Of a stretch of 59,653 bases of DNA, positions 1-59,653 are shown piece after piece (position 1 is the first letter of the stretch; each line of letters begins with the position of its first letter). Origin of the DNA: Cystobacterineae bacterium (GTDB taxonomy: Bacteria; Myxococcota; Myxococcia; Myxococcales; Myxococcaceae); the NCBI GenBank assembly GCA_009782175.1, contig WRKR01000014.1:1-59653 (forward strand), in the 5' to 3' direction. The translations under genes were made by a program, and so were the position numbers. The notes beneath the pieces were generated by a model. The model was not told the origin of the DNA, did no database searches, and saw only the letters and a list, made by a program, of their open reading frames with translations.

Positions 1-36
1 TCAACGCAATTTTGGGGGCTCACGGAAGGACTCCGG

Positions 37-123
37 ACACCTCTTTTTGAGGCGGCGAATTGCAGCTTAGGGCAATGTAACGGGTGTTTGCGGAGGTGTT
101 TCTAGACACTAATATTCGCCGCC
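37..123. repeat. Two interleaved inverted repeats
   Basis: Seen directly: ACACCTC (37-43) can pair with GAGGTGT (93-99), and GGCGGCGAAT (51-60) can pair with ATTCGCCGCC (114-123). The pairs cross, so an RNA from here could form a pseudoknot-like fold, although only one of the two may form. I see no convincing gene in 1-480; the open frames there are made of homopolymers and hairpins. Confidence 0.3.
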
Positions 124-182
124 GCCGAAGAGGAAAGAGAGCTGGGTATTGCAAGGAAGAAGCTAGGAAGCAACCGACGATG

Positions 183-420
183 AGCCCCGCAGGGCCCTCG
201 GAGAGTGGGTTTTTTTGGTTACTTTTTTTGTCCAGACAAAAAAAGTGACTCGCCGGGAGGCGAAAAACCCTGCCCGGGAGGGCAAAAAAACCATTCGCCG
301 AAGGCGACCCCCCCCCCCCGGAGGGAAAAATAAAAACCCCCCCCACAAAAAACTTTTTTCTTTGAAAAGAGCCGGGCCGCAGGCCCCCTCTGAAAAACAA
401 CCCCGCCCGGCAGGGCAAAG
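183..420. repeat. Hairpin- and homopolymer-dense non-coding segment
   Basis: This stretch has a perfect 12-bp inverted repeat with a 2-base loop (arms 221-232 and 235-246). After it come several short hairpins separated by A- or C-runs: CGCC/GGCG and TGCCC/GGGCA each closed by a GGGA loop, TCGCC/GGCGA closed by GAA, and GGGCC/GGCCC closed by GCA. On the minus strand the hairpins are followed by T-runs, as in terminators. No coding sequence is supported here. Confidence 0.5.
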
Positions 421-524
421 CCCCCCCTTTAAAAAGCTTGACACCTCTGAAAATTCAGCATTAACTGCCTCCACGCACGCAAGAAATTAGGGCGTGCCAG
501 CCGCAAAAATACCTGCGGGCGGGC

Positions 525-657
525 CAACAACCCGTACAGTTAGTAGTAAGGAAGCTGCAGGCCTGCCCTGTAGCTTCCCCTTCTTGAGTCGCCAAGGCTT
601 GGCGGCCCAGATGGGGGGCCGTAAGGCCCGCCGGTTTACTAACTGTCCGGTTTGTTG
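525..657. other. Cloverleaf-like structured element (candidate ncRNA or DNA fold)
   Basis: Two 21-nt arms (525-545 and 637-657) are reverse complements at 19 of 21 positions. Inside are three local hairpins in a row: 551-561 with 567-577 (10 of 11 paired), CGCCAAG/CTTGGCG at 590-604, and GGGCC/GGCCC closed by a GTAA tetraloop at 616-629. An outer stem enclosing three hairpins is a multibranch fold like those of structured RNAs. I recognise no known family. It could also be a palindromic mobile remnant. Confidence 0.45.
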
Positions 658-667
658 CCTGTTTGGG

Positions 668-694
668 CCGCTTTCCTCATAGTGGGGAAAGCGG
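668..694. other. 9-bp perfect hairpin
   Basis: CCGCTTTCC (668-676) and GGAAAGCGG (686-694) form a perfect stem with a 9-base loop. It lies just after the cloverleaf-like element and 29 bases before the next start codon. There is no T-run after it, so it is not a typical terminator; it may belong to the leader of the following gene. Confidence 0.35.
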
Positions 695-723
695 GCAGCA
701 TAACAGCAGCAACTGGGGGTACC

Positions 724-1086
724 ATGCTTGAAGAAAAGCTAACCAAAAAGGAGCCCAAAGAAGGCGGGGGGCAGAAATTTGAGCTTGAAATCCGCGGCAT
801 TTATGACCTTGTTGACTGTATTCTCGTCATTGAAATTCTCACTTTAACTTTATTGCATTGGCTCAAAAAACTTGAGCGCCTGCCGGAAAACAAACGCCAG
901 CATTTTGAGGCCACGGTTGCAGATTTGGACACCATCCACGCGTGTGCCAGAGCAATAAAAAAGCGTATACGCCTCTGCGTCCTCAAAGCGTTGGGAGGCC
1001 ATAAAATAGACATGGCCAGAAAGCGCCACTCCGCACTCTGGAAACGCATAAAATACCTGCTCAAGCACATGCAGTTTTTCAAATAA
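724..1086 (+). CDS. Hypothetical small basic helical protein
   Basis: A 120-residue open frame whose family I do not recognise. The ATG at 724 is preceded by a G-rich stretch (GGGGG, about 5 bases away) that could act as a ribosome binding site. Residues 1-17 are Lys/Glu/Gly-rich. Residues about 25-45 are hydrophobic (VDCILVIEILTLTLLHW) and could form an amphipathic or membrane-associated helix. The rest is rich in Lys, Arg and His and mostly predicted helical. It stands alone between structured non-coding DNA and the lytic transglycosylase gene. It may be a real orphan gene or a chance frame. Confidence 0.4.
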   Translation: MLEEKLTKKEPKEGGGQKFELEIRGIYDLVDCILVIEILTLTLLHWLKKLERLPENKRQHFEATVADLDTIHACARAIKKRIRLCVLKALGGHKIDMARKRHSALWKRIKYLLKHMQFFK

Positions 1087-1215
1087 ACCTTTTTTGTGGT
1101 GAAAAGTGCTCAATTTCTGCAACATGGGCCCAAAATTGACATAAATAATTATATTTTCTTCAAAAACTTCCCCCCATTTGAGCTGAATGGGCCTCATTTT
1201 AAGCTCAAAAATGGG

Positions 1216-1257
1216 AAATTTCACGTCGCCCGCGGCAAATTTCTCGTCGCCCGAGGC
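1216..1257 (+). repeat. Two 21-bp tandem units
   Basis: Units 1216-1236 and 1237-1257 match at 19 of 21 positions. They lie in a 225-base open frame (1096-1320) that reads through as GKFHVAR GKFLVAR, so the repeat keeps that frame. The frame has no visible ribosome binding site and is not called as a gene. Confidence 0.6.
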
Positions 1258-1283
1258 AATGTTGAGGTTGAAACCGTATTATT

Positions 1284-1364
1284 TTATGCACAGCACATGC
1301 GAGGCAACTCCGTGGGGTGAAAGGCCGCAAGCCACTTTGGCCTAAAGTTGTAGTATGTGCCTAT
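1284..1364 (+). repeat. Dispersed repeat, copy 1 (inverted copy at 17277-17359)
   Basis: Bases 1284-1350 match the reverse complement of 17293-17359 at 62 of 67 positions without gaps. The similarity then continues with a small gap to about 1364. The other copy covers the last codons and stop of the SGNH-domain gene plus its 3' flank. Copy 1 may therefore be a remnant of the 3' end of a related gene, or both may be copies of a short mobile repeat. Confidence 0.7.
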
Positions 1365-1431
1365 GAGGGTTTTGCAGCAAAAGCATGGAAATACCCCAAG
1401 CGTAGCCGACGAGAAATTTGTTTGGAATGGG

Positions 1432-3810
1432 ATGATAATGGGACAAAAGCTGACATTCTCTTTTTTGTATGTGGTTGGAGTTTTGGGTGTTTTCCTATGC
1501 ATTGCCCATTGCAGCACCGCCAACAACAAAGCGCATGAGGTTGCATTGTTGCCTTCCTCTCCACCAGAGGCCATAAAGCTGCAAGCTGCGCCTGCCTCTC
1601 CCCCACCCCGTTGTACGCATGCTTGCTGGAATGAGGCGGATTTTGTGCTTTATCCCTTTGCAGAGCAGATAATGGCGACCGCCTCCACACAACAAAACCC
1701 CAAACATTGGGAGTTGGGGGAGCCTCCCACTTTGGCCTTGGGCCCGGGAAGCAAAAATGTATTGGCTTTTCGCTATGTGCAGGGGCTTAAGGCCCTTGCC
1801 CGAGGGGAGTATGCGGAAGCGTGGGCATTGTTTTCAGCGCTGGCCGCCCATTATCCGGAAATGGCTTCACATGCTTGGTACCGTGCAGGGCTGGCTGCGG
1901 TACGCCTCAAGCGGTGGGAGGAGGCCGCCTTGGCCCTCTCTCAAGTGGAGGACTCCTTCCGGCTTTATGCGGATGCACAGTTTTTGTTGGCCAAAGTTTA
2001 TGCTCAGCAAGGCTTGTTTCAGCAGGCCATCCAAACACTGGAGCCTCTGGCTGAAAAACCTGCCGGCCTCTATGGGAGGGATTTGGGGGCGGAGGCGCTT
2101 TGGCAACTTCGCCACATAGCGGAGGCCAGCAAAAACAAAGCGCTCTCTCAAAAAGCCTCCTTGCAATTGTGGAGCGAGCACCCTCTGCACGCCCTTGCTT
2201 TTAGGGCCAACGCTGGCCTCAATGCAAAGCGTTTGCCTTTGGAAATACGTGTGGCGAGAGCAGAAACCCTGCTCCGCCTTCACCGCAATGAGGAGGCCTA
2301 TCGCCTCCTTGAGAGGCATAAGGCAGAGCTCAAACTCCCTAAGCCTTTGGCTTGCCGGGCCGCTTTTGTCCAAGGGCGTGCGCTGAGGAAAATGCGCAAA
2401 CACAAGGCAGCCATAGAGGTATTCCATACATTGCTGGAGCAGTGTGAGGACATGGAGCTGCAACACCTGGGGAGCTTTAACCTTATTTATTCCCAGTCCA
2501 TTGTGGATACAGAAAATGTTGCCGACACAGTGGAGCGTTTTGTCGAGCGGTTTGGAAGCTCAACCCTGGCGGACGACCTGCTCATCTCCCAAGCGCGCTT
2601 GTGGGTGCGTCAGGGGAGTGTGGAGAAGGCCATGCAGGCTTTGGAGTATATTATTCAAAACCATTCCGATGGAGACATGGCCATGGAGGCTTTGTTTCTT
2701 CGCTTCTGGTATTTGCGAAAGCAAGGCAACCCCCAAGCAGCCTGGGAGGCTGTTGAGGTGTTGGAGGAAGCAGCCCGAGAAAAAAACAGTGCTGAAGAGT
2801 TATGGCGGGCGCTGTTTTGGAAAGGGCAGTTGGCTGTGGAAATGGGCAAAGACGAGCTGGGAAAACCCGCGTGGACGCAATTGCTCCAAGAAGGCCCTTT
2901 GTCCTTTTATGCAGAGCGTGCGCGCGAGAGGCAAGGGTTGGCAGAAAGCCACTACCCGAAGGAGCCCTTGGCTGAATATGTTTTTTCTCAAAAAACTTTG
3001 CAGAAATTTCCCGCTTGGGCATCCGCCCTGGAGTTTTGGAAAATGGGCTTGTGGTCCGAAGTTGCCCCTGAGTTGCTTTCCATTGCAAGGGCTGAATTGG
3101 ATGAGGATGGACTTTTGTTAATGGCAGAGCTGCTGCTCCAAGCCCAGGCGGAGAATGCCGCGTTTTCTGTGTTGCGGCCCCTGTGGCTCCAAGGCTTTCT
3201 TCCCCACGCACGGCTGAAACGCCGCTATTGGGCACTCGCCTTCCCTCTGGCCTTTAGAGAAGAGGTGGAACGCGCAACCAAAAATGCAGGCTTGCCCAAC
3301 CCCCATTTAATTCAAGCCGTCATGCGCGAAGAGAGTGCCTGCAACCCCCAAGCCTTGTCCTGGGCCGGCGCCAGAGGGCTTTTGCAGTTGATGCCTGCCA
3401 CCGCTCATGAGGTCGCTCGAAAATTAAATATGAAGCGCCCCTCCCTGCAAAGCCTCATGCAGCCAGAGCTCAACCTCAAGCTGGGCGCAGCCTATTTGGC
3501 AGGCTTGTTGGAGCGCTTTGAGCAGGAGCCCGCCTATGCAATTGCCGCATACAACGCAGGCCCTGGCGCCGTTGTGCGTTGGCAAGGCCGATCTGAAAAT
3601 GCGTTTCTCGAAGAGTGGATAGAAGATGTTCCCATCGACGAAACCCGAAATTATATCAAACGCGTTTTGTCAAGTTTTGTCATCTATCAATGGCTCTATC
3701 CCAACCTTCGCGTGCTTGATAGCGATATCTCCGCAAAGTTGTTGGAAATATACCCCACTCGCCCCGAGGGAGCTTTCAAAGACAAACATGTGGAAGCCCA
3801 ACCCTTGTGA
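1432..3810 (+). CDS. Soluble-type lytic murein transglycosylase lipoprotein with TPR-like repeats
   Basis: A 792-residue envelope enzyme expected to cleave the MurNAc-GlcNAc bond of peptidoglycan with 1,6-anhydro-MurNAc formation. The chosen start (ATG 1432; a second ATG at 1438) gives a lipoprotein signal: MGQKLTFSFLYVVGVLGVF followed by IAHC. Residues about 100-600 form a long helical TPR-like superhelix (repeated Ala/Leu/Trp-rich pairs such as AEAWALFSALAAHYPEM). This matches the U-shaped domain of Slt70-type enzymes. The C-terminal SLT domain (about 610-740) has the catalytic Glu near residue 633 in MREES, the GLLQLMP motif and AYNAGPG. An in-frame extension to 1357 exists but would bury the signal peptide. 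Class clear; exact orthology to Slt not proven. Confidence 0.9.
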   Translation: MIMGQKLTFSFLYVVGVLGVFLCIAHCSTANNKAHEVALLPSSPPEAIKLQAAPASPPPRCTHACWNEADFVLYPFAEQIMATASTQQNPKHWELGEPPTLALGPGSKNVLAFRYVQGLKALARGEYAEAWALFSALAAHYPEMASHAWYRAGLAAVRLKRWEEAALALSQVEDSFRLYADAQFLLAKVYAQQGLFQQAIQTLEPLAEKPAGLYGRDLGAEALWQLRHIAEASKNKALSQKASLQLWSEHPLHALAFRANAGLNAKRLPLEIRVARAETLLRLHRNEEAYRLLERHKAELKLPKPLACRAAFVQGRALRKMRKHKAAIEVFHTLLEQCEDMELQHLGSFNLIYSQSIVDTENVADTVERFVERFGSSTLADDLLISQARLWVRQGSVEKAMQALEYIIQNHSDGDMAMEALFLRFWYLRKQGNPQAAWEAVEVLEEAAREKNSAEELWRALFWKGQLAVEMGKDELGKPAWTQLLQEGPLSFYAERARERQGLAESHYPKEPLAEYVFSQKTLQKFPAWASALEFWKMGLWSEVAPELLSIARAELDEDGLLLMAELLLQAQAENAAFSVLRPLWLQGFLPHARLKRRYWALAFPLAFREEVERATKNAGLPNPHLIQAVMREESACNPQALSWAGARGLLQLMPATAHEVARKLNMKRPSLQSLMQPELNLKLGAAYLAGLLERFEQEPAYAIAAYNAGPGAVVRWQGRSENAFLEEWIEDVPIDETRNYIKRVLSSFVIYQWLYPNLRVLDSDISAKLLEIYPTRPEGAFKDKHVEAQPL

Positions 3811-3903
3811 AGAGAGCTAAAGAAAAAACACGAAAACAAACCATATGTTAGATAAGACGCTGGGAAAGAGGCTTTTTTTTTCATATTTTGTTGGGCAAAA
3901 AAA

Positions 3904-4656
3904 ATGCAAAATACGAAAACCAGGCTTATTCTTCATAATGACATGAATATAACGCTGCCAGGTTATGATATTGTTTTTGTTGACAGTCCACCGCCCAAAA
4001 AACCCAAGAAGGAAGAGGTGTCCTCTTGGGTGTTGAAGTTGCCGCTGGAAGGGTTTCCCTCTAAAGAATTAAGGCGCTCACCCCTGTTGAAGCCCAACAT
4101 AGAGGGTGGCCAAGCTGAGCCTTTTTCTTCATTTAAAAACTTTCCCCCTCCGTTTGATACAGGCTTGTTAGAGGCAGATTTGCTCAAGGAAGGGGCATAT
4201 ATAGCGTTAATGGATGAAGAGGTGGTGGATGAAAGCCAACTGCCCGAAGCAGAGTTGCTTGAAGAAGGTGAAGGTGAGGAAATGCAAGAGCAGCTTGAAA
4301 CCAGAGAGGTGCCTTCTTTTCAACTGAGGCCGCGTTTTTGCTTCAACGCGAAGCCTAAACCACGGGAGCCGCGCATTCAGCGTATAGCGCCGGAGTTTGT
4401 GTCCAAGGCGCATGAATATTCAGGCCCTCTTTTGGAGGAAATTCGCTGCTTCCACGGGATGACTTTGGGGGAGTTGGCCGATGTAACGCGTGTCGCGCAG
4501 CACCATTTGCAGAACATTGAAGGCGAGCAATATGACAGGTTGCCTGCAACTGTCTATTTGCGCGGGTATTTAAAAAGTGTTGCCAGAGAGTTGGGCTTGG
4601 ATGTGCAGTTGGTTTCCCAAAGCTATTTAGACAGAATGCAACAGGCCAAAAGTTGA
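3904..4656 (+). CDS. Helix-turn-helix protein with RodZ-like HTH domain
   Basis: A 250-residue cytosolic protein. Residues about 1-170 are acidic, Pro/Glu-rich and low in structure (for example EAELLEEGEGEEMQEQLE). Residues about 176-245 form an HTH_25/Xre-like domain as in RodZ: LLEEIRCFHGMTLGELAD, then RLPATVYLRGYLKSVARELG. That domain usually mediates protein contact (MreB in RodZ) or DNA binding. Unlike RodZ, no transmembrane helix follows; the protein ends soon after the HTH. It sits directly upstream of a small conserved-looking gene and rluD, probably in one operon. It could be a transcription factor or a shape-related adaptor; the sequence does not decide. Confidence 0.75.
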   Translation: MQNTKTRLILHNDMNITLPGYDIVFVDSPPPKKPKKEEVSSWVLKLPLEGFPSKELRRSPLLKPNIEGGQAEPFSSFKNFPPPFDTGLLEADLLKEGAYIALMDEEVVDESQLPEAELLEEGEGEEMQEQLETREVPSFQLRPRFCFNAKPKPREPRIQRIAPEFVSKAHEYSGPLLEEIRCFHGMTLGELADVTRVAQHHLQNIEGEQYDRLPATVYLRGYLKSVARELGLDVQLVSQSYLDRMQQAKS

Positions 4657-4688
4657 CCTTTGTTTCCACTTGGGTGCAAAATAAGAAT

Positions 4689-4952
4689 ATGACGGATGAA
4701 GAGAAAATTCGCGCCATGCGTTGCGCGCGCCATGTTGTTTCAGACATTGTTGCTTATAACCGGCAGAAAATTATTAAAGGCGTTGAGCAAGACAACTTGT
4801 TTGAGCACTTGCGCGACGAGCTGACGGAGGGGCGTGAGCACTATAAAAACCGCGTCTCTGCCGAAATTTATCAAAATACCAACTATTTTGACAGGGCCAT
4901 TGTGGATGTCATGGTGAAGCCCATGGAGCGCATCAAATCCAACATGTGGTGA
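4689..4952 (+). CDS. Small helical protein, conserved-looking, function unknown
   Basis: An 87-residue protein starting with MTDEEKIRAMRCARHVVSD. It resembles, from memory, a short helical domain found in deltaproteobacteria, often at the C-terminus of zinc-ribbon or response-regulator-like proteins. Typical wording is 'ARxIVSDIxxYN...EGxxxDNLFExLxDELxEGRExYxxRV', and here VVSDIVAYN, DNLFEHLRDELTEGREHY and NRVS match it. No function is assigned. The gene lies 32 bases after the HTH gene and its last bases overlap the GTG start of rluD (4946), suggesting translational coupling. Confidence 0.7.
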   Translation: MTDEEKIRAMRCARHVVSDIVAYNRQKIIKGVEQDNLFEHLRDELTEGREHYKNRVSAEIYQNTNYFDRAIVDVMVKPMERIKSNMW

Positions 4953-5941
4953 AAACCATAGCCTCCCTCTCCCTTCCACCTCTCGTTGTACATGCCGCGG
5001 ATGAAGGGCGGCGGCTTGATGCATTCCTCGCCAAAGCTTTTCCTCAATTCAGCCGCTCCCGCCTGCAGCGGTGGATTGCTGGCGGCCAAATAACGGTGGA
5101 CGGCGCACAGTTGTCAGCAGCCAAACGCCTTCGCACAGGGCAATGTGTGCAGCTGAGCATTCCTCCTCCTTCTCCCGTGGGGCTTTTGCCGGAGGCACTT
5201 CCTTTTAAGCTTTTGTTTGAGGATGAGGACTTGTGGGTGGTGGACAAAGCCGCCGGAATGGTGGTGCACCCCGGCGCAGGAAACCCCCGGGGGACTTTGG
5301 CCAATGCTTTATTGCAACATATGCAAAACGAGCCACCTGTGGCTGGAGACGTGGTTGGAGACATGGCTGGACATGTGGCTGGAGACGTGGTTGGAGCACG
5401 GGGTGAAGCACTGCGTTTGGGCATTGTACACCGTTTGGACAAAGAGACTTCTGGCGTTTTGTTGGTGGCGAAAAATGAGTCCACCCTGGCTGCTTTGCAG
5501 AGGGCCTTTGCCAACCGCGTTATAAAAAAAACCTATTTTGCTTTGGCTTGGGGGCGGCCTCCTCTGGAGGGGAGCTTTCGCACGCTCCATGGACGAAGCC
5601 CCCACAACAGGCTCAAATTTACAAGCCGTGTGAAGAAGGGCAGGGAGGCGGTGACACACTTCCGTGTCCTCTGCCAATATAGCAAACTTTGCCAGGTGGA
5701 GCTTTGTTTGGAAACCGGTCGCACGCACCAAATCCGTGTACACATGTCCGAAGCGGGCTTTCCTCTGCTTGGAGACAAACTCTATGGCGGCAGCCAAAAA
5801 AACAAGGCCCTGCACATGGAGCGTCAGGCCCTGCATGCATGGAAAATAGCCTTTGAGCACCCCCGGACAAAGCGCAACATGCTGTTTGAAGCCCCTCTGC
5901 CGGAAGACATATGCACAGAAATAAAAGCGTGGGAGCTTTGA
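4946..5941 (+). CDS. rluD: RluD-type 23S rRNA pseudouridine synthase
   Basis: A 331-residue enzyme expected to convert uridines to pseudouridine in 23S rRNA (helix 69 in RluD proper). The N-terminal S4-like RNA-binding domain (RRLDAFLAKAFPQFSRSRLQ, about 19-80) precedes the catalytic domain. That domain carries the hallmark HRLDKETSG with the catalytic Asp, plus VVDKAAGMVVHPGAG and the late motif ETGRTHQIRVHM. The start is GTG at 4946 (another GTG at 4949), overlapping the previous gene. An unusual in-frame run of five 12-bp units (5339-5398) inserts V-A/V-G-D-type repeats into the loop just before the catalytic motif. RluC or RluA specificity cannot be excluded from sequence alone. Confidence 0.92.
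   Translation: MVKTIASLSLPPLVVHAADEGRRLDAFLAKAFPQFSRSRLQRWIAGGQITVDGAQLSAAKRLRTGQCVQLSIPPPSPVGLLPEALPFKLLFEDEDLWVVDKAAGMVVHPGAGNPRGTLANALLQHMQNEPPVAGDVVGDMAGHVAGDVVGARGEALRLGIVHRLDKETSGVLLVAKNESTLAALQRAFANRVIKKTYFALAWGRPPLEGSFRTLHGRSPHNRLKFTSRVKKGREAVTHFRVLCQYSKLCQVELCLETGRTHQIRVHMSEAGFPLLGDKLYGGSQKNKALHMERQALHAWKIAFEHPRTKRNMLFEAPLPEDICTEIKAWEL
5339..5398 (+). repeat. Five 12-bp tandem units inside rluD
   Basis: Five consecutive 12-bp units, GTGGCTGGAGAC-like, encode VAGD/VVGD/MAGH/VAGD/VVGA. They lie between the substrate-binding region and the HRLDKETSG motif, where family members normally have a short variable loop. The unit length keeps frame, as expected for a slippage-generated insertion. 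Confidence 0.85.
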
Positions 5942-5952
5942 GGGGCCCCTTC

Positions 5953-5978
5953 AAAACCAAAGCTGCCTTTATGGTTTT
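5953..5978. terminator. Probable shared terminator between convergent rluD and ilvD
   Basis: AAAACC (5953-5958) pairs with GGTTTT (5973-5978), with an inner AAAG/CTTT pair, and the plus strand continues in T. The element overlaps the ilvD stop codon. A and T tracts on opposite sides would let it act in both directions. The stem is weak in GC. Confidence 0.4.
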
Positions 5979-7813
5979 TTCTCCAGCTGATGAACATCCC
6001 TCACGGCTCCTCTGCTGGCGGAGGTGGTGAGGGCGGCATAAGCTTTGAGGGCGGAACTCAGAGGGCGTATACGTGCACGCGGCTCAAAGGGGCGGGGTGA
6101 GGCGAGCATGGCTTGGCGCCGCTTTTTCAACAGCTCCTCTGAAACCAACAAGGCAATGCTGCGCCCTGGAATGTCCAGGCGAATGCGGTCGCCCTCTTCT
6201 ACCAGCGCGAGGTTTCCGCCCTCGGCCGCTTCGGGAGAAATGTGGCCCACAGAAAGCCCTGAAGTCCCCCCGGAGAAACGCCCGTCGGTTAACAAGGCGC
6301 ACTGCTTGCCCAGCCCTTTGGACTTTAAATAGCTGGTTGGATAGAGCATCTCCTGCATGCCCGGCCCGCCCTTGGGGCCCTCATAGCGCACCAGCACAAC
6401 CTCACCGGGCTTTATTTTGTCGCCCAAAATGGCCTCAACGGCCGCCTCCTGGCTTTCAAATACGCGGGCGGGCCCCTCAAAACACAGAATGCTGCTGTCA
6501 ACGCCCGCCGTTTTGACGATGCAGCCCTCGGGGGCCAGGTTGCCAAACAGCACGGCCAGGCCGCCGTCCTTTGAATGGGCGTGCGCCACGTCTCTTATGC
6601 ACCCTTGGGCCCTGTTCAGGTCGAGCTGCTCAAAGCGTTTCTCACAGGTGAAGGGAGGCGGGAAGAGCAGCCCGCTGGGCGCGGCGGCATAGCGCTCTCT
6701 GGCTTCAGCCGTAGCCGTAGGGCGGGCAATGTCCCAGGCATTGAGGGCTTCTAACAGGGTGGGGGCATAGACGGTGGGGCATTGTCCATGGATCATCCCC
6801 TGGCGCTCCAGCTCTCCCAAAATGGCCATAACTCCTCCTGCCCGGTGTACATCCTCCATATAATATTCAGCGGAGGAGGGGGACACCTTGCAAATATGAG
6901 GTGTACACCGGGAGAGTCTGTCAATATCCGCCATGTGGAAGTCCACTTCGGCTTCCTGGGCTATGGCCAAAAGGTGCAGCACGGTGTTGGTGGAGCCGCC
7001 CATGGCAATATCGAGGCGCATGGCATTTTCAAAGGCGGCTTTGGTGGCAATGCCGCGGGGGAGGGCAAGGGGGTCGTCCTGCTCATAGGCGCGGCGCGCA
7101 AGCGCAACAATGCGGCGGCCCGCCTCGAGGAAGAGGGCCTTGCGCTGTGCATGGGTGGCCAGCAGGGAGCCGTTGCCAGGCAAAGCCAGCCCCAGTGCCT
7201 CGGCCAGGCAATTCATAGAGTTGGCCGTAAACATGCCGGCGCAGGAGCCGCAGGAGGGGCAGGCGCTTTGCTCAAGCTGCAAAATATCCAGCTCGTCAAC
7301 GTGGGTGTCGCCTGCGTGGATCATCGCATCAATTAAGTCCACGCGCTGTTTTTTCCACTTCCCCGCCTCCATGGGGCCCCCGGAGACAAAAACAGCGGGA
7401 ATGTTGAGGCGCATGGCCGCCATCAACATGCCGGGCGTAATTTTGTCGCAATTGGAGATGCAGACGAGCGCATCCACGCAGTGTGCGTTGGCGACATATT
7501 CCACGCTGTCGGCAATTAACTCGCGCGAGGGCAGCGAATAGAGCATGCCGCTGTGCCCCATGGCAATGCCGTCGTCAATGGCGATGCAATGGAACTCTCT
7601 GGCAATGGCGCCGTGGGCTTCAATTTCTTTGGCCACCCATGCCCCCACTTCCTTCAGGTGCACATGTCCGGGGACAAACTGGGAGAAGGAGTTGACGATG
7701 GCAACAATGGGTTTTCCAAAGTCAGACTCTTTGACGCCGGTTGCTCTCCAGAGGGCGCGAGCGCCGGCCATGTTTCGGCCATGCGTAGAGGTATGCGAAC
7801 GGTATAAGCTCAT
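5969..7813 (-). CDS. ilvD: Dihydroxy-acid dehydratase
   Basis: A 614-residue Fe-S enzyme that dehydrates 2,3-dihydroxy-isovalerate and -methylvalerate, the third shared step of valine/isoleucine synthesis. Family motifs are all visible: [32 protein letters not shown] (cluster and substrate cysteines), [26 protein letters not shown] and [15 protein letters not shown] at 7813 gives the usual N-terminus [20 protein letters not shown]; longer in-frame starts add only six residues. It stands alone, divergent from the inositol-lipid cluster; no other ilv gene is in the window. Length is normal for the E. coli-type family. Confidence 0.96.
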
Positions 7814-7976
7814 ATGTGTTTTTGGCAACATTCAAGTTCAGATTGCAAGTGAGTTTTCGGCGTTTGCGTTTTGTTTGTTGAGGTTGATTGACTTCTTTTC
7901 CGGAGGGTGTAGTTAACCTCTTGCTGATGCGGAGGCGGGAGAAGCCGCTGCCAGTGGCGGCTGCCAGCTTTCTGGC

Positions 7977-8170
7977 GGTGTTTTCGGGCAGTATTTTCGG
8001 GCGGGGGTTGCTCGGGGTTGCTGAGCGTGGTTGCAGACAGTGCGTGGTTGCGGACGGTGCGCGGACAGTGTTTTCTGCCGGTGTTTTCCACCGGTGTTTT
8101 CCGCCGGTGTTTTCCGCCGGTGTTTTCTGCCAGCGTTTCCTGACGGTGTTTTCTGACGGTGTTTTCTGGG
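7977..8170. repeat. 13-bp tandem repeat tract in the ilvD/ino1 divergent promoter region
   Basis: Eight uninterrupted 13-bp units fill 8067-8170 (consensus GGTGTTTTCCGCC). Two more degenerate units lie at 7977-8002, and the sequence between them is also repetitive (GTGGTTGC-GGAC-type). Thirteen is not a multiple of three, so the tract is non-coding even though a reading frame happens to stay open through it. It ends 26 bases before the ino1 start. It occupies most of the 383-base gap between the divergent genes, where promoters should lie. Confidence 0.85.
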
Positions 8171-8196
8171 GATGCCTTAGCTGTTTAGACAAGAAG

Positions 8197-9534
8197 ATGA
8201 GTATGGAAAATAAAAAACAATTGCAGCCTGCGGAAGGTCGATTGGCTGTTTTGACGCCTGGGTTGGGAGCGGTTTCTACCACATTTATGGCGGGTGTTGA
8301 GCTGCTCAAAAAAGGAGCAGGCGAACCCATTGGCTCTGTGACGCAAATGGGGACTGTACGTTTGGGCAAGCGCACGGATGAGCGCACCGTATGCATAAAG
8401 GAGCTGGTGCCGCTGGCAGATGTGTCCAACCTTGTTTTTGGCGCATGGGACATTCGCGGGGAAAACGCGGCGGAGGTGATGCAGCGCTCTGGAGTATTAT
8501 CCGAGGCGGACATGGGCAAAGTGCGCGCGGAGCTTTCGCACATAAAGCCCAAGGCTGGCGTACACAACCCTGACATGGTGCGCCGCATTGAAGCAAACCA
8601 CATCAAAAAGACGCGCCACCACAGAGAAAGCATTGAAGCTTTGCGTCAAGACATGGCTGACTTCAAAAAGGAGCTCAAAGCGGACAATGCCGTCATGGTT
8701 ATTTGCATGAGTGTAGAAACCTACCATCCACCTTCGGAGAACCTCTTAACACTGGCCTCTCTGGAGAAGGCTTTGGATGCCAACCATGAGGACATTAACC
8801 CCACCTTGCTTTATGCCTATGCCGCGCTGCAAGAAGGCATTCCCGTGGCGAATGCGACGCCCAACAACAGTGTCAACTTAGAGAGTTTGCAAGAGCTTGC
8901 GCGGGAGCGTGGGTTGCCCATTGCGGGCAGGGACTTAAAGAGTGGGCAGACGATGATGAAGACGGTTATTGCCCCTGCGTTGAAGGCGAGGTTATTGGGG
9001 TTGAATGGCTGGTTCAGCACGAATATTTTAGGCAACCGGGATGGCGAAGTATTGGATGATCCGGCTGCGTTTAAGGCCAAAGAGGTGACGAAGGCGGGGG
9101 TGTTGCAGTCCATTTTGCAACCGGAGCTTTATCCAAAGCTTTATGGTGAGGTGCACCATAAAGTTTCCATCCACTATTATCCTCCGCGCGGTGATGCGAA
9201 GGAGGGATGGGACAACATCGACATTTTTGGGTGGTTGGGCTACCCCATGCAGATTAAAGTCAACTTTTTGTGCAGGGACTCCATTTTGGCCGCTCCCCTG
9301 GTTTTGGATATTGCATTGTTGTTGAATTTGGCGCACCGGATGGGGTGGAAAGGCATTCAGGAGTGGATGAGCTTTTTCTTTAAGACGCCCATGGCGAAGA
9401 AGGGATTGCCCGTGGAGAACGATCTCTTTATTCAGCAAACAAAGCTCAAAAACACCTTGCGGGCCATTGCTGGCGAGCTCCCCATTACCCATTTGGGGTT
9501 AGATTATTATGGGGATGATCTGCCCATTCCTTAA
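8197..9534 (+). CDS. ino1: myo-Inositol-1-phosphate synthase
   Basis: A 445-residue NAD-dependent enzyme that cyclises glucose-6-phosphate to inositol-3-phosphate (also written 1L-myo-inositol 1-phosphate), the committed step to inositol lipids. Seen: an N-terminal dinucleotide-binding region with TPGLGAVSTTFMAGV, LVFGAWDIRGENAAE, then NATPNNSVNLES, GRDLKSGQTMMKT, NGWFSTNILGNRDG and VSIHYYPPRGDAKEGWDNID. These follow the order in the bacterial/archaeal Ino1 family. ATG 8197 is chosen (second ATG 8203); the upstream frame is only the 13-bp repeat tract. The next gene starts 2 bases after the stop. It heads the lipid cluster and supplies its headgroup. Confidence 0.93.
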   Translation: MSMENKKQLQPAEGRLAVLTPGLGAVSTTFMAGVELLKKGAGEPIGSVTQMGTVRLGKRTDERTVCIKELVPLADVSNLVFGAWDIRGENAAEVMQRSGVLSEADMGKVRAELSHIKPKAGVHNPDMVRRIEANHIKKTRHHRESIEALRQDMADFKKELKADNAVMVICMSVETYHPPSENLLTLASLEKALDANHEDINPTLLYAYAALQEGIPVANATPNNSVNLESLQELARERGLPIAGRDLKSGQTMMKTVIAPALKARLLGLNGWFSTNILGNRDGEVLDDPAAFKAKEVTKAGVLQSILQPELYPKLYGEVHHKVSIHYYPPRGDAKEGWDNIDIFGWLGYPMQIKVNFLCRDSILAAPLVLDIALLLNLAHRMGWKGIQEWMSFFFKTPMAKKGLPVENDLFIQQTKLKNTLRAIAGELPITHLGLDYYGDDLPIP

Positions 9535-9536
9535 CC

Positions 9537-10415
9537 ATGCTCCCCTATTTCATCGCCTCCATTGCGCTTGGCCATTTTGTTTGTCTCTGGAGCATAGGAG
9601 ATTTGCGCTGGGAGCATGTGGCCGCAGATGCATTGCTGTTTGCCACAGCCTTTCTCCCGGCCAAATGGCGCCACTTCATGCGCTCCGCTTTTGCGCTGTG
9701 GCTTTCTGGCATGCTGTTTGATACCCAGCGTTATTTTATTGAGGCATTGCGTGGCCCCATCCACACGGGAGATTTTTGGCGCTTAGAGCAAAGCTGGTTT
9801 CCAGCCATGCTTGGCGACAAACAAACCATTTGGCCTGAATTTTTCTTAAAGCATTCTTCTGCCGCATTGGATTTGTTTTGCGGATTCTGCTATATGGCAT
9901 ACTTACCGGCTTTTTTTACCATATTCATTGTCCTGCTTTGGAAAACCCGTCCTCGTGCTGAGCTTTTGGCATGGGCATTTTTGCTGACGAACACCATAGG
10001 AGTTATTACATATGTTGTTTTTCCCCTGGCTCCTCCTTGGTACATTTTAGAATATGGCCCAGGCCCCGCCCAATTGTCCGTTCCGGGGAGTGCTGCTGGG
10101 GCAGCGCGTTTTGACTTGCTTTTAGGCATTTCCTATTTTGAGCAGTTTTATTCGCGCTCTCCCAATGTTTTTGGAGCGATGCCTTCTTTGCATATGGCAT
10201 ACCCCATATTGGCAACTTTGGCTGTTTGGGAAAGGGGATGGAGTTGGCGCCTTATTTGTGGTTTATTTGCCATTTCCGTGGGCTTTAGCGCTGTATACCT
10301 GTCTCATCATTACATTTTAGATGTTTTGGCTGGAGTGGTTGCAGGTGTTTTAGGTTGGTATGGGGTGAAGTTAGTCTCTTCCTTTATGCAGAGGCGCCCG
10401 GGCTTGTTGCATTGA
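9537..10415 (+). CDS. AUR1-like PAP2 membrane enzyme, candidate inositol phosphotransferase
   Basis: A 292-residue multi-pass membrane protein of the PAP2 superfamily. The motifs LAPPWYI, FGAMPSLHMAYPI (about 210-225) and SHHYILDVLAG (about 255-265) match the pattern of AUR1/inositol-phosphorylceramide synthases and their bacterial relatives. They are unlike the KX6RP-type phosphatase pattern. By family knowledge it could transfer phosphoinositol from phosphatidylinositol to ceramide or a related lipid, with the two His residues catalytic. Encoded 2 bases after ino1, so coupled expression is likely. Alternative: a lipid phosphate phosphatase acting on phosphatidylinositol phosphate. Substrate is inference. 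Confidence 0.8.
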   Translation: MLPYFIASIALGHFVCLWSIGDLRWEHVAADALLFATAFLPAKWRHFMRSAFALWLSGMLFDTQRYFIEALRGPIHTGDFWRLEQSWFPAMLGDKQTIWPEFFLKHSSAALDLFCGFCYMAYLPAFFTIFIVLLWKTRPRAELLAWAFLLTNTIGVITYVVFPLAPPWYILEYGPGPAQLSVPGSAAGAARFDLLLGISYFEQFYSRSPNVFGAMPSLHMAYPILATLAVWERGWSWRLICGLFAISVGFSAVYLSHHYILDVLAGVVAGVLGWYGVKLVSSFMQRRPGLLH

Positions 10416-10531
10416 AGCATTTTGAAGAGAAGAAGCTCCCCAAGCCTTCCCCTTTGGGGGTTGCCAAGGGGGGGCAAGCCTTGGGTGTTGAGGCATTTGA
10501 AGAGGAAGCATAGAGGAAGAGGAGAACCCAT

Positions 10532-11785
10532 ATGTGGCAGACATTTATGGCGTGGCTTAGCGGAGATTTAAGCCAAGATGCGAGGATATGGACAGCGCTG
10601 GCGCCTGCCGTATTAGCTGCGGCATATTTTATTATAGGGCTTGTTGTTTTTTCCATACGTTGCCTTTTTGTCGGCATCCTCAAAGACTCAGAAACAGAAA
10701 AACGGGGAGCCTCCGTGTTGGTAGGCATGTTTTTGAGACACTATTTCTTTTGGGTTATTTACCCTTTGAGTTGGTTGGTGCTGCGCTCGGGCTTGCCGGC
10801 CAATGCCATAACCACTTTGTCCGCGCTGATAGGCATGGGCAGTGGTGTTGCTGTTGCGGCGGGTCGTTTTGCTTTGGGCGGGTGGCTTTTTTTGTTTGCG
10901 GGAATTTTGGATACTTTGGATGGGCGTTTGGCAAGAATGCGAAAGACAGCCAGCCTGGAGGGGGCTGTGTTGGACAGCATTTTAGACCGATATGTTGACG
11001 GGGCTTTTCTGGTAGGGTTGGCCTGGTATTACCGGGACACGTGGGTGCTTTTTCCTGTTTTGGCAGCTTTGCTTGGAACGAGTTTGGTGCCTTATGTGCG
11101 CGCCAAAGGAGAGGGTTTGGGCGTTGAGTTAAGGGGAGGCGTCATGCAGCGGCTTGAGCGCGTATTGTTTTTAGGAGGAGGCGTCGCCTTAGCCCCCGTA
11201 TTGGAAGCTATTTATAACCCTGACTTGGCCAGGCCTCCACACATGTTGGCCATTGCTGGAATTATTTTCGTAGCTATTTTCAGCAACATAACAGCCATTA
11301 CACGGTTGAGAGATCTGCTTTTGGCTTTAGCGCCCAAGTCCGCTTTTCTGTCGAAGAAAAACTTTCCCCATTGGTATATTTGGGGCACAGTGACGGCAGC
11401 CATTGCAACCGCTGTGGATTTTTTCTCCGTATTTGGGGCCGTGGAGCTATTGGCTTTCAACCCCGTCTGGGCAACCGCCATGGGTTGCTGCTTCGGCGCG
11501 GCCGTGAATTTCAGCCTCAACCGCTGGATTGTATTCAGGAGCAAGGATTTTCTGGTTGCTCAACTCAACAGATATATATTTACCAGTGCCATGAGTGCGG
11601 CGTTGAATGCTTTTGGTCTTTATTTAATATTGTTGTTGCCCAATGCGAGTTATTTGTTTGCATGGTGGTTGGTTCGGTTGCTTGTATTTTTGTCATGGAA
11701 TCTCCCAACGCAGAAGAATTATGTTTTTGTGCCGCGTCAACCCACGACGCAACCCACGACGGAGTGTTCTTCAGGTTGTGTTTAG
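10532..11785 (+). CDS. CDP-alcohol phosphatidyltransferase fused to a GtrA-like membrane domain
   Basis: A 417-residue integral membrane protein with two families in one chain. The first half contains the complete CDP-alcohol phosphatidyltransferase signature D-x2-D-G-x2-A-R-x8-G-x3-D-x3-D near residues 126-152 (DTLDGRLAR ... GAVLDSILD). This motif binds metal and CDP-diacylglycerol. The second half (about 280-405) has a four-helix GtrA-like domain, ending FLSWNLPTQKNYVF, typical of GtrA proteins linked to lipid-sugar translocation. A strong AGAGGAG sits 7 bases before ATG 10532. Beside ino1, it most likely makes phosphatidylinositol phosphate (or PI) and perhaps flips it. Headgroup choice and flipping are inference. 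Confidence 0.85.
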   Translation: MWQTFMAWLSGDLSQDARIWTALAPAVLAAAYFIIGLVVFSIRCLFVGILKDSETEKRGASVLVGMFLRHYFFWVIYPLSWLVLRSGLPANAITTLSALIGMGSGVAVAAGRFALGGWLFLFAGILDTLDGRLARMRKTASLEGAVLDSILDRYVDGAFLVGLAWYYRDTWVLFPVLAALLGTSLVPYVRAKGEGLGVELRGGVMQRLERVLFLGGGVALAPVLEAIYNPDLARPPHMLAIAGIIFVAIFSNITAITRLRDLLLALAPKSAFLSKKNFPHWYIWGTVTAAIATAVDFFSVFGAVELLAFNPVWATAMGCCFGAAVNFSLNRWIVFRSKDFLVAQLNRYIFTSAMSAALNAFGLYLILLLPNASYLFAWWLVRLLVFLSWNLPTQKNYVFVPRQPTTQPTTECSSGCV

Positions 11786-11856
11786 TTTTCCTCAGCTGAG
11801 CTATTTAAGTTTTTGTTTTAATTTTTAATATATCTACTCTTGCTGAGGAGTGTGTT

Positions 11857-14328
11857 TTGGCGGCACCTCGTTGGATGAAGTTTTTAAATGAGCAATTAGG
11901 CAAACTTGCAAAGCTAAGCTTTAGAAGGCCCTGGTTGTTTTTGTCTCTTGCGCTTGTTTTGAGTATTTTGGGTGGTTTTGCTGCCTATCGTCTCAGTTTA
12001 AGTGCAAACTTGGTTGAGTTGTTGCCTCCTTCTTTTCAGAGTGTTCAGGACTTAAAGCAATTGGAAAAAGAGTTTGGGGGAATGGGGTGGGTTGTGGTTT
12101 TGGGTGAAGGCGCGACTTCTGACAAACTCATTCAATTTTCTGAAGACTTGGTACCGCTGCTTGAAAAGCTTCCGGATGTTTCTTTTGTGGACCACCAAAG
12201 ACCGGCGCGTTTCTTTTCGGAGCATGCGCTCTATTATCTTCAAAAGGAAGATCTCACGGAGATTTTGAGGCGTTTAGAAAGCCACAAAAGAGAAAAAGTC
12301 AAAAAAGAAAACCCCTTTCTCATTGAAATTGACGAGACTGAAAAGGCAGAACCTTCAGACATTTCAGACATTGAACCTGCTTTGGATTTTTCAGATATTT
12401 TTGAAAAATACAAAAACTTAGGCGTTGAAAGGTTTGCGAAGCAACTCAACACAGCTCAGGGTCTGGATGATTATTATTTGGACAAAGAAGCAAAGAAAAT
12501 AGCTGTTTTAGTGAAGCCTAAAGGTTTCAGCGCAAACCTTGGGTTTGCAAAGCACATTTTAGAAGAAGTGGAAAAAACAGTTAACACTTTGGATTTGAGT
12601 CAATATGGCGCTGACTTTCGCGTGACATATACGGGAAGCCATAAAAAGAAGATAGACCAACAAGACCAAATAGCCAGGGATATTGGGCTGACATCCGGCA
12701 TTGCAGCTGTGATTTTGCTCCTCTACCTTGTTTATTATTTTCGAAGCTTGTGGGCGGTTGCCATTGTTTTTGCGCCTTTGGGCATAGGGCTTGTTTTCAT
12801 ATATGGTTTGGTTGGTTTAACCTATGGGCAAGTGAATTTGTTGACAGGCTTTTTGGGAGCCATTTTGGGGGGTTTAGGGATTGAGCATGGAATCCATTTG
12901 TTGACGAGGTTTTTTTCGTTCAACAACCAGGGAGGCAACTGGGAGGATTCTATTTTTGAAACATTTTGCCACACGGGTGGCTCTGCTTTAATTGCTGCAT
13001 TTGTTGCCGCACTCACATTTCTTTCTTTGGGGTTTAGCGAGTTTCGGGCTTTTCATGAATTTGGCGTCATCGCGGCTTTTGGAATGCTCTTGTTGGTTAT
13101 TTCCTATTTGGTTTTTCTTCCGGCATTTTTGAGCATTTTAAAAAAGCTAGGCTGGAAGGGGCCAAGGCTGAAGCATGAAAAACAAGTGGAAAATTCAACC
13201 CGAGAAGCGCGTTTCCGTTGGCTAGAAATATCAAGCCCCTATTGGAGTGTCTTTTTTATATTGCTGTGTGTGGGAAGTTTATTTTTCTTGAAGGATTTAA
13301 GTTTTGATTATGACTTTTCTTCATTGGAAGATCAAAACCTCCCTTCATTTGTGTTAGATAAAGAAGTGAACAAAATAATAGGATATTCACAGACACCTGT
13401 GGTTGTCCTCACAAACTCTTCAGAAGATGAACAAGCTGTGGTTCGCACCCTCAAAGAAAGAAAAGAAGCGAAGGGCGCTGATTCAGGTATAGACTTTGTT
13501 GGAGCCATTTCTGAGTTGCTTCCTGAAGAGCAAGCGGAGAAATATGCCATCCTTCAGAAAATGGTTGATTTTTTTGAAAATGTGGAGGTGTCCACCCCTT
13601 TGCCGTTTGAACAAAAACAGTTGCATGCAAAACCCTTCACGCTGGAAGAGCTGCCCAACTCCATCCGTCAGCAATTTTCTGGAAAAACGGGCGGAACACA
13701 TGTGCTCATCTATCAATCCATTAGTTTTTCCGACGGCAAAGGTATACAGAATTTTTCAAAAGAAGTCAGAGGTTTGGAGTTGCCTTCGGGTGAGCACATT
13801 TCAGCTGCCGGCGAGCCCTTAATTTTAGGGGATATTTTAGACATGGTTTCCAAAGAAGGCCCTTTCGTCTTGCTTGGAGCCATTTTGGCTGTCACCTTGG
13901 CCATGTGGCTTTCTTTGGGAGGACTGAAAGAGTCCCTTTTGTGCCTTATTCCCTCTTTGGCCTCTGTGTTTTGTTTGATTGCATTCATGTCTGTTTTTGG
14001 AATAAAATTTAATTATTTAAATATTTTGGTTTTGCCCACCATTATTGGTTGCACCGTTGATGCAGGTGTTCATTTTGTTTCACGGTTAAATGAGCCGGGA
14101 GAGAAATTTTCAACAGCCTATTTTGAGACAGGAAAAGCCATTTTTGGCGGGTTGATGACAAGCATTGTAGGTTTTGTTGCTTTAATGTTAGCCAAACACC
14201 CGGGGTTGAACTCTTTGGGAATGTTATCCATTTTGGGCCTCTTCATCAATTTAATTATTGTTTTGTTGATATTTCCGGCATTTTTATTGTTGGCCCCAAG
14301 GTTTAAGCCTCGAGGAAAATCCACCTAA
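11857..14328 (+). CDS. RND/MMPL-family exporter
   Basis: An 823-residue transporter with the two-fold RND layout. TM1 (WLFLSLALVLSILGGFAAY) is followed by a large outside domain, then a six-helix bundle (about 275-430). The second half repeats this (about 455-480, outside domain, bundle 665-815). The bundles carry the paired motifs GGLGIEHGIHLLTRF and IGCTVDAGVHFVSRL; the second holds the Asp typical of proton-relay helices in MMPL proteins. Start TTG 11857 has GAGGAG 6 bases upstream; ATG 11875 is the alternative. It lies inside the lipid cluster and the next gene begins right after its stop codon. It is a good candidate to export the lipid made by the cluster, by inference. Hopanoid-type cargo is another option. 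Confidence 0.85.
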   Translation: MAAPRWMKFLNEQLGKLAKLSFRRPWLFLSLALVLSILGGFAAYRLSLSANLVELLPPSFQSVQDLKQLEKEFGGMGWVVVLGEGATSDKLIQFSEDLVPLLEKLPDVSFVDHQRPARFFSEHALYYLQKEDLTEILRRLESHKREKVKKENPFLIEIDETEKAEPSDISDIEPALDFSDIFEKYKNLGVERFAKQLNTAQGLDDYYLDKEAKKIAVLVKPKGFSANLGFAKHILEEVEKTVNTLDLSQYGADFRVTYTGSHKKKIDQQDQIARDIGLTSGIAAVILLLYLVYYFRSLWAVAIVFAPLGIGLVFIYGLVGLTYGQVNLLTGFLGAILGGLGIEHGIHLLTRFFSFNNQGGNWEDSIFETFCHTGGSALIAAFVAALTFLSLGFSEFRAFHEFGVIAAFGMLLLVISYLVFLPAFLSILKKLGWKGPRLKHEKQVENSTREARFRWLEISSPYWSVFFILLCVGSLFFLKDLSFDYDFSSLEDQNLPSFVLDKEVNKIIGYSQTPVVVLTNSSEDEQAVVRTLKERKEAKGADSGIDFVGAISELLPEEQAEKYAILQKMVDFFENVEVSTPLPFEQKQLHAKPFTLEELPNSIRQQFSGKTGGTHVLIYQSISFSDGKGIQNFSKEVRGLELPSGEHISAAGEPLILGDILDMVSKEGPFVLLGAILAVTLAMWLSLGGLKESLLCLIPSLASVFCLIAFMSVFGIKFNYLNILVLPTIIGCTVDAGVHFVSRLNEPGEKFSTAYFETGKAIFGGLMTSIVGFVALMLAKHPGLNSLGMLSILGLFINLIIVLLIFPAFLLLAPRFKPRGKST

Positions 14329-14877
14329 ATGCACGCTGAGCTGCAGACAAAACCCAATTATTTTTGGAAAATTTTGGCAAAGCGCGGCTATGCCATGTGG
14401 CTGAAACTGCAAGCCCAACCCAACATCAACCCCATTCGGCCATTTTTGTGGCTGGGTGGGGCATATAACCCAAAGCAATTAACTGCCTTATATAGACAAG
14501 GCATCCGAGCCATTGCTGATTTGAGAGCAGAGCATGCTCAACCTTCTTTTATATCCACCTATCCACAGCTCCATTTTCGCCGCTTTCCTATCTCTGACAG
14601 AAAAGCTCACACCCAGGAAGAGCTGCTTCAAATTGTGCTTTGGGTTTTAGAACAAACAAAGCGACATTGTCACACATTGGTGCATTGTCAGCATGGAATT
14701 GGCAGAGCGCCTTTGGTTGTTGCTTGTGTTTTGTTGACAGAAGGTTTAGAAGCTTCTAAAGCACTTTTAGAACTAGAGTGCCTACGTTGGCAAGTCCGTA
14801 TGAACAAAATTCAATTGCGTGCGCTTCAAGAATTCTCAAACACATGGATGAGATTCTTAAATAACAGCAATGTATAA
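14329..14877 (+). CDS. Dual-specificity/PTP-like phosphatase, candidate lipid-phosphate phosphatase
   Basis: A 182-residue cysteine phosphatase. The active-site loop VHCQHGIGRAP fits HC-x5-R exactly, and an upstream PISDRKAH provides a likely general-acid Asp. DLRAE resembles the start of dual-specificity phosphatase cores. ATG 14329 follows the exporter stop codon directly (TAAATG), so the two are co-translated. PTP-fold enzymes such as mitochondrial PTPMT1 dephosphorylate phosphatidylglycerophosphate. In this context the attractive substrate is phosphatidylinositol phosphate, the product expected from the CDP-alcohol enzyme. A protein-tyrosine phosphatase role is also possible. Confidence 0.82.
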   Translation: MHAELQTKPNYFWKILAKRGYAMWLKLQAQPNINPIRPFLWLGGAYNPKQLTALYRQGIRAIADLRAEHAQPSFISTYPQLHFRRFPISDRKAHTQEELLQIVLWVLEQTKRHCHTLVHCQHGIGRAPLVVACVLLTEGLEASKALLELECLRWQVRMNKIQLRALQEFSNTWMRFLNNSNV

Positions 14878-14940
14878 TTTTGATGCTTAAAAAATAGTGC
14901 TCCATACCCTGGATGTTAGATTTGGATTTGGGAGGTCCAG

Positions 14941-17334
14941 ATGGCTCTGATCAAAAAATTTGTTATCATAAATTTAATTTGTTTTATGGGAGCGGGTATT
15001 GCCCGTGCGGGGGGTGTTTCTGCTTCTTGGGAAAAAGAAATTTTATTAATGGTTTCTGCTTCTTCTGAAGTTTGTTTGGAAAAAAGTTTTTTAGAGCATT
15101 TTGGAAAAGACAGGGTGATGGTGGGCGCCATGGCGGATGATCTCTTTTTTCAACAAAACCCTCAATTGTTAGAGGTTAGATATTTATATCTGGCAGATGC
15201 TCTTTTTGATTCTGAAACCCCATGCGCGTCTTGTGCCTCACAATGTACGGCCCGAGGCCGCTCTTGCGCAAACAGTGCAGGGGGCTGCAGCTGGTGGGGG
15301 TGTTGGCAGTCAGATCAGCAGCCACCCGGTCAATATTTAAGGGATTTTTTGAATAAAACCCAAAGTGCCGGGCAGATTCCGATGATCAGCTATTATACTT
15401 TTGCGCAAACCTCTCCCTATGGAGAATCCCAACTCACCTCAGCCCAAGAGCTTTCCTTTTTAAGAAGGTATTTCAACGACTTTCGTTTCATGCTCCAACA
15501 AATAGGGCAGCGCAAGGTGCTTTTGCATGTGGAGCCTGACCTGTGGGGCTATGCCCAACACCGCAATGCACAGTCCCCCCACAACCTTCCGGCCACAGTT
15601 CAAGCGGCCAACCCGACGGATTGTGGGAATTTTGAGAATAATTTTGCCGGTTTTTCAAAATGTCTCATTCACATGGTGAGAATATATGCCCCCCATGCCC
15701 GGGTGGGGTTGCATGCCTCAGCCTGGGCCACGGGTATTGATGTGAATATTAACAGCAACAGCAACCTCAACATCCATGCCCAGGCAACGCTGGTGGGGAA
15801 TTATTTGAAAGCCTTGGGGGCTGACGAGGCGGATTTTTTGGTTCTTGAGGCTTTGGACAGGGATGCGGATTATTATCGCATTCACCGCCCCCAGGAGTGT
15901 GGCGGAAACCCCGTGGCCATCTGTCGCTGGTGGGATGAGAACAACCAGACTTTGCCGAATTTTTCTCAACACTTCCAATGGGCCACACAGCTGAAGCAGA
16001 TTGTGGGCTTGCCTTTGGTGTGGTGGCAACTTCCTGTGGGAAACCCAGGCCTCCCCAACCAAAACCAGAGATATAGAGATAACCGGGCCAATTATTTCCT
16101 AACACATATGGATGATATTGTTTCCCTGGGAGGCGTTTTGGTGGCCTTTGGCGCAGGGGCCGCAGACCAAACCCATCCACTCAGCGATGGGGGCAACCTC
16201 AGAAACCTTATATACAACTATAAACAATCCTCAGAAGGTTATTATGGTTTGTGTGGCTCAGACCCGGACCCAGACCCGGACCCGGACCCAGACCCGGACC
16301 CGGACCCAGACCCGGACCCAGACCCGGACCCTGAGCCGGATCCGAACATGCTGATTGCGCCGGTTGTTCGACTCGCTGCAACGGTTTTAAATATTCCAGG
16401 TTTTAACAATGAGGATTATGCCCGGTTGTTTGACAACAGAGGTCGTGTTTGGGTCCGCTCTTTGCCTTTGAATAGCTATATAACATTTAAGTTGCCACAA
16501 CCTGCCTCTCAGCTTTTGTTTCAATGGATGAGCAGCGCAAACTATAGCTATAATGAGACCCAATATGGCGCTCCCAGCCAATATCAAATCCAAGTTTCAT
16601 CCAACTCTGTGAATGGAAGCGATGGTACCTGGCTAGAAGTGGCCCATGTGGCCAACAACCCGTGGGCCGCGCGCGCGCATAAAATAGAGGGCCAAAACAT
16701 AGGGTGGATCCGCCTTCACATCAACGGTGGACATTCCGCCATTGATGAGGTGGATATTTATGACTTGGGGCAATGCCAGGCGGGTGTTGCTTGTGATACA
16801 TGGGCTTTTATAGGTGACAGCATTACGGCGGATACGTTTTGGAGGGATGCTCAGGGGGGGCCAACCTTTAATGAAAGAGTAAATGCATGCAGGGCGACGC
16901 GTTTTCCAAGCATGCTCAACTTTGGCATTGGTGGGGATAACTCGACGGGGTTGCTGGCAAGGCTCCCACAAACCATTGCCGATAACCCAGGCATACACTT
17001 TTGGGCCATAGGCATTGGCACCAATGAGTCCGACGCGCAGCGCTTTGAGCAAAACCTCGTGGGCATTTTAAATATGCTGATAAACAACGGCAAACAACCC
17101 ATCCTCGCCCGCATCCCCTATGCCACGGCTTTGCCGGCAAGCCGCATCCAAGCCCTCAATGCCGTTATTGACAGGCTGACAGCGCAATATGCCCTTCCCG
17201 CCGGGCCGAATTTATATAGTCATTTTGAACTCAACACCTCTCAACTGCGCGATGGTTTGCACCCCACCGCCGCAGGCATAGGCGCCATACTGCAACTTTG
17301 GGCCGAAGTGGCTTGCAGCCTTTCACCCCACTGA
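14941..17334 (+). CDS. Secreted protein: glycosidase-like domain, Asp-Pro linker, SGNH hydrolase domain
   Basis: A 797-residue exported protein with signal peptide (residues 1-23, ending ARA). GGAGG ends 5 bases before ATG 14941. Domain 1 (about 30-435) looks like a TIM-barrel glycosidase: MISYYTF, VLLHVEPDLWGYAQ, VLEALDRDADYY and PLVWWQLPVG. It also has a Cys-rich loop near 95-125. I cannot name its family. A linker of 14 Asp/Glu-Pro dipeptides follows (about 441-468). Domain 2 is a beta-rich, carbohydrate-binding-like module (about 470-610). Domain 3 is an SGNH/GDSL esterase (about 620-795) with GDSIT, GIGGDNS, GTNES and the catalytic pair in DGLHP. It probably acts on an acylated polysaccharide outside the cell. 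Confidence 0.8.
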   Translation: MALIKKFVIINLICFMGAGIARAGGVSASWEKEILLMVSASSEVCLEKSFLEHFGKDRVMVGAMADDLFFQQNPQLLEVRYLYLADALFDSETPCASCASQCTARGRSCANSAGGCSWWGCWQSDQQPPGQYLRDFLNKTQSAGQIPMISYYTFAQTSPYGESQLTSAQELSFLRRYFNDFRFMLQQIGQRKVLLHVEPDLWGYAQHRNAQSPHNLPATVQAANPTDCGNFENNFAGFSKCLIHMVRIYAPHARVGLHASAWATGIDVNINSNSNLNIHAQATLVGNYLKALGADEADFLVLEALDRDADYYRIHRPQECGGNPVAICRWWDENNQTLPNFSQHFQWATQLKQIVGLPLVWWQLPVGNPGLPNQNQRYRDNRANYFLTHMDDIVSLGGVLVAFGAGAADQTHPLSDGGNLRNLIYNYKQSSEGYYGLCGSDPDPDPDPDPDPDPDPDPDPDPDPEPDPNMLIAPVVRLAATVLNIPGFNNEDYARLFDNRGRVWVRSLPLNSYITFKLPQPASQLLFQWMSSANYSYNETQYGAPSQYQIQVSSNSVNGSDGTWLEVAHVANNPWAARAHKIEGQNIGWIRLHINGGHSAIDEVDIYDLGQCQAGVACDTWAFIGDSITADTFWRDAQGGPTFNERVNACRATRFPSMLNFGIGGDNSTGLLARLPQTIADNPGIHFWAIGIGTNESDAQRFEQNLVGILNMLINNGKQPILARIPYATALPASRIQALNAVIDRLTAQYALPAGPNLYSHFELNTSQLRDGLHPTAAGIGAILQLWAEVACSLSPH
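16261..16344 (+). repeat. Asp-Pro coding microsatellite
   Basis: Twelve 6-bp GACCC(G/A) units encode (DP)12, followed by EP and DP. It forms the acidic linker between the two enzymatic halves of the secreted protein. Tracts like this are prone to length change in 6-bp steps, which keep frame. Confidence 0.95.
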
Positions 17335-17359
17335 GTTGCCTCGCATGTGCTGCGCATAA
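17277..17359 (-). repeat. Dispersed repeat, copy 2 (inverted relative to 1284-1364)
   Basis: This copy spans the final codons and stop of the SGNH-domain gene and 25 bases beyond. It shares 62 of 67 positions with the reverse complement of 1284-1350. See the entry at 1284. Confidence 0.7.
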
Positions 17360-17365
17360 CCCAAA

Positions 17366-17397
17366 GCCCCCGCCTCTCGAAGAGGCAGGGGCTTTTT
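17366..17397. terminator. Bidirectional intrinsic terminator
   Basis: A GC-rich stem with 12-base arms (17366-17377 and 17381-17392, one mismatch) and loop CGA is flanked by AAA on the left and TTTTT on the right. It sits between the convergent SGNH-protein and NHL-protein genes and can serve both. Confidence 0.85.
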
Positions 17398-17480
17398 CAG
17401 GCTTTGCTGCACCGTGTTGAAAGGCCTCCTGCTTGAGCAAGCTCGGCGTTGGAGCAGCTCAACAAGGCCTCAGGCTTGGC

Positions 17481-19712
17481 CTATTTTTCAAGCACTATTC
17501 TGCGGATGCTGCTGTTAGAATAATCCGCCACATAGAGATTGTTGGCTGCAGCGTCTATGGCAATGCCCCAAGGATAATAAAACTGCGCAAGGCTCCCAGC
17601 GCCGTTGACAAAACCTCTTGTGTTGGTGCCGGCAATGGTGGTGACCACTCCGGCTGGTGTTATTCTGCGGATGCGGTTGTTGTTAGCATCCGTCACATAG
17701 AGGTTGCCCGCGGAGTCTCTGGTGATACCGACAGGATTAGAAAACCGTGCGGCAGTCCCCGTTCCGTCGGCAAAGCCTGCTGTACCGCCGGCCAGGGTGG
17801 TGACCGCTCCTGTGGATATGACCACCCTGCGAATGCGCTGGTTGCCAGGATCCGTCACATAAAGGTTGCCTGATGCGTCGACGGTGATGCCTTGAGGATA
17901 AGAAAACCGCGCAGCGCTTCCCGTTCCGTCGGCAAAACCTGCATTCCTGCAGTTGCCGGCAAGTGTGGTGACCACGTTGGACGTTGAAATTCTGCGAATG
18001 CAGTGGTTGTGGGTGTCCGCCACATAAAGGTTGCCGGAAGAATCTCTTGCAATGTCGTAAGGCTGAGCAAACAGTGCACTGGTCCCCGTGGCATCGGCAA
18101 AGCCTTCCGTGGTGCTGCCGGCGATGATGGAGACGGAGAGCAATGGGCAGTGTGCTATGAACGGTATGTATTGGCAGGAAGCATATGATGGTACGTGCCT
18201 GTGGATGCGGTTATGGCCGCTGTTCGCCACATAGAGAGCGTCCGGTGCTGTCATTGCGACACCACGAGGATAAGAGTGTCCAGCGGTAAGAGCTCTAACC
18301 TCGCCGCCTGGTGTCACCAAGCGAATGCGGTGGTTATGGGTATCCGCTACATAGAGAACGCCATATGTTGGGTCTATGGCAATGCCAGAAGGCCCATTAA
18401 ACCGCGCAGCACTGCCCGTGCCTTCAGCAGAACCTACTGTGCCATTGCCGGCAAGTGTGCTCACCGTTCCGGTCAGCACATAGGTGAAGTTGCTCGTGGA
18501 GGTGACGGTTTTGTTGCCATCCACCGTCACCTGCACGCGGCCGGTGCAGCGGCTGACGGCGTTGACTCTGCAGAGGCTGCTTGAAGGCACGGTCAGCCGG
18601 ATGGCGGTGGGCGACACGGAGTCAATATTGGCGGCAGGGACTTCAACTTCGCCCAACCTCACCACATTTGCGGCCCTGACGTCGCTGAAGTTGCTGCCCG
18701 AAATAAGCATTTCTGCGCCATAGCCCGTCTGGGTGGGGGTGAAGCTGGTGATGGTGGGCATGATGGGGGGCTGCGTTATGCTCACTGTTTTTATGTTGGT
18801 GCTGTCTGTTGTTGCGGTGACGCTCACATCCGCATAGCGGGGGGTGGTGCCGTTATTTTGTGTCAGCGTCACCGTCACCCTGCCATTGTTGCTGCCGGAT
18901 GTAGGTTCCACACGGCACCAATCGCGTGAGCAGCTTGCTATCCAGCTTGTGTTGGAAATGACATTGAACTCTCTTGAAGCGGCTGCTCCCGAAGTGAGCA
19001 CAATTTGGGCCGGATTCACACTGAGCTCCGAGTTAAAGGCGCGCTGCATAATGCTCACTGTCACAGGCTCTGCAAGGCCGGCTGTTATCTCCACCGTGGC
19101 ATAGCGGTCATCCGTGCTGCCGTTTGCCGACACGCTCACCGTCACCGTTCTGTTGCCACTGCCGGAAGGCATATCCACAGTGCACCAGGTTTCACTGCAG
19201 CTTGCGCTCCATGCGGTGTTGGATTGCAGCATAAAAGTTTCACTGCCTGCTTCTGCATCAAAATCCAGGCTGGTGCTGCTCACACTGAGCATGGGCTCTG
19301 TTGCCGCCTGTGTTATCAGCACGGTTTTTTGGAGTTTTCCTGCGGTTATCTCCAGGTCGGCAGAGCGAAGGGCGGTGTCGGTGTTTGCGACCAACACCTT
19401 CACCTCCACCGTGGCGTTGCCTTTGCCGGAGCTTGGCGCCACACTGAGCCAATCTGCACCGTTTGTGCTGAGGCTCCAATCCGTGTTGGAGAAAATATTT
19501 AATGTTTTTGTTTGGTTGGCTTCCAAAGCAAAATGAAGGCTTTCCACATCCACCCGGAGTTCTGCTTCAATGAGCATGTTGTTCTCATCGTCGTCCTTGT
19601 TCTCAGCAGGTCCGCAGGCCCCAAATGCCAGGGCCAAAACCATCGACAAAGCATAAAAAACAAAGCCTCTTTTCAAGGCCTTTTCCTGGAATTTCCTTTT
19701 TTCTGCACCCAT
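17481..19712 (-). CDS. Lipoprotein with three BACON domains, a TIG domain and NHL repeats
   Basis: A 743-residue surface or periplasmic lipoprotein. The signal is KRGFVFYALSMVLALAFGAC, with the Cys as lipid site. Three consecutive BACON-type beta domains (about 55-310) share the pattern 'F.V.SNT.W..S....W..V.P.SG..N..V.V'. An IPT/TIG domain (about 315-410) is next. Then come about five NHL-type beta-propeller blades up to the end, each with PxGIAxD...LYVADxxNxRIRR (for example NPVGITRDSAGNLYVTD). Such propellers usually bind carbohydrate or protein. The frame stays open to 19880 through four 33-bp repeats, each offering an ATG. The ATG at 19712 places the signal correctly and is preferred. 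Ligand unknown. Confidence 0.82.
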   Translation of the reverse strand: MGAEKRKFQEKALKRGFVFYALSMVLALAFGACGPAENKDDDENNMLIEAELRVDVESLHFALEANQTKTLNIFSNTDWSLSTNGADWLSVAPSSGKGNATVEVKVLVANTDTALRSADLEITAGKLQKTVLITQAATEPMLSVSSTSLDFDAEAGSETFMLQSNTAWSASCSETWCTVDMPSGSGNRTVTVSVSANGSTDDRYATVEITAGLAEPVTVSIMQRAFNSELSVNPAQIVLTSGAAASREFNVISNTSWIASCSRDWCRVEPTSGSNNGRVTVTLTQNNGTTPRYADVSVTATTDSTNIKTVSITQPPIMPTITSFTPTQTGYGAEMLISGSNFSDVRAANVVRLGEVEVPAANIDSVSPTAIRLTVPSSSLCRVNAVSRCTGRVQVTVDGNKTVTSTSNFTYVLTGTVSTLAGNGTVGSAEGTGSAARFNGPSGIAIDPTYGVLYVADTHNHRIRLVTPGGEVRALTAGHSYPRGVAMTAPDALYVANSGHNRIHRHVPSYASCQYIPFIAHCPLLSVSIIAGSTTEGFADATGTSALFAQPYDIARDSSGNLYVADTHNHCIRRISTSNVVTTLAGNCRNAGFADGTGSAARFSYPQGITVDASGNLYVTDPGNQRIRRVVISTGAVTTLAGGTAGFADGTGTAARFSNPVGITRDSAGNLYVTDANNNRIRRITPAGVVTTIAGTNTRGFVNGAGSLAQFYYPWGIAIDAAANNLYVADYSNSSIRRIVLEK

Positions 19713-19838
19713 TTCATCCACACTCCTGTTTTGTTTTGCACCCATTTCATCCGCTCTCCTGTTGTGTTTTGCGACCATTTCATCCACGCTCCTGTTGTGT
19801 TCTGCACTCATTTCATCCACGCTTTTTGGGGGGTTCTG
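19706..19838 (-). repeat. Four 33-bp tandem units at the 5' end of the NHL-protein gene
   Basis: Units at 19706-19738, 19739-19771, 19772-19804 and from 19805 are clearly related. Read on the minus strand they encode 11-residue repeats of the type SVDEM-x-A-x-H-N-R. Each carries an in-frame ATG, so the tract holds several alternative starts for the same protein. Confidence 0.85.
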
Positions 19839-19995
19839 CATGTGTTTCTTCACCGCTTTGTTGTGCATCTGCTTTCTCACCGCTTTGTTTTATGTTTGTT
19901 TTTTTTTGTAGCTTTGCTGTTTTGTTATTTGCTTATAGCTTTTGGGTTTTAAGCCCATTTCTTGAGGCTTTGCTTTGTTTTGCGAACAATGTCTC

Positions 19996-20356
19996 TTCGA
20001 AAACTCAGCTTTGCTGAGAGCCATTCCTTCACTTCATTTTGTGTTTTCAATACCTTTCTTTTCTTCCTGTTCATTGTTTTTCATTGGACTAGAACACAAA
20101 GCATTAAATGTGGTTTTGAGCTCACAGCTTATGGGCGTTTCAGCTTCCAAAAAGTTTCTTCTAAAGTGAAATTTTTTTCGCGCTTCAGCTTTGCTGAGAG
20201 CCATTCCTTCACTTTATTTTGGTTTTCAACACCTCCTCGCTTTGCTTTTTAGGGTCTTCATTGGATTAGAATAAAAAGAATAATGCATAGATTCTAGCAT
20301 CATATCTAATAATCGCTTCATTTTCAAAAAGGTTTTTCCTGATGTGAAAAAAAGTA
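19996..20356. repeat. Diverged 180-bp tandem duplication in the 19880-20708 intergenic gap
   Basis: The hairpin CTCAGC-TTT-GCTGAG plus AGCCATTCCTTCACTT at 20004-20034 recurs at 20184-20214, exactly 180 bases later. Further matches follow in the same order: CATTGGACTAGAA versus CATTGGATTAGAA, then CTTC-x-AAAAAG and TGAAATTTTTT/TGTGAAAAAAA blocks. The gap is AT-rich with no convincing gene. The rest (20360-20600) shows nothing I recognise. Confidence 0.65.
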
Positions 20357-20708
20357 GGTTTCGTCGCACAAAACACGAGAAAAGCTCAGCATGACGAAAG
20401 AGGCTTTGGGGCCAAACAAGCCCAAAATGATGAGCGTTTTCCCGAGTTCACCCCCATGGACAGTGTCTTTCAGCAAGGCGCTAAAATTCAGAATTTCTCT
20501 TGTATTTTCAAAGGGGATTGAAAAATTCTCACATTAAATTTCATCTGAGTTTTTAAAGTATTATGCTGTTTATGGGCCTGAAAATGAAGTGTCCGCGCAG
20601 AACCTTCTCTTGACTCTCAAAAAAATGAGACTAGATGTAGAGGACTACATGAGACCGGCAAAAGTCGGCCTTATGGGCTAGAAGTTTTTCTTGAGGAGCA
20701 AACACCAT

Positions 20709-21077
20709 ATGAAGAAACTGTTGATGATGTTGGCTGCGGCCATGGCAATGATGATGGTTGGCTGCGGAAAAGATGATTGTGAGAAAGCCGGTGACGTTAG
20801 AATAGATGCGTCCAAGGAAGCTTGCAAAGGCAAGAGCTGCTGGTATTGCGAGTGCGTGATCAACCAAGAAGGCAAGATGGTTGACTACGATGCTGAGTTT
20901 AAGGCTGTGGGTTGCAAAGACATTCCCCCTGCTAGCAGCGATACTCCTCCAGTTGAAATAACATGTGAGGGCAAAATACTAGATGATGCCCAAGAGTGCT
21001 TGGACGACAAGGATAAGTGCAAAGCGCCGCTTATTGAAAGCACCAATAAGAGCTGCGAAGGGACACCCAAGTCATAG
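20709..21077 (+). CDS. Small cysteine-rich lipoprotein
   Basis: A 122-residue protein. The signal peptide MKKLLMMLAAAMAMMMVGC ends in a lipobox. The mature part contains ten further cysteines (EACKGKSCWYCECV, VGCKD, ITCEG, QECLDD, DKCKAP, KSCEG). They suggest a disulfide-stabilised fold or metal binding. GAGGAG 10 bases before ATG 20709 supports this start. A weak promoter candidate (TTGACT at 20610, 17-base spacing, AGATGT) lies upstream, and a strong terminator follows, so it is probably its own transcription unit. Family not recognised; small Cys-rich lipoproteins of this sort are common in Myxococcota. Confidence 0.78.
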   Translation: MKKLLMMLAAAMAMMMVGCGKDDCEKAGDVRIDASKEACKGKSCWYCECVINQEGKMVDYDAEFKAVGCKDIPPASSDTPPVEITCEGKILDDAQECLDDKDKCKAPLIESTNKSCEGTPKS

Positions 21078-21105
21078 CTTTTTTGCCACAGAACTTTCAA
21101 ACAAA

Positions 21106-21132
21106 GCCCCGCCTCGTGCGGGGCTTTTTTTT
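21106..21132 (+). terminator. Intrinsic terminator
   Basis: A perfect 7-bp GCCCCGC/GCGGGGC stem (21106-21112, 21118-21124) with loop CTCGT is followed by eight T. It lies 28 bases after the stop of the Cys-rich lipoprotein gene. Confidence 0.93.
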
Positions 21133-21214
21133 GGAAAGGCATGTGTTGAGCTTGCAAAACAGCGTTCTTCAACAGCCCCTCAAAAGCCAAGCCTTCAGTT
21201 GGCTTTAAAGCAGC

Positions 21215-21910
21215 CTAGAGGCTAAAAACCGAAGGGGGGAGTGCAGGGCCGCGTTGTGCGGCCCAGGCGCATAGCAGGGCAATGGCGGCGGTGGCCACAA
21301 ACAGCCAAGCGCGGCGGCCTCTCAAGGAGAGGCGCAAGGCCAGGCCGCACACGAGGCCTGCAGCTGCGCCGCCGGCGTGGCCTGGGAGGCTGATGCCTGG
21401 CAACAAACTCAAAATGGCAATTTGGGCAAACCAAATAAGCAAGCCTTTGCGTGCATGGCGTGTAGCCAGAGGCAGCATAACGCCTGCCCAGGAAATAATA
21501 ACGCCCGAAGCCCCCACCATGTAGGCTTCCGGGCTGAATAACAGGCAGGAGAGGGCAGTTCCCAAAGCGCCCAGCACAGAGGCCCACGCAAAAAGCCCAT
21601 GGCCAATGCTTGCCTCGAGGCCGCGGCCCAGGCCATAGGCCACCCACATGTTGAAGGCCAGGTGCAAAACATTGCCGTGCAGGAAGTGGCAGCTCAAAAT
21701 GCGCCACCACTCACCATATTTGACGGCCGGGGCATATAAGCCAAAAAAAAAGCCCCAGTTTTGGTGGAGCCCTGAAAAAGTGCCCAGCACAAACAAGGCT
21801 ATGCATACGGCTATATAGCCATAGCATACCCAGGGCACAGGCCGCCGGGTTGGGGCTTGGCGGGGGCCCATGGGCATGTCTGGAAAGGCTTCGGGTGCTG
21901 GGTGGCTCAT
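21215..21910 (-). CDS. Rhomboid-family intramembrane serine protease
   Basis: A 231-residue membrane protein with six or seven hydrophobic segments after a Pro-rich cytosolic N-terminus. Rhomboid hallmarks: HFLHGNVLHLAFNMW (oxyanion-helping His/Asn region), the catalytic Ser in GASGVI, and the catalytic His in LPGHAGGAAAG near the last helices. Such enzymes cut transmembrane substrates within or near the bilayer. The start ATG lies 6 bases after the nadB stop, so it is the second gene of a nadB operon. The substrate is unknown. Confidence 0.88.
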   Translation of the reverse strand: MSHPAPEAFPDMPMGPRQAPTRRPVPWVCYGYIAVCIALFVLGTFSGLHQNWGFFFGLYAPAVKYGEWWRILSCHFLHGNVLHLAFNMWVAYGLGRGLEASIGHGLFAWASVLGALGTALSCLLFSPEAYMVGASGVIISWAGVMLPLATRHARKGLLIWFAQIAILSLLPGISLPGHAGGAAAGLVCGLALRLSLRGRRAWLFVATAAIALLCAWAAQRGPALPPSVFSL

Positions 21911-21916
21911 GGCTCC

Positions 21917-23500
21917 CTATGGCTCCCTTTGTATAAAGGTGTCAGGTTGAGGTGTGGAGGCTGTGTCGGGCCAGTCCAGGCTCATATGCAAGCCGCGGCT
22001 CTCTTTGCGTGCAAGCGCGCACTCCACAATTAAATGGGCCACATCCGCAATATTCCGCAACTCCAACATATCGCGCGTCACCACATATTCACCATAAAAG
22101 GCACGTATCTCTTCGCGCAAAAGCGCCAACCTGTGTTGGGCCAACCAGAGGCGCTTGTTGCTGCGGACAATGCCCACCAAATTCCACATGAGGCGGCGAA
22201 TGTCCTCCCAGTTTTGGCGCACCAACACCCCTTCAAAGCTGTCTGCTTGGCCTTTATATATCCACGGCGCAATGTCTTCAAAAGGGAGGGGTGTCTCTTT
22301 GAGTTTTTGGGCAGCGGCTTGGGCGGCGCGGTGGCCGAAAACCAAGCCTTCAAGCAGGGAGTTGGAGGCCAGGCGGTTGGCTCCATGCAAACCGGTATGC
22401 GCCACCTCTCCAATGGCAAAAAGCCCGGGTATGGAGGTACGTCCCTCCAAATCCGTGTCAACGCCACCGCATTGGTAATGTGCTGCGGGCACCACGGGAA
22501 TGGGGCATTCCACCATATCAATCCCAAAAGAGCGGCAAGTGGCCAACAGTGTGGGGAAGCGTTTTTCGAGGAAGCTTTTCCCCAGGTGGCGCACATCCAA
22601 CAGGAGGTGGGCATCACCGCTTTTTTTCATTTCGGTGTCCATGGCACGCGTCACCACGTCGCGAGGGGCCAAATCCCCCTGGGGGTGGTGGTTTTGCATA
22701 AAGCTTTGGCCATTTTTCAACCGCAAAATGCCGCCTTCTCCGCGTACCGCTTCACTAATGAGGAAGTTTTTGGCCTCTGGGTGGAACAAGCAGGTGGGGT
22801 GGAATTGAAAAAACTCCATGTTGGCAATGCGTGCACCTGCGCGGAAGGCCATGGCCAGCCCGTCACCCGTGGCCATGTCCGGGTTGGAGGTATAAAGGTA
22901 GGCCTTTCCGGAGCCACCCGTGGCCAGCACCGTTTGTTTGGCGTGGAAAGCTTCAATGTGTCCGTCTTCTCTCAACACATAGGCGCCCAAACAGCGCCCC
23001 TTTCCCAGAGGGAGGCGTTTGTCACATACCAAGTCAACAGCGCAGCTCTGCTCAAAGAGGGAAATTTGAGGCAGGCTCAGGCAATGTTCCAACAAAGCGC
23101 GTTGCACTTCTTTGCCCGTCATGTCCTGGGCGTGGACAATGCGTCGGCGGGAGTGGCCCCCTTCACGGGTTAAGTCATAGCGGCCATGGCCATCCAGGTC
23201 GAAGTGGCAGCCCAAAGCCACCAGCTCCAACAGCCTTTGAGGGCCTTCTTCCACTGTTATACGCACGGCATTTTCGCGGCATTGGCCGGCGCCTGCCACC
23301 AGGCTGTCCTCCGTGTGCAACTCAAAACTGTCACGCTCATCCAACACAGAGGCAATGCCTCCTTGGGCATGGCTTGTGCTGGTTTCTTCGGCTCCACGTT
23401 TGGTAACCACGGCCACACGCCCATGCTGGGCGGCAAGGCGAGCAAAGCTTAGGCCTGCAATTCCACTCCCAAGGACAAGAAAGTCATATTCCCGGCGCAT
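21917..23500 (-). CDS. nadB: L-aspartate oxidase
   Basis: A 527-residue FAD enzyme that oxidises aspartate to iminoaspartate for quinolinate and NAD synthesis. It shows the FAD Rossmann motif DFLVLGSGIAGLSFARLA and TSTSHAQGGIA. It also has FFQFHPTCLF, SEAVRGEGG, HYQCGGVDTDLEGRTSIPG and GANRLASNSLLEG, as in the NadB/succinate-dehydrogenase flavoprotein family. ATG 23500 gives a standard N-terminus (MRREYDF); a TTG at 23536 would add 12 residues. The nadA and nadC genes are not in the window. The gene precedes the rhomboid protease. Confidence 0.94.
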   Translation of the reverse strand: MRREYDFLVLGSGIAGLSFARLAAQHGRVAVVTKRGAEETSTSHAQGGIASVLDERDSFELHTEDSLVAGAGQCRENAVRITVEEGPQRLLELVALGCHFDLDGHGRYDLTREGGHSRRRIVHAQDMTGKEVQRALLEHCLSLPQISLFEQSCAVDLVCDKRLPLGKGRCLGAYVLREDGHIEAFHAKQTVLATGGSGKAYLYTSNPDMATGDGLAMAFRAGARIANMEFFQFHPTCLFHPEAKNFLISEAVRGEGGILRLKNGQSFMQNHHPQGDLAPRDVVTRAMDTEMKKSGDAHLLLDVRHLGKSFLEKRFPTLLATCRSFGIDMVECPIPVVPAAHYQCGGVDTDLEGRTSIPGLFAIGEVAHTGLHGANRLASNSLLEGLVFGHRAAQAAAQKLKETPLPFEDIAPWIYKGQADSFEGVLVRQNWEDIRRLMWNLVGIVRSNKRLWLAQHRLALLREEIRAFYGEYVVTRDMLELRNIADVAHLIVECALARKESRGLHMSLDWPDTASTPQPDTFIQREP

Positions 23501-23597
23501 GCCCCCCTTGTTCCCCTGAGTTGTTTTTTTTGGCAATGGAAAATGCTCAACATTTTATATTAGGCTTATATGAGGCTCAATTTTCGGAAAGCCCCCT

Positions 23598-24305
23598 ATG
23601 TATATGCTCCATGTTCGCCACCTCAGCATTGTCAGCATTGTCAGCATGCTCAGCAGGGTTAGCAGGGTAGGCCTTGCCTTGTGGGCCTGTGCCACTTGGG
23701 CAGAAGAAGGCAAAATTTATAAATATGTTGAGAAGGATGGAACCATTGTCTACACCAATGCACCTCAAGGGCGCGAAAAAATGAAAGCTTCTGAGAAAGC
23801 TTCTGCTGCAGGCCCTTTGGGCATAGCCAAAGGGGCCCACGTGGGTGCTTTAGGTGTGCAAAATGCTGCTTTTCAAGCCAAATATAAGCCTTTTGAGGCA
23901 ATGGTTTTGGCCAGTGCTCAAAAACATGGGCTGCCGGCGGCCTTGTTGAAAGCCATGATGCATGTAGAGTCTGCCTTTGAGCCTCATGCGGTTTCTCCCA
24001 AGGGGGCTGTGGGCCTCATGCAGTTAATGCCTCAAACAGCTCAGCAATTGGCGGTTGAAAACCTTTTGGATGCCAAAGCCAACATTGAGGCGGGTGCTCG
24101 CTATTTTAGAATGCTTTCTAAGCTGTTTGATGGGAACATGGTGCAGGCGCTTGCAGCTTATAACGCAGGGCCCAATGCCGTAAAAAAATATGGGGGGCAA
24201 ATTCCTCCCTATGCGGAAACACAGCTATATGTGCGAAAGGTACTGTCCCTCTATTCCATTTACCAATACCCCCATAGCCAGCTGAAGGAGAAACCCAAGC
24301 GATGA
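23598..24305 (+). CDS. Lytic transglycosylase with N-terminal DUF4124-like domain
   Basis: A 235-residue exported peptidoglycan lyase. After a signal sequence (about 1-36) comes a short DUF4124-like segment (IYKYVEKDGTIVYTNAPQG). The SLT domain (about 110-220) has the catalytic Glu in MHVESAFEP, then GAVGLMQLMPQTAQQL and AYNAGPNAV. The N-terminus contains 9-bp tandem repeats (encoding SIVSIVSM) that make the exact start uncertain. The stop overlaps the next start (ATGA at 24302), so it is coupled to the TPR-AIM24 gene. It is the second transglycosylase in the window. Confidence 0.9.
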   Translation: MYMLHVRHLSIVSIVSMLSRVSRVGLALWACATWAEEGKIYKYVEKDGTIVYTNAPQGREKMKASEKASAAGPLGIAKGAHVGALGVQNAAFQAKYKPFEAMVLASAQKHGLPAALLKAMMHVESAFEPHAVSPKGAVGLMQLMPQTAQQLAVENLLDAKANIEAGARYFRMLSKLFDGNMVQALAAYNAGPNAVKKYGGQIPPYAETQLYVRKVLSLYSIYQYPHSQLKEKPKR

Positions 24306-25753
24306 TCGGCCAAGACGCCTCAGATGAGGTCGCCTTTCTTGAAGCGTTTTACCGTGGAGGAGAATGGCTCGCTCAGGGTGATTTTCTCGCGGCCAGACTT
24401 CATTTGGAGCAGGCTTTGCGCCTGAACCCCAACAATGAAAAAACACAAAACCTGCTGGGCCTCACCTATTTCAAACTCAACCTCTGGAAGGACGCTGCAC
24501 AGGTTTATGAGGCCTTGGTCCACAACAACCCGGGAGATGCGACGCTCCACATTAACCTGGGCCTGGTGTTTTTAAAGCAAAACAACACCAGCCACGCTGT
24601 GCGCGCATTTGAGACGGCCATCAGCCTTCAACAGGACAACAAAAAGGCGCACAACTATTTGGGGCTTGCTCTGGCCCAGGGTGCAGAATATGTGCGCGCC
24701 CGCGAGCATTTTTTGCTCGCGGGCTCCGAGGCCATGGCTTTGCGGATGACGCATATTGTGGATGAGTTGTTAAAAAACCCAGCTCCCAAGCCGCTGGAGA
24801 AAAACGCGCCTGAGCAAAGCCAGGGGCCTTTGGAAAAAACCCTCCCTGCGCCTGCTGAAAACCCCTCCTCCTCAACGGAAGTTGGCAAGGTGCTTGAGGA
24901 GCTCAATAAGAATATGACTGAAAAGCCGCCTTCACATGCAAAAGAAGTTTCTTCAATGCCTGCCCCCCCTCTCTCGGAACCTGCTCTCTCGGAGAATGCC
25001 GCAGCGCAGAACACCCCCCCTGAAAACCCTCCTCAAGAGAAGGAGGATGTTTTTCCGCTTCCTTCAGCCCAGAGGGACTCAAAACCCGCAGAGCGCTTTC
25101 AGCCCCCGCCCATAGAAGAGGCCCCCAGTGTAGGGTTTAAAATTTCCCAAACCGTTCCCGTATTGCCATGGCCACAAGAAGGCGCTGAGCTTTTCCAAAT
25201 AGACAAAGAGGCGGTCACCATCAGCATCCAAGGGGAGCTTTTGACGCGGTTGACAGGTTTGTTGGCCGTGGCGGGGAATTTGGACATAACCCCCGAAATG
25301 CGTCGCTATAGAGGACGCTCCACCGACAGCCCCTTTGGGGTTGGGCAAGACCAAATGCAGCGCCTCATGGGTGCCGGCGTCCTTTTTGTGGAGAAAGCGA
25401 CGACAGAGTTTTTGGCCCTCTCTCTGGGAGAGGGCAGCCTTTATTTGCGGGAAGAAAACCTGTTTGCTTTTGATGAGCGGCTGAATTTTGAAAACGGGAG
25501 GTTGTCAGGCGAGGAAGGGTGGAGCATTGACATGGTGCACTTGAGGGGCGAGGGGAGGTTGTTGTTGCGCCTTAAGGGAATGCTGCGTCGAGTTCCGGTG
25601 CCCGCGGCAATGTCCCTGCGCGTACCTGTCTCTCAATTGGTAGGTTGGTATGGCCAACTTACGCCCGTGCTGAGTGCCGTCGTGGGCCGGAGCACCATTG
25701 TGCTGAGCGGCACGGGCTTTGCGCTTGTCAGCGTTGCAGGTCAACGGCCATGA
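24302..25753 (+). CDS. TPR protein with C-terminal AIM24 domain
   Basis: A 483-residue protein. Residues about 1-150 form TPR repeats (GDFLAARLHLEQALRLNPNN, DATLHINLGLVFLKQNN). A Pro/Glu/Ser-rich disordered linker covers about 155-285. The C-terminal 200 residues match the AIM24/tubby-like beta-barrel family: VTISIQGELLTRLTGLLAVAG, FVEKATTEFLALSLGEGSLYL and GEGRLLLRLKG. AIM24 proteins are linked to membrane lipid organisation in mitochondria. The gene overlaps both neighbours by ATGA (transglycosylase before, pgsA after), so a joint envelope or phospholipid role is plausible but unproven. Confidence 0.82.
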   Translation: MIGQDASDEVAFLEAFYRGGEWLAQGDFLAARLHLEQALRLNPNNEKTQNLLGLTYFKLNLWKDAAQVYEALVHNNPGDATLHINLGLVFLKQNNTSHAVRAFETAISLQQDNKKAHNYLGLALAQGAEYVRAREHFLLAGSEAMALRMTHIVDELLKNPAPKPLEKNAPEQSQGPLEKTLPAPAENPSSSTEVGKVLEELNKNMTEKPPSHAKEVSSMPAPPLSEPALSENAAAQNTPPENPPQEKEDVFPLPSAQRDSKPAERFQPPPIEEAPSVGFKISQTVPVLPWPQEGAELFQIDKEAVTISIQGELLTRLTGLLAVAGNLDITPEMRRYRGRSTDSPFGVGQDQMQRLMGAGVLFVEKATTEFLALSLGEGSLYLREENLFAFDERLNFENGRLSGEEGWSIDMVHLRGEGRLLLRLKGMLRRVPVPAAMSLRVPVSQLVGWYGQLTPVLSAVVGRSTIVLSGTGFALVSVAGQRP

Positions 25754-26535
25754 AGCACAATAGCCCCCCGCGCAATACTTCTTCGCACAATATTTCTTCG
25801 CACAGTGGCCCTCCACACAATGGCTCTTCGCACAGTGGCCCTCCGTGCAATGGCCCTCCACACAGTGGCTCTTCCTGCAGTGGCTCTTCGCACAATGGCC
25901 CTTTTCAAAACACGGGGGACAAGCGGACGGGAGAAAACAAGCTCCATGTTCTAAAGAGAGAATTTTTAAATTTGCCCAACATATTAACGCTGATGCGCAT
26001 GGCGATGATTCCCATTTTTGCCGTGCTGATCCACGGGGCCACACCCTTGTCCTCATTGCTTGCGGGCTCCGTGTTTGCACTGGCTGCGCTGACGGATGTG
26101 GTGGATGGTTTTCTCGCTCGCCGTTGGAATATGATTACGGTGATAGGAAAGCTTTTGGACCCTTTGGCCGACAAGCTGATTGTTGCGGCTGCGTTGGTGA
26201 TGATGACTTCTTTGGGCCGCATTCCGGCGTGGATAGTTATTGTTCTGCTTTCTCGTGAATTTCTGGTTTCAGGCCTTCGCCAAATTGCTGTCAGCGAGGG
26301 GCTGGTGATTGCGGCCGGCCAGGAAGGCAAATGGAAAACTTCATTGCAGTTGGCGGGGATTATTGCGCTTTGTGTTTATTATACACATCCTATCGACCTG
26401 CTTTTTGGCGTCTATGACGTCAATTTTAACACCATAGGCCTGGTGCTCATTTTGATGTCCATGCTGTTTTCTCTGTGGTCAGCGGCTGTTTATTTTCGCG
26501 CCTTCATTGTCAAACTTTCAGAAAGCACTTCATAG
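25750..26535 (+). CDS. pgsA: CDP-diacylglycerol-glycerol-3-phosphate 3-phosphatidyltransferase
   Basis: A 261-residue membrane enzyme making phosphatidylglycerophosphate, the precursor of PG and cardiolipin. The core starts at FLNLPNILTLMRMAMIPIF and contains the full CDP-alcohol phosphatidyltransferase signature (DVVDGFLAR ... GKLLDPLAD). REFLVSGLRQIA and GKWKTSLQL are typical of PgsA. ATG 25750 overlaps the AIM24 gene stop. This start adds an odd 60-residue hydrophilic leader made of ten 15-bp repeats that PgsA proteins normally lack. Initiation nearer the core cannot be excluded, but no good ATG is available there. Confidence 0.9.
   Translation: MKHNSPPRNTSSHNISSHSGPPHNGSSHSGPPCNGPPHSGSSCSGSSHNGPFQNTGDKRTGENKLHVLKREFLNLPNILTLMRMAMIPIFAVLIHGATPLSSLLAGSVFALAALTDVVDGFLARRWNMITVIGKLLDPLADKLIVAAALVMMTSLGRIPAWIVIVLLSREFLVSGLRQIAVSEGLVIAAGQEGKWKTSLQLAGIIALCVYYTHPIDLLFGVYDVNFNTIGLVLILMSMLFSLWSAAVYFRAFIVKLSESTS
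25756..25905 (+). repeat. Ten 15-bp tandem units at the 5' end of pgsA
   Basis: Ten consecutive 15-bp units (for example CACAGTGGCCCTCCA) encode five-residue repeats of the type H/C-N/S-G-P/S-P/S. They run in frame from the second codon region of pgsA. It is a coding minisatellite and its length could vary between strains. Confidence 0.92.
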
Positions 26536-26624
26536 CGTCAAACCGCGCTAGAGAAGGTTTCCCTCATAGAGCAGCTTCTGTTTTAGAAAGCGCTTTTGCT
26601 TTAGAAGGGGGCCTGTGCAAGCAC

Positions 26625-26652
26625 AAAGCAAGCTCGAGGTCGAGGGTGCTTT
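26625..26652. terminator. Possible terminator between convergent genes
   Basis: AAAGCA (26625-26630) pairs with TGCTTT (26647-26652) and CTCGA with TCGAG inside. It lies between the pgsA end and the end of the large coiled-coil gene. The T-run is short, so confidence is modest. Confidence 0.35.
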
Positions 26653-26659
26653 GCCTTTT

Positions 26660-29600
26660 CTATTCACTCAGTTTTTCGACCAAAATATCCACATCTTCAT
26701 CGGTGACAGCGGTATTGACGGATGGGGTTGTCGGCAGTCCGGGCGAAGAGGGAGAGGGGCGAGAAGCCAAAGGTGTTGGAGGTGGGGTTTGGCGAGGCAC
26801 AACCGGGGGAATGGAGGGGGCGCGGAATGAAGTTCGCGCGCCGATGCCGGATGTTGCGCGGGCTCTAAGGCGCTCCAGCTCCATTTCGGCGACTTTAAGC
26901 GCTTTGCTTTTTTCTTGGACAGCGGCTTGAAGTCTTTTGAGCTCTTGGTTGCGCAGAGCATCTCTTCTTTCCATTTCTGCTTTTTGTTTAGTGAGCAATT
27001 CGCTGAGCTCTTTGTCCTGGTGGGATTCCAATTCTTTCTTTTCGCGCAAGGCAATGGCGAGGCGGTTGGCGGATTCAGTGGCTTTGGATTCGGCGACTGA
27101 AATCCGCATGTGCTGCTCTTTCTCAATTCGGATTCGGCTGGCATTGGCCATTTCCAAACTTTGCTCGAGCTCTGCAATGCGTTTGCTGCGGGTGTTGAGC
27201 ACGTGATGAGCTTCTCGGAGTTTGGATTCTTGATCTACATTTTTGCTGTTGGCTTCTTGCTGCAGCTGTTGAGCGCGGCTTTCTATGCGTTGGAGTTTGA
27301 GGTTTATTTCGTCGGTGGCGCGTTTGTGCTCAGAGCGCAGGCGTGAAGTGAGCTCTTGCTCCTGCTGAAGGCGTGTTGAAAGCTCGTTGGAGAGCGTTTG
27401 GGATTCAGCCAGTTTTTGGTTGAAGCGTTGTTCCATGGACTGTCGTTGTGTGTCGAAGAGTTTCAGTTTTTCAATTTCTTCGCGGGCGCGCTGCAAATCT
27501 ATCTCAAAGTCAGCGGCCCGTGCTGTCATAATCTCCGCTTCGGATTTGGCTTCTGCGAGTTGTTCATAATAAGAAGCTTCTGCCTGACGCAATGCCTCCG
27601 TGCGAGCTTGGCTTTCACGTTGGAGAGCTTCTTCCAGGCGTTTATTCTCTTGCATCAGCACACCCATGCGGTGCAGTGCATCTGCGCATTCGGTTTCTTT
27701 TTTAATTAAATCTCCTCGCAGGAGCTCTTCTGTGTGCTGGGTTTCGCTCGAGAGGGTTGCAAGGCGTGCCTCAGCACGTATTTGAGCTTCCTCCACATAA
27801 GCGAGGGAGGCTGAAAGTTGAGTTACTTCAGCGAGTTTGGTTCCCAATTCTTGTTTGGTGATGGTGAGTTGGGCATCCAATTCTTGGCCTTGCTCTAAGG
27901 ATTTGCTCAGCTCAAAGTTCAGTTTTTCGAGGCTATCATCCCATTCTTTTCGTGTGTCTGCATGGGATGCGCGCTCAAAATCCAAAGCTTCGCTTTGGTC
28001 GCGGTATTTCACATGCAGCTCATTCAGTTCTGCTTGTGTTTGGTTGAAGTTATTTTGGATCAATTCTTTTTCTGAAGAGAGATCTTCAAACCGGCCGCGC
28101 AAAAGCTCGAAGGAGGTTTTTGTGCTCAGCAAGTCTTGCTCTGAGCGTTCCAAATGTTTTTGTGTCTCTTGGAGCTCTTCATTGCGAGCTTGAAGCGTAT
28201 GGGTTGTTTGACCCAGCTCATGCTCCATATTGCTTAGGGAGGTGCTCAATGTCTCCACTTCAGCATTGAGATTGCGGATAGAAGCTTCTTTGTTGGCAGA
28301 GAGTTTTGAGAGCTCATCAATCTGTTCCTGGTGTTGGTTGAGCTCAAGCTCCAGTCTTTCAATGGAGAGAAGTGCCGCATCCAGCTTGGAGGATTTGTCT
28401 TGCAGGTCGTCTTGCGTTTGTTGCAGCTCAAGCGCACGTCCCTCGGCCACATTTTCAGAACGCCCGAGTTTTTCAAAGGTTTCAGCGAGTTTTTGTTGCA
28501 GCTCTTCAAGCTGTTGTTTGAGCTCTTCTTCAACCTGGGCTCTGGCTTGATCCAATTGTTGAAGCTCGTCCAGCAATTCATTTTCGCGGTCAACCAAGGC
28601 TGCCTGGACGGCTTCCACCTCACCTTCCAACTCCCCGATGCGCTCTAGTTTTTCTTGAATTTGTTGTTGGAGCTCAGATTCTTCAGTGTCTTTCTTTTCC
28701 AGGGTGTCGGCAAGCTCGCGCTCAAGAGAAATGATGCGGTTTTCTTGTTCGGCGATGCGATCAGAAAGGGACTGTTCCATTTCTGCGCGCTCTTGCTCTA
28801 TGGTTTCGAGTTTGGTGGTGACGACAAAGAGTTCGCTCTCTAGGGATGCTTGCCTGTCTGCGGCCTGGGCTGTGGCCTCCGCGGTTTCTGTTTTGAGTTG
28901 AGAAAGCTCATTTTCGAGTTGGTGATTGGATTCTGTGGAGCCATCCAACTGGTTTTGCAGATTTTGGTTTTGTTGAAGATAGTCTGCCTTGGCTTGTTCA
29001 AATTCATGTTCCAAGTTGGCAAGTTTGTCTTCATATTCAGCATAGCAGATGTCTCGTTCTGAAGACAGTGTTTGGAGTTGGTTTCGGTTTTCTTCTATTT
29101 CGGATTGGAGGCGGTTAAGCTCGCTGTCGCGGAACTCAACGGCTGCTTGTAGATCTTTCTCTCGTACCTCACTTTCAAATGTGAGGACTTGCAATTCGCG
29201 CTCAAGGCGGGCGATTTCTCTGCGTTGCTCTTCAATGCTGGAGGAGGTTTTGTCGAGCGCGCTTTCTTTGATGCGCATTTCCATTCGGAGCGAGTCGATT
29301 TCTTTTTCTTTTTGAGAAACGACTTCAATGACTTCTTTTTCTCCTATATATTTTTGCATCAACAATTCTTCGATGGCTTGTCCATGCTCGCGCTCTTTGT
29401 CGATGAGGTTTTGTTGAGCATCTTGAAGTCGGCGAGCCAACTCATCGAACTGGGTTTTGAGGCCATGGAGCTCAGTGTCTTTTTCATGGATGAAGCTTTC
29501 GACAGAGCTGAGCTCACGCTCGTGGACGGACCAGATTTCTGACAAGCGAGCGACTTGTGCTTCGCGTGCTTTTAACTCTTCCCTGAGGATTTGGATTTTT

Positions 29601-30430
29601 CCTTCAGGAGTCCCCATGAGGTCTCTTCGGATGCTGGGGCGGCGTGTTTCCCTGGATTCTGCGAGCAGCTCTGTTTTCCTGTCGGCAACGGACTGAAAAG
29701 CGCGCTCTAAGAAGTTGCGATCTTCTTCAGAAAGCAGGCTGCGGCGTTCGCGGCGGGGGAGTCTGGGAGGTGCATTGAGTGTCAGGCGAATGGGGGCAGG
29801 AGCCAGGGTCGGCAATTGGGGTGAGGAGGTTTTTCCTGCCAAGGCAGAGTCAAAGCTTGCGTCGAGCTCGTCTGAATCAACCGCATCGGGATCTGCAATG
29901 AGGTTTTGCACAGAGGAAGGAGGCGGTGGCGTAATATCTTCTATAGCGTCTTCTGGTTCTGCCGGGGCGATGGAATGGGGAGGTGTACGCTCCAAAGCTT
30001 CTTCCTCTGGAGGAGGTGTTTCGTCATGAGAAGGTTGGGGATAACCAGGCTCCTCTTTGGGCAAGGGCACAAGTGTCTGCAGGTGTTGCAGCAAGACATT
30101 CATGTCAAAGGGGACAGACAAATAAGCTTGTGCAGCGCTGGGGCTTTGAGCGTGCTGTTCCAGGCTGTCCTCAGGGAGATCTGATGAGATGAGGATGACA
30201 GGCACTTTGGGGCCAAATTTTCCTTTTTGGATGGCGCTGCACAGGGAGAAGCCCCCATCGGGGATTTCTGCCCTGAGCAAGACGGCACAAGGAGGCTGTC
30301 TTTCCAATTCCTGGGAAGCGTCAAATGCTTTAGAAACGCAAGTCGTCTCATAAGCAGCAGCTGTCAGGGCAGAGACAAGGGAATCTGCCAACGTTTCTTC
30401 GTTTTCAACTATGAGGATTCGCCGATTCAT
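26660..30430 (-). CDS. AglZ/FrzS-like protein: pseudo-receiver plus very long coiled coil
   Basis: A 1256-residue cytoplasmic protein. Residues 1-125 form a response-regulator receiver fold starting RRILIVENEETLADSL. The phosphorylatable Asp position reads LLRAEIPDG (Arg instead of Asp) and the conserved Lys before PFD is Val (AYLSVPFD), so it should not be phosphorylated. A Pro/Glu-rich linker (about 130-215) follows. Then comes a nearly unbroken heptad coiled coil (about 255-1190), and a Pro-rich tail ending DEDVDILVEKLSE. This layout is that of Myxococcus AglZ (about 1,400 residues) and FrzS, polar gliding-motility proteins; AglZ interacts with MglA. Orthology is inferred from layout. A structural scaffold role is the cautious reading. 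Confidence 0.75.
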   Translation of the reverse strand: MNRRILIVENEETLADSLVSALTAAAYETTCVSKAFDASQELERQPPCAVLLRAEIPDGGFSLCSAIQKGKFGPKVPVILISSDLPEDSLEQHAQSPSAAQAYLSVPFDMNVLLQHLQTLVPLPKEEPGYPQPSHDETPPPEEEALERTPPHSIAPAEPEDAIEDITPPPPSSVQNLIADPDAVDSDELDASFDSALAGKTSSPQLPTLAPAPIRLTLNAPPRLPRRERRSLLSEEDRNFLERAFQSVADRKTELLAESRETRRPSIRRDLMGTPEGKIQILREELKAREAQVARLSEIWSVHERELSSVESFIHEKDTELHGLKTQFDELARRLQDAQQNLIDKEREHGQAIEELLMQKYIGEKEVIEVVSQKEKEIDSLRMEMRIKESALDKTSSSIEEQRREIARLERELQVLTFESEVREKDLQAAVEFRDSELNRLQSEIEENRNQLQTLSSERDICYAEYEDKLANLEHEFEQAKADYLQQNQNLQNQLDGSTESNHQLENELSQLKTETAEATAQAADRQASLESELFVVTTKLETIEQERAEMEQSLSDRIAEQENRIISLERELADTLEKKDTEESELQQQIQEKLERIGELEGEVEAVQAALVDRENELLDELQQLDQARAQVEEELKQQLEELQQKLAETFEKLGRSENVAEGRALELQQTQDDLQDKSSKLDAALLSIERLELELNQHQEQIDELSKLSANKEASIRNLNAEVETLSTSLSNMEHELGQTTHTLQARNEELQETQKHLERSEQDLLSTKTSFELLRGRFEDLSSEKELIQNNFNQTQAELNELHVKYRDQSEALDFERASHADTRKEWDDSLEKLNFELSKSLEQGQELDAQLTITKQELGTKLAEVTQLSASLAYVEEAQIRAEARLATLSSETQHTEELLRGDLIKKETECADALHRMGVLMQENKRLEEALQRESQARTEALRQAEASYYEQLAEAKSEAEIMTARAADFEIDLQRAREEIEKLKLFDTQRQSMEQRFNQKLAESQTLSNELSTRLQQEQELTSRLRSEHKRATDEINLKLQRIESRAQQLQQEANSKNVDQESKLREAHHVLNTRSKRIAELEQSLEMANASRIRIEKEQHMRISVAESKATESANRLAIALREKKELESHQDKELSELLTKQKAEMERRDALRNQELKRLQAAVQEKSKALKVAEMELERLRARATSGIGARTSFRAPSIPPVVPRQTPPPTPLASRPSPSSPGLPTTPSVNTAVTDEDVDILVEKLSE

Positions 30431-30554
30431 GAGCTTGAAGTCCAAGGGTGTCCAACCATTCTAGTGGGATTGATTGGAGAAGCCAGGGTTAGAGCAAAAA
30501 TTTTTATGGAGTCTACTTCCCTAGGCAATAGAGCTGAATAGTTGAAATTCATTT

Positions 30555-31871
30555 TTATTCAGGGAGCGGACAAAGTGAAGCGGGTGGGACAATAATGGTA
30601 TCTTGTTCTTGAGAAAGTGAAGGTGCCGAGGGGTTAGAGGTTGTTGGGAACATGGAGGGGGTTATATCAGGCAGGAGCTCGGAAAGCGGCTCTGCGTGTT
30701 CGGATTGCTGATCAATCCATTGGTTATAGAGGCGCAAAGCCTGCTCAACAAAGCGAGAAGGCTGAAAGGTATCCGCTTTTGCCAGGGAAGCAGAAGCGAG
30801 TTGAGCTTGTCGTTGAGGAGAAGCGGCGAGCTCTTTCATGCATTCAGCCAGCATAGCGCTGTTGCCAGGCGTGAAGAAGAGCGCTTCCTCTGGGCTCAAA
30901 AATTCGCGGACGCAGGGCAAGTCAGCAGCAATAATGGGCAAGCCCCACATACAAAAATCTGCTAATTCCGGCATTGCACCCCCTAACTCCACATTTCTGG
31001 GTTCCTGTTCCAATACAAGCAGTGCTGCATGGGTTCGAGAGCATAGAATGGTTATGGCCTCTATGGCGCGTTTCATGCTCGGCCATATCACACTTCTCCT
31101 GGAATTAAGTGTTTCTTTCAATGTGTTAAGTTGAGTTTTGCTTTTTTCACTATAGTAGCCCCCCAAAGCCAGTTGAAAATTCAATTCTTGAGGGAGGGTT
31201 ATGAGGGCCTCTAAGGCTGTATGCAAAGAAGCGAGTTGGCTTTCCCCCCCCAGGTGCAAGAATTGGAAATAAGCGCTGGGGGATGCTGAAATTTCTTTTC
31301 GAGGCGAAATTTCTTTTCGAGGGAATGCAGGGTTATAGAGGACGTGGATGGGGGGTTTGCAAAGCCCTTGGCTTTGCAAGTAGTTTTTTTGTTGCTCCGT
31401 AGCGACAATGAGTGCGTCTGCGGAGAATGCGGCAAGGGTTTTTGCGGATTTGAAGTTTTCTGCGGCAAGGCCAGGCTCGGGTTGGCTATAGGGCCATACT
31501 TGGGAGCTTAAGGTTGAGGCTTCGAAAACCAGGTGATAGCCCAGTTGTTGTTTGAGTTTGGCGAGGATTTGTCCGCTGACGAGGTCGAAACTGTGGGCGA
31601 TGACATAGTCTTCGCTTTCGAGTTGGCGGCGAAGGGCGCGCTCAAACTGTTCTATGCGCTCTTGAAGTGTCCCTTGTTTTAAGGGGACGCGCAGGAGGCG
31701 TGCTTTTTCATAGAGCTCGATATGGGGGTGATCTGGATCTTTAATGCATACGAGTGAAACAACAAAGTTTCCTGAGAGCGCTTTGAGATAATAGGTGATG
31801 CGCCGCGAAAGCAGGGATGCTGTCGGTATAAAGTCAAAGCAACAAAAGAGCAGTCGCGGCCGTTGGAACAC
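30555..31871 (-). CDS. GT4-like glycosyltransferase
   Basis: A 438-residue protein resembling GT-B glycosyltransferases. The N-terminal half has RPRLLFCCFDFIPTASLLSRR (donor/acceptor Rossmann fold). The C-terminal half has FQFLHLGGESQ, ELADFCMWGLPIIAADLPCVREFL and ALFFTPGNSAMLAECM, close to the usual 'GxPxIaxdxxxxxE.i..g..Gllv' nucleotide-sugar site. The classic E-x7-E motif is degenerate (AMPELADFCMWGLP). Start is GTG at 31871. A duplicated 18-bp unit encodes RKEISPRKEIS in mid-protein. It lies downstream-adjacent to the AglZ-like gene on the same strand. It may act in surface polysaccharide synthesis; the sugar is unknown. Confidence 0.65.
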   Translation of the reverse strand: MFQRPRLLFCCFDFIPTASLLSRRITYYLKALSGNFVVSLVCIKDPDHPHIELYEKARLLRVPLKQGTLQERIEQFERALRRQLESEDYVIAHSFDLVSGQILAKLKQQLGYHLVFEASTLSSQVWPYSQPEPGLAAENFKSAKTLAAFSADALIVATEQQKNYLQSQGLCKPPIHVLYNPAFPRKEISPRKEISASPSAYFQFLHLGGESQLASLHTALEALITLPQELNFQLALGGYYSEKSKTQLNTLKETLNSRRSVIWPSMKRAIEAITILCSRTHAALLVLEQEPRNVELGGAMPELADFCMWGLPIIAADLPCVREFLSPEEALFFTPGNSAMLAECMKELAASPQRQAQLASASLAKADTFQPSRFVEQALRLYNQWIDQQSEHAEPLSELLPDITPSMFPTTSNPSAPSLSQEQDTIIVPPASLCPLPE

Positions 31872-31917
31872 ATGCTATATATACCCGGGATTTTTCAAGA
31901 AGGGTTTGATTTGAAAT

Positions 31918-32127
31918 ATGAAATTTAATTTCAGGCTGCGTTCTTTGTTTTTGCAGGCCCAAGAGTTGATGGGGAATGGTGTTTTTTCTTTAAAAACGCG
32001 CTCTGAGCTTTTGGCGGCATTAGAAAAACACTTTGACAGTTTAACCTCAGCTGGTCGGGAAGCGCCTGTGGATAGAGGTTTTTTTATGATAGGTTCTTCG
32101 GATGGGAAACCCCAAAGAAAGGCTTAG
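31918..32127 (+). CDS. Small open frame overlapping the TPR gene start
   Basis: A 69-residue frame (MKFNFRLRSLFLQAQELMG ... GKPQRKA) whose last 26 bases overlap the start of the next gene in another frame. The composition is protein-like, with an amphipathic first half. No clear ribosome binding site is visible. It could be a short coupled leader gene. It could also be the true N-terminus of the TPR protein separated by a frameshift near 32105-32120. An in-frame TAG at 32090 prevents the TPR frame from starting earlier by itself. Confidence 0.4.
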   Translation: MKFNFRLRSLFLQAQELMGNGVFSLKTRSELLAALEKHFDSLTSAGREAPVDRGFFMIGSSDGKPQRKA

Positions 32128-34114
32128 CAAGCGGCGTGCCGTTTCCTTGGTAGAGTCTGCGCTTATTTGCAAAGCCAATGGGGAAACTGAGCGTGCGATT
32201 GAGTTGTTGAGAGAAGTGCTCCATTCATCGGAGATAAGCGGTTTGGAAGTTCGCCTGTTGCTGGCGAGCATTCTCAGAGAAGGGACGAGGCTCCAAGAGG
32301 CTAAAGCGGAGATAAAGCAGCTGCTGTCCACAAACCCGGAGGATTTGCGTGTCCAAGCTTTGTGGGCAAGCCTTATAGCGCAGGAGGATGACTTAGAAGA
32401 GGGCTTGGCTTTGTTTGAAAAAATTAAAGCCAAGCTTTTGCGGGAGCCTGATTTTTTGGTTGACTATGCCCATGTTTTGGCCAGGGCCAACCGTCTCAAC
32501 GAGGCGGCGTCGGTTTTAGGCATAGCCATGCTTCGCGCACCGGGTGCACGAGCTCGGCTGATGGCCGCATGGATAAAAATCCTCATGGCTAAATTTTCTG
32601 AAGCAGAAGCCATGCTGCAAGAAGTTTTGCGCCAAAAAGACAGGGCCGCATGGGAGGTGTTGACGCTATCTGAGCTGGCCATTTGTCATTTATATTCCAA
32701 TAACCCACAAGGGGCCTATGCTCTTTTTGAGGAGATGGAGCAAAAAGGGAAACTGCCTAAGGAGCAGCGGGCGGTGATGGCTTATGCTGCACAGCTTGCC
32801 GGGAAGAGTGCGCGCGCGGATGCCTTGGTGGCAAGCTTTCTGGAGGCAGGGCCAAGTGGAGAGGAGTGGTTGTGGATGGCACGTATTGCCAACACAAGGC
32901 ATCAACCCACACTGGCTTTGCGTTATTTGGAAAACGACACAAAGGCCTCCAAGTTGGTGGCGGAGTTTTTGGCAGAGAGAGGACATGCCTTGCGCTTGTC
33001 GGGGCAAAGCGAGGAGGCTTATGCTGTGTTGTTGCAAGCCTTGGAGGTACGTCAACCTCGGAGCCATATTCTGTTGGCATATATACACACGGATGTGGGG
33101 CATGTCTTCATTGAGAAAGCGGACTTTAAAATGGCTGCGGAGCATTTCCAAAAAGCGCTGAGTTATTGGAATGCATACCCCGCGGCTGTGCAGGGGCTTG
33201 AGCTTGTGGAGAAGAGGACGGCTTGGAAACAAAAATTAGAGCAAGAAGCCAAGGCTCAGTTTGAAGAAACCCATGCAGAAATGAAAGCGCTGAAGTCCCG
33301 GTTTATGTTGCGGGAGAATGAGTTGTCTGTTTTGCGCGAGGAGCTGAGAAAACTGCGTTTTGCGCATATGAAAGCCGAGCAGCAAAGCAACCAACAGACG
33401 CAGAAAACGCAAGAGCGCATAGAGCAAGCCCAGAGGGAAGACTTCAAAGCTCAACTGCAAAAGGAGCTTGTTGAGCGAGAAAAGGAAGTTGAGCATAAGA
33501 CAGAAGAGAATATTGTTTTGGCCTTAAAGGAATCTATACAGCACTGCCCCGTGCCTTTGATGAAATTGTTGCGCGTGGCTGAGCGTACGTTTCAAACAGC
33601 ACTCCATGCCGAGTTGCCCGCAACGGCCATGGCTGTTTTATATTCTGGGGTGTTGGAGCGTTTGTTGTGTTTTCTTTTTGTTGAGCGTTTTGAGGCTTGG
33701 CTCGATGTGGATAGCTCTTTGAGAGAAAAGCTGATGGCCAAAGCAACGCGTGAAAAGCGTGGAACTCGAGTGGAATATTTTGACAACTTTGTTGCGGCTT
33801 TTGGCGGTGCGGAAAGCAGAAGAATTCCTTCCATGGGGGAAATTCTCAGAGCTTTGGAGAAGCGTGAGGAGTCTTATTTAGAAATATTTCGTGCATTTTT
33901 AGAAGAAAGCTATGGGTTTTCAGACGAATTTTATGATGATTTGATTTTCTTTGTTTCCTGGGTCAAGCAGACTTTGAGAGATCCATCCGCGCATGGGCGG
34001 GGCATTGAGCTGGCCTATGGAGAATTAAAAACTTTTCGCAATCGTTTGCTTTTCCAGTTTAAAGAGGGCCAAGGTGGGCTGATGTTGCAAATGCTTGCAC
34101 CTTTGGCCACCTAG
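32102..34114 (+). CDS. TPR/coiled-coil protein with unknown helical C-terminal domain
   Basis: A 670-residue cytoplasmic protein. Residues about 10-370 are TPR-like helical repeats (ICKANGETERAIELLREVL, ALALFEKIKAKLL, AHVLARANRLNEAASVLGIA). Residues about 375-465 are a charged coiled coil. The last 200 residues (from about 470) form a helical domain I do not recognise (LLRVAERTFQTALHAELPAT, RLLCFLFVERFEAWLDV). It is divergent from the glycosyltransferase/AglZ-like pair. Scaffold and assembly roles are typical for such proteins; no specific function is assigned. Confidence 0.75.
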   Translation: MGNPKERLSKRRAVSLVESALICKANGETERAIELLREVLHSSEISGLEVRLLLASILREGTRLQEAKAEIKQLLSTNPEDLRVQALWASLIAQEDDLEEGLALFEKIKAKLLREPDFLVDYAHVLARANRLNEAASVLGIAMLRAPGARARLMAAWIKILMAKFSEAEAMLQEVLRQKDRAAWEVLTLSELAICHLYSNNPQGAYALFEEMEQKGKLPKEQRAVMAYAAQLAGKSARADALVASFLEAGPSGEEWLWMARIANTRHQPTLALRYLENDTKASKLVAEFLAERGHALRLSGQSEEAYAVLLQALEVRQPRSHILLAYIHTDVGHVFIEKADFKMAAEHFQKALSYWNAYPAAVQGLELVEKRTAWKQKLEQEAKAQFEETHAEMKALKSRFMLRENELSVLREELRKLRFAHMKAEQQSNQQTQKTQERIEQAQREDFKAQLQKELVEREKEVEHKTEENIVLALKESIQHCPVPLMKLLRVAERTFQTALHAELPATAMAVLYSGVLERLLCFLFVERFEAWLDVDSSLREKLMAKATREKRGTRVEYFDNFVAAFGGAESRRIPSMGEILRALEKREESYLEIFRAFLEESYGFSDEFYDDLIFFVSWVKQTLRDPSAHGRGIELAYGELKTFRNRLLFQFKEGQGGLMLQMLAPLAT

Positions 34115-34132
34115 CTTTATGTGTTTTCGACC

Positions 34133-34747
34133 ATGTCCTTAGCCCCCATTCTTGAAATCAACCCCCATTATCCTCAGCCTCACCATGTGCAAAAGGCGGT
34201 TGAAGTATTGCGTGGCGATGGGGTTATTGCTTATCCAACCGACACCAATTATGGCATTGGCTGCGCCATCTTTTCGAAGAAGGGGATAGATCGCCTCTAT
34301 CAACTCAAGGACAGAGATCGCAAAAAACCATTTTCTTTTTTGTGTTCGGACCTGTCTGATGTTGCCAAATATGGGCTTGTCTCTAACTTTGCCTATAGGA
34401 CGATGAAACAGTTTACGCCGGGGCCGTTTACATTCATTTTGACGGCCACACGCACAGTTCCTGAGATGATGCACAACCGCCAAAGGCAAGTGGGCATACG
34501 CGTTCCCAATGCTCCTTTTATTTTGGCCGTAGCTGCTGAGCTTGGGCGCCCCATTGTCACCACTTCAGCCATAAACCCCAAGGTGGGGGAGGCCCTGGTG
34601 GATGCGCGCAGCATTAAAGAAGTGCTTGGAAACCGCATTGACTTTATTTTGGATGGCGGCATACAACCCAATGAGCCTTCCACAGTTATTTCACTTATTG
34701 GTGATGAGATTACGTTGATCCGCCAAGGGAAAGGCATTTTGAGTTGA
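34133..34747 (+). CDS. yciO: YciO/Sua5/YrdC-family protein
   Basis: A 204-residue protein of the YrdC fold, which binds nucleotides and RNA and includes threonylcarbamoyl-AMP synthases for tRNA t6A. KAVEVLRGDGVIAYPTDTNYGIGC, KDRDRKKPFSFLCSDLSD, TPGPFTFILTAT and GIRVPNAPFI follow the family order. Overall length and the TNYGIGC variant fit the YciO subgroup better than TsaC. ATG 34133 gives MSLAPILEINPHYPQP; a GTG at 34121 is also in frame. The stop overlaps the xerD start (TGATG). Exact activity is uncertain for YciO. Confidence 0.85.
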   Translation: MSLAPILEINPHYPQPHHVQKAVEVLRGDGVIAYPTDTNYGIGCAIFSKKGIDRLYQLKDRDRKKPFSFLCSDLSDVAKYGLVSNFAYRTMKQFTPGPFTFILTATRTVPEMMHNRQRQVGIRVPNAPFILAVAAELGRPIVTTSAINPKVGEALVDARSIKEVLGNRIDFILDGGIQPNEPSTVISLIGDEITLIRQGKGILS

Positions 34748-35664
34748 TGCAAGAAGCCTTGTTGGATGGTTATATTGCTTTTCTTCGAGCCGAAAAAAAT
34801 GTGGCTGCAAAAACAGTAGACGCCTATGCTGCGGATATAACCGAATACCTCTCTTGGCTGGAGAAAAGCGGCCGCTCCATTGCTTGGGTGACGCCGGAAG
34901 ATTTGCTTGTGCATTTGGAGCAACTGGAGCAAAAAGGCTTGTCTGCGCGCAGCCGCGCACGTCACCTTGCGGCCATTCGTGGTTTCCATCGTTTTTTGGA
35001 AGCTGAAGAGCTTTCCACGTCCAACCCAACGCGCCAGCTCCATTCCGTTAAATTTTCAAGCAAGCTGCCTGTCTTTTTGAGCCTGGAGGAGGTGGATGCT
35101 TTGTTGGGCTCACCCCAGGTCGACACAGGGGCGGGTTTAAGAGACAAGGCCATGTTGGAATTGTTATATGCGACGGGTATGCGTGTCAGCGAGCTTGTCA
35201 GCCTTGGTTTGGACGCTGTCCGTTTAGAAGAGGGCTATGTGCGGGTGGTGGGGAAGGGCCAAAAAGAGCGGTTAATTCCCTTGGGGCGCTCAGCAGCACA
35301 GGCAATATCGGACTATCTCCGGGAGGGGCGTCCTGGTTTGCTCAAAGGGAAGCCGTCGAAGGCTCTGTTTATTTCCTCCAGGCAGAAGCCGATGTCTCGC
35401 ATGGGTTTTTGGAAATTGCTGCGTCGCTATGCATTGAAGGCAGGAATAACCAAAGACATTTCGCCGCACAAAATTCGTCATTCTTTTGCAACGCATTTAT
35501 TGGACCGAGGTGCTGATTTGCGTGCCGTTCAGGCGATGTTGGGGCATGCAGACCTCTCCACGACGCAAATTTATACGCACGTGGACACCCAGCGCCTGCG
35601 CAGCGTTTATGATAAGGCGCATCCGCGCAGCCAAAAACACCTCTCTCAAAAACACCTAAGCTAG
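34747..35664 (+). CDS. xerD: XerC/XerD-type tyrosine recombinase
   Basis: A 305-residue site-specific recombinase for resolving chromosome dimers. The N-terminal SAM-like core-binding domain (about 1-90) precedes the catalytic domain. The catalytic domain has Arg in ATGMRVSELVSL, Lys in VVGKGQKERLIPLG, HKIRHSFATHLLDRG (His-x2-Arg), LGHADLSTTQIYTHV (second His and nucleophile Tyr). Length and spacing are typical of chromosomal XerC/D, not of phage integrases. It ends with a duplicated SQKHL unit (15-bp repeat). Whether it is XerC or XerD cannot be fixed here; the synteny with scpA/scpB favours XerD. Confidence 0.92.
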   Translation: MQEALLDGYIAFLRAEKNVAAKTVDAYAADITEYLSWLEKSGRSIAWVTPEDLLVHLEQLEQKGLSARSRARHLAAIRGFHRFLEAEELSTSNPTRQLHSVKFSSKLPVFLSLEEVDALLGSPQVDTGAGLRDKAMLELLYATGMRVSELVSLGLDAVRLEEGYVRVVGKGQKERLIPLGRSAAQAISDYLREGRPGLLKGKPSKALFISSRQKPMSRMGFWKLLRRYALKAGITKDISPHKIRHSFATHLLDRGADLRAVQAMLGHADLSTTQIYTHVDTQRLRSVYDKAHPRSQKHLSQKHLS

Positions 35665-35672
35665 GAGTTGTC

Positions 35673-36689
35673 GTGCGAATTCTCTCCGGGGTCCAACCTT
35701 CTGGGCAGTTACACCTTGGAAATTATTTTGGAGCCATACGCCAGTTTGTCGAGTTGCAGAACAAAGGGGAGGCCTTATATTTTCTTGCCAACCTTCATGC
35801 CCTTAACAGTGTTCGCGATGGACAGCTGGCATACCAATTGACTTTGGAAACGGCCGCTGCATTTTTGGCTTTGGGGTTGGATGCAAGCAAGGCCATTTTA
35901 TTTCGTCAGAGTGACATTTTAGAGCTGGGAGAGGTTTATTGGGTGCTGGGGACTTTGGTGCCGATGAGCAACCTTGAGCGTGCGCATAGCTATAAAGACA
36001 AGAGGGCGCGTGGCCTTTCTGCGGACTTAGGTTTATTTGCCTATCCGGTGTTGATGGCAGCCGACATTCTTATTTATGGCTCGGACTGGGTACCCGTGGG
36101 GAAAGATCAAATTCAACATTTGGAGTTTTGTAGGGATTGGGCAACCAAATTTAATGTCGCCTATGTCCCCGGGTATGAGCCTGCGGACCCCAACGGGGAG
36201 AATGGAAACCCTCCGGGAATTTTCAAGCTGCCTGAAGCTTTTATTCGAGAAGAGACATCTGTCTTATTGGGAATAGACGGTCAAAAAATGTCCAAAAGCT
36301 ATGGGAACACCATTGAGTTGTTTGGAGATGAGAGAGAAGTGAAGAAAAAAATAATGTCGATAAAGACCGACTCCTCCCCCATAGAGACACCCAAGCCCAC
36401 TGAAAATTCCGCATTGTTTGAGTTGCTCAAAACCATGGCTCCGCAAAGCGAGTGGCCCGAGATAGAAGCGAGTTGGCGCACGGGAGGCGTGGGCTATGGG
36501 AGTTATAAAAAGAAGCTTGTTGATTATTTTCACCTTTGTTTTGACGAGCCGAGAAAGCGTTTTGCTCAGCTGATGAGAGACAAAGCAGAATTGGAGAGAA
36601 TACTTGTGAGGGGCGCAGAGAAAGCGCGCGCTTGTGCCGCGCCCATTGTGCAGAAAATCAGAGTGGCTGTTGGCATTTCACGTTGCTGA
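35673..36689 (+). CDS. trpS: Tryptophanyl-tRNA synthetase
   Basis: A 338-residue class I aminoacyl-tRNA synthetase charging tRNA-Trp. The HIGH-like motif is QPSGQLHLGNYFGAI and the KMSKS loop is GQKMSKSYGN. MAADILIYGSDWVPVGKDQ and the Trp pocket region are as in bacterial TrpS. Start GTG 35673 has AGGAG (35663-35667) at good spacing. It lies 8 bases after xerD and 15 bases before scpA, inside a chromosome-maintenance operon. Confidence 0.95.
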   Translation: MRILSGVQPSGQLHLGNYFGAIRQFVELQNKGEALYFLANLHALNSVRDGQLAYQLTLETAAAFLALGLDASKAILFRQSDILELGEVYWVLGTLVPMSNLERAHSYKDKRARGLSADLGLFAYPVLMAADILIYGSDWVPVGKDQIQHLEFCRDWATKFNVAYVPGYEPADPNGENGNPPGIFKLPEAFIREETSVLLGIDGQKMSKSYGNTIELFGDEREVKKKIMSIKTDSSPIETPKPTENSALFELLKTMAPQSEWPEIEASWRTGGVGYGSYKKKLVDYFHLCFDEPRKRFAQLMRDKAELERILVRGAEKARACAAPIVQKIRVAVGISRC

Positions 36690-36704
36690 TTTAGGAACTC
36701 GAAA

Positions 36705-37520
36705 ATGAGTGTTGCGCGTGACGACTTTCGCATTGCATTGCCGAATTTTGAAGGCCCTTTGGACCTTCTTTTGCACCTTATTCAGGAACACAGGATTGAT
36801 ATTTTTGACATTCCCATTGCGCTGATTACGGAAAAATATCTTGAGAGCCTGGAGAAAATGCGCGCCATCCACCTGGATATTTGCAGTGAATTTTTGTTGA
36901 TGGCGGCCACATTGCTGCAACTGAAATCTCGGCTTTTGGTGCCCTCACCCAAGCTTGCTCCCGAAGAAGGCGAAGGAACAGAAAAAGCCAAAGACGTCCG
37001 TGAGGAGTTGGTGCGCAGGTTGTTGGAATACCAGAAATATAAAGCTGCAGCTCAGCAACTTGCCGCAAGGCCATTGCTTGGAAAAACTGTTTTTTGCAGA
37101 AAAACCCAGATAGAAAAAATTCCTTTGGGAGAAGGAGAGCCCAAGTTTGTGGAGGTTTCTATTTATCGCCTTGTGGATTTTTTTAGCGAGGCCATTAAAA
37201 AGCTTGAGCCCAGGCTGCAGCATGAAGTTGTTCGCGAGCAATTGAGTTTGTCCAAGGCCATACAGACGTTGATTGTGCAATTGCAAGAAAGGCCCCAGAG
37301 GGCGTTTTTGGAGTTGCTTGGAGCGGCCCGCTCTCGCTCTGAAATAACCATTTTGTTTCTTGGGGTGTTGGAAATGTGTCGTCTCAAACTTATACGTATT
37401 CGGCAAAAGGTTGAGACGGGTGATATTTTTATTGTTGCCCGAGAAGAGTTAGAGGGAAAAGTGGCCGTAGATTTTCAAGAGGCAACCCCGACACAGGCGA
37501 GCTGGACTTCATACATATAA
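36705..37520 (+). CDS. scpA: Segregation and condensation protein A
   Basis: A 271-residue kleisin that bridges the SMC heads in the SMC-ScpAB condensin. The N-terminal signature FEGPLDLLLHLIQEHRIDIF and DIPIALITEKYLE is clear, followed by LLMAATLLQLKSRLLVP. The C-terminal winged helix includes FLELLGAARSRSEITILFLGVLEM and LKLIRIRQ. It is followed by scpB in the usual order. No smc gene is in the window. Confidence 0.95.
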   Translation: MSVARDDFRIALPNFEGPLDLLLHLIQEHRIDIFDIPIALITEKYLESLEKMRAIHLDICSEFLLMAATLLQLKSRLLVPSPKLAPEEGEGTEKAKDVREELVRRLLEYQKYKAAAQQLAARPLLGKTVFCRKTQIEKIPLGEGEPKFVEVSIYRLVDFFSEAIKKLEPRLQHEVVREQLSLSKAIQTLIVQLQERPQRAFLELLGAARSRSEITILFLGVLEMCRLKLIRIRQKVETGDIFIVAREELEGKVAVDFQEATPTQASWTSYI

Positions 37521-37554
37521 AGCACGTGGAGCTTTTGACTGAAGGAGAGAGATT

Positions 37555-38439
37555 TTGGATGCGGATATGTGGACTGAAAATTCTGACGAATTGCCTGGTG
37601 CTCAGAATGAGTTGGATGTTTGTCCTGAAGAAATAGATGCTCCTGCGGAAGATGACAAAACGGCGGCGGTTTTTGCAGAATGGGTGCGCGAAAGCAGTGC
37701 ACTTGCCCCACAAACGATACGCTGCATTTTAGAGAGTTTGCTGTTTTTGGCTTCCAAGCCACTCTCCTTGGCAGCGCTTTATGAGGCAACGGGGATTTCA
37801 AAGCCCACAATCCTTTCAGAGCTTCAGAATATACAAGCCATTTATAGTGAAAATATTTCTGGCATTGTTTTGCATGAGGTGAGTGAAGGTTGGCAGTTGA
37901 GGACGAGTGAAGTGTCGCAGAAATATGCGCTTCGTTTTTTGAAAGCAAAGCCGCAAAGGCTGACGCGCTCTGCCTTGGAGACATTGGCCATTGTTGCCTA
38001 TCGCCAGCCTGTGACGCGGCCTGAAGTGGAGGACATTCGCGGCGTGGATTCTGGCGGGGTTTTGAAAGCCTTGTTGGAGAGAAAACTCATAAAAATTCTT
38101 GGAAAAAAAGAAGAGGTTGGAAGGCCGCTTTTATATGGAACGACGCCAGAATTTTTGCAGTTTTTTTCACTTAAAAACCTTTCGGCTTTGCCTTCATTGC
38201 AGGAATTCCACGAGTTGACGAAGGAGCATGAAGAAATTCTTGAAAGTGAAACCAGTCCTTTAGAGTCTGTTGCCCAATTGGCTGACAACACTTTTCAATT
38301 GAGGCTTAAAAAGAAGCATGACGAAGCTGAGCAAAGCTTTAGGGAGTTAGAGAGGGCCATTTCAGAAGCAGAAGTTTCTTCTAAAGAGGTTGTTTCGAGT
38401 TTGAATGCATTGCAGTCAACAGATGAGAGCAAGGAATAG
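37555..38439 (+). CDS. scpB: Segregation and condensation protein B
   Basis: A 294-residue partner of ScpA with two winged-helix domains (about 55-210): CILESLLFLASKPLSLAAL, GWQLRTS, RLTRSALETLAIVAYRQPVTRPEVEDIRG with VDSGGVLKALLERKLI. An acidic N-terminal tail (1-50) and a charged C-terminal tail (215-294) extend it beyond the usual 180-200 residues. Start TTG 37555 has AAGGAGAG 7 bases upstream; ATG 37567 is the alternative. Confidence 0.93.
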   Translation: MDADMWTENSDELPGAQNELDVCPEEIDAPAEDDKTAAVFAEWVRESSALAPQTIRCILESLLFLASKPLSLAALYEATGISKPTILSELQNIQAIYSENISGIVLHEVSEGWQLRTSEVSQKYALRFLKAKPQRLTRSALETLAIVAYRQPVTRPEVEDIRGVDSGGVLKALLERKLIKILGKKEEVGRPLLYGTTPEFLQFFSLKNLSALPSLQEFHELTKEHEEILESETSPLESVAQLADNTFQLRLKKKHDEAEQSFRELERAISEAEVSSKEVVSSLNALQSTDESKE

Positions 38440-38507
38440 TTATTTAAGGGCATGCAATGCTGGCGACTGCGCTATACTGTGGCATTATTGTGAGAGGGAG
38501 CTTTGAG

Positions 38508-38999
38508 ATGAAGACAGAGCGCAAGGGTTTTTTAAAAAGCGGCTCCACAGAAGAGCAAGCCCGGGAGGAAGCTGTTTTTAGAGAAGCCATTCGCAAAGCG
38601 GGGCTTCGAACGACCTCAGCTCGCTTGGCGGTGCTCAAGAGCCTTATGCGCATGCGTTCTCCTGTTTCACATGCCGAGTTGATTATTGCCCTGGAAGGTT
38701 GTGGTTTTGACAGAGCGACTCTCTACCGCAATTTGATGGATTTGACGGAGGTGGGTTTATTGGAGCGCATTGATTTAGGCGACCATATATGGAGGTTTGA
38801 GCTCAAAACTTTGGGGGAGCAAGCGCGGAAGCAAAAGCGCAACTCGCACCCCCATTTTGCGTGCGTGGATTGTGGCCAGGTTTCATGTCTTCCCGAAGTT
38901 ACCCTCAAGACAAACTCTCGTCTCAAAATGCCCAAAGCCTTGAGTGAGCAACGTGTCTCCGTGCAAATTCGCGGGCAGTGTGATGATTGCAGCCGATGA
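38508..38999 (+). CDS. Fur-family metalloregulator
   Basis: A 163-residue transcription regulator. The winged helix includes GLRTTSARLAVLKSLM, FDRATLYRNLMDLTEVGLLERI. The C-terminal part has HPHFACVDCGQVSCLPEV and GQCDDC, giving two C-x2-C pairs for structural zinc, and HPHF for the metal site. GAGGGAG precedes ATG 38508. Zur, Fur and PerR cannot be told apart from sequence alone; the 'HPHFACVDCGQVSCL' style is common in Zur/Fur-like proteins of this group. The stop overlaps the start of the next gene (ATGA), linking it to the PAP2 gene. Confidence 0.87.
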   Translation: MKTERKGFLKSGSTEEQAREEAVFREAIRKAGLRTTSARLAVLKSLMRMRSPVSHAELIIALEGCGFDRATLYRNLMDLTEVGLLERIDLGDHIWRFELKTLGEQARKQKRNSHPHFACVDCGQVSCLPEVTLKTNSRLKMPKALSEQRVSVQIRGQCDDCSR

Positions 39000-39571
39000 G
39001 CCAACAGGACTATCGCCTCCCTCTGGACGAGGAAATTTTCTTTGCCATTAACCACCTGGACTGGCGTCCTCTGGAGTTGTTTTGGGTGGCTTTGTCTTCT
39101 ATGTGGATGGCTGTATTTTCTTTGGCTGTTGTGGGTTGTTGGTTGGTTTGGCGAGAGCGAACTTTTGCATGGCGGCCTCTTTTGGCATTGGCTCTCGCAA
39201 TGGCGACGACAGACTTATTGGGCGCCCGTGTGTTGAAACCTTGGTTTGAGCGCATGCGCCCATGCTTTGCCTTCCCAGAAACCGTTCGCCAGTTAATTCC
39301 CATTGCGGATTCAGGCGCGATGCCGAGCTTGCACGCGGCCAATGCTTTTGCTGCAGCCTTTGCTTTGTTGTGTTTTTTTCCAAAAACAGCGCCATGGGGC
39401 CTTTTGCTTGCTTTGTTGATTGCATTGAGCCGCATAGGCGTGGGAGTGCATTGGCCTTCTGACATTTTGGCCGGCGCTGTTTTTGGGGCATGCATGGGCA
39501 TTTTCTGGGCGTGGGTTTTAAGAGGCCGGGCTTTTGTGTTGAAGCAAGGCACAAAAATGAAAACACCCTAA
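38996..39571 (+). CDS. PAP2-type membrane lipid phosphatase
   Basis: A 191-residue integral membrane protein of the PAP2 (PgpB/BacA-like) superfamily. It has the three classical phosphatase motifs: KPWFERMRP (KX6RP), GAMPSLHAANAFAA (PSxH) and SRIGVGVHWPSD (SRX5HX3D). It could dephosphorylate undecaprenyl pyrophosphate or phosphatidic acid/phosphatidylglycerophosphate. Unlike the PAP2 protein in the inositol cluster, it has the full KX6RP motif. ATG 38996 overlaps the regulator stop codon. Confidence 0.9.
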   Translation: MSQQDYRLPLDEEIFFAINHLDWRPLELFWVALSSMWMAVFSLAVVGCWLVWRERTFAWRPLLALALAMATTDLLGARVLKPWFERMRPCFAFPETVRQLIPIADSGAMPSLHAANAFAAAFALLCFFPKTAPWGLLLALLIALSRIGVGVHWPSDILAGAVFGACMGIFWAWVLRGRAFVLKQGTKMKTP

Positions 39572-39607
39572 AACCTTTTCATCCGCTTGGCGCTGTTGTT
39601 TGCTCTG

Positions 39608-39692
39608 CCATTGCCCAATGGGGAGGGCATTCAGTGAGAAGGGGCTTAGACCGGTTCAACGTTAAATTGATTTTCCAGACCGGTTTCAAACG
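39608..39692. repeat. Small palindrome and direct repeats between convergent genes
   Basis: CCATTG-CC-CAATGG (39608-39621) is a perfect palindromic pair. GACCGGTTCAACG (39649-39661) recurs with two inserted bases at 39678-39692. It sits in the 147-base gap between the PAP2 gene and truD. No T-run supports a terminator. Confidence 0.45.
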
Positions 39693-39718
39693 TGGCGCTG
39701 TGGCCATCTGGCTTGGGC

Positions 39719-40882
39719 TTAGAGGAACAAGCGTTTCACAAGCAATGTGGCATAGCTGCCGGGTTTCAGGGTGAAGGCCACGTTAATTTTTTTATGGGGG
39801 GGGTTGAGCTCATCCTCTCGGATTTTTCCGACCACCAATTTATAGGGAAAAATAAGCAAAGGGCGCTCTTCATGTTTGAAAAACAGCTTTCCCTCCACGT
39901 TGGGGATTTTTAAGTTTTCGAGTTTTATTTTTTCTTTACCAAGCACCCATGTGATGGCCTCTTCAATTTGGGGGTTTGAGAAGGTACTTTTGGGAGAGAG
40001 CAGGGGGAAGCGGAGTTGTTTAAGGGTTTTTATTTGTGCAGGGGTTGCGCGTTTGTGAAAGAGCAGAGAGCCGGCCTGATAGGGGATAACGGCCAAGTCT
40101 TCTCTGGCGAACATGAGTTGCAAGAGCCTGCGTACGCCTTCGTTCCAGAGATAGGATTGATACGTAAAAAGCAGCATGGCCCTATAGTCCGAGTTGATTT
40201 GCATGAAGGCGCGAGCAAAGTCCTTGGGCGCTGTGCGCAGAGAGAACAGGATACGCGCATATTTTTTATTGGCTTTATAGGGGCAATACGCATCAAACGT
40301 GCCCCAATTTTCAGCCCAAAACTGCTTCACCTTTGCATCATCGGACCTGTCTAATTTCGAAGGCTTTGCCATGTAGTTGCGCAATGCCGTTTCGAAGTCA
40401 CCTCGGATGAGATCTTTAGCGATATAGCCTTGCCCATGTTTAATGGAGCCGAAGCGTTGGCTATCAAAATAATTGATAAAGCCAATCTCTTTTATTTCGT
40501 TTGCATTTTGGGTGAGCACGTCCATTTCTTGGGTATTTAGGCCTCGGGTGGTGACGGAGAAGCGGTTGGAGGTGGTATTTTGGGCACAGAGGGGTTGTTG
40601 GGTGCGTCCGAGAAATTTAAGGCGCAAGTTAGGCTCTTGCATTTCAACATCGGCGGATTCTACGGCGATAATTTGTTCTGTGCGGCCTTGTTTGTCTTTG
40701 AGGCCGCAATAGCTGATGGAGCCGGGTTTTAGGCCGAAGCGTTCTCTGACGATTTCGACGGCATCAAAAGTGGAGAGTTTTTGTTTATCCATCAAATAAA
40801 CGCGATAACGTCCGGCGGGGTGCTTGTGAAACTTATAGGATTCTGTGACAAGAAAGTCTTCGGGACGTTGTTTCATGCGCAT
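39719..40882 (-). CDS. truD: tRNA pseudouridine(13) synthase TruD
   Basis: A 387-residue enzyme that makes pseudouridine at tRNA position 13. Seen: RPEDFLVTE at the start, ISYCGLKDKQGRTEQ holding the catalytic Asp, NRFSVTTRGL, IGFINYFDSQRFGS and the TRUD insertion domain in the middle. YQSYLWNEGVRRLL follows. Two close starts (40882 and 40876) are possible. It is divergent from the FHA-GAF-cyclase gene; the gap has a 13-bp direct repeat. Confidence 0.93.
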   Translation of the reverse strand: MRMKQRPEDFLVTESYKFHKHPAGRYRVYLMDKQKLSTFDAVEIVRERFGLKPGSISYCGLKDKQGRTEQIIAVESADVEMQEPNLRLKFLGRTQQPLCAQNTTSNRFSVTTRGLNTQEMDVLTQNANEIKEIGFINYFDSQRFGSIKHGQGYIAKDLIRGDFETALRNYMAKPSKLDRSDDAKVKQFWAENWGTFDAYCPYKANKKYARILFSLRTAPKDFARAFMQINSDYRAMLLFTYQSYLWNEGVRRLLQLMFAREDLAVIPYQAGSLLFHKRATPAQIKTLKQLRFPLLSPKSTFSNPQIEEAITWVLGKEKIKLENLKIPNVEGKLFFKHEERPLLIFPYKLVVGKIREDELNPPHKKINVAFTLKPGSYATLLVKRLFL

Positions 40883-40944
40883 GGGAGCATCTCGATATGG
40901 GGAGCGGTGGTAGTTAGCTTAACGTCCCTGGCTTGGTCAGTATT

Positions 40945-40970
40945 GTATTGCACAACTGTATTGTACAACT
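40945..40970. promoter_or_regulatory. Tandem 13-bp direct repeat in divergent promoter region
   Basis: GTATTGCACAACT (40945-40957) is followed at once by GTATTGTACAACT (40958-40970), differing at one position. Each includes a near-palindrome (TTGCACAA, TTGTACAA). The location between truD and the cyclase gene suits an operator; no regulator is identified. Confidence 0.35.
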
Positions 40971-41031
40971 AGCGTTTCCAGGGGACACGCGCAAAGAAGA
41001 AATGATTGTGCTATCAGCAAAACCATAACCT

Positions 41032-42669
41032 ATGAATGTCAAAACGGGTGCAAAGCATGTTGTTCAGCCAGTGGGCTCGTTAAGGGAGCCGCGGCTATTG
41101 GGGCACTTTGGTCAAGATCAAATTGCTGAAGTGGCGATTGGTTTCAAATTGGCGCTTGGGCGTCATACTCAAAACGACATTCAATTGTTAGATAGAGAAG
41201 TTTCAAAGCTGCACGCCATTATTGAACGTCGCGGCAAGCTTTTCTTTTTGAGAGATCTCAACTCATCCAACGGGAGTTTTGTCAACGGGCGCAAGGTGAA
41301 TGAGCTTCAGTTGGCGGATGGTGACGAGATTGTTCTTGGCAACAGCTGGTTTATTTTTCGCTCTGGAGAGGTGTCTGTCCCCACGCACGCAGGCGTCATG
41401 GTGGTGGACGCCGATGCAACGCAATCATCCGTGGTGGCAGAGATTGAAGCAAAAGAGACCGTTTTGTTTCGGCCTTTGGAGCAGCATGATGACTTGCAGA
41501 CGTTGAAACAAGACTATGAGAAGTTGAGGATTGCCAATGAGTTTCATCGCCTTGTTGGCATGGAACCCGATTTTGACAGTCTGCTGAAAAAAATATTGCA
41601 TGTGGCGTTTCAATTGTTGAGTGCAGACAACGCTGTTTTGTTTCTTTTTGATTCAGCACACAAACTAAGGCCCAAGGCGGTTTATCGAAAAAAAGAGGGT
41701 GACACAGAAGAAGTGGTCATCTCTCAAACTTTGCTTGAGCGTGTTGTGAAGACACAGCAGGCGGTTTTGACAGCAGATGCTGTTTTGGATTCTCGGTTTT
41801 CGGCTTCTGACAGCATTGTCGCGCAAGGCATACGCTCTGCGATGGCGGTTCCGTTATTGTCGAAGAACGAGCTAAAAGGAGTCTTATTTTGCGACACACG
41901 TGAGCGTGTGAATGCGTTTAGTGAGAAAGATCTTCGGTTGCTTTCCAGCATTGCCTGGCAAGCTGCGGTATCTCTAGAAAATGCCGAGCTCATGGAGAAA
42001 ATCAGCAAGGAGGCTGTTACGCGTGCAGAGCTTTCGCGGTTTTTGTCGCCGGCTGTTGCAGAGATGGTGATCAGAGGTGAAGTGAAGGAATTGCGGCAGG
42101 GCGTTTCAACTGAAGTAACCACTTTGTTTGCAGACATTCGAGGTTTTACTTCTCTGGCGGAAGAAGAGACGCCAGAGAAAGTGGTGGCGATGCTCAACGT
42201 ATTTTTCTCTGCAATGGCGGAAATTGTTTTTCGTTTTGAGGGGACTTTAGACAAATTTATAGGCGATTGCATTATGGCCGTATGGGGCCCACCTTCACTG
42301 CACAAGGATGATGCTCGCAGGGCCTTGTCTGCTGCCCTTGAGATGCAGGACACCATTGCTAAGCTGAATGCGCAGAGAGAAGAAACCCAGTTGCCCCGGC
42401 TCCTCGTGGGGATCGGCGTTAACACAGGCCAAGCCATTGTGGGCTATATGGGCTCGAGCAAACGGCATGAGTTTACGGCTGTTGGCGATGCAGTGAATGT
42501 AGCATCACGTCTGTGCAATCTTGCAAAGGGCGGAGAAATTCTGACCACTTCAAACACCTTAGAGAAAGCTTGTGAAGGGTTTGTTGCTGAGCCTATGGCT
42601 GTTGTTCAGGTGCGAGGCAAAGAGAAAGGTGTCGACACCTATCGTGTATTGGGGTTAGCAGAGGGTTAG
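41032..42669 (+). CDS. FHA-GAF-class III adenylate/guanylate cyclase
   Basis: A 545-residue cytosolic signalling protein. The FHA domain (about 40-110: LALGRHTQNDIQL, VSKLHAIIE, LNSSNGSFVNG) binds phosphothreonine peptides. The GAF domain (about 175-315) senses a small ligand. The cyclase domain (about 350-540) has LFADIRGFTSLAE with metal Asp, FIGDCIMAVWG with the second metal Asp, and TAVGDAVNVASRL. Substrate choice (ATP or GTP) is not certain. It is followed 8 bases later by a Ser/Thr kinase gene. The kinase could create the phosphothreonine that the FHA domain reads. This link is inferred. Confidence 0.9.
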   Translation: MNVKTGAKHVVQPVGSLREPRLLGHFGQDQIAEVAIGFKLALGRHTQNDIQLLDREVSKLHAIIERRGKLFFLRDLNSSNGSFVNGRKVNELQLADGDEIVLGNSWFIFRSGEVSVPTHAGVMVVDADATQSSVVAEIEAKETVLFRPLEQHDDLQTLKQDYEKLRIANEFHRLVGMEPDFDSLLKKILHVAFQLLSADNAVLFLFDSAHKLRPKAVYRKKEGDTEEVVISQTLLERVVKTQQAVLTADAVLDSRFSASDSIVAQGIRSAMAVPLLSKNELKGVLFCDTRERVNAFSEKDLRLLSSIAWQAAVSLENAELMEKISKEAVTRAELSRFLSPAVAEMVIRGEVKELRQGVSTEVTTLFADIRGFTSLAEEETPEKVVAMLNVFFSAMAEIVFRFEGTLDKFIGDCIMAVWGPPSLHKDDARRALSAALEMQDTIAKLNAQREETQLPRLLVGIGVNTGQAIVGYMGSSKRHEFTAVGDAVNVASRLCNLAKGGEILTTSNTLEKACEGFVAEPMAVVQVRGKEKGVDTYRVLGLAEG

Positions 42670-42677
42670 CCAACGCC

Positions 42678-43835
42678 ATGTCCAGCTTTGAGCGACTGCA
42701 ATCTTGTCCCAATTGTTTTCGCCGACATGATATTTCCATATATGTCAGCGGCCAAAAAATAGCTTGTATATGCGGCATTCGCTTTGAAGTTGTGCGAAAA
42801 GAAATGAGAGCCAACTTGGACAAACCCGCTTTGCCAAGCCCAAAGGCTTTTTCTTCGCCATCCGCATTGGATACGCGGGTTGCCCCGCTTAAGCCTCCCC
42901 ACATTCCTGGATATACTTTGCTCGAGCTGATTGGTCGCGGAGGCATGGGAGAAGTCTGGCGTGCCGAGCAGATTTCGCTGAAGCGGACAGTTGCCATCAA
43001 ACTTTTGCCGGCGGCTTTGGAGCGTGCGCCAGAATTTATAAGTCGGTTTGAAAAAGAGGCCTCTGCATTGGCGCTTCTGTCCCATCCCCATATTATTCAG
43101 GTGATTGACAGGGGTGTTGCAGAAGAGCGCTATTATATCGTCATGGAATATGTGTCTGGTCAATCGCTTCGAGAAAAGCTCTCCAATGGCCGTCTGGCAT
43201 TGCAGGAGGCTGCTGAGCTGATTTCAGTGATTGCGTGTGCCGTTGATTATATGCATGCGCAGGCGGTGATCCATAGAGATTTAAAACCTGAAAATATTTT
43301 GTTGGATGCGGCAGGCAACATCAAAGTGGCTGATTTCGGATTGGCTGGCATCCAAAGTGGCGGCAAGGAGTTTGCGTTGACAGCAACGGCTGTTGCCATG
43401 GGCAGCATGAATTATATGGCGCCCGAGCAACGAAAAGATGCAAAGCACGTGGATAACCGAACCGATATTTATGCCTTAGGGGTTATTTTCTATGAAATGT
43501 TGACAGGCGAACTTCCTGTGGGGAAATTTAAGATGCCTTCGGAAATAGACGTCCATTTCCCTCAAGGTTTGGATGAAATTGTTTCTCAGATGCTGCAAGC
43601 CAGCCCTGAAGCAAGGCCTGCTCGTGCCGCGTGGATTGCACAAAGGCTTGAGGCACTTTTGCAAAGGCCGCCGGAAGCCAACCGAGCTTTGCAAAGCAAG
43701 AAGAGAGGTTATGGTTTGCCTTGGTGGTTGCTTGTTGCGCTTGTTGGTGGGCTTTTGGCCTATGGGGGATTTGTTTTGACGAAGAAAGAAGGCAGCACCC
43801 CATCAACATTGCCAAGCGGTTTCATTTCAGAATGA
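42678..43835 (+). CDS. Membrane-anchored Ser/Thr protein kinase with N-terminal Cys motif
   Basis: A 385-residue Hanks-type kinase. Residues 10-32 hold a zinc-ribbon-like set of cysteines (CPNC ... CIC). The kinase domain (about 77-335) has the Gly loop IGRGGMGEVW, VAIKLL with the ATP-binding Lys, HRDLKPENILL, ADFG, and MAPEQR. A single transmembrane helix follows (about 350-372: WWLLVALVGGLLAYGGFVL), leaving only a short outside tail. So it lacks a large external sensor. It forms a two-gene unit with the FHA-cyclase. Confidence 0.92.
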   Translation: MSSFERLQSCPNCFRRHDISIYVSGQKIACICGIRFEVVRKEMRANLDKPALPSPKAFSSPSALDTRVAPLKPPHIPGYTLLELIGRGGMGEVWRAEQISLKRTVAIKLLPAALERAPEFISRFEKEASALALLSHPHIIQVIDRGVAEERYYIVMEYVSGQSLREKLSNGRLALQEAAELISVIACAVDYMHAQAVIHRDLKPENILLDAAGNIKVADFGLAGIQSGGKEFALTATAVAMGSMNYMAPEQRKDAKHVDNRTDIYALGVIFYEMLTGELPVGKFKMPSEIDVHFPQGLDEIVSQMLQASPEARPARAAWIAQRLEALLQRPPEANRALQSKKRGYGLPWWLLVALVGGLLAYGGFVLTKKEGSTPSTLPSGFISE

Positions 43836-43848
43836 GGGGCCGTTGGCT

Positions 43849-45618
43849 TCAGGTTGTTATAGGTGTGGTTTTCTTTTGAAGAATGGCGGGCAGGCGCACA
43901 ACCATGGTTGTTCCTTTGCCAATGCCTTCGCTTTGGGCCTCAATGGTTCCATGGTGTGTTTCAACGAGGCTTTGAGCGATTGAAAGCCCCAAACCAAGGC
44001 CGTCGTGTTTGCGCGTGGCAGCGGATTCTTCTTGTCTAAAATGTTCAAACAGGTGTGCGAGAAAATGAGGATCAATCCCTATGCCATTATCAATGACTTT
44101 TAATACCAAGTTGGTTCCTTCAAGTTTGAGGCTAATTTGAATTTTCCCCCCGTGGTGAGAGAATTTGATGGCGTTGGATATCAGGTTAGAAACAACCTGT
44201 TGCAGACGCAACGAGTCCCCCATCACCAAGGGCAATTTTCCTGAGGGCATATAGTGGATGGAAATGTCTTGAGCTGATGCGGAGAGCCTGTGTCCCTCCA
44301 CAACATTGCTGACAATTTCTTGAAAAGAAATGGGTTTGGTTTCTAAAAAAAGCTTTCCCGCGACACTTCGAGACACATCCAATAAGTCATCAATAAGCTG
44401 TGTTTGTATGCGAGCATTCCTTTCGATGACATCCAATCCTTTGGAGAGGGTTTTCGGGCTATCCAAGTTGCTTTTTAACAGCTGAGACCATCCCAAAATA
44501 GGTATGAGTGGGCTTCTCAATTCATGCGAGACGATTGCCAAAAAATTGTCTTTCAGTTTGTTGGCTTCTTTGGCTTGTTGATAGAGGCGCGCATTGTCAA
44601 ATGCCAGCGCTGCGCGACGCGAGAGCTCTTCTGCCAAAATAAAATCACCTTCAGAGTGCTCTTCTGGAGCTGTTTTTCCGAAAATGATGCAACCCAGATA
44701 GTTGTTTGAAATTAAAATAGGCGCAATGAGAAGCGAGTTTGCAGGAAGAGGTTCGTCAAAATGATGTTGGTGTTTGTTCCAAGTTTCTTCCCAAAGTTTT
44801 CCATTGTTTCGGATATGGCAGGTATAACCTGTGTTGAGTGTGGATTTTAGAAGTTGTTGCCAGACAAAGCTTTTATGGAACACAGAATGTGCGAGCTGTG
44901 CTTCCAGTGCTTGAGAAATGCTGGCACAAGCCACTTTTTCAAAAACCTGCTCACTGCTAAAAAGCTCAAACATGCAAAAGCTTCCAAGCTCAGGAATAGA
45001 AAGTCGAGTTAAACGGTCGATGATGGTGGATTGATCTAAGGATGAAGAAATGACATTGCTTGCCTCAGCAAGAAAAGCCAACCTTCGGCGAATGCTTTTT
45101 TCTGAGAGGATCCGTCTTGTTTGTTCTTCAGCCTGTTTGAACTCGGTGATGTTTTCAATCACCAAAAGCAAATAAGGCTCATGGGCAAACTCCTGGATAT
45201 GGGATGCCCAAATGGCAAGCCAAATGGTGGATAAGTTTTCATCCTTTATTGAAACTTCAATGTGGCCTTTGTTGGACTTTCCAGCAATCAGCTCTGCAAT
45301 AAGCGTGTGCAAACCTGAAAACAAAGAGCCAATCACTTGCCCGACCAATTGCTCTATGGGCCTGACCAGCATTTTAGATGCTGCGGTGTTTGCGAAAATA
45401 ATTTTTTGTTCAGAATCAACAAACAGAGCACCCATAGAAATATCGCGGAAGCCAGAAAAAAAATGCGTTAGAAAATGCGTTTCTATGTTTGCCAGATAGT
45501 GCTCTAAACGCTGAGTCAGCTCATCAATCCGCGCTTGAGCTTTGTTGAGTTGCTCTTGAAGGCGCTGCACTTCATGAAGGTTGTTGTCAATTCCATCCAC
45601 GGCAATTTGTCTTCTCAA
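43849..45618 (-). CDS. Soluble PAS-GAF sensor histidine kinase
   Basis: A 589-residue hybrid-sensing kinase without an evident transmembrane helix. It starts with a coiled coil (LQEQLNKAQARIDELTQRLE), then a PAS domain (about 55-165), a GAF domain (about 185-345), and the kinase core. HisKA has the phospho-His in IVSHELRSPLIPILGWSQLL. The ATPase part has LQQVVSNLISNAIKFS (N box), KVIDNGIGIDP (G1) and GLGLGLSIAQSL (G2). No receiver partner is adjacent. Start TTG 45618 lacks a clear ribosome site; a GTG at 45600 is possible. It converges with the Ser/Thr kinase gene. Confidence 0.9.
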   Translation of the reverse strand: MRRQIAVDGIDNNLHEVQRLQEQLNKAQARIDELTQRLEHYLANIETHFLTHFFSGFRDISMGALFVDSEQKIIFANTAASKMLVRPIEQLVGQVIGSLFSGLHTLIAELIAGKSNKGHIEVSIKDENLSTIWLAIWASHIQEFAHEPYLLLVIENITEFKQAEEQTRRILSEKSIRRRLAFLAEASNVISSSLDQSTIIDRLTRLSIPELGSFCMFELFSSEQVFEKVACASISQALEAQLAHSVFHKSFVWQQLLKSTLNTGYTCHIRNNGKLWEETWNKHQHHFDEPLPANSLLIAPILISNNYLGCIIFGKTAPEEHSEGDFILAEELSRRAALAFDNARLYQQAKEANKLKDNFLAIVSHELRSPLIPILGWSQLLKSNLDSPKTLSKGLDVIERNARIQTQLIDDLLDVSRSVAGKLFLETKPISFQEIVSNVVEGHRLSASAQDISIHYMPSGKLPLVMGDSLRLQQVVSNLISNAIKFSHHGGKIQISLKLEGTNLVLKVIDNGIGIDPHFLAHLFEHFRQEESAATRKHDGLGLGLSIAQSLVETHHGTIEAQSEGIGKGTTMVVRLPAILQKKTTPITT

Positions 45619-45726
45619 GCAAGCATGGGCGCGGGTTTATTTTGCATTCTTTTTGTTGGACCACAAAGCGGTTGGACAGCAAAACGCTGGGACGACAAAA
45701 CGCTGGGACGACAAAACAATATCTGT

Positions 45727-47427
45727 CTAGGAGCGGGAGCGCAAAAAACGCCTAAGAGAAAATTTAAACATTCCGCCTCTTGAAAAATATCGAATGACTG
45801 AAACAAGAGAAATGAGGCTTGCAGCTGCTATTCCGATGAGGCCGAGGATGGGGATGCCATGGAACTCCCAATTTTTTGAGGCGAAGAGCATGAAAGAGCC
45901 GAGGATGAGGCTGGAGGTACACAGCCCGGCAAAGATGATGGCACCTAGAAAACGAATGTTTTGGTTTTGGTGGGCAAATTGTTCAGCGTTGATGTTGACA
46001 GAAAATTTTCCAGCTTCAAGGTCCAACAATATTTGTGAAAGTTGAAAAGGCACCTCATTAATGGAGGTGCTTAGACGAAAAAGTGTGCGCAAGCTGTTTT
46101 CTTGAAACTGGGACATGTCATAGCGATCTGCCAATATTCTTTTGGCATAGGGGAGGATCATTTTAGAAATGTTCATGTCAGGGTGGAGCGTGCGCAAAAT
46201 TCCTTCAGTTGTTACAGCGGCTCGGCATAGGACAGCATATTCTTTGGGAATGCGGATGCGATATTTGATGGCCAAATTCATTAAGTCATTCAAAAGGTGT
46301 CTGGCGCTGAGCTCAGCCAGGGATGCAGGCGTATAGCTGCTGAAAATGTGTTCAATATCATCACGAAACCCAAGCAAGTTGGTTCGTCCGGTAGGTTCTC
46401 CCAGGCGATAGAGCAAACGGGCCACGGAGGCGGCATCTTTTAAGGAGACAGCAAGAACCAGGTTGACCAGTGTTTCTTGCATGGGCTTGGTAATTTTGCC
46501 TACAAGTCCAAAGTCGATGAGTGCTATTTTGGGCCCTTCGAGGACGAGCAAGTTTCCTGGGTGAGGGTCGCCATGGAAGAGTCCATCGACAAAGAGTTGT
46601 TGGAAAGCCTCCTCTATGGCGAGTTGTGCCAAGGTGGTTTTTTCGTTTTGGGAGAGCTGAGTTTTGGAGAGTTTTTGGCCGTGAATGGACTCTAAAGTCA
46701 GCACGGTTGCGTTGGTTAATTCCCGGTATACGCGGGGGATGCGTATATTGGGCCTGTCTTTGTGGTTCTCAAAAAAAATCTCAACGTTCTGAGCTTCATT
46801 TAAAAAGTTCAACTCTTCATGAATGGCTTTGTCAAACTCTTTAACAATTCCGCTTAAGGTATAGAGCCCTGTTTCTTCAATGACAGCCTCCAATGCTTTG
46901 GCCAAATAATAGAGTATAGAGAGGTCCGCCTCAATGTTTTGGGCAATGCCGGGGCGTTGGACTTTAATGACAACCTCTTCACCGTCATGTGTTTTGGCTT
47001 TGTGGACTTGAGCAATGGATGCGGCAGCAAGAGGCTCTGTGTCGATGAAGGAGAAAAGCTCTTCGGGTTTTTTTTGAAAGCTGGATTCTATTTGCGCATG
47101 TATAAGCTCAATGGAGATGGGAGCTGCACTGTCTTGCAAATAGGAAAGCTCTTGTATGAATTCAGAAGGCAACAAGTCTCCGCGTGTTGACAACACTTGC
47201 CCAAGTTTGACGAAGCTTGGGCCAAGCTCATCCAGCATAAGTCGAAACCGACGGGCGATGGAGCCGCGGCGTGTTTCTGTTTCATTGGCCGGCTCAATTT
47301 TTTTTCCAATGAGGTTTTCAAGGCCGGAGCGCCCAAGCAGGTCCGCAAAACCATGTCTCGCAGCAATGGTGAGCACTTGTCGAAGGCGATTGAGATCTTG
47401 AAAAGCTCCTTTTAGCACAATGCGCAA
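45727..47427 (-). CDS. UbiB/ABC1/ADCK-family atypical kinase
   Basis: A 566-residue protein of the UbiB family, linked to quinone synthesis and lipid homeostasis. The family motifs are visible: FVKLGQVLSTRGDLLP (KxGQ), EPLAAASIAQVHKA (the Ala-rich loop replacing the glycine loop), VVIKVQRPG, FHGDPHPGNLLVL and IALIDFGLVG. Two hydrophobic helices lie near the C-terminus (about 490-545: GAIIFAGLCTSSLILGSF, GLIGIAAASLISLVSVI). The TTG start at 47427 is provisional. It is not beside other ubi or men genes; it precedes the histidine kinase on the same strand. Confidence 0.92.
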   Translation of the reverse strand: MRIVLKGAFQDLNRLRQVLTIAARHGFADLLGRSGLENLIGKKIEPANETETRRGSIARRFRLMLDELGPSFVKLGQVLSTRGDLLPSEFIQELSYLQDSAAPISIELIHAQIESSFQKKPEELFSFIDTEPLAAASIAQVHKAKTHDGEEVVIKVQRPGIAQNIEADLSILYYLAKALEAVIEETGLYTLSGIVKEFDKAIHEELNFLNEAQNVEIFFENHKDRPNIRIPRVYRELTNATVLTLESIHGQKLSKTQLSQNEKTTLAQLAIEEAFQQLFVDGLFHGDPHPGNLLVLEGPKIALIDFGLVGKITKPMQETLVNLVLAVSLKDAASVARLLYRLGEPTGRTNLLGFRDDIEHIFSSYTPASLAELSARHLLNDLMNLAIKYRIRIPKEYAVLCRAAVTTEGILRTLHPDMNISKMILPYAKRILADRYDMSQFQENSLRTLFRLSTSINEVPFQLSQILLDLEAGKFSVNINAEQFAHQNQNIRFLGAIIFAGLCTSSLILGSFMLFASKNWEFHGIPILGLIGIAAASLISLVSVIRYFSRGGMFKFSLRRFLRSRS

Positions 47428-47533
47428 AGCCTCTCACGAGTTGATGCTGGTCGCAACTCTTGAGAAGAACTATTTTTTTGAGCGCTGGATTTTTGTGGAT
47501 GCTTTTGGATTCTCTCTGCTAACTGCTGGCCTC

Positions 47534-50197
47534 ATGGATAATTTTTCAGCCCATGCGACGCCGATGATGAAGCAATACATGGAGCTCAAATCTCAATACC
47601 CGGATGCCATTTTGTTTTTTCGTCTAGGTGATTTTTATGAGATGTTTTTTGATGATGCGCTGAAGGCCGCAGATGTGTTGCAAATTACGCTGACTTCACG
47701 CTCCAAAGGCCCTGACAAAGTCCCCATGGCAGGCATTCCATTCCACGCTGCGAGGCGATATATTGCAAAGCTGATTGAAGCAGGCCTCAAAGTGGCCATT
47801 TGTGAGCAAGTCGAAACACCCGGAAAATCCAACCTCGTTCGCCGGGAAATAGTCCGTGTTATAACGCCGGGGATGGTTTTGGACGAAGAGGTTTTGGAGG
47901 CCAAAACAAACAATTTTTTGGCAGCCATCCAATATGTGAAAGGGCAATTTGGGCTAGCCATGTTGGATGTTTCCACAGGGGAATTTTTGGCTTTCCCCAT
48001 GTTGGAAGCCAGCGCTCTTCGAGATGAGTTGGCGAAGTTTTTTGTGAGAGAGCTGCTCATTCCCAAAGAAACGCCAGAAGCGCGGATTGAGCATGTGTTG
48101 GAGGGCTTTTCTCCTCGCCCGTTGGTTGTGTTTTTAGAGAGGGAGGAGTTTGATTTTTCAAATGCGAATGCTTTGCTTTGCTCCCACTTTAAAGTGTTGA
48201 GCCTGGAGCCCTTTGGCCTCAACAACAACCAAGCGTCCATTTCTGCAGCGGGTGCTGCACTGAATTATTTGCTCAAAACCCAGAAAACAGCGGCCACACA
48301 TGTGACAAAAATTCACCTGTGCCACCGCTCGAATTATTTGCTTTTGGATGATGCAACCATTGGGCATTTGGAGATTGTGAAGACAGCACGTGAGGGCCAA
48401 CGCACAGGCTCCTTGTTGGCTGTTATGGACAAGACAAGCACCACGCCGGGTGCACGAAAACTCATGCGTTGGATTTTGTCCCCGCTCACCCAAAAGCAGG
48501 AGATTGAAGAGCGTTATAATGCTGTCGAAGAATGGAGAGAAAAGTCTGTCAACCGAGAAAAATTAAGAAACCTCTTGAGAGAAGTTGCAGATGTTGAGCG
48601 TTTGTGTGCACGCCTCTCTTTGGCCTCGGGCACACCCAGAGACATGAGGGTGTTGGGGCAAACGCTCTCTATATTTCCAAAAATAACGTTGGTGCTTTCT
48701 GAGATGCGCTCAACTCTGCTTGGCGGACTCATGTCTTTTCTGGAGAGAAAGGAATTGCAGGTTTTGGCAGAGAAGCTGCTTCGTGCGTTGGTGGATGAGC
48801 CGCCCATAAACATGGCAGAGGGTGGGTTTATGCGCGAGGGTTTTTGTCCGGAGTTGGATGAGGCCATAGGCCTTGCGTCCTCGGGGAAAGAATGGTTGCT
48901 GAAGATGGAGGCCCAAGAGAGAAAGCTTACGGGCATTAACAATTTGAAGCTCCGTTATAACCGGGTGTTTGGCTATTATATGGAAGTGAGCAAAGCCAAC
49001 TTGCATTTGGTGCCGCCCCATTGGACACGCAAGCAAACCATGGTGGGGGCAGAGCGTTTTGTGACGGAGGAGTTGCAAGAATATGAGAGCAAAATTTTGG
49101 AGGCTCAGGAGAAGCGCATTCAGGTTGAGTTGCGTTGGTTTGAAACATTGCGCCAGGAAGTTGTTTCGAAAAGCCAGCTTATTTTAGCTGCGGCAGATGC
49201 CATTGCGACGGTGGATGTGCTCGCCAGTTTTGCTCAGTTGGCGGTTGAAAACTGTTATAGCCGTCCTGTGTTGGAAGAAGGTGTTGCACTTGAAATAATG
49301 GCAGGGCGGCACCCCGTGGTTGAGCAGATGATTAAGCCTCAACCTTTTATTCCCAACAACCTCTCGCTCAATGCGGAGGATGGACAATTGGTGCTGATAA
49401 CAGGCCCCAACATGGCGGGGAAAAGCACCGTCATGCGCCAAACGGCCTTGTGCGTGTTGATGGCGCAGGCAGGCTCCTTTGTACCGGCACAGAAAATGCG
49501 TCTGGGCATTTGCGACAGGCTTTTTTCCAGGGTGGGTGCTTCAGACAATCTGTCTAAAGGGCAGTCCACTTTTATGGTGGAGATGGTGGAGACAGCCCAT
49601 ATTTTGCACAACGCGACTTCCAACAGCTTTATTATTTTGGATGAGATTGGTCGGGGGACGGCAACCTTTGATGGTTTGTCCTTGGCCTGGGCTGTGGCTG
49701 AATATTTGTGTGACGAGGTGAAGGCGCGGTGTTTGTTTGCGACACATTACCATGAGCTGACGGATTTGGCCCACGAGAGAGCCCATGTCAGAAATGCTTC
49801 CATTGCTGTGCAGGAGAAGGACGGAAAAATTTTCTTTTTGCGCAAACTCGTCGAAGGCCCTGCCAATAGATCTTACGGCATTGAGGTGGCGCGTCTGGCA
49901 GGGATGCCTCCTCGCATACTCAAGCGCGCCAAAGCCTTGCTGGCCAACCTGGAAGCCCAAGAGCTGGATGAGACCGGGCGCCCCAGCATCCTCCAGGAGA
50001 CAAAAAAAAGACGCCTCCAAGCCCAACTCGCCCTGTTTGAAGAAAAACAGGAAACAAAACAAGCAGGCTATGCGTTTTCCGACGAGGTTTTGCAGGCCAT
50101 TGCAGAGTTTCCCCTCACGACGACGACACCGCTGGAAGCCCTCAACAACATTGCCCAATGGCAGGCAAAACTCCATAGGCTGCCGAGCGGTTTATAG
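47534..50197 (+). CDS. mutS: DNA mismatch repair protein MutS
   Basis: An 887-residue mismatch sensor. The N-terminal mismatch-binding domain has RLGDFYEMFFDDA (the F-x-E motif). The C-terminal ATPase has the Walker A GPNMAGKSTVMRQ near residue 623, STFMVEMVETAHIL, Walker B IILDEIGRGTATFDG and the ATHYHELTDL region. ATG 47534 gives a family-typical start MDNFSAHATPMMKQYMEL; the open frame extends 38 codons upstream, into the UbiB gene start, without a known domain. Complete and intact by eye. Confidence 0.96.
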   Translation: MDNFSAHATPMMKQYMELKSQYPDAILFFRLGDFYEMFFDDALKAADVLQITLTSRSKGPDKVPMAGIPFHAARRYIAKLIEAGLKVAICEQVETPGKSNLVRREIVRVITPGMVLDEEVLEAKTNNFLAAIQYVKGQFGLAMLDVSTGEFLAFPMLEASALRDELAKFFVRELLIPKETPEARIEHVLEGFSPRPLVVFLEREEFDFSNANALLCSHFKVLSLEPFGLNNNQASISAAGAALNYLLKTQKTAATHVTKIHLCHRSNYLLLDDATIGHLEIVKTAREGQRTGSLLAVMDKTSTTPGARKLMRWILSPLTQKQEIEERYNAVEEWREKSVNREKLRNLLREVADVERLCARLSLASGTPRDMRVLGQTLSIFPKITLVLSEMRSTLLGGLMSFLERKELQVLAEKLLRALVDEPPINMAEGGFMREGFCPELDEAIGLASSGKEWLLKMEAQERKLTGINNLKLRYNRVFGYYMEVSKANLHLVPPHWTRKQTMVGAERFVTEELQEYESKILEAQEKRIQVELRWFETLRQEVVSKSQLILAAADAIATVDVLASFAQLAVENCYSRPVLEEGVALEIMAGRHPVVEQMIKPQPFIPNNLSLNAEDGQLVLITGPNMAGKSTVMRQTALCVLMAQAGSFVPAQKMRLGICDRLFSRVGASDNLSKGQSTFMVEMVETAHILHNATSNSFIILDEIGRGTATFDGLSLAWAVAEYLCDEVKARCLFATHYHELTDLAHERAHVRNASIAVQEKDGKIFFLRKLVEGPANRSYGIEVARLAGMPPRILKRAKALLANLEAQELDETGRPSILQETKKRRLQAQLALFEEKQETKQAGYAFSDEVLQAIAEFPLTTTTPLEALNNIAQWQAKLHRLPSGL

Positions 50198-50339
50198 GGC
50201 GCCTGACAACCTGCCCCAGCAGGCCAACGGAAGGCTTGACTCCAGAGAAGCTCTGCTTTGCAAGTGAAATAGCCCATTCCGAAAAATTGCCCCCAAAGAA
50301 AAGCTGTGTTTTTATCCTACTTGAAACTACCTTATTGAG

Positions 50340-52190
50340 ATGGAAAAGGCACGCAAAACAGGGCAGCGCTGGTTTGTACAGGGGCTTAGGCACCTGTGCC
50401 TGCTTTGTGTGCTGTGTGCTTGGCCGGCCTTGGCGGCTTCTGCGGGGGTTGAATATGCAAGCGCTCGAGAAAATTATATAAAATTGAAAGCGGATGAAAA
50501 GCGCTCCAAGTTGCGCCACCCTTGGCTGGCCAGCATTGCCGGCTTTGAGGCGGTGGCCAAAAACCACCCCAACTCTGCGCAGGCCGCGGATGCCAGCTTT
50601 AGTGTGGCGCGTTTATATGCGGAGTTGGCCAGCATTTCAGGCTTGAAGGAGGACAGGGAGGCGGCCTTGAGAGGCTTTCAGGCCTTTATGGCTGCCTGGC
50701 CCAAACACCGCTTGGCGGATGATGCGGCTTTGGAAGCGGGAAAACTCGCCTTGCGCCTGGGGGATATTGGCAAAGCACACCACTGGGCCCACTGGGGCAT
50801 TGAGCACAATGGGGACATGCAAGCCCAACTCAAAGCCTTTAAAAAACAGCTGCCTCCCCTCCCTGCTGCGCCTCCCAAAACGGCAGCCCTTGTTGCAAAA
50901 ACACCGCCTGCCTCAAAACCTGCTGCCTCAAAACCTGCTGCCTCAACTACAGCTCCACAAGCCCCTTCTCAGCCAGCCCATGTGGCCAAAATACCTCCTG
51001 CAACCGCAGGCAAGGCGCCTTTGGCGGCGGCTAAAAGCTCAGCCAAACCCTCGCCACAAGCTGCTCCTCCTCAGGCTCCCCCCAATGCTCAACTCATGCA
51101 GGCCTTTGCTGCAACGGGAAAAAAGGCCCCGGCCATTGCCGTTGAAAAGCCTGTTATAGCGGCTGCCATAGCTATAGCGCCCTCAAAACCGCCCTCAAAA
51201 CCGCCCTCAAAACCGGCGTCGGCGACCCAAGGCCTTGTGCCTGTGGAGCGGCATATACCCAAAGCTCCACCTATAGACATGGCAGCGCTGGAGGCCTCAT
51301 TGCCCAGCCCAGCTCCCCCTGAGGGAGAAGGGTTTTTGGGGAAAATGGGCTTGCCCAGTGTGCCGGGCATGAGGGAGCGCCTGAGGGACGTCAGGGTAGG
51401 GGAGCCTCAGGCCAGCCAAAAAGAGGTAGAAGCCAGGCTCCGGAGAATGGAGCAGGCCCTGGGGGAAACAGAGGTGGCCTTGGCTCAACAGCTGGGGCTG
51501 AAGGCCAGGCGCATTGTTGTGGATGCAGGGCACGGGGGCCATGACAGCGGAGCGGTAGGGCCTTCAGGGCTTTTTGAGAAAGATGTTACTCTGGATATTG
51601 CCTTAAAGCTTTCCAAAAAATTGAAGGCCTCCGGCTATGAGGTGTTTTTAACCCGCTCGGATGATCGCTTCGTCAAACTAGAAGACAGAACGCGCTTTGC
51701 CAACAAAGTGAAAGGCGACGTTTTTATTTCCATCCACTGCAACGCCTCGCCCAACAAAAAAACCCGCGGCATTGAAACCTATACGCTGAATGTCTCCTCG
51801 GACAAATATGCCACCCGCCTCGCTGCCCGCGAAAATGCAGGCGCAGAAAAAGGCATTGGAGAGTTGCAGTTTATTTTGGCTGACTTGGCAACCAAAGCCA
51901 ACACCATAGAGTCCGGCCAATTGGCCCGCTTTGTCCAAAACGCCCTCGTCACCTCGCTTGGGAAAAAATATAAAGATACCAAGGGCTTGGGACACAGAGA
52001 GGCTTTGTTTTTTGTATTGCTTGGCGCCAAAATGCCGGCCATTTTGGTTGAAGTTTCATTTTTGTCCAACCCCCAGGACGAAAAACTTTTGGCCAATGGC
52101 CAATACCGCTCCCATGTTGCAGAGGGCATTTATGAGGGTATTAAAAATTTTGCCGGAAGCCGGGAGCAGCTGGCAGGTTTAACAGACTAG
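50340..52190 (+). CDS. N-acetylmuramoyl-L-alanine amidase (AmiC-like) with helical and Pro-rich regions
   Basis: A 616-residue exported cell-wall hydrolase that cuts the amide between MurNAc and the stem peptide. Signal peptide about 1-33. Residues 45-165 form TPR-like helices (NSAQAADASFSVARLYAEL). Residues 175-345 are a Pro/Ala/Lys-rich linker with short tandem repeats (SKPPSKPPSKPA). The Amidase_3 domain (about 388-605) carries the zinc ligands in VVDAGHGGHDSGA, the Glu of the LFEKDVTLDIA region, FISIHCNAS and the catalytic Glu in LVEVSFLSNPQDE. It follows mutS. Confidence 0.92.
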   Translation: MEKARKTGQRWFVQGLRHLCLLCVLCAWPALAASAGVEYASARENYIKLKADEKRSKLRHPWLASIAGFEAVAKNHPNSAQAADASFSVARLYAELASISGLKEDREAALRGFQAFMAAWPKHRLADDAALEAGKLALRLGDIGKAHHWAHWGIEHNGDMQAQLKAFKKQLPPLPAAPPKTAALVAKTPPASKPAASKPAASTTAPQAPSQPAHVAKIPPATAGKAPLAAAKSSAKPSPQAAPPQAPPNAQLMQAFAATGKKAPAIAVEKPVIAAAIAIAPSKPPSKPPSKPASATQGLVPVERHIPKAPPIDMAALEASLPSPAPPEGEGFLGKMGLPSVPGMRERLRDVRVGEPQASQKEVEARLRRMEQALGETEVALAQQLGLKARRIVVDAGHGGHDSGAVGPSGLFEKDVTLDIALKLSKKLKASGYEVFLTRSDDRFVKLEDRTRFANKVKGDVFISIHCNASPNKKTRGIETYTLNVSSDKYATRLAARENAGAEKGIGELQFILADLATKANTIESGQLARFVQNALVTSLGKKYKDTKGLGHREALFFVLLGAKMPAILVEVSFLSNPQDEKLLANGQYRSHVAEGIYEGIKNFAGSREQLAGLTD

Positions 52191-52224
52191 GTCGCTTCCA
52201 CTTGAGGCTCATATGCTCCTCAAA

Positions 52225-52242
52225 AGAGAGCTGCAGCTCTCT
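52225..52242. other. 18-bp perfect palindrome
   Basis: AGAGAG-CTGCAG-CTCTCT is its own reverse complement. It lies 35 bases after the amidase stop codon. As a hairpin it would have a tight loop and no T-run, so it could be a weak terminator or a protein-binding site. Confidence 0.5.
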
Positions 52243-52275
52243 CTTGCCTCGCTCCATTCCGTTCCGCCTGCTCCA

Positions 52276-52419
52276 CTCCGTGGATGAACACAGCTCAAAC
52301 CCATGCACTCAAATGTCAATAAAACCTGACATTGTGTCATGTTTTAAGCGACAAAATGTCAATATTTGCTGACATCATGTCAACAAAAGACTGCACTGTT
52401 GGGGAGTGAAAAGTGCGCC
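52276..52419 (+). promoter_or_regulatory. Leader repeat A with two operator-like palindromes
   Basis: The first of three 144-bp leaders with the same length. It has AATGTCA-N8-TGACATT at 52312-52333 and a second, AATGTCA-N8-TGACAT, at 52355-52375. The starts are 43 bp apart, about four helix turns, and extra TGTCA half-sites follow each. A conserved block GTTGGGGAGTGAAAAGTGCGCC closes the repeat at 52398-52419. It lies upstream of the first GLUG lipoprotein gene. Confidence 0.75.
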
Positions 52420-52515
52420 CTTTCGACCCAAAGTTGAAAAAATGTTTTTTTGAAACTACGCTCAGCAATAGATGCTCTGTTGTATATAGGCCGAAACAGC
52501 CCCGGAAAAACAGGA

Positions 52516-54252
52516 ATGAAAACCACTCAAAATTTAAGCCTCACCAGAGAATTCCCCCTGAAACGCTTTCTCATTGGAATACCGTATATATTGCTGAGTG
52601 TGTTGCTGAGTGCAGCCTTGAGTGCCTGCTCTTCTTCCACACCGGAGACAATTATCGACCCCTTGGAAGGGAGTTATAGGGTTATTTTTGACGAAAACGG
52701 TGGGGACACCCCCGCAAACCCACAAAGCAAAACGGTGGTTCCACCTGAAACAACCATAGACGCGCTGCCCGAAGAACCCACACGGGCGGGCTATATATTT
52801 TTGGGGTGGAACACGGCGGCGGATGGGAGCGGAACACCCTTCACCGCCGATGTGCTGGTGAGGGAAAACCTCACCGTATATGCCCAATGGGCGAATTTAA
52901 ATATTTCCATCCTCCCCAGCACGGCAATACTCACGCCTATAGTGGATGGGGATTATAACGAGCACTCCACCCGCTTCAGGGTGGTGGTTTCAGGTTTTGA
53001 CAATGCGGCTGATGCCAGCAAGGCAACCCTGAGCCTAAACTACATTAACGGGCTCAGTTTTGAGGTTGAAAGCAACCCCGAGGGAAACACCCAAAATTTT
53101 GAGGTGAGGGTGGAATATAACGGGCAAGCCACCTTTCCCGAAGGTTTTGCAACCTTCAACCTAAGCTTGGCAAACATATCCGGTTATTCTGCTGAACGCA
53201 AAAGCACCCGCATTTATATTCGGGATGGGCAGGCCGCAGGCCCAAGCCGCGCCATTCCCCTTAACCAGGCCAATATTTTGGCTTTTAACCGCTATGCCAA
53301 CACAGCGGCGGGCTTGACGCGGCACTATAGGCTGACAGAAAACATTAGCCTTGCCGAGCCTGCTCAACCCACAGAAAGCAATTGGACGGCCATTGGCACA
53401 TATGAGGCCCCATTTGTGGGCAGTTTGAATGGTGAAAACCACGAGCTTCTCCGCCTTCGCATCCGCGCCTCTGGCAGCAACTACCAGGGTTTATTTGGCC
53501 GTATAGGCCAAGGCGCCACCCTGCAGAACATTAGGCTGACAGAAGTCAGTGTCAGCGGGGGAGAAAATGTCGGCGGCCTGGTGGGCTATAACAACCAAGG
53601 CACAGTGCACAACAGCTATGCCACGGGAAGTGTCAACGGCAGCAGCTACTATGTCGGCGGCCTGGTGGGGCAGAACTCCGGCGGCACAGTGCACAACAGC
53701 TATGCTACGGGCAGTGTCAACAGTAGCGGCGACAATGTCGGCGGCCTGGTGGGCTATAACGCCGGCACAGTGCAAAACAGCTATGCCACGGGCAGTGTCA
53801 ACGGTAGCTTCTTTGTCGGCGGCCTGGTGGGCTCTAACACTGGCGGCACAGTGCAAAACAGCTATGCCACGGGCAGCGTCAGCGGAAACAGCTACCTTGT
53901 CGGCGGCCTGGTGGGGCGGAACAACGGCGGCACCGTGCGCAACAGCCTCGCGTTGAACCCCAGGGTGAGCGGCACCACCTACGTCGGACGTGTGGCGGGA
54001 ACAAACGACAACAACGGCTCTTTGATAGATAACTATGCCTTCGACGGCATGCAAAACAGTGCGGGCAGCACCACCAGTTGGAGCAACATAGGCCTGACTT
54101 ATATTGACGGCGCCAACCTCAGTGCCGTCGCCCTGCAAATAGCCAATGGCTTCCCAAGCGCCTTCACCACCACCCCGTGGAGATATGTGGAAGGCCGCCT
54201 CCCGGGCCTTTTGGGGCAGACGGTGGATATGCCTTCGCACCTTGCTCCGTGA
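52516..54252 (+). CDS. GLUG-repeat lipoprotein 1 (5 repeats)
   Basis: A 578-residue lipoprotein. The signal ends in SALSACSSS, the Cys being the lipid site. Residues about 50-125 form an InlB-like (Listeria-Bacteroides) repeat: YRVIFDENGGDTP, YIFLGWNTAADGSGTPF, ENLTVYAQW. A beta-rich middle follows (130-340). A GLUG array comes next with five units of the type GGLVGYN-x-GTVHNSYATGSV, ending in NSLALNPRVSG. ATG 52516 (AGGA immediately upstream, the same in the paralogues) is chosen by comparison with gene 2. GLUG repeats occur in surface adhesins and secreted proteins. It probably is a surface-exposed, outer-membrane-anchored binding protein. Confidence 0.85.
   Translation: MKTTQNLSLTREFPLKRFLIGIPYILLSVLLSAALSACSSSTPETIIDPLEGSYRVIFDENGGDTPANPQSKTVVPPETTIDALPEEPTRAGYIFLGWNTAADGSGTPFTADVLVRENLTVYAQWANLNISILPSTAILTPIVDGDYNEHSTRFRVVVSGFDNAADASKATLSLNYINGLSFEVESNPEGNTQNFEVRVEYNGQATFPEGFATFNLSLANISGYSAERKSTRIYIRDGQAAGPSRAIPLNQANILAFNRYANTAAGLTRHYRLTENISLAEPAQPTESNWTAIGTYEAPFVGSLNGENHELLRLRIRASGSNYQGLFGRIGQGATLQNIRLTEVSVSGGENVGGLVGYNNQGTVHNSYATGSVNGSSYYVGGLVGQNSGGTVHNSYATGSVNSSGDNVGGLVGYNAGTVQNSYATGSVNGSFFVGGLVGSNTGGTVQNSYATGSVSGNSYLVGGLVGRNNGGTVRNSLALNPRVSGTTYVGRVAGTNDNNGSLIDNYAFDGMQNSAGSTTSWSNIGLTYIDGANLSAVALQIANGFPSAFTTTPWRYVEGRLPGLLGQTVDMPSHLAP
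53572..53958 (+). repeat. GLUG coding array, 5 units
   Basis: Five imperfect units of about 78-84 bp encode GGLVG...TV.NSYATGSV. Most differ only in the N-S-G-rich connector, and the last changes to NSLALNPRV. High nucleotide similarity among units and to the other two arrays would favour recombination. Confidence 0.9.
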
Positions 54253-54388
54253 ATGAACAGCGCTCAACCCCATGCACTCAAATGTCAACAAAACCTGATA
54301 TTGTGTCATGTTTTAAGCGACAAAATGTCAATATTTGCTGACACAATGTCAACAAAAGGTTGCACTGTTGGGGAGTGAAAAGTGCGCC
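54245..54388 (+). promoter_or_regulatory. Leader repeat B with two operator-like palindromes
   Basis: The second 144-bp leader copy. The first site is AATGTCA (54281-54287) with TGATATT (54296-54302). The second starts at 54324, again 43 bp later, and has the weaker TGACACA arm. It begins 7 bases before the stop of lipoprotein gene 1. After it, this copy lacks about 43 bases that are present in copies A and C. Confidence 0.75.
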
Positions 54389-54442
54389 AGCAATAAACAC
54401 CCTGTTGCATATGTGTTCTAAACAACCCTAAAAGCTATAGGG

Positions 54443-56302
54443 ATGAAAGTTGCTGAAAGTATAGCTCCTCAAAAAAACATAGCGCCCCAGAAAGAATTTT
54501 TTGTGAAAGGCTTTTCCAGGGGTGCGCGGTATACATTGCTGTGTGTGTTGCTGAGCGCAACCTTGAGTGCCTGCCCTTCTCCGAATGAAGACGAGCACGA
54601 CCCTTGGGAAGAGGGTTATACGGTTGTTTTTGACAAAAATGGCGGGCACACCGAGGCAACCCCACAAAGCAAAACCGTTGTGCCACCTGAAACAACCCTA
54701 GACGAGCTGCCTGAAGAACCCACACGGGAGGGTTATAAATTTTTGGGGTGGAACACGGCGGCGGATGGGAGTGGAGCACCTTTCACCGTCGATACGCTGG
54801 TGAGGGAAAACCTCACGGTTTATGCCCAGTGGGAGAATTTAAATATTTCTATTCTCCCCAGCTCAGCCACACTCACACCTATAGTGGATGGGGATTATAA
54901 CGAGCACTCCACCCGTTTTAGGGTGGTGGTTTCAGGTTTTGACAATGCGGCTGATGCCAGCAAGGCAACCCTGAGTATAACCCACATTAACGGGCTCAGT
55001 TTTGAGGTTGAGAGCAACCCCGAGGGAAACACCCAAAGTTTTGAGGTGAGTGTGGAATATAATGGCCAGGCCGCCTTTCCCGAAGGTTTTGCAACCATCA
55101 AGCTAAGCCTGGAAAATATATCCGGTTATTCTGCTGAAAGCAAAAACACCCGCATTTATATTCGGGATGGGCAGGCAGCAAGCCCAAGCCGTGCCATTCC
55201 TGTTAACCAGGCCAATATTATGGCTTTTAACCGCTATGCCAACACGGCGGCGGGTTTGACGCGGCATTATAGGCTGACAGAAAACATTAGCCTTGCCGAG
55301 CCGGCTCAGCCTACGGCAAGCAATTGGACGGCCATTGGCAGAGAGCTTTCCCCGTTTGTGGGCAGTTTGAATGGTGAAAACCATGAGTTTCTCCGCCTTC
55401 GCGTCCGTGCCTCTGGCAGCGACTTCCAGGGTTTGTTTGGGCATATAGGCGAAGGTGCCACCCTGGAGAATATGAGGCTGATAGAAGCCAGTGTTTCCGG
55501 AAGCAGCTATACTGGCGGCCTGGTGGGGTGGAACGCCGGCGGCACCGTGCACAACAGCTATGCCACGGGCAGTGTCAGCGGCAGCAGCGGCAGCAACTAT
55601 GTCGGCGGCCTGGTGGGCTCTAACGACAAAGGCACCGTGCAACACTGCTATGCCACGGGAAGTGTCACTGGCAACCGGGTGGTCGGCGGCCTGGTGGGCT
55701 ATAACGGCGGCACCGTGCACAACAGCTATGCCACGGGCAGTGTCAACGGTAGCGGCAACTATGTCGGCGGCCTGATGGGCTATATCTCCATCAACAGCAC
55801 AGTGCACAACAGCTATGCCACGGGAAGTGTCACCGGGAGCCTCGACTATGTCGGCGGCCTGGTGGGAGGTAGCTATGGAACCGTGCAAAACAGCTATGCC
55901 ACGGGGAATGTCAACGGTAGCGGCAGTGGCAGCCAGTATGTCGGCGGCCTGGTGGGGCGGAACTCCGGCGGCACCGTGCAAAACAGCCTGGCGTTAAACC
56001 CCAGGGTGAGTGGCACCGCCAGCGTCGGACGTGTGACGGGAGCAAACGCAAACAACGGTACTTTTATCGGCACTTTGACCAACAACCATGCCTTCGACGG
56101 CATGCGCAACAGAGATAACAACACCACGTGGAGCAACATAGGCTTAAATAACATCGGCGGCGCCAACATCAGCGCCGGTCTGTTGCGAAGAAGAGACGGT
56201 TTTCCACCAGAATTCCTCACCAGCCCGTGGACATATGTGGAAGGCCAACTCCCGGGCCTTTTCGGGCAGACGGTGGCCATGCCTGCGCACATTCCTCAAT
56301 AG
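54443..56302 (+). CDS. GLUG-repeat lipoprotein 2 (6 repeats)
   Basis: A 619-residue paralogue of the preceding gene. The signal peptide is preceded by a longer n-region with a duplicated IAPQK element, and the lipobox is LSAC (SATLSACPSP). The InlB-like repeat (YTVVFDKNGGHTE, YKFLGWNTAADGSGAPF) and the beta-rich middle are nearly the same as in gene 1. The GLUG array (55514 to about 55999) has six units, including one aberrant unit (GTVQHCYATGSV) and one with GGLMGYISINSTVHN. The C-terminus LFGQTVAMPAHIPQ is shared. It is probably an alternative version of the same surface binder. Confidence 0.85.
   Translation: MKVAESIAPQKNIAPQKEFFVKGFSRGARYTLLCVLLSATLSACPSPNEDEHDPWEEGYTVVFDKNGGHTEATPQSKTVVPPETTLDELPEEPTREGYKFLGWNTAADGSGAPFTVDTLVRENLTVYAQWENLNISILPSSATLTPIVDGDYNEHSTRFRVVVSGFDNAADASKATLSITHINGLSFEVESNPEGNTQSFEVSVEYNGQAAFPEGFATIKLSLENISGYSAESKNTRIYIRDGQAASPSRAIPVNQANIMAFNRYANTAAGLTRHYRLTENISLAEPAQPTASNWTAIGRELSPFVGSLNGENHEFLRLRVRASGSDFQGLFGHIGEGATLENMRLIEASVSGSSYTGGLVGWNAGGTVHNSYATGSVSGSSGSNYVGGLVGSNDKGTVQHCYATGSVTGNRVVGGLVGYNGGTVHNSYATGSVNGSGNYVGGLMGYISINSTVHNSYATGSVTGSLDYVGGLVGGSYGTVQNSYATGNVNGSGSGSQYVGGLVGRNSGGTVQNSLALNPRVSGTASVGRVTGANANNGTFIGTLTNNHAFDGMRNRDNNTTWSNIGLNNIGGANISAGLLRRRDGFPPEFLTSPWTYVEGQLPGLFGQTVAMPAHIPQ
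55514..55999 (+). repeat. GLUG coding array, 6 units
   Basis: Six units with the same NSYATGSV core. Connectors vary more in length (for example SGSSGSNYV) than in gene 1. Confidence 0.9.
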
Positions 56303-56323
56303 CTTAAGCTTGCCTTGCTGCGG

Positions 56324-56364
56324 CTGCCCAGCTGCGCCCTCCACACAGGAGCGCAGTTGGGCAG
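56324..56364 (+). terminator. Hairpin after lipoprotein gene 2
   Basis: CTGCCCAGCTGCGC (56324-56337) and GCGCAGTTGGGCAG (56351-56364) pair over 14 bases with one G-T. The T-run is weak (GTGCTTTT shortly after). The same flanking sequence, from TAGCTTAAGCTTGCCTTG onward, follows gene 3. Confidence 0.6.
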
Positions 56365-56417
56365 AGTGCTTTTAGAGCGGTTTCAATGGAGGCGAGCTAA
56401 CGCTCACCTGCACTCCA

Positions 56418-56561
56418 CTCCATGAATGAACACAGCTCAAACCCATGCACTTAAATGTCAATAAAACTTGACATTGTGTTGTGTTTCAAACAACAAAATG
56501 TCAACATTTCCTGACATGGCGCCAACAAAAGACTATACGGTTGGGGAGTGAAAAGTGCGCC
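56418..56561 (+). promoter_or_regulatory. Leader repeat C with two operator-like palindromes
   Basis: The third 144-bp leader copy. Site one is AATGTCA (56454-56460) with TGACATT (56469-56475). Site two starts at 56497, 43 bp later, with TGACAT at 56512-56517. Outside the two sites the copy has more substitutions, so the sites are the better conserved parts. Confidence 0.75.
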
Positions 56562-56665
56562 CTTTCGCCCCAAAGCTAAAAAATATTTTTTCGAAACTAC
56601 GCTCAGCAATAAATGCTCTGTTGTATATAGGCCGAAACAGCCCCGACAGCCCCGGAAAAACAGGA

Positions 56666-58921
56666 ATGAAAACCACTCAAAATTTAAGCCTCAGCAGAGA
56701 ATTCCCCCTGAAACGCTTTTCCATTGGAATGCCGCATATGTTGCTGAGTGTGTTGCTGAGCGCGGCCTTGAGCGCCTGCTCTTCTTCCACACCGGAGACA
56801 ATTATCGAACCCTTGGAAGGGGTTTATACGGTTATTTTTGACAAAAATGGTGGGGACACCGAGGCAAACCCACAAAGCAAAAGGGTGGAGCCGCCTGAAA
56901 CAACCCTAGACGAGTTGCCCGAAGCACCCACACGGGAGGGCTATACATTTTTGGGGTGGAACACGGCGGCGGATGGGAGTGGAACACCTTTCACGGCCGA
57001 TGTTCTGGTGAGGGAGAACCTCACCGTATATGCCCAGTGGGCGAATTTAAATATTTCTATCCTCCCCAGTGCAGAAATACTTACACCTCTAATAGATGGG
57101 ACTTATAATGAGCACTTCACCACTTTTAGGGTGGTGGTTTCAGGTTTTGACAATGCGGCTGATGCCAGCAAGGCAAGCCTTGACATAGAGCCTATAAGCG
57201 GACTGCGTTTTGAGGTTGAAAGCAACCCCGAGGGGAATACCCAAAATTTTGAGGTGAGGGTGGAATATGATGGGCAGGCAGCCTTTCCCGAAGGTTTTGC
57301 AACCTTCAACCTAAACTTGGCCAATATATCAGGTTATTCTGCTGGACACAAAAGCACCCGCATTGATGTTCGGGATGGGCAAGCAGCAGGCCCAAGCCGC
57401 GCCATTCCGTTGAACCAGGCCAATATTGTGGCTTTTAACCACTATGCCAACACGGCGGCGGGTTTGACGCAGCATTATAGGCTGACAGAAAACATTAGCC
57501 TTGCCGAGCCGGCTCAACCTATGGCGAGCAATTGGGTGGCGATTGGCACAACTGAGGCCCCATTTGTGGGCAGTTTGAATGGTGAAAACCATGAGTTTCT
57601 CCGCCTTCGCATGCGTGCCTCTGGCAGCAACTACCAGGGTTTGTTTGGCTATATAGGCCTAGGTGCCACTCTGCAGAACATTAGGCTGACAGAAGCCAGT
57701 GTCCATGGGGGCCACCAGGTCGGCAGCCTGGTGGGCTATAACCTCCAAGGTACCGTGCACAACAGCTATGCCACGGGCAGTGTCAACGGGAGCAACAACA
57801 ATGTAGGTGGCCTGGTGGGGGTGAACTACGGCGGCACCGTGCAAAACAGCTATGCCACGGTCAGTGTGAATGGCAACAGCGCTGTAGGCGGCTTGGTGGG
57901 GAATAACTACAGCAACAGCACCGTGCAAAACAGCTATGCCACGGGCAGTGTTACCAGCAGCGGCACCGACACCTACGGCGACGCATATGTCGGTGGCCTG
58001 GTGGGCTCGAACTCCGGTGGCACCGTGGAAAACAGCTATGCCACGGGCAGTGTCAACGGTAGCGGCTATTATGTCGGCGGCCTGCTGGGCTCTAACTCCG
58101 GCACCGTGCACAACAGCTATGCCACGGGGAATGTCAGCGGTAGCAGCTTCTATGTCGGCGGCCTGGTGGGCTATAACTCCGGCACAGTGGAAAACAGCCA
58201 TGCCACGGGCAGTGTCAGCGCTAGCAGTTATATCGGCGGCCTGGTGGGGCGGAACTACGGAGGCACAGTGCAAAACAGCTATGCCACGGGCAGCGTCACC
58301 GGTAGCAGCTACGATGTCGGCGGCCTGGTGGGCTATAACTACGAAGGCACAGTGCAAAACAGCTATGCCACGGGCAGTGTCAGCGGTAGCAGCACTGTCG
58401 GCGGCCTGGTGGGGATTAACTTTAGAGGCACCGTGGAAAACAGCTATGCCACGGGTAGTGTTACTGGCAGCGGCACCGACGCCTACAACGGCTTAGATGT
58501 CGGCGGCCTGGTGGGCTCTAACAACTCCGGCACAGTGCAAAACAGCTATGCCACGGGCAATGTCAGCGGCAATGGTTGGGTCGGCGGCCTGGTGGGACGG
58601 AACTCCGGCACAGTGCAAAACAGCCTGGCGTTGAACCCCAGGGTGAGCGGCACCACCAACGTCGGACGTGTGGCGGGAATAAACGAAGACAACGGCACTT
58701 TGACAAACAACCATGCCTTCGACGGCATGCAAAACAGTGCAGGCAACACCAGTTGGGGCAACACCAGTTTAAATAACTCCAACGGCGCTGACATCAGCGC
58801 CGGACTGTTGCGAAGAAGAGACGGTTTCCCACCAGAATTCCTCACCACCCCATGGACATATGTGGAAGGCCAACTCCCGGGTTTAGGGCAGCCGGTGGAT
58901 ATGCCTGCGCACATTCCATAG
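56666..58921 (+). CDS. GLUG-repeat lipoprotein 3 (11 repeats)
   Basis: A 751-residue paralogue with the same signal (LSACSSS), InlB-like repeat (YTVIFDKNGGDTE, YTFLGWNTAADGSGTPF) and beta-rich middle. The GLUG array is longest here: eleven units (57722-58636), two with long connectors (SSGTDTYGDAYV, GSGTDAYNGLDV) that look like copies of one another. One unit reads ATVSV instead of ATGSV. ATG 56666 is chosen; the frame is open back to a GTG at 56555. The length difference among the three genes lies mostly in repeat number. Confidence 0.86.
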   Translation: MKTTQNLSLSREFPLKRFSIGMPHMLLSVLLSAALSACSSSTPETIIEPLEGVYTVIFDKNGGDTEANPQSKRVEPPETTLDELPEAPTREGYTFLGWNTAADGSGTPFTADVLVRENLTVYAQWANLNISILPSAEILTPLIDGTYNEHFTTFRVVVSGFDNAADASKASLDIEPISGLRFEVESNPEGNTQNFEVRVEYDGQAAFPEGFATFNLNLANISGYSAGHKSTRIDVRDGQAAGPSRAIPLNQANIVAFNHYANTAAGLTQHYRLTENISLAEPAQPMASNWVAIGTTEAPFVGSLNGENHEFLRLRMRASGSNYQGLFGYIGLGATLQNIRLTEASVHGGHQVGSLVGYNLQGTVHNSYATGSVNGSNNNVGGLVGVNYGGTVQNSYATVSVNGNSAVGGLVGNNYSNSTVQNSYATGSVTSSGTDTYGDAYVGGLVGSNSGGTVENSYATGSVNGSGYYVGGLLGSNSGTVHNSYATGNVSGSSFYVGGLVGYNSGTVENSHATGSVSASSYIGGLVGRNYGGTVQNSYATGSVTGSSYDVGGLVGYNYEGTVQNSYATGSVSGSSTVGGLVGINFRGTVENSYATGSVTGSGTDAYNGLDVGGLVGSNNSGTVQNSYATGNVSGNGWVGGLVGRNSGTVQNSLALNPRVSGTTNVGRVAGINEDNGTLTNNHAFDGMQNSAGNTSWGNTSLNNSNGADISAGLLRRRDGFPPEFLTTPWTYVEGQLPGLGQPVDMPAHIP
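57722..58636 (+). repeat. GLUG coding array, 11 units
   Basis: Eleven GLUG units. Two blocks with the 'TSSGTD / TGSGTDAY' connector lie about six units apart, which suggests duplication of a multi-unit segment followed by divergence. Confidence 0.88.
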
Positions 58922-58946
58922 CTTAAGCTTGCCTTGTTGCATCTGC

Positions 58947-58979
58947 CCAGCTGCGCCCTCCAGGCAGGAGCGCAGCTGG
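58947..58979 (+). terminator. Hairpin after lipoprotein gene 3
   Basis: CCAGCTGCGC (58947-58956) and GCGCAGCTGG (58970-58979) form a perfect 10-bp stem. It corresponds to the hairpin after gene 2. There is no T-run, so termination would be weak. From here to 59160 I see nothing else recognisable. Confidence 0.5.
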
Positions 58980-59160
58980 CCCGCCTAACAACCTTTATAG
59001 CCCAGGGTAAAACCCAAGAAGAAACACAGCACAGCAACTGGAGGCCACAGCACTCGCACAATTTCCCTGAGGATTTTTTTATTCATGGCTCCCCCTGGGT
59101 ATTTGGCGTTCAACCAAAGTTTTGTGCTCCCGCTCTCTGCGCCAACAAACGCTCCACTTT

Positions 59161-59436
59161 TTATTTCGGTGCATATAGTCGCTCCAATGTTTTGAGGAGT
59201 TCAGAAATTTTCTCGTCAGCAAGGGAATAAAAAACCATCGGCGAGCTTTTTCTGCTCGCAACCGCGCCGCTTCTGCGCAGCACAATCAGCTGCTGAGAGG
59301 CTGTGCTGCTTGGCACACGCGCAATGCGCGCCAACTCGCCTACGTTTTTTTCACCATCGGAAAGCGCTCGCAATATTTTGAGGCGCACCGCACCGCTCAG
59401 CAGCTGCAACACTTTTAAGGCTTCCTCGTTTTTCAT
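59161..59436 (-). CDS. ArsR-family winged-helix regulator
   Basis: A 91-residue DNA-binding protein. It shows LSGAVRLKILRALSDGEKNVGELAR, then VPSSTASQQLIVLRRSGAVASRK (recognition helix) and a beta-wing VFYSLADEKI. The usual ELCVCDL metal site is absent (the equivalent reads NVGELARIA), so it is probably not a classical arsenic/cadmium sensor. ATG 59436 has GGAG 7 bases upstream. It begins 2 bases after the stop of the next upstream gene, so the two form an operon. Confidence 0.85.
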   Translation of the reverse strand: MKNEEALKVLQLLSGAVRLKILRALSDGEKNVGELARIARVPSSTASQQLIVLRRSGAVASRKSSPMVFYSLADEKISELLKTLERLYAPK

Positions 59437-59438
59437 AT

Positions 59439-59653
59439 TCAGCTCCGCTTTCCGGTGGGCTGCTTCAGCGTGGCTGCAGGGAAAAACATCAGCAGGGCTT
59501 CTTTTTTGGCTTCCATTTTGGCTTCGGCAATGGACTCGTTCAGCATTCCCAGAAGGGAGCTCAAATATTTTGTTATGCAAGCGTGCTCTTTTTTTATGGC
59601 GTCACACAGCACGGTGAAAATGTCTTCCAGGTGCTGCGCACCGCCTGGCCACT
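59439..59653 (-). CDS. C-terminal end of an unknown gene, cut by the window edge
   Basis: On the minus strand an open frame enters from the window end and stops with TGA at 59439-59441 after about 70 codons. It reads WPGGAQHLEDIF, then TVLCDAIKKEHACITKYL, GMLNESIAEAKMEAKKEA and PAATLKQPTGKRS. It is mostly helical with a charged AKMEAKKEA stretch. Its stop is 2 bases before the ArsR-type start, so they share an operon. The N-terminal part is missing and the family is not recognised. Confidence 0.6.
   Translation of the reverse strand, partial: WPGGAQHLEDIFTVLCDAIKKEHACITKYLSSLLGMLNESIAEAKMEAKKEALLMFFPAATLKQPTGKRS

Follow-up and report, generated by a model that had tools for sequence, protein, structure and literature searches.

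The DNA analyzed here (hereafter the window) is a stretch of 59,653 nucleotides from a Cystobacterineae bacterium, in which a run of forward-strand genes has the order ino1, PAP2, fusion, MMPL and dual-specificity phosphatase. The fusion gene (10532-11785) starts with ATG and encodes 417 amino acids in one unbroken frame. The initial annotation, made from the letters alone, had read it as a CDP-alcohol phosphatidyltransferase joined to a GtrA domain, and both assignments hold. Residues 90-213 match the Pfam family PF01066 CDP-OH_P_transf (2.3e-13, 51.3 bits, cut-off 22), and the complete CDP-alcohol signature Dx2DGx2ARx8Gx3Dx3D lies at residues 127-152 in this half (10910-10987, + strand; D127-TL-D130G-RL-AR-x8-G144-AVL-D148-SIL-D152, with the letters DTLDGRLARMRKTASLEGAVLDSILD), its residues being invariant among 38 relatives. 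The GtrA assignment had been made dependent on a profile search of the C-terminal half, which it survives: residues 290-399 match PF04138 GtrA_DPMS_TM (4.2e-9, 37.1 bits, cut-off 26.1) over profile positions 7-117 of 117.

An AlphaFold model of the full chain, built from 38 homologues, has a mean pLDDT of 90.4 and combines the fold of phosphatidylinositol-phosphate (PIP) synthases (PIPS) with that of the membrane domain of dolichyl-phosphate-mannose synthase (DPMS). The model begins with an extra membrane helix ahead of the synthase core (residues 15-46; 10574-10669, + strand), which relatives carry too. The synthase domain (residues 63-266; 10718-11329, + strand; delimited by PF01066 and PIPS structures) is followed by a short linker and the GtrA four-helix domain (residues 278-401; 11363-11734, + strand; delimited by PF04138 and 5mlz), whose helices span residues 280-306, 311-334, 341-367 and 374-398.

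Upstream of the fusion lie ino1, for myo-inositol-1-phosphate synthase (8197-9534, + strand, start codon at 8197 or 8203; PF07994 2.8e-81, PF01658 1.2e-31), and a PAP2-superfamily transferase gene (9537-10415, + strand; PF14378 PAP2_3 1.7e-22). The PAP2 protein resembles phosphoinositol-dihydroceramide synthases (BT_1522/Aur1-like). Its top NCBIfam match is NF052609 PhinosDhcerSyn at 2.6e-44, short of the equivalog cut-off, and the motifs GAMPSLH and SHHYILD can be read from its sequence. A hairpin at about 10440-10490, in the gap between the PAP2 gene and the fusion, is unremarkable (fold z-score 0.30). Downstream, an MMPL/RND transporter of the HpnN/HAE3 kind (11857-14328, + strand; PF03176 5.6e-35; TIGR03480 HpnN 4.2e-88, under the cut-off) is abutted by the gene for a dual-specificity (DSP) phosphatase with the active site HCQHGIGR (14329-14877, + strand; PF00782 2.3e-10, PF22784 3.9e-12). 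The MMPL gene adjoins the fusion in several families, and a homologue of the phosphatase lies close to it throughout the Myxococcaceae.

The closest relatives of the first half indicate which lipid it makes. PIP synthases are its best solved relatives in a sequence search of solved structures, and in structure comparisons residues 69-271 match those of M. kansasii, M. tuberculosis and Renibacterium at Z about 20-22 (6wmv, Z 21.6, rmsd 2.5 over 194; 5d92, Z 20.8). AF2299 and IPCT-DIPPS score Z 18.6-19.2, and phosphatidylglycerol-phosphate, serine and choline enzymes Z 10-13. In M. tuberculosis PgsA1, the positively charged inositol-phosphate pocket comprises R94, K135, R137, R152, R155 and R195 (PMC6506517). 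Sequence alignment places an Arg or Lys of the fusion at five of these six positions (R153, R190, K192, R207 and R210); the sixth is probably R258, where the alignment is insecure. The strip aligned to PgsA1 K135/R137/R152/R155, YVRAKGEGLGVELRGGVMQRLER, covers residues 188-210 (11093-11161, + strand). The retained pocket residues make PIP synthase the most likely identity of this half.

In NCBIfam the fusion scores highest against archaetidylinositol-phosphate synthase, the BT_1523 family and PIPS, but stays below the PIPS equivalog cut-offs (NF045883, 94.7 against 170; NF052561, 110 against 350; NF040950, 114 against 180), which marks it as a divergent PIPS member. Fold, catalytic motif and positively charged pocket are shared with Mycobacterium PgsA1 and Renibacterium PIPS (PDB 6h59, 6wmv, 5d92), at about 27% identity, but those enzymes have neither a GtrA domain nor the extra N-terminal helix. 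PGP synthase, PS synthase, choline transferase and DIPP synthase were rejected as identities, since NCBIfam and structure scores favor archaetidylinositol-phosphate synthase and PIPS. The position of ino1 upstream of the fusion in Myxococcaceae makes PI-phosphate, rather than PI directly, the likely product: the enzyme would join CDP-DAG and inositol-phosphate, and PI would then require a phosphatase. The initial annotation had suggested that a single chain both makes and flips an inositol lipid. The fusion itself and the making of an inositol lipid are well supported by the PIPS relatives, the retained pocket and the adjoining ino1, with the amendment that the direct product would be PIP.

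The second half (residues 277-401) most closely matches the membrane domain of Pyrococcus furiosus DPMS (5mlz, Z 10.8, rmsd 4.6, 117 residues; 5mm1, Z 10.6; 9ep0, Z 10.3), and unrelated helical matches reach at most 6.3. P. furiosus DPMS likewise joins a lipid-headgroup enzyme to a GtrA-like four-helix domain at the C-terminus, although the enzyme is a glycosyltransferase of family GT2 instead of a CDP-alcohol transferase and makes a polyprenyl lipid. The four-helix domain is also shared with Listeria GtcA, Shigella GtrA and M. tuberculosis Rv3789, but these are stand-alone proteins that work with glycosyltransferases on polyprenyl-phosphate sugars. A conserved Arg and Asn are common to all of them by motif spacing; on that measure only, R347 and N390 of the fusion correspond to R95 and N132 of GtcA, both of which are required for GtcA function.

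Overlaying the run on the inositol-lipid cluster of B. thetaiotaomicron provides a context for this pairing. That cluster comprises BT_1522 (PAP2), BT_1523 (PIP synthase), BT_1525 (PIP phosphatase) and BT_1526 (MIPS), with BT_1524, which has a GtrA motif, next to BT_1523 (PMC9246714). MIPS, PIPS, GtrA and PAP2 are all together in the window too (8197-11785), but the separate neighboring genes BT_1523 and BT_1524 correspond to one chain, and the MMPL transporter is an addition. The phosphatases also differ, BT_1525 being PgpA-type and that of the window DSP-type. No PF04608 match for PgpA was found across the whole genome of the window, which makes the DSP protein a natural candidate for the PIP phosphatase, standing in for PgpA.

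Relatives add a further component to the run. In M. xanthus, a companion gene between the fusion and the phosphatase (L061:5908-6906, strain AM003) encodes a protein with a signal-peptide-like N-terminus, and homologues occupy the same place throughout the Myxococcaceae. In a group of other lineages the companion domain is fused C-terminally to the synthase-GtrA chain, after another hydrophobic segment; on the synthase tree such chains appear at two distinct positions, one being L094 and the other the f7 group (further examples of the companion, beside or fused, are L117:10186-11280 and L094:8320-9252). Its model (pLDDT 92) shows the two-lipocalin fold known from AttH, pericyclases and related proteins (Z 19-23; against 2ich AttH, E 1.6e-11 and Z 20.7; against pericyclases, Z about 22). 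The Svf1_C profile (PF17187) reaches at best 24.4 bits in fused members, against a cut-off of 25, and leaves the M. xanthus protein unmatched. For yeast Svf1, a possible role in carrying ceramide between the ER and the Golgi has been described (PMC10583516). A search of the genome and genus of the window (G000, G001) did not find the companion.

Aur1/PgpB-type PAP2 transferases are expected to work at the outer face of the membrane. The cavities of PIPS open to the cytosol (PMC6506517), so the lipid must cross the membrane when PAP2 uses PI. The distribution of these genes among 147 genomes of the class fits such a need. In each of the 76 genomes that carry a PAP2 homologue, GtrA is joined to the synthase or lies next to it. 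PAP2 is present in 76 of the 79 synthase-GtrA genomes (the copy of G103, divided over two rows, being counted as fused) and in 0 of the 11 with a synthase lacking GtrA, a contrast that amounts to one independent change on the synthase tree and for which we therefore claim no statistical significance.

From the computed domains, folds, active-site and pocket residues, gene neighborhood and spread, we infer an enzyme product, membrane sidedness, flipping step, acceptor and phosphatase role as follows. Starting from glucose-6-phosphate, Ino1 would yield inositol-phosphate, which the N-terminal domain of the fusion would couple to CDP-diacylglycerol at the cytosolic face to give PIP. A phosphatase, probably the DSP protein, would convert PIP to PI; the C-terminal GtrA domain would hand PI (or PIP) over to the outer leaflet; and there the PAP2 protein would transfer phosphoinositol to an acceptor, for instance ceramide. 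The MMPL pump, joined in many relatives by the periplasmic AttH/Svf1-fold protein, would distribute the product. A PIP synthase whose GtrA partner domain flips PI within a myxobacterial inositol-lipid pathway is the best explanation that we can offer, and we rate its chance as a little under even.

Ceramide is an uncertain acceptor in the genome of the window, because no clear stand-alone serine palmitoyltransferase was found there; the AOS-family candidates comprise only a domain fused to a PKS and a protein with a low score. A PKS-like open frame of 2319 aa in this genome (L136, G000:C38) ends in a BioF/serine-palmitoyltransferase-type domain and may make a long-chain base. Ceramide phosphoinositol has been reported from M. 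xanthus (PMC9246714).

The enzymatic part of this explanation is strong, and the flippase part reasonable. That the GtrA half flips the lipid is plausible and accords with the GtrA/PAP2 pattern, which the flipping model predicts; this is as far as the second half of the original suggestion can be carried, as the pattern reflects a single evolutionary contrast and deletion of BT_1524 leaves PI and PI-dihydroceramide unaltered by TLC (PMC9246714). Since the PAP2 product persists in that mutant, BT_1524 is not the sole route in B. thetaiotaomicron, and a change of leaflet would escape TLC of total lipid. For the GtrA members that PMC11127046 covers, direct evidence of flippase activity is lacking.

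The same observations could be accommodated if the GtrA domain moved no lipid and were instead a structural module that anchors or dimerizes the PIP synthase or docks it to the PAP2 protein or the phosphatase, which we consider quite possible, if somewhat doubtful. Docking predicts the co-occurrence of GtrA and PAP2 equally well, and the BT_1524 deletion, with no lipid phenotype, sits comfortably with it. P. furiosus DPMS, the closest solved match of the GtrA half, keeps its membrane targeting and activity when the membrane domain is removed, the function of that domain being left open (PMC5526996), and for Rv3789 a role as an anchor that recruits AftA has been put forward (PMC7389260). However, a pure anchor would not obviously need R347 and N390, the residues matched by spacing to functionally required ones in GtcA, and the 11 genomes with the synthase alone indicate that GtrA is not an obligate anchor.

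GtcA and GtrA belong to polyprenyl-phosphate-sugar pathways (PMC7389260), and the GtrA domain might accordingly, as is proposed for canonical GtrA proteins, carry another lipid, such as a polyprenyl-phosphate sugar used to modify the inositol lipid on the outer side. We think this unlikely: Pfam finds no glycosyltransferase within the run in the window, and the fused CDP-alcohol enzyme suggests that the cargo is that enzyme's own product. In its favor, genes for an aminotransferase and an oxidoreductase adjoin the synthase/GtrA pair in some relatives. The aminotransferase is class-III-like (L049, L050, L051, L124, L107-L109, L115, L117, L118 and L121), and some of these loci add a GFO/IDH/MocA-like oxidoreductase, both being named by reading their sequences; they possibly point to aminoinositol or another modified head group.

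The spread of the fusion was followed by tblastn and profile searches. It was found in 19 of 60 relatives, and the survey of ino1 proposed in the initial annotation shows ino1 in all 19 fusion genomes (18/41 of the others); in 14 of these 19, at most 3 kb separates it from the fusion. Named genome records contribute 80 loci, 60 of them with both domains in one frame, from taxa that include Myxococcus xanthus, Corallococcus, Pyxidicoccus, Hyalangium and Polyangium; the nearest relative is in the MAG Co191P4bin16 (86%). Across the class, 70 of 147 genomes have the one-frame fusion (in one case with a stop inside the frame), and in 8 of 147 the synthase and GtrA are neighboring genes. This recurrence of the same single frame is more than chance. 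The halves do occur as separate genes in some relatives, but that faulty annotation or assembly created the fusion, or that two genes are neutrally read through, is hardly credible and is refuted by the one uninterrupted frame kept in 70 genomes of many genera, M. xanthus among them; the well-folded single AlphaFold model also speaks against it. The fusion is thus real and conserved, a new arrangement of known parts.

Fused rows do not form one clade. In the synthase tree they fall into two groups divided by well-supported branches, and constraining them to one clade is rejected (p-AU 0.019); in the GtrA tree the second fused group again lies beside unfused neighboring GtrAs. The synthase and GtrA were therefore joined at least twice, or joined and then split again, and are found together either way.

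No paper on a fusion of GtrA with a CDP-alcohol phosphatidyltransferase was found in the open-access library searched. We tentatively extend the flippase reading to the whole pathway, in which myxobacteria would build inositol-phospho(cerami)de lipids by means of a PI flippase within the PIP synthase, pass PI to a periplasmic Aur1-like PAP2 protein, and pass the product or ceramide to a Svf1-like lipocalin and an MMPL pump. If true, this would be a bacterial counterpart to the yeast ceramide/IPC route, with GtrA acting on a glycerophospholipid and not a polyprenyl lipid. It bears on the passage of newly made phospholipids across the inner membrane of bacteria and on the true function of GtrA proteins; BT_1524 has no known role despite the characterized inositol-lipid cluster around it. 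The fusion ties GtrA to one defined lipid and offers a clear point at which making the lipid can be separated from moving it, and its presence in the genetically tractable M. xanthus makes the lipid-moving idea easy to test.

Some individual copies deserve mention. The GtrA half is the faster-evolving one, and in one fusion (L014:1495-2718; L096 is the same contig) it falls under the Pfam cut-off; this half is degenerate there (24.3 bits) and has lost the conserved N and F positions. A 1408-aa open frame (L052:7720-11946, - strand) contains a GtrA domain close to its C-terminal end but otherwise matches no Pfam family. Four records titled Comamonas, Dadabacteria, Bdellovibrionales or Rhizobiales (L056, L080, L089 and L116) yet hold myxobacterial-type copies and are possibly mislabelled or mixed; L056 adjoins Myxococcus xanthus in the synthase tree.
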